Positions 1-32,017 of a stretch of 32,017 bases of DNA are shown piece by piece. A program made the position numbers and the translations under genes. Below the pieces are notes generated by a model. It did no database searches and was not told the DNA's origin. It was given only the letters and a program-made list of their open reading frames with translations. Every line of letters begins with the position of its first letter. Position 1 is the stretch's first letter. This DNA is from Anaerolineales bacterium (lineage in GTDB: Bacteria; Chloroflexota; Anaerolineae; 4572-78; NAK82), in NCBI GenBank assembly GCA_024643945.1, contig JAHELX010000010.1:1-32017 (forward strand), read 5' to 3'.

Positions 1-58
1 AACTTGTACCTGCCGCTCTGAGTCCCGCCGGATGATAGTTTCTTTGCCGGCCGTTGAG

Positions 59-2599
59 CTACGTGCAGGATGGGTTATCGCACATCAACACCAAGGGCAG
101 ATAGACCGCCTTTCCCATAAGAATTTTGATCGCCAGGTCCGTAGCCAGGTTATCTACCCTAAGCGTTATGGATCCATCGGATTGAGCTATGAGGGACTGC
201 ACACCCGTGATTTGTTTGTTGGGGTCGGATTGATAGGGATTCCACCACTGGACGAGGTACTCATTACCTGGGTGAAATCCTGGGATCGTCAGCGTGGCCG
301 AAGCCGACGGGATTACCACGCCATCGATTACATTTTTCCAGGTGTGATCCGCATTATCTATCCATAGAAGCATCCGGCTCGTGTCTCGCACTCCCCACGC
401 GCGCAGGGCGCCGGTCCGGTTGGTCAGGGTGATGTGTTGATCCCCGGCAAGGTCGGTACCTATTTCCTGATAGTCTCCGTTATTGAGGGGCTCTCCTTGC
501 ATAAAATTCTCGTAGGCGGTAAACATCTTGAAAAGGTCCGAGTTGGCGTTGGGAAATTGACCCTCGCTGTAAGGAACAAAAAGACGCGGATACCATTCAC
601 CGTCACACGTATATCCCAGGATGCCCACGTGAGACCAAAGTTTCTTGTGATAATATGTGCCCTGGGGGTCTGCGGGTATACCCAGGTGTTGTTCGCCGCT
701 CAACCCCCAAACCCCGCCCTCACCCCTGACAATCGGCTTGTGGTAGTCAAACTCTTCTGCGTATGCCTGAAAGCCATGACGACATTCTCGCACATAGGCC
801 GCCGAGTCAGTCCAGGTGTTGCTTACCAATTCCGGGTCTGTTTCTGCTTCGCTGGCATACCAGTGTTTATCGGAATAATCCAGCAGGTGGCCCCTGTCGG
901 GGTCGGTCCAGAAATCCGATACCCAATAGCCCCAAAAGGAGTTGGACATCAAAATGTGTCTGGGAGATGTGTTATGGACGTATTCGGCTAGGGCAAAGCC
1001 AGCGTCATAGCTTTCCTGAGTCAGATGGTTCTCGTTGGCAAGTTCCAGGGAATGGAGGGCCGGCGAATAAGACCAGCGGGCAATAAAGTAACGGGTGTAG
1101 GCCCTTTGATACCAGCGGGAGGCTTGACCCTCAGCCGAGTAGAAATTAGTGCTGAGCTCATCCCCATTCCCAATTGAACCATTAGCCAGAATTCGATTGA
1201 GTACCTCGTCGTTTTTATGAAAAAGCGTAAGCTTGTGGTAAACGCCGTATTTTTCCGATAGTTTCAAGATTTCATCCAGCTTGGCAGCGGCCCGTTGGTC
1301 AACGTAGTTATACGTATCCGGGTCCGAGCGGGTCAGGAGATTAGGCCCCCAAGCGCCGCTACCCGTCTCGTCTCGTTGAAATTGAATTGAGTGAACCCTT
1401 ATTCTGCCAGCTTTTTCGTTGTCATACGGGGGAGGGGCATCCGAGGAGACATATAAACCGCGTAAGGCAATGGATAAAGCAGTGTTGCTTGTATTCATCA
1501 CCTGGATCGAGTAGTTGTGCCACCCAGCCTGCTTGTAATCGCAGCTATCGCCGTGAGACTGGTGATAAGTACTGGTACTGGAGCAAATGTCAATGCTTCC
1601 CCCACTGAGGTCGCCAATCTCAGCGCGGATAACCTGTTCCCCCACCACCTTGGCCCTGAAACTTAGCTTATAATGTGACCCAGCCACGACAGGAATGCTC
1701 TGGGCGGAGTAGTAATAGGGTTGGAAACTAAACTTCTTGCCGGACAGGGTATCGACGTCGTCTGTCTGTAACCAACCATCGCCGAACCCCCAATTGATTC
1801 TTATCGTATCTCCAAAGGGGGCCACAAAGAAATTGGCTCCTTCGCCGGTGGGAAACCAGCGCACGAACCTGATGCCGCTTTCGCCCAGCTTTTGGATGTT
1901 GGCTCTTATATCAGCCAAAGTGTTGAATGGACTGCCCTGCTCGAGATTGATCAAGGGCGTTAAAAACGGGGTGCCATCAGAGAATTCAAAAAACCTGTAA
2001 TCAGTGGAGCTGGTTCTAACAAAACCTTTATTGCTGGAATGGGCACAGGTGAACTCATAGACGGCGCTTTCAGATGATCCACTGGCGTCGATAGCTCGAA
2101 GCTTATATTTCCATGTGCCTGTAGTTTCTGGGGTAAACCGGCAGTGCCATTCGGCTTTTCCCACCGGAAGTAGGGCCGCGTTTTCCCCGCTACCCACTTC
2201 TTGTACAGGCTGATAGTAAAAGCAGGGCAGGGTCCTGGCACTGTTCCAATTCGTTTCTCCTGGCGGCAGCAACAAAGCATCCACCGTGATGCCGGCCGTT
2301 CCCTCCACGCCGGACGGCGCGTGGTCGTCGTAGGGAAAATAAGGGTTGGTGGCTGCCGTATCCGCAATGTCAAAGGAGATCTCCAACTTCTCGTACTGAG
2401 GAACTTGATGATTGGGATAATCAGACAGGTTGGTCCTGATGCCTCCTGCCGGTATGATGGGGCCGTACGCGGCGACACCGGTTGCCAGGAGCTCAGTAAC
2501 AGTTGGTGAGCGGGTGACCATGTCTCTGTTCGGCCCTACAGGTAAGATACATAGGACAAGCACTCCCATAAATAGGACTTGCGATAGGTGCTTCGCCAT
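59..2599 (-). CDS. Secreted DUF5060-containing glycoside hydrolase-like protein
   Basis: This 846-residue protein is probably an exported carbohydrate-active enzyme. It starts with a hydrophobic segment (about residues 7-22) that looks like a signal peptide. A DUF5060-type beta domain follows from about residue 69 (begins YEKLEISFDI, with NPYFPYD and GITVDALLLPPG). A TIM-barrel-like core starts near residue 200 and is interrupted by an inserted beta-rich, CBM-like module (about residues 260-400). The barrel has the clan-A pattern: an Asn-Glu pair in LELANENH (Glu523, candidate acid/base) and a second glutamate in PIVRGEGGVWG (Glu627, candidate nucleophile). The substrate cannot be told from sequence. 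The ATG at 2599 is preceded by a purine-rich GGGGTGAAG. The gene stands alone, downstream of a repeat cluster. GH family membership (GH5-like or related) is inferred from motif layout only. Confidence 0.8.
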   Translation of the reverse strand: MAKHLSQVLFMGVLVLCILPVGPNRDMVTRSPTVTELLATGVAAYGPIIPAGGIRTNLSDYPNHQVPQYEKLEISFDIADTAATNPYFPYDDHAPSGVEGTAGITVDALLLPPGETNWNSARTLPCFYYQPVQEVGSGENAALLPVGKAEWHCRFTPETTGTWKYKLRAIDASGSSESAVYEFTCAHSSNKGFVRTSSTDYRFFEFSDGTPFLTPLINLEQGSPFNTLADIRANIQKLGESGIRFVRWFPTGEGANFFVAPFGDTIRINWGFGDGWLQTDDVDTLSGKKFSFQPYYYSAQSIPVVAGSHYKLSFRAKVVGEQVIRAEIGDLSGGSIDICSSTSTYHQSHGDSCDYKQAGWHNYSIQVMNTSNTALSIALRGLYVSSDAPPPYDNEKAGRIRVHSIQFQRDETGSGAWGPNLLTRSDPDTYNYVDQRAAAKLDEILKLSEKYGVYHKLTLFHKNDEVLNRILANGSIGNGDELSTNFYSAEGQASRWYQRAYTRYFIARWSYSPALHSLELANENHLTQESYDAGFALAEYVHNTSPRHILMSNSFWGYWVSDFWTDPDRGHLLDYSDKHWYASEAETDPELVSNTWTDSAAYVRECRHGFQAYAEEFDYHKPIVRGEGGVWGLSGEQHLGIPADPQGTYYHKKLWSHVGILGYTCDGEWYPRLFVPYSEGQFPNANSDLFKMFTAYENFMQGEPLNNGDYQEIGTDLAGDQHITLTNRTGALRAWGVRDTSRMLLWIDNADHTWKNVIDGVVIPSASATLTIPGFHPGNEYLVQWWNPYQSDPNKQITGVQSLIAQSDGSITLRVDNLATDLAIKILMGKAVYLPLVLMCDNPSCT

Positions 2600-2638
2600 T
2601 CTTCACCCCTTGCTAGTACCCTGTCAACGGTGATTTGA

Positions 2639-2667
2639 CGTGTAAAAACTAGCGCCATGGGCGTCAA
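2639..2667 (-). promoter_or_regulatory. Candidate promoter of the glycoside hydrolase gene
   Basis: On the minus strand a TTGACG hexamer (2667-2662) is followed after 17 nt by TACACG (2644-2639), about 40 nt upstream of the ATG at 2599. The -10 match is poor. The site lies inside the outer inverted-repeat element, so it may have been brought in with that element. Confidence 0.25.
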
Positions 2668-2699
2668 AATTGTCTGTCAATTCCCCAAAGGGGACCTAT

Positions 2700-2842
2700 T
2701 AGGGCCATGTCAAAGTCGAACGGGTGGCCACGTTTACGCTCTTTTGTCACCCTGAGCGGTAGCGAAGGGTCCCGTTTTCGCACCAACGAGATGCTTCGCT
2801 GGCGCTCAGTATGACATGTAGACGGACTTTGACATGGCCCTA
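2700..2842. mobile_element. 143-bp MITE-like palindromic element with 10-bp target duplication
   Basis: Perfect 18-bp terminal inverted repeats start TAGGGCCATGTCAAAGTC (2700-2717, complement at 2825-2842). The element is flanked on both sides by the direct repeat GGGGACCTAT (2690-2699 and 2843-2852), which looks like a target-site duplication. Inside is a second, imperfect palindrome beginning TGTCACCCTGAGCGGTAGCG and ending with the complementary CGCTGGCGCTCAGTATGACA. The whole unit can fold into one long hairpin and encodes nothing, as expected for a non-autonomous element moved by a transposase elsewhere. Confidence 0.75.
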
Positions 2843-2897
2843 GGGGACCTATGGGTTAGCCTTGACAGGGCACTAGGCAACAACTCGGTCAAATTGG

Positions 2898-3644
2898 TCA
2901 TTTGAAGGCGAAAAGCGCGCCCTGGACAATAGGAGTTGAATATGCGCTCTGTTCCAATGTCAAGTATATGCCATCCACTTGATCAGCATCAGTGCGAAAC
3001 GATCTTGCATGTTCTTCTGACCAGAAGAATACCGAATTACGTCAGAATGCGTCAATGATGTTTGGTCCGGTGAATGCCTGCCAGTCTATCAATGGTTCAA
3101 ACACAAGCGGTTCAGCTTCTTCATCCTTGACGCGATATTGCAACTCACTATCCAGCTCAATCTGCATCGGCTGGGCGCAGTGGGCACATTCCGTCATGAT
3201 CGTCACCGACAGGTGTTTTTTCCTTAATCGCCCTTGCACGAAGGGCGCTGCCATCGCATCCTCCGCTCAGGCCGCATACAGCCGCTCACCTGTACTGAAC
3301 CGCAAACGATGGGGTGTGGGATCAACGGTGACAGGATACGCCCAACAAACCGCACCTTGCTCATTTCGGACCAGGAAGAAAAGCTTCTGCTCCAGTTCAT
3401 CCAGGATCTCTTGGGTCCGACCAAGGGGCAAACTTAACTCCTCGGCAATCATCTCTGGCGGGATGGGTGCTCCAATACGCGGCAGTTCTCTGACGACGAA
3501 ATAGCGTACAAGATGGTGGTCACTTGACATAAAACCGAGGCGAGTTTCACTGTGATGTGGGGCTTGGGCTACATGCCCTTCCCATTCTTTACGAGGAATC
3601 TGCATGACGTGGCGTCCTCGTCCCAAGAGAATCGTTTCATTCAT
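2898..3644 (-). CDS. MerB-like (alkylmercury lyase family) selenoprotein with two selenocysteines
   Basis: Read straight through two in-frame TGA codons (3269-3267 and 3044-3042), this frame gives one 248-residue protein. The start ATG (3644) has GGAG 8 nt upstream and lies 19 nt after the oxidoreductase gene. The N-terminal half (about residues 35-110) resembles the winged-helix domain of MerB. The stretch GERLYAA-Sec126-AEDAM aligns with RRLYAWCALDTL around MerB Cys96 and keeps the catalytic Asp (Asp129 = MerB Asp99). The stretch DAF-Sec201-RNSVFFWS..A aligns with SFCCHVHFFAS around MerB Cys159. A CxxC (153/156) lies where MerB has Cys117. Family knowledge: MerB breaks carbon-mercury bonds with Cys96, Asp99 and Cys159. 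Inference: both catalytic thiols are selenols here. A standard gene caller would split this into fragments or call a pseudogene. The substrate could be organomercury or another soft organometal(loid). No Sec machinery genes are in the window. Confidence 0.82.
3012..3044 (-). promoter_or_regulatory. SECIS-like hairpin after the second UGA (Sec201)
   Basis: The UGA is at 3044-3042. After 12 nt comes TTCTTC (3029-3024), the loop TGGTCA (3023-3018) and GAAGAA (3017-3012). The outer loop bases can extend the stem to 8 bp. The loop contains GGU, the signature of the E. coli fdhF SECIS apical loop, and sits about 19-24 nt after the UGA, the canonical distance for SelB binding. Confidence 0.75.
3229..3269 (-). 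promoter_or_regulatory. SECIS-like hairpin after the first UGA (Sec126)
   Basis: The UGA is at 3269-3267. After 19 nt comes a perfect 7-bp stem, CGCCCTT (3247-3241) pairing with AAGGGCG (3235-3229), around a 5-nt loop CGTGC (3240-3236) containing G-U. The loop begins 27 nt after the UGA. Bacterial SECIS elements lie inside the coding sequence with their apical loop about 16-37 nt downstream of the UGA and a conserved G in the loop, so spacing and shape fit. The loop lacks the full GGU seen in the E. coli fdhF element. Confidence 0.65.
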
Positions 3645-3663
3645 AATCACTACTCCAGTTGAT

Positions 3664-4503
3664 TCAATCAATGCGTAACGGCCCCCGTTCTATGCACGCC
3701 CGCATCACTCCCAGCTCGTCCGGGGGAACATATTCCATCCACCAGGTTACCCCTGCCTCAGCCAGCGATCGAATATATCCCCGTTCCTCTTCCCAATCAG
3801 CTCGTCGCTGGCTTCCCCCTATGGCGATGTCGTACCCATCCAAGGTGCCTCGTTCTTTCTCCACGTAAGCTTTCAATGCCCGAACGTCTTCAGGCATCAT
3901 ATAATGCTCCTGGTGCTTGTAAAGGCAGGACCCATCCCAATGGGCGGCTCGTCGCATGGGACCTTGGAGGGGGTAGCCCCCGCCAACCCAGATCGGTATT
4001 CGGGGAGTTTGTACCGGTTTGGGCAAGAGCTTCACTGCTTGTACGTGGTAATACTCGCCTTGATAAGCGAATGACTCACCGCTCCACAAGCCTACCAGCA
4101 CTTCCAACGCCTCATCCAGCATCCTGGCGCGCCTTTTGACGTCCATCTCCTCTCCAAAGTGCGTGAAACTTACATCATCTGATATGGTATCACCTAAACC
4201 CACACCCAGGATCAGTCGTCCTTTGGATAAGTGGTCAAGAGTGACTGTCTCGCGGGCTACCTTCCACGGTCGCCGGCGAGCGAGAGGTGTTACCAGAGTG
4301 CCCAACCGGATACGCTCCGTCCGAACCGCCATCGCTGCGAGCGCAACCCACGCATCGTACGTGGGGGTGTCTTGGTCACCTTGCCAGACGATATAGTCTT
4401 CGAGAAAGATGCCGTCCCACCCTGCTTGTTCTGCAAGAAAAGCAAACTCTGCAAGTGTTTGGGGGTCAACGCCTCCATTCGGAAGATTAAGGCCATAAAG
4501 CAT
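3664..4503 (-). CDS. Luciferase-family (LLM class) flavin/F420-dependent oxidoreductase
   Basis: This 279-residue protein has the single TIM-barrel domain of bacterial luciferase-like monooxygenases and F420-dependent oxidoreductases. Typical pieces are YGLNLPNGG at the N-terminus, AEQAGWDGIFLEDY, RIRLGTLVTPLARRRPWKVA, LSKGRLILGVGLG, LLPKPVQTPRIPIWVGG and RRAAHWDGSCLY. The length is normal for the family (about 280-350). The cofactor (FMN or F420) and substrate are not decidable by eye. The ATG at 4503 has GGAGG 8 nt upstream; an upstream in-frame TTG (4524) has no such site. It is followed after 19 nt by the double-Sec MerB-like gene, so the two are very likely co-transcribed and functionally linked. 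The promoter lies in the 82-bp repeat at 4576-4657. Confidence 0.85.
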   Translation of the reverse strand: MLYGLNLPNGGVDPQTLAEFAFLAEQAGWDGIFLEDYIVWQGDQDTPTYDAWVALAAMAVRTERIRLGTLVTPLARRRPWKVARETVTLDHLSKGRLILGVGLGDTISDDVSFTHFGEEMDVKRRARMLDEALEVLVGLWSGESFAYQGEYYHVQAVKLLPKPVQTPRIPIWVGGGYPLQGPMRRAAHWDGSCLYKHQEHYMMPEDVRALKAYVEKERGTLDGYDIAIGGSQRRADWEEERGYIRSLAEAGVTWWMEYVPPDELGVMRACIERGPLRID

Positions 4504-4575
4504 TTGGAGATCCTCCGTGGGCAATCATACAGCCGCCGCCCAATGTACGGCGGGCAGCAGCCCGTCTCAAGCCAG

Positions 4576-4657
4576 AAACCTGAGACGATTGTAACAGAAA
4601 GGCCCGAAATTTGAAAGTTCAAGCACGATTATGCGCGAATTGAGGCTGCTGGCGGGT
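4576..4657 (-). repeat. 82-bp dispersed repeat, copy 1, carrying a promoter
   Basis: This segment matches 16966-17047 with no gaps at 72 of 82 positions, and both copies lie upstream of a minus-strand gene (71 and 48 bp from the start codons). Flanking sequence is unrelated. On the minus strand both copies keep TTTCAA, 17 nt, TACAAT. In this copy the hexamers are at 4616-4611 and 4593-4588, with TG one base upstream of the -10, which makes an extended -10 promoter. Conservation is highest over the promoter part. It is probably the promoter for the oxidoreductase/MerB-like unit. Confidence 0.7.
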
Positions 4658-4721
4658 GAGTGGACCTGGACAAAGCCTTTGGGCAGGACGTGCTGCATGT
4701 TGATCTCACGACTCGGAAATT

Positions 4722-5144
4722 TCACGTGCGGATATTATAAAAGCGTAACAGGTTCCAGAAACTCAGTTGCCAGAGCAAAGTGATCGCTGTCAGGGTTACC
4801 AGGGTATAGTGAATACGCCAGGCGGTGTTCCAATATCTCTTTGCCCAGGCCCACATGGCACACACCAGTACACCAGCCGTAAAGATCGTAGATGTCAGTG
4901 GGAGCAGAAGTACAGTTCGCAAGAGGGGGGTGAGTCCATAATAGGCGATCGAGCGCATATCACTAAGCGCAATTACCAGGTTAACCAGGAATATCATATT
5001 CAGCCCACCGGTACCGACGAGCAGCCAGCGGGCCACAAGCTGCATGCCGGCCTCATGCCGTCTCCGTGGCCAGAGCACCAATGAGGAGAGGAAAAGTATC
5101 ACCAGAATCAGGAGTAAGAGGCCATTAAACCTGGTGGTAGCGTA
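4722..5144 (-). pseudogene. C-terminal membrane domain of the serine hydrolase, cut off by an in-frame TGA
   Basis: This 140-codon stretch continues the frame of the serine hydrolase directly after its TGA stop (5147-5145). It reads YATTRFNGLLLLILV then about four hydrophobic segments and ends AWRIHYTLVTLTAITLLWQLSFWNLLRFYNIRT-stop (residues are contiguous; shown here only to mark the end, which is RFYNIRT). Related serine hydrolases, as I recall, carry a similar membrane tail fused to the enzyme with a Trp near the junction. The best explanation is a TGG-to-TGA change or a base-call error. The only independent start, GTG at 5102, has no ribosome binding site. There is no convincing SECIS hairpin after this TGA, unlike in the MerB-like gene. 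Confidence 0.55.
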
Positions 5145-6680
5145 TCATGGCAGTTTGACATAGCCAACGGCGGCATCGTTTCCGAAGAACATGTTGGTAA
5201 TTCGCCCCCGCTCATCGGCGCGGAAAACCAGGATTTCTTGCCCACCCACTTCCCGGAAACTGAGCGGGGCTACCTCTACCCAGCGTTTGGGGTCGGCGCC
5301 CAGGCAATCGGTCATGAGATAGCCTGGTTCGGCCACAGTGACATGGCAACCCATCAAGAGCGCGCCCATTTTTTCGTAGGTCGTGCACGGAATCTGTTGA
5401 GTCAACGCATACTGGCCCAAGAATTGACCTGCGCGTTTTTCAAAGCCCGCCGGTACCTGCAGGTCAGGTGCGGCGGGAATAGGATAGTAATGGTCGAGGA
5501 ACAATCTGAGCACTTCCTCGGGGGCGGTGAAAGCCGTGTCTCTGTTGTAGGCCACGAATAGTCCCAGGTTCTGATCCGGGACCAGGGCAAGCAGGCTCTG
5601 AAACGCGACGATCGAACCGCTGTGGGCGAGGATCCGCTGGTTGTTCAGATGCATCTCTATAAAACCGTAGGCCATACCGCTTACCCGGGGATCATGGGTA
5701 AAAAGCTGGCTGTGCATCTGCTGGGCCGTGGCCTCTTGTAAAATACGTGCATCCCCATAGCGTCCGTCCTGCAGGTGGGCGATCATGAACTTGGCCATGT
5801 CTGTTGCTGTCGAGCTCATCGAGCTGGCCGGACTGGTCTGAATGTACTCGAAACCTTCAGTTTGAAATTGACCGTCAGCATAGATGTAACCTACAGCCAG
5901 ATTCGCAGCCAGTTCGGGCGGCACTGGTTGGCGAAATGTGCTGTGATGCATGCCCAATGGCTCATAGATATACTCCTGGATGTACTGTTCAAAGGGCATA
6001 CCGGATACCTGTTCGACAATGTAACCGGCCAAGGCTCCCCCGTAATTAGAATAGGCGGTCACTTCGCCAGGCGGACGCACGCGCGCCGGGATGTTATCCG
6101 CCAGATATTTACCCAATGGTAGGAGGTCTTTGGTGTCTCGCGCCCATAGCCCGCCGCGGCTCTCAAAACCAGCCGTGTGAGACATGAGGTCTTTAAGAGT
6201 GATCGGTCGCAGGTAGGTGGCCGGGATTTGGAGATCCTTCAGGTAGGTGTTGATATCGGCGTCGAGGTCGAGTTTACCAGCCTCGGCGAGCTGCATGACC
6301 GCCGTCCAGGTGAACAGCTTAGAGATCGAGGCGATCCGGAAGATGGTCTCGTTGGCCACGACAGGCCTGTGACTTTTGAGGTCGGCATAGCCATAGCCTT
6401 TGGCCACAAAAACCTCGCCATCCTTGACGACCACGAGCGTCGCGCCTGGAATGTGGTGGATTCTCATCTGGGCGGCTATGACACCATCCAGAAAGGATTC
6501 TAATTCGGCCCGATCTGTTGGCCCTTGCGGATGAGAGCCTGAAGCTGACACCTGGCCAGAGAGATCCGTCGTGCTTTGACTCTGAGCTGCGGTGAGCGGC
6601 ACTGTTAGAGGAGCAAACACAAGGATCAACATCGCAATTGAGCTGATCATACGTTGCTTCTCATTTCGGCTCACAGGCAT
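5145..6680 (-). CDS. Exported serine hydrolase (class C beta-lactamase/penicillin-binding-like)
   Basis: A 511-residue protein with an N-terminal signal peptide (about residues 12-33) and a serine beta-lactamase-like domain. The three family motifs are present: SISK (Ser118, Lys121: nucleophile and base), YSN (210-212) and HSG (353-355) in place of KTG. Proteins of this type are esterases, peptidases or D-amino-acid hydrolases rather than true beta-lactamases. The ATG at 6680 has GAGG upstream. The frame stays open beyond the TGA at 5147-5145 for a membrane domain (4722-5144), so the ancestral product was probably a longer membrane-anchored enzyme of about 652 residues. It sits 55 nt downstream of the methyltransferase and is likely the last gene of the two-component operon. 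Confidence 0.85.
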   Translation of the reverse strand: MPVSRNEKQRMISSIAMLILVFAPLTVPLTAAQSQSTTDLSGQVSASGSHPQGPTDRAELESFLDGVIAAQMRIHHIPGATLVVVKDGEVFVAKGYGYADLKSHRPVVANETIFRIASISKLFTWTAVMQLAEAGKLDLDADINTYLKDLQIPATYLRPITLKDLMSHTAGFESRGGLWARDTKDLLPLGKYLADNIPARVRPPGEVTAYSNYGGALAGYIVEQVSGMPFEQYIQEYIYEPLGMHHSTFRQPVPPELAANLAVGYIYADGQFQTEGFEYIQTSPASSMSSTATDMAKFMIAHLQDGRYGDARILQEATAQQMHSQLFTHDPRVSGMAYGFIEMHLNNQRILAHSGSIVAFQSLLALVPDQNLGLFVAYNRDTAFTAPEEVLRLFLDHYYPIPAAPDLQVPAGFEKRAGQFLGQYALTQQIPCTTYEKMGALLMGCHVTVAEPGYLMTDCLGADPKRWVEVAPLSFREVGGQEILVFRADERGRITNMFFGNDAAVGYVKLP

Positions 6681-6735
6681 AGCCCCTCGTTGACCTTCTC
6701 ATGATTTTCCTTTTGCGGTAGACGCAGTGATGGAT

Positions 6736-7434
6736 TTAGCCTAAAGGTCGTGCTCGTTCCGTTCCCCGTGTTCCAGTAGCGAGATAGAAAAACCCCATCC
6801 AGAACTCGTTCCGCGTGACGTCTATGAGACACTGCTGCATGCTCGTCCAGACGGTCTCCCAAGGGCGGCGTCTTATCACTTCGCCTGTCACACCATAAGA
6901 TCGCAAGAAGAACAACACATGTCGCCACCACTCGGGCCAGTCTGCAGGCCATGCCATGTCCAGCACAACCAGGCGTCTTCCAGGAGCAAGGGCTCTGCAA
7001 GCGTTGTAGACAACCAGCTCGCATTCCGGTATCAAGGTCAGGGCGTATGTTGACAACACACCTCCTACGTTATCGGGAAACTCAAATTCGGCTGCATCGG
7101 CACACACTAGTTCGATGTTCTTCCATTCGTTCTCCGCCATTCTTCGTCGAGCCTGGCCCAACATCGCATCGCTCAGGTCGACGCCGATGATCTTGCCTTC
7201 AGGACCGATAGCTTCATGCAGCAGAGGGAAATTAAGTCCTGTGCCACACCCGACATCGACAACCATATCGCCGGGTTTCAAGTCCAGCGTTCGAGTGGCC
7301 TCGCTTCGCCATCCCGAGATATTGAAACCGAACCAGCCGAAAGCGTCGAACAATCTCACAGTAAAGTCATAGCGTGAAGCTCGTTCGCGGTATTTGTGGA
7401 TTACCTCTTCTGTGTCCTTGGACATCTTGCCCAC
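6736..7434 (-). CDS. Class I SAM-dependent methyltransferase
   Basis: The 232-residue protein has the Rossmann-fold methyltransferase motifs: motif I VVDVGCGTGLNF (about residues 58-69), the acidic end of beta-2 in IGVDLSDAML, motif II near VCADAAEFEFPD and a post-motif LAPGRRLVVLDMAWP. It resembles UbiE/Methyltransf_11 enzymes acting on small molecules or lipids; the substrate is unknown. The GTG at 7434 is chosen because AGGAG lies 7 nt upstream; the ATG at 7425 would be too far from it. The gene overlaps the end of a tiny membrane-peptide ORF and lies in the same direction as the kinase, so it probably belongs to the same transcript. Confidence 0.85.
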   Translation of the reverse strand: MGKMSKDTEEVIHKYRERASRYDFTVRLFDAFGWFGFNISGWRSEATRTLDLKPGDMVVDVGCGTGLNFPLLHEAIGPEGKIIGVDLSDAMLGQARRRMAENEWKNIELVCADAAEFEFPDNVGGVLSTYALTLIPECELVVYNACRALAPGRRLVVLDMAWPADWPEWWRHVLFFLRSYGVTGEVIRRRPWETVWTSMQQCLIDVTRNEFWMGFFYLATGTRGTERARPLG

Positions 7435-7502
7435 GGCCTAGCTCCTTTTGCAACAACAACAAGGCCGATTCCGACAATCCAAATCCACAATGGGATTGGC
7501 AT
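7401..7502 (-). CDS. Possible 33-residue membrane peptide
   Basis: A short frame begins MPIPLWIWIVGIGLVVVAKG and then turns basic (RPWARCPRTQKR). It would be a single membrane helix with a positively charged tail. The ATG has a strong AAGGAG 6 nt upstream, it starts 17 nt after the kinase stop, and it overlaps the methyltransferase start by 34 nt. The arrangement suggests translation, either as a small membrane protein of the operon or as a coupling leader for the methyltransferase. I do not recognise a family. Confidence 0.45.
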   Translation of the reverse strand: MPIPLWIWIVGIGLVVVAKGARPWARCPRTQKR

Positions 7503-7519
7503 GGTACTCTCCTTGCGGC

Positions 7520-9751
7520 CTACACGTTGACAGTAGTTCCGGTTCCTAATCGCACTGTCACCCGTGTCCCCTCTCCGGGCGCGCTCTCCAGCGCCAGGTG
7601 TCCTCCGATTGCTTGGGCCCGCTCCGACATCCCCAGCAGCCCCAAGCTCCCTTCCCGACCCCAGGTCGAGGCGGGGTCGAAGCCGTGCCCATCGTCGGCT
7701 ACCGTCAGCACCAGTCCGTCTCCCTCGCGGACCAGCGTCACCACCGCCTGCGAGGCCGCGGCGTGGCGCCAGGCATTGTTCAATGCTTCCTGGCTGATGC
7801 GGTATAATCCGATGGCACTCCCATCCGGTAGGGCCACGTCCTCCAGGTAGACCTCTACTGGTAATCCCCGCGCCGTCACTTCCCGCGCCAGCGCCCGCAG
7901 CGCTGCCGCCAGCCCCAACTGGTCTAAGGCCGTCGGGCGTAGGTGAGCGCATAAGTGCCGCAGTTCGTCGACCAGCACGCCGACCTGGCCGTGGAGATGT
8001 TCCACCTGTCCCGTTTCGTCACCCACCTCCTGGAGTGCCTCCAGCCGATAGCGCAGCCCAATCAGATCCTGGATCACGCCGTCATGTAGCTCCCGCGCCA
8101 GCTCGGCCCGCTCCTCCTCGCGGGCAACCAGCAGCCGCCGGTGCATCTCCTCCACCTCGGCCACCTTAGACCGCAACGTGGCCACCAGCCGCACGTTGTG
8201 TGCCGCCAAGGCCGCCTGGCGGCCTAAGACCGTCAGAATGTGCCTGTCTTCCGACCCCCACTCATCATCCAGACGTCTGGATAGGACCCAGACCCCGAGC
8301 GTGCGATCTTCCGCGACCAGGGGCATTATAGCCTGGCTCTGGCTCATCCTCACTTCCCTCGGCCCGGCCGCTTCATTCCCTCCCCCCCAGGCCTGTAGCC
8401 TCGGAATCTCCACTCCCCATGTGCCGACGAGCTCCATCTTCCCTTCTTGTTCCAGCCAGAGCGCCGCTCCTGGTAGATGCATAGCCTGGGGTACCCGGTG
8501 TACCAATACCTTAGCCAACGCTTCGGGGTCCAGCGCATAGGCCAGTGCTTGCCCCACCTCTTCGACCAGCCCCCGATAGTCGTACCAGCCGCCGTAGAAG
8601 AGCCGGTCCACCGCCCGCTGCACCCGATCCCGCAAGGGCCGGAAAGTGACGGCGGCGAGCAGCGCAATGGCAGCCCCCAGCGCTGCCCGCCCCACGAGGT
8701 GGGCTGGTAATAAGGTGTGAAAGAGCGTCAGCGCGGCGAAATATAGGCCGAAGAAGACGGCGCTTATCAGCAGATAAACCAACCCGCGGTTGAGGGTCCG
8801 GTCGAAGCCCATCAGGTTGTAGCGCCAGAGAGCGATAGCATAGGTGATCGGGATGAGGATCAGCGGCGGAATGGTGAATCTGAGGCGTAGCCACTGCACC
8901 CCGAAAAAGGCTGCCGGCGCAACAGTGAGCAGCGCAATCGGTCCGAAACCCAGCAACGTGCCGAAAACGATCAGCCGGATACGCTGGCGATCATAAGAAG
9001 AGGTAGAGGTCACGTAGTCGCCCAGCATTAACCCGATCGCAGCCACGAATCCCAAAAGCATCCACAGATTGTGTACCGGCTTTATAGGCCACACGGCACC
9101 TAATGCCAGTCCAGCCAGGTAGAGCGCGGCCAGCAGCCAGCGTTTCCTGGCCAGACAGCGCTGTTGTGGAAAGACTGCGTGAAAGTGAACCAACACCGGC
9201 GATAGTAAGCAGAATAGGACGTTGTAGCCTCTGGATGCAATTATCAGCCTTCCTGACAGGGTAAGCGCCACCAGCGCCGCGGCGCCGATCTGGCCCATAG
9301 CGTAGAACAAGCGCGTCTCGGTGGTATCGGGATGATTCAGCAGCACAATTATAGAGAAGAGGCAGGCAACCAACGCCACGAGCAGGCCGGGCAGCTCTCC
9401 GACCCGTCCCATCGCCGGAGGTGACGTGGTCGTCAGCGTCGTTGTGTACAGGCGATCCTCACGCCGAAAGGTGATGAGGATCATCTCGTGGGGCCGATAG
9501 AACCATTGTTCGCAGTTATTCCACCACGTTGGGGAACAGCCATCCGCGAAGAGGACCACGTCGCCGATCCGCAGCCCGGCTCTATCGGCCGGCCCGCCCG
9601 CATTCAGCCCCATGACGCGGCCGGTCGGATCCCAACTAACCCCATCATAAGCTCCCCGCAGCACGACGACACCCGCCCCGGCGATCAACGTTAGCACGAT
9701 CAGGGCAGGCAGCAGCCACAGATACCGCAGCAGTCTCCGGCTGGCCTTCAT
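7520..9751 (-). CDS. NarL-type sensor histidine kinase with extracytoplasmic PDZ-like domain, 7-TM-like region and GAF
   Basis: A membrane sensor kinase of 743 residues. Order: a first membrane helix (about residues 8-30), a PDZ-like segment (WDPTGRVMGLNAGGPADRAG then LRIGDVVLFADG), a block of about eight hydrophobic helices (about 115-345), a GAF-like domain (about 385-530), a HisKA_3 dimerisation helix with the phosphoacceptor in LARELHDGVIQDL (His556) and an HATPase domain (ISQEALNNAWRHA, VADDGHGFDP, GLLGMSERA). It should phosphorylate the response regulator encoded just upstream. The ATG at 9751 is preferred because it overlaps the regulator's stop as ATGA; an ATG at 9763 is possible. PDZ domains in this position may sense misfolded or peptide-like ligands, which is inference. 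Confidence 0.88.
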   Translation of the reverse strand: MKASRRLLRYLWLLPALIVLTLIAGAGVVVLRGAYDGVSWDPTGRVMGLNAGGPADRAGLRIGDVVLFADGCSPTWWNNCEQWFYRPHEMILITFRREDRLYTTTLTTTSPPAMGRVGELPGLLVALVACLFSIIVLLNHPDTTETRLFYAMGQIGAAALVALTLSGRLIIASRGYNVLFCLLSPVLVHFHAVFPQQRCLARKRWLLAALYLAGLALGAVWPIKPVHNLWMLLGFVAAIGLMLGDYVTSTSSYDRQRIRLIVFGTLLGFGPIALLTVAPAAFFGVQWLRLRFTIPPLILIPITYAIALWRYNLMGFDRTLNRGLVYLLISAVFFGLYFAALTLFHTLLPAHLVGRAALGAAIALLAAVTFRPLRDRVQRAVDRLFYGGWYDYRGLVEEVGQALAYALDPEALAKVLVHRVPQAMHLPGAALWLEQEGKMELVGTWGVEIPRLQAWGGGNEAAGPREVRMSQSQAIMPLVAEDRTLGVWVLSRRLDDEWGSEDRHILTVLGRQAALAAHNVRLVATLRSKVAEVEEMHRRLLVAREEERAELARELHDGVIQDLIGLRYRLEALQEVGDETGQVEHLHGQVGVLVDELRHLCAHLRPTALDQLGLAAALRALAREVTARGLPVEVYLEDVALPDGSAIGLYRISQEALNNAWRHAAASQAVVTLVREGDGLVLTVADDGHGFDPASTWGREGSLGLLGMSERAQAIGGHLALESAPGEGTRVTVRLGTGTTVNV

Positions 9752-10389
9752 ACTTTCACCCATCCGCGCTGAATCGCTTCCACCACCGCCGCCGTGCGAG
9801 AGGTGACGCCCAACTTGGCGTAGATGTTGCCCACGTGGAACTTCACCGTCCGCTCGCTGATGGCCAGCGCGGCGGCGATCTCGGCGTTCTCCTTGCCCTG
9901 GGCCATCAGTCCCAACACCTCCCGCTCCCGCTCGGTGAGAGGCATGTCCGCCGATCCCGGCGCCTTCCCTACCGCCTGGTGGATCACTTTGGACGCCACG
10001 CGGGGGCTGAGCCAGGTCTCCCCGTGCGCCACAGCCCGCACCGCCTCGACGAGCGTCGAGAGCCGCTCATCTTTGAGGGCGTAGCCTGTTGCTCCCGCCG
10101 CCAGCATGCCGAAGATGTACTCGTCGTCATCGAAGGCCGAGAGTACCAACACCTTGAGCGCTGCGTGGGCCTGGCGCAGGGCTTCCATTACCGGCACCGC
10201 ACCAGGCCCCGGCATGGTCACATCCAACAGCACCACATCCGGACGCAGCCGGCGCACCTGGCGGATCGTCTCCTCCCCATTGGCTGCCTCACCAACGACG
10301 TCAAAATCCTCTTCACACGCCAGCCGGTTGCGGATTCCCTCGCGCACTACCGGATGGTCGTCGGCCAGCAAGATACGGATGGCGCTCAT
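9748..10389 (-). CDS. NarL/LuxR-family response regulator
   Basis: The 213-residue protein has a receiver domain (acidic pair Asp10/Asp11, phosphoacceptor Asp56 in [10 protein letters not shown], Lys in ALKDERLS) and a C-terminal LuxR-type helix-turn-helix (about residues 148-210: [20 protein letters not shown], then [18 protein letters not shown]). The start ATG at 10389 has GGAGG 4 nt upstream. It is the first gene of the operon and overlaps the kinase start by four bases, the usual sign of translational coupling. Iterated repeats just upstream of its promoter suggest autoregulation. Confidence 0.92.
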
Positions 10390-10428
10390 GCTCCCTCCAC
10401 CACTGAGATGATATGGACCTCATGGCTT

Positions 10429-10457
10429 AGTTTACCACACAAAACGATAGGCTTCAA
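10429..10457 (-). promoter_or_regulatory. Candidate promoter of the two-component operon
   Basis: On the minus strand TTGAAG (10457-10452), 17 nt, then TAAACT (10434-10429), about 40 nt upstream of the response-regulator ATG. Spacing is ideal and hexamers are reasonable sigma-70 matches. Repeats immediately upstream fit an activator site. Confidence 0.5.
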
Positions 10458-10474
10458 TGCCCTACAGGACAGAC

Positions 10475-10543
10475 TGAACCTCTCCTCCAGTATAGAGTCA
10501 ACCTGTCCTCCAGTACAGGATCAACCTGTCCCACAGGACGTTG
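10475..10543. repeat. Iterated 23-bp repeats (probable operator)
   Basis: Two and a half head-to-tail copies with a 23-bp period (10475-10497, 10498-10520, partial from 10521) share the pattern TNAACCTSTCCTCCAGTAYA. Each copy also holds a short dyad of the CCTGT..ACAGG kind. They lie directly upstream of the operon promoter, so a LuxR-type or other regulator binding in tandem is the simplest reading. Confidence 0.5.
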
Positions 10544-10621
10544 AAAGTCGCCCTCTTGTATGATAAAGTGAGGAGTGGAGGGGCTTGTCAAAGTTGAGTC
10601 GGTGTTTTCTCCTCTTTACAT

Positions 10622-10627
10622 TATAAT
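10622..10627 (+). promoter_or_regulatory. Candidate -10 box of the small-protein gene
   Basis: A perfect TATAAT occurs 65 nt before the preferred ATG at 10692. The best upstream hexamer, TTGAGT (10594-10599), is 22 nt away, too far for a classic sigma-70 pair, so the call rests mainly on the -10. Confidence 0.35.
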
Positions 10628-10691
10628 TTAAATGTGCGGAATGGTTGAGTTATATCTTATCGACTTTCACCACACGAACTTGGAGGGCGAA

Positions 10692-10946
10692 ATGTACGTT
10701 TACATCATAAAACTGGTGACTCACGACAGCTTTGCTATCAAGCACGTATGCGCCACACCTGAGAAGGCTATTGAGATGTCGATGGATGCAGGCCACAAGT
10801 ACTTGCTCACTGGTGGCTCCAAACGTGTGGCAGCCGACCGAGATTCCCTGGCAAAGCAACTCCTCGACGGGAAGGAGTTCTACCTCGCAAACACGCCAGA
10901 TTGGTCGGGTGACCTCATCTTTGTCTCAAGGTATGCCGTGGTGTAG
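10692..10946 (+). CDS. Small protein of unknown function
   Basis: The frame encodes 84 residues starting MYVYIIKLVTHDSFAIKH. The ATG at 10692 has GGAGG 5 nt upstream; an in-frame ATG at 10632 would fall near the expected transcript start and has no ribosome binding site. The protein is soluble-looking and mixed alpha/beta, with no recognised motif. It is divergent from the two-component operon across a 240-bp regulatory region. I cannot assign a role. Confidence 0.5.
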   Translation: MYVYIIKLVTHDSFAIKHVCATPEKAIEMSMDAGHKYLLTGGSKRVAADRDSLAKQLLDGKEFYLANTPDWSGDLIFVSRYAVV

Positions 10947-10989
10947 GACTGCGTCACAGTCTACTGCCTTGATCTGGACACTACCCATA

Positions 10990-11250
10990 CTTATTCGACG
11001 GACGTACATACCCAAACCGGGGACGACGGAGAAGCGCGGCTTGGGCATACCGGTGATGGCCGACTGGGCGTGTCAAGCCCTGGTGAAACAGGCGCTAGAG
11101 CCGGAGTGGGAAGCCCAATTCGAGCCAAACTCGTATGGCTTTCGCCCAGGCCGCTCGGCGCATGACACGATAGAGGCGATCTTCAATGCGATCTGCTTGA
11201 AACCCAAGTTCGTATTGGACGCCGACATCGAAAAGTGCTTCGACTTTTGA
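10990..11250 (+). pseudogene. Fragment of a group II intron reverse transcriptase/maturase
   Basis: About 85 codons read RRTYIPKPGTTEKRGLGIP, then ALVKQALEPEWEAQFEPNSY and GFRPGRSAHDTIEAIFNAI, ending DADIEKCFDF-stop. This matches reverse-transcriptase blocks 1-2 of LtrA-type intron-encoded proteins, where the sequence should continue as CFDRINH. Both ends are missing: there is no N-terminal part, and no YxDD catalytic block, maturase or endonuclease domain. The right break falls only a few bases before the ribosome binding site of the next gene. It is a dead remnant of a past intron insertion or rearrangement. Confidence 0.8.
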
Positions 11251-11263
11251 CAAGGAGATCGAG

Positions 11264-12196
11264 ATGAAAATCGGCCTACAAATACCTTGGTTTGACTGGC
11301 CTGGTAGTCCACAAAACATCGGCACCAAGCTGGTGGAAATGGCAAACGCGGCGGAGAATGCTAGGTTTTCGAGCCTATGGGTTATGGATCATTTCTTTCA
11401 GGTAGGTCAAGGGTTTGGTCCTCCTGAAGCACCAGTGCTGGAAGGGTATAGCACGATCGCATTTCTGGCAGCAGTAACACACCACGTCAAACTTGGTGTA
11501 ATGGTTACTGGGAATATCTATCGTCATCCAGGAATATTGATTAAGACAGTCACAACCCTGGACGTTCTTTCAGGGGGGAGAGCCTATCTTGGCATCGGTA
11601 CAGGATGGTATGAGCGTGAAGCAAAAGGTCTAGGAGTCCCATTGCCCCAATCTACACCGGAGTTTATCGAACGCCTGGAGGAGACCCTTCAGATAGCCAG
11701 GCACATGTGGAAAGGAGATCAATCTCCTTTCAGGGGTAAATACTATCAGCTTGATGAACCCATCAACAGCCCTCCACAATTGTCTCAGCCACACCCACCA
11801 ATTCTGATTGGAGGGGAAGGTGAAAAGAGAATGCTGCGATTGGTTGCGAAATATGGGGATGCATGCAACTTCCAACTCGGTACTTCATTAGAAGGATATG
11901 CATTATGGCTTAGAGAGCGTTATCAAAAGCGCAAAGAGGATTTGACAAGGAAACTCATTGTATTGAAGGAGCACTGCAACAAAGTTGGACGGTGCTACGA
12001 TGATATTGAACGCACTGTCCTTGGTACTATCAAACTGGCTCCTGACGCAATGAGCCCAACCGAAATAGTTGATCTGTGCCAAGAATTAGCAGAAATCGGA
12101 ATCCAGCATGTCATCTTCAACATGCCCAATGCCCACGAGATTGAACCTCTTGAGATTTTCGGGCGGGATGTCATTCCGCAGGTAACAAATGAATAA
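11264..12196 (+). CDS. F420-type LLM-class oxidoreductase
   Basis: A 310-residue TIM-barrel oxidoreductase of the luciferase family. Recognisable pieces are MKIGLQIPWFDWPG, GYSTIAFLAAVTHHVKLGVM, LDVLSGGRAYLGIGTGWYER, PPILIGGEGEKRMLRLVAKY and GDACNF. It resembles proteins annotated as probable F420-dependent oxidoreductases. Cofactor and substrate are inferred only. The ATG at 11264 has AAGGAG 6 nt upstream. It is distinct from the other LLM protein in the window (3664-4503) and is flanked by gene debris (a reverse-transcriptase fragment before, a broken aldo/keto reductase after), which suggests an acquired or rearranged segment. Confidence 0.85.
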   Translation: MKIGLQIPWFDWPGSPQNIGTKLVEMANAAENARFSSLWVMDHFFQVGQGFGPPEAPVLEGYSTIAFLAAVTHHVKLGVMVTGNIYRHPGILIKTVTTLDVLSGGRAYLGIGTGWYEREAKGLGVPLPQSTPEFIERLEETLQIARHMWKGDQSPFRGKYYQLDEPINSPPQLSQPHPPILIGGEGEKRMLRLVAKYGDACNFQLGTSLEGYALWLRERYQKRKEDLTRKLIVLKEHCNKVGRCYDDIERTVLGTIKLAPDAMSPTEIVDLCQELAEIGIQHVIFNMPNAHEIEPLEIFGRDVIPQVTNE

Positions 12197-12268
12197 GTAA
12201 ATGGAAAGCACGGCATACGGGCCCTGAGCGTCGAGGCCACAAAATAGCTTATCAGGAGACTATCATAG

Positions 12269-12457
12269 ATGTTCACACGAAAACTGGGGCGTAGCAATAT
12301 TGAAGTCAGCGCCATTGGGTTAGGTTGCATGCCTATCGGTGGGCCTTGGACGCACTGCGGACAATACTTTCACTTTGGTGAAGTTGACGATGCTGAATCA
12401 ATCCGAGCCATTCGCCGAGGGACGAGTTGGGAATTAGCTTTTTCGATACCGCTTTGA
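12269..12457 (+). pseudogene. Truncated, frameshifted aldo/keto reductase
   Basis: The start MFTRKLGRSNIEVSAIGLGC and the segment EVDDAESIRAIRR are typical of the N-terminus of aldo/keto reductases. The frame slips near 12420: from 12424 a different frame reads ELGISFFDTA, the family's next conserved block with the catalytic Asp. Homology ends there, so only about 60 of roughly 320 residues remain. The ATG has AGGAG upstream, so a short dead peptide could still be made. Confidence 0.8.
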
Positions 12458-12549
12458 CATCCCTGAGTTCCTCTCTTTCACCACGGTCGCTCGTGGCTAA
12501 TGTCTGGCGTTAGGCGGGCCGCTCGAGCGAGTGGCATCGAGCTGAACTA

Positions 12550-13224
12550 ATGGTGGATTCGTTAGGGTACTTGCATATTCAAATGGAGTTGGAAGGGCTG
12601 CGCCTGAATCAAGAGGGCTTGATAGTAGCTCCTGGCCCAGAAAGCGATAACCAACCACTTGTTATCATTGCCAAAACTATGGATGGGCGCACGGTTATGT
12701 ATCTTCACGAAATATTACCCGTCGGGCTTCAGGAAGAACTGTCCGTTCGCGAGAGTCAAGTCAGCTTTTCAAATATAGACGCTCTGCTAAATCTACTCGA
12801 CGCTTACGATATTCAGTACAAAGTTGGGCATTATAAAACATACGTTTTCCCAGAATGTTGTGCCGAGGCAGACACAAGAAGAGTAACGTGTTTCCAAAGG
12901 GACGATCCCAAGATAAAGAGCTTTGGTTTTGACAAACTTGCTGATAAAATCTACACCGTAGAGCAAGATGGAGTAATACTTTCAGCATGTGCATCAGTGC
13001 GACAGGACGCTAGGTGTGCCGAATCTTGGGTGTTTACTGCCCCTGAGCATAGAAGAAGAGGATTAGCACAGTTGGTTGTTACAGCTTGGGCGAAGAATGT
13101 AGTGCAGGATGGGATCGTGCCATTTTACAGCCACAAGATGGATAATAGGGCCTCAGCAAATTTGGCAAACAGGTTAGGGTTGATTCCAGTATTCGAGGAA
13201 ATTGGTATTGAAAGGCAAATATAA
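12550..13224 (+). CDS. GNAT-family N-acetyltransferase
   Basis: A 224-residue protein whose C-terminal half has the GNAT fold. It shows an acetyl-CoA pyrophosphate loop in PEHRRRGLAQ (RRxGLA type), preceded by AESWVFT and followed by HKMDNRASANLANRLGLIPV, as in FR47/RimI-like enzymes. The N-terminal part (about residues 1-130) is less conserved and may bind substrate. The acceptor is unknown. The ATG at 12550 lacks a clear ribosome binding site; the ATG at 12583 is an alternative. Its end overlaps the annotated start of the next gene. Confidence 0.8.
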   Translation: MVDSLGYLHIQMELEGLRLNQEGLIVAPGPESDNQPLVIIAKTMDGRTVMYLHEILPVGLQEELSVRESQVSFSNIDALLNLLDAYDIQYKVGHYKTYVFPECCAEADTRRVTCFQRDDPKIKSFGFDKLADKIYTVEQDGVILSACASVRQDARCAESWVFTAPEHRRRGLAQLVVTAWAKNVVQDGIVPFYSHKMDNRASANLANRLGLIPVFEEIGIERQI

Positions 13225-13927
13225 CAGGCAAGTCCGCCAACTCTCTCCCCTACACGACCGGATTGGTAGTCTGATTCAGACCAATAAGCCGATCATTGTT
13301 GTGGAGATGTTGGCAACAACTCTTTTTCCCCTGCTCTTGGCGCTTGCTCAGTTGTCAAGAACGATTATCCCGCTTTTTCTATTGGGCTGGTTGTCTCTTT
13401 GGTTGCGCCACAAGAGCTGGTGGGAAATAGGACTCCGTCGGCCCACACGATGGCCCCAGGTCATTCTTATAGGCAGTGGAATCGCTGGAGCAGGAGCGTA
13501 CCTTAGTGAAAAGGTAATCTCTCCTCTTCTGCTCCACCTGACGGGTGAGACACAACCCCAAGCCATCGAACTGGCTTCACTTCGGGGCAATCTTTTTTAT
13601 TTCCTGTTTCTCTTGATTGGAATATGGCTGCTGGCAGCGGTAGGGGAAGAATTAGTCTATCGAGGGTATGTCTTGAATCGTCTGGTTGACCTCTTTGGTC
13701 GTGGCAAGGTTGGATGGGGAATGGGGCTGATCGTGAGTTCTCTCATGTTCAGTTTAGGTCATGGAATATTCAACCGAGCGGTCATAATAGGTGGTTTTTT
13801 GATTGGCTTGATTGAGGGGGGGCTGTATCTGGCTAGCCGTCGGAACCTGTGGTTGTCCATTGTCTTTCACGGTACGTGGGACACAATCTTCCTCATCCTA
13901 TTCTTTCTGGGTCTTTCGTGGCGTTGA
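13202..13927 (+). CDS. CPBP-family intramembrane metalloprotease (Abi/CAAX-like)
   Basis: About 240 residues with at least six hydrophobic helices. The two metal-binding motifs of the CPBP (CAAX prenyl protease 2-like) family are visible: EELVYRG (EExxxR) and FSLGHG (FxxxH), with a third block SIVFHGTWD. Members act as prenyl-protein proteases or in bacteriocin self-immunity; the specific role here is unknown. The start is uncertain: TTG at 13202 overlaps the acetyltransferase by 23 nt, TTG at 13208 has GAGG at better spacing, and ATG at 13304 begins right at the first helix. Confidence 0.82.
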   Translation: MVLKGKYNRQVRQLSPLHDRIGSLIQTNKPIIVVEMLATTLFPLLLALAQLSRTIIPLFLLGWLSLWLRHKSWWEIGLRRPTRWPQVILIGSGIAGAGAYLSEKVISPLLLHLTGETQPQAIELASLRGNLFYFLFLLIGIWLLAAVGEELVYRGYVLNRLVDLFGRGKVGWGMGLIVSSLMFSLGHGIFNRAVIIGGFLIGLIEGGLYLASRRNLWLSIVFHGTWDTIFLILFFLGLSWR

Positions 13928-14126
13928 CTGTCCGGCGGCAAAGGCGTACGGCTGCCTGGACAATCAGGCATCAATACCCAATCTGGCAGCGGGCTTGCCA
14001 AGCGCATCCAGCCGTTAGGCAGCGGCACGAGAGTATCATCAAGGTCTGTAAATTCGCCGCATGAAGGCTAAAGCGTGATGATACCGTCGTCGTCAGTTCG
14101 AAAGACTTGGGAATTCGGAGATAAAA

Positions 14127-14696
14127 TTGAGCGAGAACGAACCCTATACGCAATTGCAGATGGTATGGCCGGAGCATCTGCTGAATGTCCCACCTGCTGT
14201 ACGATTGCCTTCTGGACACATATTGCGTACGTATTGTCAGGGAGATGAGCCCCGTTTTTACCAGGTCATGGAACTGGCGGGTTGGCCAGGATGGAATGAT
14301 GAGAAGTTGCGGCCCTGGCTCTTGAGAATTCTGCCAGAGGGCTGGTTTATGGCCGTCCACGAGGAGAGCAACGAAATCGTGGCGACCGCTATGGCCCTGC
14401 ACGATCACACATGGTTGCATCCTTTCTGCGGTGAGTTGGGTTGGCTGGCCGGTGACCCTGCCCACGCCGGCAAGGGATTAGGTATGGCCGTCTCTGCCGC
14501 TGTCACTGCGCGGTTCATTGATGCAGGATACCGCCATATCCACCTGTATAGCGAGGACTATCGGCGGCCAGCATTGAAAACCTACCTGAAGCTAGGGTAT
14601 GTACCCTTTCTATATACGCCGGAGATGCCGGAACGCTGGCGGGCGATCTGTACGCAACTGCAATGGCCGTTTACACCTGAGGCGTGGAGATCATGA
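14127..14696 (+). CDS. GNAT-family acetyltransferase (mycothiol synthase-like)
   Basis: The 189-residue protein has the GNAT acetyl-CoA loop in LAGDPAHAGKGLGMAVSAAV and the C-terminal block HLYSEDYRRPALKTYLKLGY, ending FLYTPEMPERW. The block LYxEDxRxxALxxYxxLGY resembles MshD-like and other small-molecule acetyltransferases. The acceptor is unknown. The start is TTG (14127), supported by GGAG 6 nt upstream; an ATG at 14160 is an alternative. It converges on the pyrophosphatase gene. Confidence 0.82.
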   Translation: MSENEPYTQLQMVWPEHLLNVPPAVRLPSGHILRTYCQGDEPRFYQVMELAGWPGWNDEKLRPWLLRILPEGWFMAVHEESNEIVATAMALHDHTWLHPFCGELGWLAGDPAHAGKGLGMAVSAAVTARFIDAGYRHIHLYSEDYRRPALKTYLKLGYVPFLYTPEMPERWRAICTQLQWPFTPEAWRS

Positions 14697-14790
14697 AACA
14701 TCGCTGCCCAGGCAGGCCCCACGACTTTTCAGCCGGTACATTCTCAGCCAAAGCGCTGTGCGCCTGCGTCCCTATGGCACTTCTACGGGT

Positions 14791-16917
14791 CTAGATGAAC
14801 AGGGGAGACATAACGAGCGTGATCGTGCTCAGGAGTTTCACCAGCACGTGCAGGGACGGCCCGGCCGTGTCCTTGAACGGGTCGCCCACGGTATCTCCCA
14901 CCACCGCCGCCGCGTGGGCCGCAGACCCCTTGCCCAAGATGTTTCCGTGCTCATCCTTGAGCTGGCCGTCCTCGATGTACTTCTTCGCGTTATCCCAGGC
15001 ACCGCCGCCGTTGTTCATGAACGAAGCCATGAGGACGCCGCTAATGGTGCCCACCATCAACAGTGCCGCAACCACCATCGCCGCGTCATACTGCTTATAC
15101 AGGCGAAAGAGGACGCCGATGATCACCGGCCCCACTACCGGGATGAGCCCGGGGGCGATCATGCCGCGCAGGGCGGCCCGGGTCGTGAGGTCCACTGCCT
15201 GTGCATAATCGGGGCGCGCTTCCCCGGTCATGATCTTCGGGTTTTCCCGGAACTGGCGGCGGACTTCTTCGATGATCTTCCCCGCGGACCGGCCCACGGC
15301 TCGGATCGCCAGGGAGGCGAAGAGATAGACCAACATCACCGCCAAAAGCGCCCCGACGAAGACTTCCACCCGCTCGAGATTGACGTCTCTGAACGGGGCG
15401 TTGCGCAGGAAGGCCACCCGGCTCAGATAGGCCTGGAAGAGCAGGAAGGCCGCCAGTCCTGCCGAAACCATGGCATAGCCCTTGGTCAAAGCTTTCGTGG
15501 TGTTCCCCACGGCATCCAGACGGTCGGTGATGTGGCGGATCTTCTCTCCCGCCCCGGCCATCTCGTTAATGCCATTCGCGTTGTCCGTAATGGGGCCGAA
15601 CGTGTCCATGGACAGGATATAAGGGCAGGTCATCAGCATCCCCATGGTCGCCACCGCCGTCCCGAACGGCCCACCTCCCGGGATCCCGGCCTGCGTGCCC
15701 AGGAAGTAGGCGATGAGCAGCGCCAATCCGATGGTTACCGAGGTGGCCAGGGTCGTCTCGTAGCCGACGGCCGTGCCGACGACGATATTCGTGGCCGGAC
15801 CGGTCCGGGAGGCCTCGACGATGGACATCACTGGCCGGAAGCGGGCCTCGGTGTAGTACTGAGCGGTGTAGATCACGGCGATGCTGGCCACGATCCCGAC
15901 CATCCCGGACCCGAACAGGTACCAACTCCGCAGCATGGTGACTACAGAAATCAACAGCCCGACAACGCTGAGGATGAGGGCGATGTAGTAGCCCCGGTTG
16001 AGGGCGTCCATCGGGTTCTCGTCCTTCCCCGGCCGGACGGCGAGGACGCCGACCATGCTGGATAGGAGCCCGAACGCCCGCACCACAAGCGGGAACAGGA
16101 TCCAGGCGACGTCTTTGGTCACAGCGTAGATCGCAGTGGCCAGGATCATGGCCCCGATGTTCTCGGCGGCGGTGGACTCGAAGAGGTCCGCCCCACGCCC
16201 CGCGCAGTCCCCCACGTTGTCGCCCACCAGGTCCGCGATCACGGCCGCATTTCGCGGGTCGTCCTCGGGAATGCCTGCCTCGATCTTTCCCACCAGGTCC
16301 GCTCCCATGTCGGCGGCCTTGGTGTAGATGCCACCACCCAACTGAGCGAACAGGGCCACGAAGCTCGCGCCGAAGCCGAACCCGACGATGAGCTGGGGGG
16401 CGAGATCAGGCCGGCTCATCCCCCCATAGGCGAAGTAGATCAGAGTGACACCCAGCAGGCTCAATGCGACGACCAGGAACCCGGACACGGCCCCACCATG
16501 CAGTGCCACCAGGATGGCTTCGGCCAGGCTGCGCTGGGACGCACTGGCGCATCGCACGTTGGCCTGGACGGCTACGTACATCCCAATGAAACCGGCGATC
16601 CCAGAGCAAATGGCCCCGGCCATGAAGGCGACGGCCGTCCGCCAGGCAACGCCAAAGGGGCCGATTCCCTCGATCCCGGTGCGGCCGCCGAGGCCGCCTA
16701 AAAGTGCACCCATGATGAGGGCAACCAGGACCGAAATCATGGCAATAGTGCCGTATTGGCGCCGGAGAAACGCGCGCGCGCCTTCGAAGATCATCCCCCC
16801 AACTTCCAGCATCTGGGGCGTTCCTGTCGGGCGTCTTAACACGTCCCGTGCCATGAACAGCGCAAACAGAATCGCCCCCACCCCAAACCCCGGTACTACC
16901 CAAAAGATCTCAGGCAT
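14791..16917 (-). CDS. hppA: Membrane-bound proton-translocating pyrophosphatase, K+-independent type
   Basis: The 708-residue protein has about 16 membrane helices and the signatures of membrane pyrophosphatases: YTKAADMGADLVGKIEAGIP, DDPRNAAVIADLVGDNVGDC, DNANGINEM and GDTVGDPFKDTAGPSLHVL, which hold the aspartates that bind Mg-PPi. The enzyme couples pyrophosphate hydrolysis to ion pumping across the cytoplasmic membrane. The block GNTTKALTKG has Lys where K+-dependent enzymes have Ala, which points to the K+-independent, H+-pumping subfamily. The ATG at 16917 follows a purine-rich TACGGAGG. Its upstream region carries the second copy of the 82-bp promoter repeat. Confidence 0.95.
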   Translation of the reverse strand: MPEIFWVVPGFGVGAILFALFMARDVLRRPTGTPQMLEVGGMIFEGARAFLRRQYGTIAMISVLVALIMGALLGGLGGRTGIEGIGPFGVAWRTAVAFMAGAICSGIAGFIGMYVAVQANVRCASASQRSLAEAILVALHGGAVSGFLVVALSLLGVTLIYFAYGGMSRPDLAPQLIVGFGFGASFVALFAQLGGGIYTKAADMGADLVGKIEAGIPEDDPRNAAVIADLVGDNVGDCAGRGADLFESTAAENIGAMILATAIYAVTKDVAWILFPLVVRAFGLLSSMVGVLAVRPGKDENPMDALNRGYYIALILSVVGLLISVVTMLRSWYLFGSGMVGIVASIAVIYTAQYYTEARFRPVMSIVEASRTGPATNIVVGTAVGYETTLATSVTIGLALLIAYFLGTQAGIPGGGPFGTAVATMGMLMTCPYILSMDTFGPITDNANGINEMAGAGEKIRHITDRLDAVGNTTKALTKGYAMVSAGLAAFLLFQAYLSRVAFLRNAPFRDVNLERVEVFVGALLAVMLVYLFASLAIRAVGRSAGKIIEEVRRQFRENPKIMTGEARPDYAQAVDLTTRAALRGMIAPGLIPVVGPVIIGVLFRLYKQYDAAMVVAALLMVGTISGVLMASFMNNGGGAWDNAKKYIEDGQLKDEHGNILGKGSAAHAAAVVGDTVGDPFKDTAGPSLHVLVKLLSTITLVMSPLFI

Positions 16918-16965
16918 TTTATCCTCCGTAGATGCTTAGATGTCAGGTCTTGCTTTTCAAGGTAA

Positions 16966-17047
16966 AAACCTGAGACGATTGTAACAGAAGGGGCCGAAAT
17001 TTGAAAGTTCAGGCACCATCAGGTGCGAGTTGAGTCCGCTGGCGGGT
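16966..17047 (-). repeat. 82-bp dispersed repeat, copy 2, carrying the pyrophosphatase promoter
   Basis: Gap-free partner of 4576-4657 (72 of 82 identical). On the minus strand TTTCAA (17006-17001), 17 nt, TACAAT (16983-16978) with an upstream TG form an extended -10 promoter. Transcription would start about 50 nt before the hppA ATG. The same promoter block therefore drives two unrelated genes. Confidence 0.7.
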
Positions 17048-17105
17048 CTAAATGAAAGGGGAGGCACACAATATACACAAGGAATTGCTTTCACGGCAGC
17101 GGTGA

Positions 17106-17173
17106 CTTTAAGAATATCTTAAGGTTCATGTTAGGTTATCTTAAGGACAACATGGCTTGTGAAGTGCTATAGT
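17106..17173 (+). promoter_or_regulatory. OmpR/PhoB-type promoter with four 11-bp boxes
   Basis: Four consecutive 11-bp units (17106-17116, 17117-17127, 17128-17138, 17139-17149) share the core TTAAGG/TTAGGT. The clearest pair, TATCTTAAGG, recurs exactly 22 bp apart. The last box covers the -35 position, and TATAGT (17168-17173) lies 18 nt after it as a -10. This is the layout of promoters activated by OmpR/PhoB-family regulators, which bind 11-bp direct repeats. The promoter would serve the decayed epimerase gene and possibly the transporter genes from 17548. Confidence 0.6.
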
Positions 17174-17249
17174 GAGGTTTGAGCATCCTTTCTACGATTC
17201 CGAAGGCTCTATCGAAAAACGGCGCGTACAGAAACGCGCTTTACAAGAT

Positions 17250-17430
17250 ATGAAAATCTTCCTTGCCGGTTCGACCGAGGTAATTGGACGGCGACTCCTG
17301 CCTTACTTAGAATACCCACGTTCGTTGGGTATATCAAGGCTGGTCACGATGTCACCGGCATGACAAACGCTGCTCGGCTCACTCGGCGCGCGGCCAGTCG
17401 TGGTCAATGTCTTCGATTTAGTGCAGTTTG
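17250..17430 (+). pseudogene. Decayed NAD-dependent epimerase/SDR N-terminus
   Basis: From the ATG at 17250 the sequence reads MKIFLAGSTEVIGRRLLPYL, a nucleotide-binding start of the epimerase/NmrA type (normally GATGxIG). After frame changes it continues as AGHDVTGMTNAARL and, in another frame, GARPVVVNVFDLVQ, the next conserved block. The rest of the gene is absent. At least two frameshifts are needed to read it. It occupies most of the otherwise gene-free 17050-17547 stretch; the remaining 120 bases before the binding-protein gene show nothing I recognise. Confidence 0.75.
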
Positions 17431-17547
17431 TGATATGATTGCGAGTCAAAGGTCGCTTGGTTACCCGAGCCCGGCGGATTCGCAAGATCGTGCAGGAAAC
17501 AATAGACCAACGGTACAGATACTTTGGAATTGCGAGGAGGAGCTATA

Positions 17548-19365
17548 ATGAGACAAATAACGCAAGCTCGCCGCTGGCTGTGGCTGGGCCTGATAGTGAC
17601 GGCGCTGGTGGCAGCTCAGTGCGGGCCAGCCGCTACTCAGACGTCTGCACCCACGGCCGCATCTGCCGGGGAAGCGACGTCGCCACCCACCCAGGCAGCG
17701 ACACCCACCGCTGAGGGCACGGCTGCGGCTACTCAACAGGCGGTAATCGAGCAATCGGAGGCCGCCCAAGCCAAGGCCCTTCAACCGGGCACCACTGTGA
17801 CCAGTAATGAAGACGTAAGCACGCCGCGCACCCACCACGGCGGAGAGTACCATGACGTGGCCACCTCCGATGCGGTCAGTTTTCACCCCTATCTGACCAC
17901 CGATACGCAATCCCTCAGCTATCAGGCTATGGTGTATACCGGCGGCCTGCTGCGCTTGGACCCCAACACGCTGGCATACATCCCCAACATGGCCGAGAGT
18001 TACTCTATTTCGGAAGACGGTTTGACTTTCACCTTCCATCTGCGCAAGAATATCAAGTGGAGCGATGGCCAGCCCCTGACTGCCCAGGATTTCAAATGGA
18101 CTTATGATCAGGTGAAGGATCCGAAGAACGCATTTCCATATCTGTCACAACTCGACTTCATCACCTCTTACGAAGCCCTGGACGATTACACATTACAGAT
18201 CAAGATCGGCGAGGTATACGCCCCGGCCCTGGGGCAGATGTCCGGCCTGATTACCCCTCTACCCAAGCATATCTGGGAGAATCTGAGTTGGAGCGACCCG
18301 GAGAAAAATCCAGAAATCAACAGCCCCAGTGTGGTGTCCGGCCCTTACACGCTGAAGGAGTGGCAGCGGGATCAGTACGCCATCTTCGAGGCCAACCCGA
18401 ATTATTGGTACCACGGCGCACCCAACTTCAACAGCTATACCATCCAGATCGTGCCCGATCAGGATGTCGCCTACGAAAAAATGAAGACCGGCGAAACCGA
18501 CACCGGCCCCATCACGCCGGACAAGCTGGCGGAAGCGCGCAAACTGGACAACATCACTGTCTATGAGTGGTGGCCCGCCACTGCCCTGTGGAGTTACGTC
18601 GGCCTCAATATGCGCGAGGGCTTCCCGACCCACGACATTAACGTGCGCCACGGGCTCAACTATGCCGTTCAGAAGCAGTTGCTGACCGATCAGGTGATGC
18701 TGGGCCAGGCCAGGCGGCTTTGTTCCCTGTATCCCGACACTTCCTGGGTCTACAATCCGGATGTGCCCTGCTACCAGTACGACAAGAACAAAGCCCTGGC
18801 GGCCTTCGGCCAGGCCGGCTATACCTTACAGGGCGGCAAGCTGGTGGACAAGAACGGCCAGCAGCTAACGCTGAAGTTGATCTACGGGCCTAATACCAGC
18901 CAGACTCGAGAGCTAATCGCTGTCGCCATTCAGAATGACCTGCGCAACGTGGGGATCGAGGTTAATATCCAGGCCATGGAGTGGGCCAGCTACCTGCAAG
19001 CCGTCCAGGCCCAGCAGCCCGACTGGGATATGTACCTGGGCGCCTGGCAATCCCCTATCGACCCGCAGATCATGTACACCCTTTGGTCTGAGAGTAACAT
19101 TCCCCAATTGAACTCGGTCGCCTACATCAACAAGAATGTGGAAGATCTGTTCAAGCAAGCGGGCGCCACCTACGATTCCCAGGTGCGCAAGCAGAAATAT
19201 CAGCAGATCCAGCAAATCATCGCCGAAGATTCACCCTACATCTTCCTGTTCTACGAAAAGGCGTGGAGCGGCCAAAACAAGCGCATCCAGGGCATCGAGC
19301 CCACAGCGCTGGGTATCGGCTGGAACTTCGAAGACTGGTACATCGAAGGGGGGCCGGCAAAGTGA
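17548..19365 (+). CDS. Peptide ABC transporter substrate-binding lipoprotein (SBP family 5)
   Basis: The 605-residue protein has a lipoprotein signal with lipobox VAAQC (Cys25) and a Thr/Ala/Pro-rich linker (about residues 26-75). Then comes the bilobal SBP_bac_5 domain of oligopeptide/dipeptide binding proteins (SFHPYLTTDTQSLSYQAMVY, AESYSISEDGLTFTFHLRK, WSDGQPLTAQDFKWTYD). It should capture peptides or similar solutes outside the membrane and deliver them to the two permeases that follow. The ATG at 17548 is preceded by GGAGGAG, so the upstream in-frame TTG (17524) is rejected. The stop overlaps the start of the first permease. Confidence 0.92.
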   Translation: MRQITQARRWLWLGLIVTALVAAQCGPAATQTSAPTAASAGEATSPPTQAATPTAEGTAAATQQAVIEQSEAAQAKALQPGTTVTSNEDVSTPRTHHGGEYHDVATSDAVSFHPYLTTDTQSLSYQAMVYTGGLLRLDPNTLAYIPNMAESYSISEDGLTFTFHLRKNIKWSDGQPLTAQDFKWTYDQVKDPKNAFPYLSQLDFITSYEALDDYTLQIKIGEVYAPALGQMSGLITPLPKHIWENLSWSDPEKNPEINSPSVVSGPYTLKEWQRDQYAIFEANPNYWYHGAPNFNSYTIQIVPDQDVAYEKMKTGETDTGPITPDKLAEARKLDNITVYEWWPATALWSYVGLNMREGFPTHDINVRHGLNYAVQKQLLTDQVMLGQARRLCSLYPDTSWVYNPDVPCYQYDKNKALAAFGQAGYTLQGGKLVDKNGQQLTLKLIYGPNTSQTRELIAVAIQNDLRNVGIEVNIQAMEWASYLQAVQAQQPDWDMYLGAWQSPIDPQIMYTLWSESNIPQLNSVAYINKNVEDLFKQAGATYDSQVRKQKYQQIQQIIAEDSPYIFLFYEKAWSGQNKRIQGIEPTALGIGWNFEDWYIEGGPAK

Positions 19366-20414
19366 GACAGGGGCTAGCCAGATATCTGGTCCGGCGCGGC
19401 CTGCAATCCATATTCCTGGTGTGGCTGGCGACATTGATTGGCTTCAGCGTTTACCAGTTGGCACCCGGCGGGCCGCTCCAATTTCTCCAAAACAATCCCC
19501 AGCGCAGCGGCGCCGACTATGAGCGCCTGCTCCAACTGTATGGGCTGAACCGCCCGGTGCTGGTGCAGTACGTGGCCTGGCTGGCTGGCGAGGACTGGTT
19601 TAGCCTGTTTCCCAACGGCCAGGCCTGGCAGAGTGGCCAATGTGTCGACGACGCCAGTAAGTGTGGGCGGGGTATCTTGCGTCTCGACTTTGGCCGCTCC
19701 TTCCATTTCGCCGGCGAACCGGTGATTAACCTGATCGCGCAGCGCATACCGGCCACCTTCCAGCTCGGTTTCACCAGCCTGATCATCAGCGTGGCAGTGG
19801 GTATCCCGGCCGGCATCTACTCCGCGTTGAACCGGGGACGCTGGCCGGATCACGCCATCCGCATCACCACCGTGGTGATTAACACCGTACCCGAATGGTG
19901 GATTGGCCTGCTGTTGCTCATCATCCTGGGCGGTTATCTGAACCTGGTGCCGCTGGGTGGTATGCAGAGCATCGACGGGGGGTCGCTGCTGGACCGGCTG
20001 CATCATCTCATCCTACCTGCCGTGGTCGCTGCCATCGGAGGTTGGATCACCATCTCGCGCATTCTCCGCTTCCAGATCTTGGAGGTATTGAACGAGGACT
20101 ACGTCAGGACGGCCCGGTCCAAAGGCTTGCCTGAGCGGCGGGTCATCGTGCGCCATGTGCTGCGCAACGCTATGTTACCCTTCGTGACCGGCCTGAGCGG
20201 CATCTTTCTCCTCTTTCTATCCGGTTCGATCCTGTTCGAGTTGGTCTTCTCCTGGCCTGGAATGGGGCGCCTGGCAGTGACAGCCATCAACAGCCGGGAC
20301 TACCCGGTCATGATGGGACTCTTTGTCATCACCTCCTTTTTTGGCATCATGGGCGTCTTGATGGTGGATATTCTGTACAGCTTCGTCGATCCCCGGGTGA
20401 AGTATGAGCTATGA
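19362..20414 (+). CDS. Peptide ABC transporter permease (DppB/OppB type)
   Basis: A 350-residue membrane protein with the N-terminal LVRRGLQSIFLVWLATLIGF helix and a long periplasmic loop (about residues 40-125) that contains a small insert with two Cys. A BPD_transp_1 domain follows, with the ATPase-contacting EAA loop ILEVLNEDYVRTARSKGLPE. It pairs with the following permease to form the membrane channel. The start is GTG at 19362, which overlaps the binding-protein stop (GTGA); an upstream extension in the open frame would run inside the previous gene. No ATPase gene follows. Confidence 0.9.
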   Translation: MRQGLARYLVRRGLQSIFLVWLATLIGFSVYQLAPGGPLQFLQNNPQRSGADYERLLQLYGLNRPVLVQYVAWLAGEDWFSLFPNGQAWQSGQCVDDASKCGRGILRLDFGRSFHFAGEPVINLIAQRIPATFQLGFTSLIISVAVGIPAGIYSALNRGRWPDHAIRITTVVINTVPEWWIGLLLLIILGGYLNLVPLGGMQSIDGGSLLDRLHHLILPAVVAAIGGWITISRILRFQILEVLNEDYVRTARSKGLPERRVIVRHVLRNAMLPFVTGLSGIFLLFLSGSILFELVFSWPGMGRLAVTAINSRDYPVMMGLFVITSFFGIMGVLMVDILYSFVDPRVKYEL

Positions 20415-21463
20415 GTCAAACTACGACCATTGTACCTCAAGCGACGGATGAACCCCGCCAGGGGATCAAGGAGCAAACCTATTGGGGCGCGGTAGCGACT
20501 AAGCTGTTCCACGACAAGATCACGATGGCGGCCATCGCCCTATTGGTGTTCTTGATCGTCATCATCCTGGCCGCGCCTTTGCTGGCCCAATATGCTTTGG
20601 GCTTCGACCCGCTGGCTACCGACCTGCTCCATCGGAGCGAACCGCCCACCTGGGCGGCACAGGCCTGGCCCAAATTCCAGCAGTTCACTGCGACCTGCCA
20701 GGCTGGTGGCTGTTCCTGGTCTATGTGGGGCGAAATACTTTCGGATTCGGCGACCGGTGTGCGCGAATGCCTGGCGGCCGGGCCGGGCAAATGTCACTGG
20801 ATGGGGACCGACGAAGCCGGCCGGGATGTGTTCGCTCGAGGTATTTACGGCGGTCGAATTTCCTTACGTATCGGGGCCTATGTGGCCGGGCTATCCATGA
20901 CGCTGGGCGTGTTTATGGGCCTGCTGAGCGGCTACTATGCAGCCACCTTCGTCGACGACATAGTCAACGCGATCATCCAGACACTGGGCAGTATTCCTCT
21001 GCTGTTTCTGCTCATCATCTTATCGCGTATCTTCCAACCCGGCCCGGAAGGATTGGCTCTCCTGTTAGGGATTTTCAGTTGGATGGGTATCTCGCGGCTG
21101 ATTCGGGGCCAGATCTTCTCGATCCGGGAGCAGGATTACATCATGGCTAGCCGGGCGCTGGGCGCTTCGGTCTGGCGCATCATGTTCCGCCACTTGCTGC
21201 CCAATGTGTCTTCGCTTGTCATTGTGGCCGGCATCTTTAACATCGCCGGGGCCATCATTGCCGAGGCTGGCCTGAGTTATCTAGGGGTGGGTATCGGCCC
21301 GCCGCTGCCAAGCTGGGGCAACATGATGCAGGGTTCGCTGGGTAACTTCACCGACGCTCCCTGGCTGGTGTTGGCGCCTGGCCTCTTCATCTTTCTAGCT
21401 ACACTATCGATCTACCTGATTGGGGATGGCGTGCGGGACGCGCTGGACCCCTGGTTGAAATGA
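20411..21463 (+). CDS. Peptide ABC transporter permease (DppC/OppC type)
   Basis: A 350-residue inner-membrane permease. It has the DppC-type N-terminal helix (AIALLVFLIVIILAAPLLA), the GTDEAGRDVFARGIYGGRIS block and an EAA loop SIREQDYIMASRALGASVWR, and ends GDGVRDALDPWLK. Compared with typical DppC it has a longer loop after helix 1 (about residues 75-130) with four Cys (ATCQAGGCSW, VRECL, KCHW). The ATG overlaps the previous stop as ATGA. Its stop is only 14 nt from the end of the convergent hypD gene, with no room for a terminator. Confidence 0.92.
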   Translation: MSQTTTIVPQATDEPRQGIKEQTYWGAVATKLFHDKITMAAIALLVFLIVIILAAPLLAQYALGFDPLATDLLHRSEPPTWAAQAWPKFQQFTATCQAGGCSWSMWGEILSDSATGVRECLAAGPGKCHWMGTDEAGRDVFARGIYGGRISLRIGAYVAGLSMTLGVFMGLLSGYYAATFVDDIVNAIIQTLGSIPLLFLLIILSRIFQPGPEGLALLLGIFSWMGISRLIRGQIFSIREQDYIMASRALGASVWRIMFRHLLPNVSSLVIVAGIFNIAGAIIAEAGLSYLGVGIGPPLPSWGNMMQGSLGNFTDAPWLVLAPGLFIFLATLSIYLIGDGVRDALDPWLK

Positions 21464-21477
21464 ATGAGACCTTTACT

Positions 21478-23844
21478 TCAAAATAACTGGTGCTCTGTCC
21501 GGGCGATGATTTCGTCTTGCAGGGCTTGGCCCAGGTCGCAGAAATAGTCGCTGTAACCAGCCACGCGGACGATCAAGTCCCGGTACTGCTCGGGGTTCTG
21601 CTGCGCAGCTCGCAGTGTGCCAGCGTCAACCACGTTGAACTGGATGTGGTGACCATCGAGCTTGAAATAAGTTCGTATCAGTTGCACCAACTTGTCCAGG
21701 CCTTCATCGTTTTGAAACAACTGGGGGGTGAATTTTTGGTTGAGCAGCGTACCCCCGGTGCGCACGTGATCCATCTTGGCCACTGACTTGATGACTGCCG
21801 TCGGGCCACGCCGGTCTGCGCCCTGCACCGGCGAAATGCCTTCGGAGAGGGGCAGCTCGGCTTTTCGTCCGTCGGGAGTGGCTCCAATCACCGATCCAAA
21901 GTAGACGTGAACCGTGGTCGGAAGTAAGTTGATGCGGTAAGTTCCGCCCCGGGTGTTCTTGCGGCCGTCGATGGCATTGAAATAGGCATTGAACACAGAT
22001 ACCATCACCTCGTCCGCGTAGTCGTCATCGTTACCGTACCGGGGTGTTTTATTGAGCAGCATCTGGCGCACCCGCTCGTGCCCCTCAAAATTGTCCTGCA
22101 GGGTAGCCAGCAATTCCTCCAGCGTGAGTGTCTTCTGGTCGAAGACGTGATATTTGATGGCCGTCAGCGCATCGGCCATCGTGCCCAGGCCCACCCCTTG
22201 AATGTAGCTGGTGTCATAGCGCGTGCCGCCGTCGTGATAATCCTTGCCTTTGGCGATACAGTCGTCAATCAGCAGCGAAAGGAAGGGCGCCGGCATATAT
22301 CGGGCGTAGAGCCGCTCGACGACATTGTTGCCGCGTATCTTGATGTCCACAAAGCAGTTTAGCTGCTTTTGGTAAGCCTCGAACAAGTCTTCAAAGGTCT
22401 CAAATTGGGTAGGGTCTCCTGTTTCCAGCCCAATCCTGCGGCCAGTTCGGGGGTCGAAGCCGTTGTTGAGGGTGATCTCCAACACCTTGGGCATGTTGAA
22501 GTAGCCGGTCAGGTTGTAATTCTCCTTACCAAAGGCACCGGTCTCCACGCAGCCGCTGGTGCCGCCGCAGCGGGCGTCTACGACGGATTTGCCCATGCGG
22601 ATCATCTCTTGGACCACGACGTCGGTGTTGAAGACTGAGGGCTGTCCAAAGCCGGTGCGGATGATTTTGGCCGCTCTCTTGATGAACCTGTCGGGATTCT
22701 TCTTGCTGACCTGAATCGATGAACTGGGCTGTAACAGCCGCATTTCCTCGATCACGTCCAGGATCAAAAAACTGACCTCATTGACCGCGTCGGACCCATC
22801 CGGCTTGACGCCTCCTATGTTGATCTGGGCAAAGTCGGTGTACGTGCTGCTTTCGGCGGCAGTGACCCCAACTTTGGGCGGCGCTGGCTGGTTGTTGAAC
22901 TTGATCCAGAAACACTGCAGCAGTTCTTGGGCCTGCTCGCGGGTGAGCGTCCCTTCTGCCAACCCCTTCTTGTAAAAGGGATACAGGTGCTGATCCAGCT
23001 TGCCGGGGTTGAAGGCGTCCCAGGGGTTGAGCTCTATGGTGACGCCGAGGTGAACGAACCAATAATAGTGTAGCGCCTCCCAAAAATCTCGCGGGGCGTG
23101 GGCGGGGACGTGGGAACAAACCTCGGCGATGCGTTCCAGTTCCTGCTTTCTCCCCGGGTCCGGCTCATGCCCCGCCAGCTCGCGCGCTTTTTCTGAGTGA
23201 CGCTCGGCAAAGCGGATCAAAGCGTCGGCGCAGATGTCCATGGCTTTGAGTTGTTCTTGTTTGTCGTAGGCCTCGGGGTCGTTAAAGAAATCCAGGCGCT
23301 CCAGGCTATGTTGAATATCCTGCCTGAAGTCGATAAACCCCTTGTGGTAAATCTTGTCGTCCAGGACGGTATGGCCGGGAGAGCGTTGCTCCATGAATTC
23401 GGTGAAAACGCCGGCCTCATATGCCGCTCTCCATTCCTCCGTCATCTCCTGAAAGATAAGCTCGCGCATGGTCTTGCCCCGCCAGAAGGGGATAATGGTT
23501 TCCTGGTACACCTGGCGGGCCGCGGGGCTGACGGAGAAGGAGATCTTCTCGCGGGAATTTAGGATGTCCAGGTCTTCCAGGCTATGACAACACAGCTCGG
23601 GATAAGTCGGCGCAGCCTTGGGAGCGGGACCTTTTTCGCCGACGATGAGTTCGCCCTCGTTGATGCAAATGGTTTTGTGTTCCAGCAGATACTGAAAGGC
23701 AAGAGCACGACGCACAGGCGCAGACACCGGGCCTAAATCCTGCCGGTAGAATTCGGTCATCAGTTCTGCTCTCTCGGTCGAAATGCTGGGGATGGCATCG
23801 AGGCTTTGCTTCCTTAGCCGGGAAACTCTTTCGCTCGTGGACAT
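21478..23844 (-). CDS. hypD: Glycyl radical enzyme, trans-4-hydroxy-L-proline dehydratase (HypD)
   Basis: The 788-residue protein is a glycyl radical enzyme. The thiyl cysteine and general base lie in GGTSGCVETGAFGKE (Cys432, Glu434), and the radical glycine in VRVAGYSDYF (Gly763). As I remember the Clostridioides difficile HypD (Cys434, Gly765), the resemblance is close throughout: VGEKG..APTYPE.CCH, ELN.WDAF.PG.LDQHL, KFNNQPAPPKVG, RVAGYSD. HypD dehydrates trans-4-hydroxy-L-proline to pyrroline-5-carboxylate in anaerobes. The neighbouring activase, two Xaa-Pro peptidases and a peptide transporter support this role. The ATG at 23844 is preceded by AGGAGGG. Other glycyl radical dehydratases or lyases are less likely but not excluded without an alignment. 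Confidence 0.85.
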   Translation of the reverse strand: MSTSERVSRLRKQSLDAIPSISTERAELMTEFYRQDLGPVSAPVRRALAFQYLLEHKTICINEGELIVGEKGPAPKAAPTYPELCCHSLEDLDILNSREKISFSVSPAARQVYQETIIPFWRGKTMRELIFQEMTEEWRAAYEAGVFTEFMEQRSPGHTVLDDKIYHKGFIDFRQDIQHSLERLDFFNDPEAYDKQEQLKAMDICADALIRFAERHSEKARELAGHEPDPGRKQELERIAEVCSHVPAHAPRDFWEALHYYWFVHLGVTIELNPWDAFNPGKLDQHLYPFYKKGLAEGTLTREQAQELLQCFWIKFNNQPAPPKVGVTAAESSTYTDFAQINIGGVKPDGSDAVNEVSFLILDVIEEMRLLQPSSSIQVSKKNPDRFIKRAAKIIRTGFGQPSVFNTDVVVQEMIRMGKSVVDARCGGTSGCVETGAFGKENYNLTGYFNMPKVLEITLNNGFDPRTGRRIGLETGDPTQFETFEDLFEAYQKQLNCFVDIKIRGNNVVERLYARYMPAPFLSLLIDDCIAKGKDYHDGGTRYDTSYIQGVGLGTMADALTAIKYHVFDQKTLTLEELLATLQDNFEGHERVRQMLLNKTPRYGNDDDYADEVMVSVFNAYFNAIDGRKNTRGGTYRINLLPTTVHVYFGSVIGATPDGRKAELPLSEGISPVQGADRRGPTAVIKSVAKMDHVRTGGTLLNQKFTPQLFQNDEGLDKLVQLIRTYFKLDGHHIQFNVVDAGTLRAAQQNPEQYRDLIVRVAGYSDYFCDLGQALQDEIIARTEHQLF

Positions 23845-23848
23845 GGTG

Positions 23849-24754
23849 TCACCCTCCTATTTTCACTTGCAGACCAAATCCTTTAATCATCTCTACGATC
23901 TCAGCCATCCTGCCCTCTGAAGGAGGGCGGACTTCGGACAAGCCGTAAGCCTTGTTCAGGCGGTGATACTTTTCGGTACCTGTCTGGTGATAAGGCAGAA
24001 TGTCTATCCGATTCAGGTGGGGCAAGGCAGCCGCAAAGGCGCTTACCTGATGGAGGTTTTCGTCGTCGTCGTTGATGCCGGGGATGATGGGCACACGTAG
24101 AACAATGTCGTGCCCCCGCCGCGAAAGCGCCTGCAAATTCTGCAGGATCAACTCGTTGGACACCCCGGTGAACTTGCGATGTCTGGCATCATCCATCAGC
24201 TTGAGATCGTATAGAAACAGATCCACATACCCCCGTATGCTGTCCAATGTTTCCCACCTGGCAAAGCCGCAGGTATCCAGGGTCGTGTGAATCTCCCTCT
24301 CCCGGCAAGCCCGGAGCAGGGCCAGCAAGAAATCTCGCTGCAGCAGGGGCTCTCCGCCAGAAAAGGTCACCCCTCCACCCGATTCGTCGTAGAAGACGAT
24401 GTCTCGCTCGATTTCGGTCATCACCTGGGCCACCGTCATTTCCCGGCCCACGATCTCGCGCGCTTCGGCGTAGCAGACTTCAACGCAGTCCCCGCAGAGC
24501 GTGCAGCTTTCGCCATCGGTGACCATAAAATCACCGTTTGAGGAGATCGCCTGCTGCGAACAAGTCGCCTCACAAGCACCACAACGGATGCAGCGATTCT
24601 CTCGGAATACCAGTTCCCGCGCCCGGGCCTGGCTCTCGGGATTGTGGCACCACCAACAAGTGAGAGGACATCCTTTGAGGAAAACCGTGGTGCGAATTCC
24701 CGGACCGTCGTGAATGGAGAATTTTTTTACATCAAAAACAGTTCCAGCGATCAA
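23849..24754 (-). CDS. hypE: Glycyl-radical-enzyme activating radical SAM protein (HypE)
   Basis: The 301-residue activase has the radical SAM motif GCPLTCWWCHNPE (Cys29, Cys33, Cys36), an inserted ferredoxin-like domain with two [4Fe-4S] motifs (CIRCGACEATC and CTLCGDCVEVC) and the SAM-binding block GGGVTFSGGEPLLQ. It should install the glycyl radical on HypD using SAM under anaerobic conditions. The start is TTG at 24754: the conserved N-terminus GTVFDVKKFSIHDGPGIRTT begins within four residues of it, leaving no room for a later start. Its 3' end carries the ribosome binding site of hypD (4 nt apart), so the pair is tightly coupled. Confidence 0.92.
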   Translation of the reverse strand: MIAGTVFDVKKFSIHDGPGIRTTVFLKGCPLTCWWCHNPESQARARELVFRENRCIRCGACEATCSQQAISSNGDFMVTDGESCTLCGDCVEVCYAEAREIVGREMTVAQVMTEIERDIVFYDESGGGVTFSGGEPLLQRDFLLALLRACREREIHTTLDTCGFARWETLDSIRGYVDLFLYDLKLMDDARHRKFTGVSNELILQNLQALSRRGHDIVLRVPIIPGINDDDENLHQVSAFAAALPHLNRIDILPYHQTGTEKYHRLNKAYGLSEVRPPSEGRMAEIVEMIKGFGLQVKIGG

Positions 24755-24775
24755 AGCTTGCGCCCTTTGACGACA

Positions 24776-25933
24776 CTACTGGATAACCAAATCCTCCAGA
24801 GAGAATCGGGTCAACGCTTCGGCCCCGTCGGCGGTGACGCGGATCATATCCTCAATCCGCCCCCCGACAATCCCGTTGCGGTAGGCTCGCGGCTCTACGG
24901 TCAGGACCATACCCTCGGCCAGAGGAGTTGAATCCCAGGAAGAGATGTAGGGAGGTTCATGAACATCCAGGCCCAGGTTATGGCCAAACAGGTCTCGACC
25001 CTCTTTCTCCCACCCATAGTTGGCAAACACGCGGTGGATTTCTTCGTGAACCTCACACCCGGGTATACCGGGCTGGATGCGATCCTCTGCAGCTTGCCTG
25101 GCCTCCTTCAGCATTTGGTAGTGCCGAAGGAATTCCGGCTTTGGCGCGCCCACGATGACACTCCGGCCAAAGTCAGAGCAGTAGCCATTGTACACTATGC
25201 CAAAGTCAAAAGCCACCATACAGCCGGGCTGGAGTGGCACGAATTTATCGGGGCCGCCACGGCCCTCGAATCCCGGCCCGTTAAAAATGACGGTACTTGG
25301 AAATGCGTTTCCAGAGGCACCCATTCGGAGCATCTGCGCGTTGATCTCGTCGGTGATGTCCTGGATGGTGACGCCGAGTCTCATCATCTTGAGCGCAGCG
25401 CCAAATACCTTATCGGTCCTGGATGCTACTTCCTGCATACAGGCCAATTCGTATGCGTCTTTGATCTGGCGTAGCGTCCAGAATAGGGGCTCGGCCAGGG
25501 TGAAACTGGCCTGGGTAAGGGCGGACTGAAAGGCCAGGGCAGCCCGGGCCCACATCGGTTCCGAGATGGCCACGCGGGCCGGGTGCCCGAATTGCGACAG
25601 CAGCACTTGGGCTGTTTCCACAGGATCGCGCATTCCATCGTAACCCTGTGCGTCCACGATCCAGGGTCGGGTCGCGGCGCGGCCTTCAAATTCGCTAATC
25701 TCTCCGCTGGTAACCAGGATCGGTCCGCGCTCCAGGCTAAGTATCGCCGCCCGCAGCCAATCGTGGGAAAAAGCATCTCCTGTCGGATTGGGTCGGGCGT
25801 AAGGGATACCGGTGAGGTAGGTGAAATTGGCCGAGAAGTTGAGAATGACGAGATCAACACCCGCCTCGGCCATAGCGGCTTGTACTTTTCTAACCCGGTC
25901 TTCGTAGTTTGGGATGGGTGTATAATCAGGCAT
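24776..25933 (-). CDS. M24-family Xaa-Pro peptidase (first of two)
   Basis: The 385-residue protein has a creatinase-like N-terminal domain and a pita-bread metallopeptidase domain. The five metal ligands are visible: two Asp in AFDFGIVYNGYCSDFGRS, His in GHNLGLDVHEPP, Glu in LTVEPRAY and Glu in GGRIEDMIRV. Members are Xaa-Pro dipeptidases or aminopeptidases that cut before proline or hydroxyproline; creatinase-type activity is an alternative. The ATG at 25933 starts 8 nt after the stop of the preceding M24 gene. The longer frame upstream (to 26011) would overlap that gene, so it is rejected. It probably releases proline/hydroxyproline from imported peptides. Confidence 0.88.
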   Translation of the reverse strand: MPDYTPIPNYEDRVRKVQAAMAEAGVDLVILNFSANFTYLTGIPYARPNPTGDAFSHDWLRAAILSLERGPILVTSGEISEFEGRAATRPWIVDAQGYDGMRDPVETAQVLLSQFGHPARVAISEPMWARAALAFQSALTQASFTLAEPLFWTLRQIKDAYELACMQEVASRTDKVFGAALKMMRLGVTIQDITDEINAQMLRMGASGNAFPSTVIFNGPGFEGRGGPDKFVPLQPGCMVAFDFGIVYNGYCSDFGRSVIVGAPKPEFLRHYQMLKEARQAAEDRIQPGIPGCEVHEEIHRVFANYGWEKEGRDLFGHNLGLDVHEPPYISSWDSTPLAEGMVLTVEPRAYRNGIVGGRIEDMIRVTADGAEALTRFSLEDLVIQ

Positions 25934-25941
25934 AGCAGTCA

Positions 25942-27165
25942 CTACATTCTTATTACCAACTCCTTCGGGAAGTCGCTCAGGCCCTGAAGCGCGCCGTCGG
26001 AATCCATCCAAATCACGTCCTCGAGACGGACACCAAACCCCCGGTCGGGGTAATACAGCCCTGGCTCACAGGTGAAAATATGCCCGGGCTGAAGCACATT
26101 GATATTGGAGGGTGCGTCGGAAAAGAACGGCTCTTCGTGAATCGCCAGTCCTATCCCATGGCCCAGCCCATGCACGAAGCCGCTCTCGGTCCTGGTATTG
26201 CCGCCGATGGTGGGATGACCCCGACTCTCAAAAAACTCGCAAGCCATGCGTTGGTAATGTCGTACTGCGGTCCCCACCTGGTAAGCCCCGATGAGCATTT
26301 GCATGCAGTCGTATACATCCTCGTAGGCTTTCTCGACCTCGGGTGGTGCATACCCCAGGCAGAAGGTGCGAGTCATGTCGAAGTAGTAGCCGCCACCAGC
26401 CTCACGCGGACCAAAATCAAAGATGATGCTCTTGCCCAGCATCACCACATCCTCTGGGTTTCCCTTGTTGTGGGGAACGCCAGCGTCGCGTCCGATGGCG
26501 AAGATGACCCCTTCGGGGACCTCCAACTGTTGCTCGGCAAGGAAACGACCGATCTCCTGGTGCACGCGCCCGATGGTCAGTGGCGTGCCGTCGGCCTGCG
26601 CCAGCGTTCCATCTTTGACCTGATGTGATTTCAAAAACTCGATGGTCTGTCCCATAATCCCTGCGGCGCGCTGCCCCACCTGGCGAATGCGCTCGGCCTC
26701 TACGGCGTCCTTGGTGGCGCGGGCCATGTCAATCAGCGTTGGGTCAAAATCACCGTGGATCTCGACACCTTCCACTTGTTCATCCAATGCGCTGAGCAGC
26801 TTCCACGCGCTGCCCTGGTCGGCCATCCCGTAAAAGCCTACTTTTCCGCTCACACCCAGGTCGGCAAATACCCGGCGGTATAACTCGACGACTGCAGCCA
26901 GCCGGTCAGTCTTCTGGCGCAGGATCGCCTCATAGTCATACTTGTTCGTGGTCACGACGGTGAGCCCGCTGGCAACGGCCTCCTCTCGTTCAATCGGCGA
27001 GCACAGGAACAGGGGTTCCTCGCCTCGCTTCTTGATCAGGTAGCCGCTTATAACTGGCGCACCGTTGGCCATGTAGGTCATGGCGGGGTTGCCGTACATT
27101 TTCCCTGCGACGACGAGCGCGTTCAGCCCACGTTCTTCCATCAAGTAATCTAGGTCTTGTTTCAT
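25942..27165 (-). CDS. M24-family Xaa-Pro peptidase (second of two)
   Basis: The 407-residue protein has the same two-domain architecture as its neighbour but is clearly divergent. Metal ligands lie in IFDFGPREAGGGYYFDMTRT (two Asp), GLGHGIGLAIHEEP (His), FTCEPGLYYP (Glu) and GVRLEDVIWM (Glu). It is a likely cytoplasmic Xaa-Pro dipeptidase or aminopeptidase. The ATG at 27165 has GGAGAG upstream. Two tandem, non-identical prolidase-like enzymes next to hypD suggest a division of labour between peptide lengths or between Pro and Hyp substrates; that is inference. Confidence 0.9.
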   Translation of the reverse strand: MKQDLDYLMEERGLNALVVAGKMYGNPAMTYMANGAPVISGYLIKKRGEEPLFLCSPIEREEAVASGLTVVTTNKYDYEAILRQKTDRLAAVVELYRRVFADLGVSGKVGFYGMADQGSAWKLLSALDEQVEGVEIHGDFDPTLIDMARATKDAVEAERIRQVGQRAAGIMGQTIEFLKSHQVKDGTLAQADGTPLTIGRVHQEIGRFLAEQQLEVPEGVIFAIGRDAGVPHNKGNPEDVVMLGKSIIFDFGPREAGGGYYFDMTRTFCLGYAPPEVEKAYEDVYDCMQMLIGAYQVGTAVRHYQRMACEFFESRGHPTIGGNTRTESGFVHGLGHGIGLAIHEEPFFSDAPSNINVLQPGHIFTCEPGLYYPDRGFGVRLEDVIWMDSDGALQGLSDFPKELVIRM

Positions 27166-27267
27166 AAGAGTGTCTCTCCAGCTATTTTCGTAATGGCTCA
27201 GCTTTTCAAGGATAACAGCCTGGCCTGCAATTGGTGCAAGTTGTGAACAGCTTTGCCCGGGGGCGTG

Positions 27268-28338
27268 TCACTCTCGCCCTTGCAGCGTTGGATCGAAAGC
27301 ATCGCGCAGCCCATCCCCCATGAAGTTGAAGGCGAACATCAGCAAGAATAACGCCAGGGCCGGAAAAAGCGCCTGATTCGGATAGGTTTGAATAACCTGT
27401 GCGCCGTCTGCAATCATGCTGCCCCAACTCGGAGTAGGTGGGTTCACGCCCAGCCCGATGAAACTGAGAAAGGCTTCATAGGATATGTAGCCTGGAATGG
27501 CCAATGTTTCGGTGATAATCAACGGCCCGATGATATTAGGAAGTACATGCCGCAGAATTATCCTGGTTGACGGTGCACCGAGGGCATGCGCGGCGAGGAC
27601 ATACTCGTTTTCCCGCACTGATAGAACCTGTCCGCGCACCAGGCGCGCGGCGCCCATCCATGCCGTGAGGCCAATACCGATAAAGATGAACAGCAGCCCC
27701 CCCATGGCTGCATCCAACTTGCTTAGCGCGTAAGCCGGTGTGCCAGGTTCGAGCTGACTGAAACCGGCCCGGAAAACTGCCATCAATAGAATGATGAGTA
27801 GATAAGTCGGAAAAGCGTACATGATGTCAACAAAACGCATCAGCAGATTGTCCGTCTTGCCGCCTTTGTATCCGGCCACAAGTCCGACAATCAACCCAAC
27901 CATTATGCTGATCAGCGGCCCCACAATGGCTACGCCCATAGAAATACGAGCACCGTAAACGATGCGACTCAGCAAATCCCGTCCAAGTCTGTCTGCTCCC
28001 AGCAGATAGCTGTCACTAATCTTGACATATCCGCCCTCTTCCCTGGGTTTCATGCCGGGGAAGACCCTGGTCACCCAGACGGGGGTGCCATTGGAATCGG
28101 CAAGAGTCGCATCGTCAAACGATTTCGGTGCAATGATCGGGGCAAAGAGGGCAACCAGAATGTTCAGAATGATAATGATGGTACCGATTATCGCAGCCCG
28201 GTTGCGACTCAATCGGCGAAAGGCGTCAGAGGTCAAGCTCCTGCTGCGAATCGTGGCTGGCTGTTGGATTTCAGCCATGCCAGTCAGGTGTTCAGGTTTG
28301 ACTGATGAAGTTGTCATTTCGTTTTGTGGGCTATTCAT
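27268..28338 (-). CDS. Peptide ABC transporter permease (DppC type), second system
   Basis: A 356-residue permease with an N-terminal cytoplasmic stretch, then helix 1 (AAIIGTIIIILNILVALFAP), the block LGADRLGRDLLSRIVYGARI, and an EAA loop SVRENEYVLAAHALGAPSTR; it ends MGDGLRDAFDPTLQGRE. The ATG at 28338 overlaps the stop of the DppB-type gene (ATGAATAG). No strong ribosome binding site is visible, so translation is likely coupled. A roughly 100-nt gap separates it from the first peptidase gene; I see no terminator in it. Confidence 0.9.
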   Translation of the reverse strand: MNSPQNEMTTSSVKPEHLTGMAEIQQPATIRSRSLTSDAFRRLSRNRAAIIGTIIIILNILVALFAPIIAPKSFDDATLADSNGTPVWVTRVFPGMKPREEGGYVKISDSYLLGADRLGRDLLSRIVYGARISMGVAIVGPLISIMVGLIVGLVAGYKGGKTDNLLMRFVDIMYAFPTYLLIILLMAVFRAGFSQLEPGTPAYALSKLDAAMGGLLFIFIGIGLTAWMGAARLVRGQVLSVRENEYVLAAHALGAPSTRIILRHVLPNIIGPLIITETLAIPGYISYEAFLSFIGLGVNPPTPSWGSMIADGAQVIQTYPNQALFPALALFLLMFAFNFMGDGLRDAFDPTLQGRE

Positions 28339-29344
28339 GTCGAATACGCGGGTCAAGCCAGAGATAGATGAGGTCGACAACTGTGTTGGCGACGACGAGA
28401 AACATGGCGAGAAGCAAAACTGTGCCCATAATTACGGGATAGTCCCGGCCGGAAACACTGGTCACGAAAAATTTGCCCATACCTGGAATGCCAAAGATCG
28501 TCTCTACGACGAACGTTCCAGTTAATAGGTAAGCAAGCATAGGGCCGAGTACAGTCACGATGGGGATCAATCCGTTTTTCAAAGCGTGCGCCGTGATGAC
28601 TCTGCGCTCGGACAGGCCTTTGGCTCTTGCAGTTCGAATGTAGTCCTGGTTGAGAACTTGTAGCAGGCTGGCACGGGTGAGGCGCGCGACCAAGGCAGCA
28701 TCGGCAATGCCGAGCGCGAAGGCGGGTAGAATCACCTGCTTCAGTTCGCCCCAACCGCTTACCGGCAGCCATTTTAACTGCACACCCAACACATATTGCA
28801 GGACCGGCGCAAGAATAATCACGGGCACAGAAACACCTAGAACGGCAGCGCTCATCGCGGCATAGTCAGTCAATGTGTTGCGTCTGAGGGCAGAAATGAT
28901 GCCCAGGGGGATACCAATCGTGACGGTTACCAGGAACGCCATGGCTCCTAGCTGCATAGAAACTGGTAGATTGTCGCGGAAAATATCGCTAACCGTGCGA
29001 CCGAAGGTTCTATAGGAAGGACCAAAGTTCATCCAGCGCAGCGTGGCATTGTCGCCGGTGGAAAGTGGCATGTTGATGAGATATTGATGATCGAGATACT
29101 TGGACTGCTCGCCGGTGGTCACGATAGGTATGGCAATATCCCGCATAAAGTCGATATATTGGATATACAAGGGGGCGTTGAGATTGTATTTGGCGTTAAG
29201 CTGTTCGACGATTGCTGCCGGAAGTCGTTTTTCCAGAGTAAAAGGGCCACCGGGAACCGCATGCATCAAGGCAAAGGTGATCAGCGAAATGGCAAATAGT
29301 ACCAGAAACATCCATAAGATTCGCCGGACAATAAACCTGGCCAC
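28331..29344 (-). CDS. Peptide ABC transporter permease (DppB type), second system
   Basis: A 337-residue permease with the classic N-terminus ARFIVRRILWMFLVLFAISL, the block MHAVPGGPF, about six membrane helices and the EAA loop LLQVLNQDYIRTARAKGLSE; it ends LIYLWLDPRIRHE. It forms the channel with the DppC-type partner. The GTG start at 29344 has AGGAG 6 nt upstream. It is separated from the binding-protein gene by 88 nt containing a very stable hairpin, which may set a lower permease level. Confidence 0.92.
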   Translation of the reverse strand: MARFIVRRILWMFLVLFAISLITFALMHAVPGGPFTLEKRLPAAIVEQLNAKYNLNAPLYIQYIDFMRDIAIPIVTTGEQSKYLDHQYLINMPLSTGDNATLRWMNFGPSYRTFGRTVSDIFRDNLPVSMQLGAMAFLVTVTIGIPLGIISALRRNTLTDYAAMSAAVLGVSVPVIILAPVLQYVLGVQLKWLPVSGWGELKQVILPAFALGIADAALVARLTRASLLQVLNQDYIRTARAKGLSERRVITAHALKNGLIPIVTVLGPMLAYLLTGTFVVETIFGIPGMGKFFVTSVSGRDYPVIMGTVLLLAMFLVVANTVVDLIYLWLDPRIRHE

Positions 29345-29390
29345 ATCTGGCTCCTATGATCTGGGATGCTGGGGGAGATAAGTAAATTTG

Positions 29391-29426
29391 CTATCCGGGG
29401 CACGGCCTTGGCCGTGCCCCGGATAG
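29391..29426 (-). terminator. Perfect 17-bp hairpin between binding-protein and permease genes (attenuator or mRNA-stabilising)
   Basis: CTATCCGGGGCACGGCC (29391-29407) is followed by two bases and its exact complement (29410-29426). It lies 6 nt after the binding-protein stop. The sequence beyond it on the minus strand is CAAATTTACTTATC, not a clean U tract, so it is better read as a partial terminator or 3' stabiliser than as a full terminator. Such hairpins commonly make the binding protein more abundant than its permeases. Confidence 0.6.
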
Positions 29427-29432
29427 CCGGGA

Positions 29433-31187
29433 TTACTCAACGACGTCCCAATCCCAAAAGTGTTCTACATTGTAAGCATAGGTTCGCTGGATATTGGGTT
29501 GGGTCAGTTGAGCTTGAACCGGATAGTAGAGCGTCATCGTCCCGGCATCCTCTACGTTCAAGAGCTGCTCGGCCTGGGTATACAACTTTAGCCGAGTTGC
29601 CGGATCGGTCTCCACACGCGCTTCATCTACGAGTTTGTCAAAGTCCGGGTTAGTCCATTTTCCATAGTTATAGATGGAGTCGGACCGATAGACGTCCAGT
29701 AGATAGTTGTTGGTATCGTTGTAATCGGGACACCAACCAGCGCGGAAGATCTGGCCTGCATCCTCTTCCTGCTTGGACCAGTAAACGGTGTTATCGATCT
29801 GGGACAGTCCGACCTGGATGCCGAGCGTTTGCTGCCACATAGCCTGGAGTGCCTGGGCAACGGCGCTCAGTTCCTGGGATGTGCCAAACTCCACGGTGAT
29901 GGGGGGCAATTCATCAGCGGATGCCAGGCCCAGGTCTTTCAGCCCCAGTTCGAGTTCCTGCTTGGCTTTGTCCAGATCGAACCGAATGCCGAGGGCTGCG
30001 GCGTCCGTTGCTGATGGGGCCATGGCAATGCTAGGAGGCGTAAAGAAGGAGGCCGGGATCTGGCCACCAGCCAGGACATCCTTGACCAGGGACTCGCGAT
30101 CGACGGCGTAGTTGAGCGCGCGGCGGATGTGGACGTTATCAAACGGGGGTTTTTGGGTGTTGAATCCCCAGGCCTGAGTGCACACCCAAGGCGCAATCTT
30201 CAGTTGCGAGCCCAGGTTGGAATCCGTGCGTAGACGCTCGATTTGATCGCCAGGGACAAGCGTGATATCAATGTTGCCGGCCTCGTATTCCCGAAGTCCA
30301 ACGACCTCGTCGATAAACCGGAAGGTGATCTCGTCCAGCCCCGCCTGGCGAATACCTTCGGAGCCGGGCCAGAAGGGGTTCTTGACGAAGGTCATGCTGC
30401 TCTCATGAACCCACTCTTTGAGGGCAAAAGGACCGTAGGTATTGATGCTCTCAGGTTCGGTCCAGGCATCGCCGCTGTCCTTAATGGCCCACTCGGGGGT
30501 GGCACTGGTGTTGATGATGCTGTAGATGCCAAGGGCAAAGCCGATCTTTTCCGGTGCTGTGACCTGGAAGGTGTAGTCGTCGACGGCCTTAACCCCTACG
30601 TCTTCGCGGCTGCCCTCTCCGCTGTTGAACTCAGAGCCGCCTACGACATAGGGCGCCAGAATATAGGCTGCGGGGGATGCTGTTTCGGGGTCGAGCGCGC
30701 GCAGAAAGCCGTAGACGAAATCGTTGGCTGTCACGTTGCGCACGTTGCCATTTTCGTCCACCACTTGCTCGACCGCTCCGGTGTCGGGATTATAGCGTAC
30801 CCACGGCACCCCTTCAAGGAGATGGAACGTATACACCAGGCCATCTTCAGAGACATCCCAGCTCTTGGCCATGCCTGGCATGATTTCATTTGTTTCTGCA
30901 TTCGCTTCTATCAGGTGGGGCAGCAACGGAGTCAATAGCATCCAATCCCTGCTGTCAATGGCTCGTTGCGGATCAATACTGCGGGGATCATTCGCGCGCA
31001 TCTGCATCGTTATAGCTTTGGGTTCAGCCGCCGCGCTGGGAGCTTCTGTCGGTGTAGTTCCGGCAGGGGCTATAGCCTCTGTAGCGGTTGCGGCTGGTGG
31101 TTCCACGGGAGCCGCGGCGGGGCCGCACCCTGCCAGTACCAAACCCAGTACCAGCAAGGGCATCAGGAAACATACTGATTTCTTCAT
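29433..31187 (-). CDS. Peptide ABC transporter substrate-binding lipoprotein (SBP family 5), second system
   Basis: A 584-residue lipoprotein with lipobox LAGC (Cys21) and an Ala/Pro/Thr linker (about residues 22-55). It has the SBP_bac_5 domain (MRANDPRSIDPQRAIDSRDW, KSWDVSEDGLVYTFHLLEGV, TANDFVYGFLRALDP, IRRALNYAVDRESLV). The layout resembles OppA-like oligopeptide binders. The ATG at 31187 has AGGAGG 7 nt upstream. It is the first transport gene of the hydroxyproline cluster and should deliver peptides to the two permeases downstream. It differs strongly from the other binding protein at 17548, so the two probably have different ligands. Confidence 0.92.
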   Translation of the reverse strand: MKKSVCFLMPLLVLGLVLAGCGPAAAPVEPPAATATEAIAPAGTTPTEAPSAAAEPKAITMQMRANDPRSIDPQRAIDSRDWMLLTPLLPHLIEANAETNEIMPGMAKSWDVSEDGLVYTFHLLEGVPWVRYNPDTGAVEQVVDENGNVRNVTANDFVYGFLRALDPETASPAAYILAPYVVGGSEFNSGEGSREDVGVKAVDDYTFQVTAPEKIGFALGIYSIINTSATPEWAIKDSGDAWTEPESINTYGPFALKEWVHESSMTFVKNPFWPGSEGIRQAGLDEITFRFIDEVVGLREYEAGNIDITLVPGDQIERLRTDSNLGSQLKIAPWVCTQAWGFNTQKPPFDNVHIRRALNYAVDRESLVKDVLAGGQIPASFFTPPSIAMAPSATDAAALGIRFDLDKAKQELELGLKDLGLASADELPPITVEFGTSQELSAVAQALQAMWQQTLGIQVGLSQIDNTVYWSKQEEDAGQIFRAGWCPDYNDTNNYLLDVYRSDSIYNYGKWTNPDFDKLVDEARVETDPATRLKLYTQAEQLLNVEDAGTMTLYYPVQAQLTQPNIQRTYAYNVEHFWDWDVVE

Positions 31188-31314
31188 TGGATCTCCTCCT
31201 TGATTGTCGCCAAAATTGAAGTAATTGAGAAGTTCAGATGCTGTAAGGTCTTAAGATGCTGATCGGTTCATTGGGCCTCCTTATCTCCTGGGTTAACTGG
31301 CACTTCGCGTATTG
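31188..31314 (-). promoter_or_regulatory. Leader between regulator and binding-protein genes, with possible 6-codon peptide
   Basis: A very short frame MNRSAS (31271-31251) follows AGGAGG by 4 nt. The octamer AGATGCTG occurs twice (31236-31243, 31254-31261) on the plus strand with an 18-bp period, a possible operator. No strong promoter hexamers are evident. The segment may hold GntR-regulator sites or a leader. Confidence 0.25.
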
Positions 31315-32016
31315 CTAACTTTCTATTGCACCTCCATCGCTCTGTTCTTTGTGGAAGAGCTCTTGCAGCTCAGAGACCGTCAATTGCAGATGGATGCGTA
31401 TTAGATGACCAGCCGCATCGGCGTCGCGTCGCCGCAGAGTCTCCAGGATCTCTTTGTGCTCGACAACCGGGTTCTTGGCCCCTCGTCCCAGGCTGAGGGC
31501 CATTCGCTGGTAGACGTCACACAGGGCTAAGTATTGAATGGTGAGGTCATACAGCCGCCGTTGGTGTGCGGCAGCGTAAACACTGGCATGAAACTGGTGG
31601 TGAACTTCGAGCAAATGTGAGAAGTCCCCCTGGTGAAACGTCTTCTCCATCTGGTGCAGCAGGGTTTCCAATTGCTCCAGTTCGTCTTCGGTGATGCGCG
31701 TGGCTGCCAGGTAGGCCGCATGGCTCTCCAAGGCGCTGCGGACCGTGTATATCTCCTCCAGTTCCGATGGTGAAAACTCAGCGACCGCAGCCCCTTTGTA
31801 AGAGGAAAACGTTACAAAGCCTTCGTGGGTAAGCCTGTGCAGGGCCTCGCGGATTGGGGTACGGCTCACGCCCAATCGTTCGGCAAGCTCGCTCTGCACC
31901 AACCGTTCGCCAGGCAAGAGTTGGCGATTCAGGATCAAGTTGCGAAGATGATCAACCACGGCCTCTTGGAGCGTTTGGTGCGCCAGGGTTGACTCGTCGG
32001 CAGATTTTTGTGGCAT
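31315..32016 (-). CDS. GntR-family (FCD/FadR-type) transcriptional regulator
   Basis: A 233-residue regulator with an N-terminal winged helix (about residues 14-82: LRNLILNRQLLPGERLVQSE, LAERLGVSRTPIREALHRL, GFVTF) and a C-terminal all-helical FCD ligand domain (about 90-225) with likely metal/ligand residues in VHHQFHASVYAAA and VVEHKEILETLRRRD. FCD regulators usually respond to organic acids or amino-acid-derived metabolites. It lies at the head of the hydroxyproline/peptide cluster in the same direction, so it is the obvious local regulator. The ATG at 32016 is the second-to-last base of the window; any upstream promoter is outside. Confidence 0.9.
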   Translation of the reverse strand: MPQKSADESTLAHQTLQEAVVDHLRNLILNRQLLPGERLVQSELAERLGVSRTPIREALHRLTHEGFVTFSSYKGAAVAEFSPSELEEIYTVRSALESHAAYLAATRITEDELEQLETLLHQMEKTFHQGDFSHLLEVHHQFHASVYAAAHQRRLYDLTIQYLALCDVYQRMALSLGRGAKNPVVEHKEILETLRRRDADAAGHLIRIHLQLTVSELQELFHKEQSDGGAIES

Positions 32017-32017
32017 T

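What the first reader, a model, noticed from the sequence alone, without database searches (positions are those of the whole stretch)
2898..3644. A MerB-like protein with selenocysteine at both catalytic positions
Seen: one frame of 249 codons contains exactly two internal TGA codons. They fall at the positions of the two catalytic cysteines of alkylmercury lyase (Cys96 and Cys159 in E. coli R831b MerB), while the catalytic Asp is retained three residues after the first TGA. Homology to MerB continues smoothly across and beyond both TGAs to a final stop at 2898. Known: MerB cleaves C-Hg bonds with this Cys-Asp-Cys triad. Inference: the active site is Sec-Asp-Sec. Selenols bind Hg far more tightly than thiols, so this is either an extreme organomercurial lyase or an enzyme for a different soft electrophile. 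I do not recall a described MerB with two Sec residues. Standard annotation would miss it or call a pseudogene.
Basis: partly seen in the sequence, partly recalled or inferred. Interest (0 to 1): 0.96.

Follow-up and report, generated by a model that had tools for sequence, protein, structure and literature searches.

The report
Mercury-lyase relative with two selenocysteines
This gene, whose ordinary reading stops halfway at a TGA codon, belongs to a widespread bacterial family related to the mercury-detoxifying enzyme MerB, in which both catalytic cysteines are predicted to be replaced by the rare amino acid selenocysteine, likely giving an unusually strong grip on mercury or a similar soft metal.

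The parts
2898..3644 (-). Gene of the two-Sec MerB-like protein (248 aa plus stop; ATG 3644-3642, stop TGA 2900-2898)
   Evidence: homologues along the whole length
3267..3269 (-). In-frame TGA 1, codon 126, at the place of MerB Cys96
   Evidence: TGA in 79 of 80 loci, TGC in 1; alignments
3258..3260 (-). Asp129 codon, at the place of MerB Asp99
   Evidence: Asp in 80 of 80 loci
3230..3246 (-). SECIS-like hairpin 1: GCCCTT-CGTGC-AAGGGC, apical loop 26 nt after TGA 1
   Evidence: all six pairs in 73 of 81, loop CGTGC in 79 of 81; frozen codons 134-138; 4.5% expected on synonymous redraw
3042..3044 (-). In-frame TGA 2, codon 201, at the place of MerB Cys159
   Evidence: TGA in 80 of 80 loci
3012..3029 (-). 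SECIS-like hairpin 2: TTCTTCT-GGTC-AGAAGAA, apical loop 19 nt after TGA 2
   Evidence: seven pairs in 81 of 81, loop GGTC in 80 of 81; frozen codons 206, 207, 209-211; same loop and register in other Sec-MerB lineages, 19 of 19
3664..4524 (-). Luciferase-like (LLM class) oxidoreductase, same strand, 19 bases upstream; possible operon partner in this genome only
   Evidence: not seen as a conserved neighbour in the 80 loci

Best explanation
This is a member of the MerB family in which both catalytic cysteines are predicted to be selenocysteine, and it likely works as a Sec-Asp-Sec lyase that captures an organometal, probably an organomercurial, between two selenols, protonates the carbon-metal bond and frees the metal ion. 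Shown by the sequence and calls: the TGA pair, the two conserved hairpins, the conserved Asp; the MerB fold is that of a predicted model. Inferred: that UGA is read as Sec at both sites through SelB and two separate SECIS hairpins in one reading frame. Inferred with less certainty: Sec201 (the Cys159 place) and Sec126 (the Cys96 place) bind the metal as selenolates, Asp129 delivers the proton to the leaving carbon, and the bis-selenolate metal product is passed on to small thiols or selenide, since a MerA was found over cut-off in only 1 of 50 host genomes.
Against: No Sec incorporation, selenium content or activity has been measured. No mer gene or other fixed neighbour was seen beside the gene in the 80 loci, and MerA is over cut-off in 1 of 50 hosts, so a role in mercury rests on fold and residues. 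SelB is common anyway in the two classes sampled (239 of 298 and 212 of 299; joint chance 0.033), and the tRNA-Sec score also rings in 5 of 14 control genomes. Three homologues have Ser/Cys and one Gly/Leu at the two sites. In the window the hairpin regions fold no better than shuffles at site 2 (z 0.02 and -0.24) and only somewhat better at site 1 (z -1.67 and -1.93); the lowest-energy fold of the 48 nt from TGA 1 is not the conserved hairpin, and site 2 folds at -9.4 kcal/mol over 48 nt but at about -7 in shorter cuts, the published limit being -7.5.
Confidence: 0.72

Rival explanations
1. The same two-Sec protein, but not a mercury lyase: it acts on another soft electrophile (organotin, methylated arsenic or antimony, an alkyl halide or similar) or merely sequesters a metal.
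For: No mercury genes recognised around it, MerA over cut-off in 1 of 50 hosts, no NCBIfam equivalog cut-off passed by the window protein. MerR- and MarR-type regulators upstream (6 and 3 of 31 scanned neighbours) fit many stresses.
Against: MerB fold and the conserved X-x-x-D...X arrangement speak for C-metal cleavage. HgcA over cut-off in 12 of 50 hosts hints at a mercury link, though within one class it is 2 of 9 against 15 of 289, p 0.087.
Confidence: 0.3
2. A redox or sensor protein on a MerB scaffold: the two Sec form a diselenide or bind a metal to signal, without catalysis.
Against: A winged-helix part belongs to MerB itself (recalled); the Asp needed for protonolysis is present in 80 of 80 loci, which a mere sensor would not need.
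Confidence: 0.1
3. TGA is Trp or another residue here (altered genetic code), or the gene is a pseudogene.
For: 49 of 203 listed database proteins show Trp at both sites, which I read as code-4 gene calls.
Against: The gene upstream and this gene itself end with TGA, and conserved Trp101 and Trp208 use TGG; the TGAs sit at the two catalytic Cys positions in 79 of 80 loci with no other in-frame stop before the end; frame and hairpins are conserved.
Confidence: 0.02

Closest known systems
MerB, organomercurial (alkylmercury) lyase (PF03243; PDB 3f0o, 3f2f, 5c17)
   Different: Predicted Sec in place of both Cys; 17-20% identity to solved MerBs; MerA over cut-off in 1 of 50 hosts; below both NCBIfam MerB cut-offs (49.3 of 193 and 41.6 of 200 bits).
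SaoL, MerB-like organometallic lyase of the SAO system (NF040728)
   Same: MerB-family selenoprotein; listed with one Sec, motif CU, in the review table.
   Different: Two TGA instead of one; 43.6 bits against a cut-off of 140; no Sao model among the families listed for ten window ORFs.
C-D-U MerB-like lineage found here (NCxWD...TU; 17 aligned, such as L085 and L094)
   Same: TGA at site 2 followed by the same GGTC loop in the same register.
   Different: Cys at site 1; longer C-terminus; set apart in the tree.
Second two-TGA MerB-like lineage found here (L108, L109)
   Same: TGA at both catalytic places, same GGTC loop at site 2.
   Different: Glu in place of the Asp, different sequence after TGA 1; in the tree nearer the C-D-U lineage.

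Membership tests
MerB family (PF03243) | Sequence profile over the curated cut-off | tested here: met
   55 bits, cut-off 27
MerB family (PF03243) | MerB fold | tested here: met
MerB family (PF03243) | Two catalytic Cys and an Asp three residues after the first | tested here: inconclusive
   Asp kept; both Cys positions are TGA, predicted Sec
MerB family (PF03243) | Protonolysis of C-Hg bonds | not testable with these tools
   Needs purified protein
MerB equivalogs NF009710 and NF033555 (classic organomercurial lyase) | Curated NCBIfam cut-off | tested here: not met
   49.3 of 193 and 41.6 of 200 bits
SaoL (NF040728) | Curated NCBIfam cut-off | tested here: not met
   43.6 of 140 bits
SaoL (NF040728) | One Sec | tested here: not met
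   Two in-frame TGA; one Sec stated in the review table
SaoL (NF040728) | Company of other sao genes | tested here: inconclusive
   Ten of the main window ORFs scanned, no Sao model among the families listed (lists capped at 25); the rest of the window was not scanned
Bacterial selenoproteins | In-frame TGA aligned with Cys of homologues | tested here: met
Bacterial selenoproteins | SECIS hairpin at the right distance, one for each TGA | tested here: met
   Conserved hairpins with spacing 26 and 19 nt and a G in the first two loop bases; the energy rule is only just met at site 2 of the window, and there z-scores are near 0
Bacterial selenoproteins | SelB and tRNA-Sec in the genome | tested here: inconclusive
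   Window genome not held; in relatives SelB 41 of 50, tRNA-Sec 42 of 50
Bacterial selenoproteins | Selenium in the product | not testable with these tools
   Needs mass spectrometry

The most novel reading that the evidence does not exclude
A superfamily of selenium-based MerBs, founded by one ancestral SECIS at the Cys159 position and later upgraded to Sec at both catalytic positions, forms a MerA-independent demethylation route by which anaerobes, some of them methylmercury producers with HgcA, break carbon-mercury bonds at very low mercury levels; it is the first known lyase with a Sec-Asp-Sec active site.
Probability: 0.3. Interest if true: 0.92.

Novelty: new variant of a known kind. Interest (0 to 1): 0.82.

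Why it matters
Selenocysteine at both catalytic places of one known active site would be a rare test of what selenium buys over sulfur: the same fold appears here as Cys-Asp-Cys, Cys-Asp-Sec and Sec-Asp-Sec. Databases hold many of these proteins cut short: of 203 listed homologues 120 end at the place of the first TGA and 23 near the second, so surveys of organomercury breakdown that rely on annotated merB could miss them. If the enzyme cleaves methylmercury, it bears directly on how much methylmercury anoxic sediments release.

Tried and rejected
Pseudogene or sequencing error: rejected, 79 of 80 loci repeat both TGAs. Altered code: rejected (see rivals). Rfam scan of the window and of the gene: no match at gathering score or at E up to 5; no tRNA in the window. 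A conserved gene partner: none seen among mechanically called ORFs of at least 90 aa within 10 kb; the best clusters are a MerR-type regulator directly upstream in 6 loci and a MarR-type one in 4 loci, 3 of them directly upstream. Spread on viruses or plasmids: no relative in viral contigs; on plasmids 4 records, all Staphylococcus merB at about 30% identity, listed but not fetched. SelB co-occurrence: 13 of 13 carriers in two class samples, but base rates of 239 of 298 and 212 of 299. HgcA link: suggestive only. MerA: 43 of 50 hosts have a match at E 1e-90 or better but 1 is over cut-off, and 11 of 14 control genomes ring too, so these are mostly relatives of MerA. A Cys/Cys member of the window's own subfamily: none among 203 listed homologues, the lists being the best 120 of 213 and of 398 hits. 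One search read some loci on the wrong strand; one search replaced it. One search missed one stem (L090) and looked at five Cys genes; one search replaced it with eight.

Literature: searches. Two Haft papers on SaoL and Tso are not held and are known here only through the review PMC13188914 (passages). Passages also in PMC9312934, PMC11639659 and PMC2398784; in PMC12013277 and PMC5029168 none of the terms asked for occurred. No paper was read whole.

Rows left out: L036 from the alignment for the model and from the codon redraw (frame break in the match); L104 (incomplete) and L106 (unreadable bases) from the 19 Sec genes; host genomes only for L001-L050 of L001-L080; 31 of the 42 upstream same-strand neighbours listed went into; the tree holds a part of the family, 65 rows in all.

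Full report
What is there. On the - strand, window 3644 to 2898 is an open frame of 249 codons if TGA is read through: TGA at codons 126 and 201, final TGA at 249. Read by the standard code the protein stops at residue 125. PF03243 (MerB) matches residues 106-232 with 55 bits over a cut-off of 27, across both TGAs. The NCBIfam models for classic MerB and for SaoL match the window protein far below their cut-offs; over the 80 members of alignment A2 the best NCBIfam E-value is 1.4e-17. In a weak pairwise match (E 0.02) the Cys of MerB2 (5c17) align with the two TGA positions. In an alignment of 27 MerB-family members that includes Cys MerBs classic by their motifs (L081, L082, L101), with TGA read as Cys, these two columns are the only invariant ones.

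It is a family. A scan of named genome contigs with a 30-row alignment found 117 relatives and kept the best 80. In 79 of 80 both codons are TGA; in one (L029, Bryobacterales by its title) the first is TGC. Asp129 is present in 80 of 80, and no other in-frame stop lies before the end (L009 and L036 are matched in part only). By record title the hosts span Chloroflexota, Desulfobacterota, Acidobacteriota, KSB1, Zixibacteria, Rokubacteria, Binatia, Abyssobacteria and more. Of 203 homologous proteins listed in two capped searches, 120 end at the place of the first TGA, 49 have Trp at both places, 23 have Cys126 and end at about residue 200, 3 have Ser/Cys, 1 Gly/Leu, and the remaining 7 other states. 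Their DNA was not seen, so that Trp or an early end stands for TGA is my reading. No Cys/Cys form was among them.

SECIS. Each TGA is followed by a hairpin in a fixed register: GCCCTT-CGTGC-AAGGGC with the loop 26 nt after TGA 1, and TTCTTCT-GGTC-AGAAGAA with the loop 19 nt after TGA 2. Both fit the published bacterial rules on loop, stem, spacing and a G in the first two loop bases (PMC13188914, passages). That GGUC is also the loop of the E. coli fdhF SECIS is recalled, not from a call. In 81 sequences all six pairs of stem 1 form in 73 and all seven of stem 2 in 81; compensatory variants occur in both. Among 74 conserved columns with a synonymous choice, the ten with the most frozen codons are residues 134-138 and 206, 207, 209-211: codons inside the two hairpins and nothing else (codon homozygosity 0.82-1.00, next column 0.64; 208 is Trp, without a choice). 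I had seen the hairpins before this count, so the chance of 1.4e-12 is only a rough guide. Redrawing codons from each gene's own usage gives full stems in 4.5% and 34.8%, against 73 of 80 and 80 of 80 observed; stem 2 thus follows in part from the amino acids. Nature supplies a control: L029, with TGC at site 1, has GTA CTG GCG where nearly all others have GTG CAA GGG, so hairpin 1 is gone, while hairpin 2 behind its retained TGA is intact. Against: in the window alone the site-2 region folds no better than shuffles (z 0.02 and -0.24) and the site-1 region modestly better (z -1.67 and -1.93); the lowest-energy fold of the 48 nt from TGA 1 differs from the conserved hairpin, and site 2 is near the published energy limit.

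Machinery. The window's genome is not held. In the host genomes of L001-L050, SelB is over cut-off in 41 of 50 and tRNA-Sec over the gathering score in 42 of 50, 40 of them at 61 bits or more (the gathering score also rings in 5 of 14 control genomes). By my reading of the two lists 45 of 50 have SelB over cut-off or a tRNA-Sec of 61 bits or more, and 5 have neither; the record titles call these genomes MAGs, which are often incomplete. In a sample of the class of G002, 9 of 298 genomes carry the family, all 9 matches with two TGAs (one lists a TAG besides), and all 9 have SelB, against 230 of 289 others. In the class of G029 it is 4 of 299 (3 with two TGAs, and L029's own with one), all 4 with SelB, against 208 of 295. 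SelB is thus common there anyway; the joint chance is 0.033.

Wider picture. PF03243 is over cut-off in 36 of 298 genomes of the class of G002, and most of the listed matches carry one or two TGAs. Beside Cys MerBs there is a lineage with Cys-Asp-Sec (17 aligned) and a second two-TGA lineage (L108, L109) with Glu in place of Asp. In all 19 of these genes examined, the site-2 TGA is followed by GGTC at +20 to +23, the same place as in the window family, closed by 5 to 8 uninterrupted pairs in 18 and by 3 in L098. Eight MerB-family genes with Cys at that place have another loop there and 0 to 2 pairs; one of them, L082, has a different stem a little further on. This points to one ancestral Sec at the Cys159 place, with Sec at the Cys96 place added in two lineages. 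The tree keeps the two two-TGA lineages apart, but its long branches make the deep order unsure.

Function. No fixed neighbour was found: 36 of 76 upstream ORFs lie on the same strand within 150 bases, but they differ; of 31 scanned, 6 are MerR-type and 3 MarR-type regulators. In the window an LLM-class oxidoreductase lies 19 bases upstream. MerA is over cut-off in 1 of 50 hosts. HgcA, the mercury-methylation protein, is over cut-off in 12 of 50 hosts; within the class of G002 it is in 2 of 9 carriers and 15 of 289 others, p 0.087. I therefore favour an organometal lyase working as MerB does, with selenolates as the metal ligands and Asp129 as the proton donor, most likely on organomercurials. 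PMC11639659 (passage) reports small selones that mimic organomercurial lyases and react faster than the sulfur analogues. This step is inference.

Known or new. The review PMC13188914 (passages) lists SaoL as a MerB-like selenoprotein with one Sec and several other double selenoproteins; in the passages seen none is a two-Sec MerB. Searches showed no paper on one, but the two Haft papers behind the table are not held. Hence: a new variant of a known kind, well supported as a selenoprotein family, with function open.

Noticed in passing
window 2613-2876: Nested inverted repeats downstream of the gene (15-nt arms 2613-2627/2862-2876, 93% complementary, and 18-nt perfect arms 2700-2717/2825-2842), like a small non-coding mobile element.
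   Followed up: partly
window 10732-11247 (+): Fragment of a group II intron reverse transcriptase/maturase, 102 bits to TIGR04416 against a cut-off of 300, directly before an F420-type LLM oxidoreductase.
   Followed up: no
window 21478-24754 (-): Trans-4-hydroxy-L-proline dehydratase, a glycyl radical enzyme (NF043068, 1366 bits), with an ORF directly upstream (23849-24754) that by eye looks like its radical-SAM activase.
   Followed up: partly
L108 1201-1995 (+); L109 517-2184 (-): A second two-TGA MerB-like lineage with Glu in place of the catalytic Asp; in L109 it runs on into a long C-terminal part that by eye looks like an ATPase.
   Followed up: partly
L092 1291-1965 (+): A C-D-U type protein with a further in-frame TGA 16 residues after site 2, at a place where many relatives have Cys.
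   Followed up: no
L084 1294-1983 (+): A MerB-like protein with Cys at site 2 that groups, weakly, inside the Sec lineage and lacks the hairpin, as if it had gone back from Sec to Cys.
   Followed up: partly
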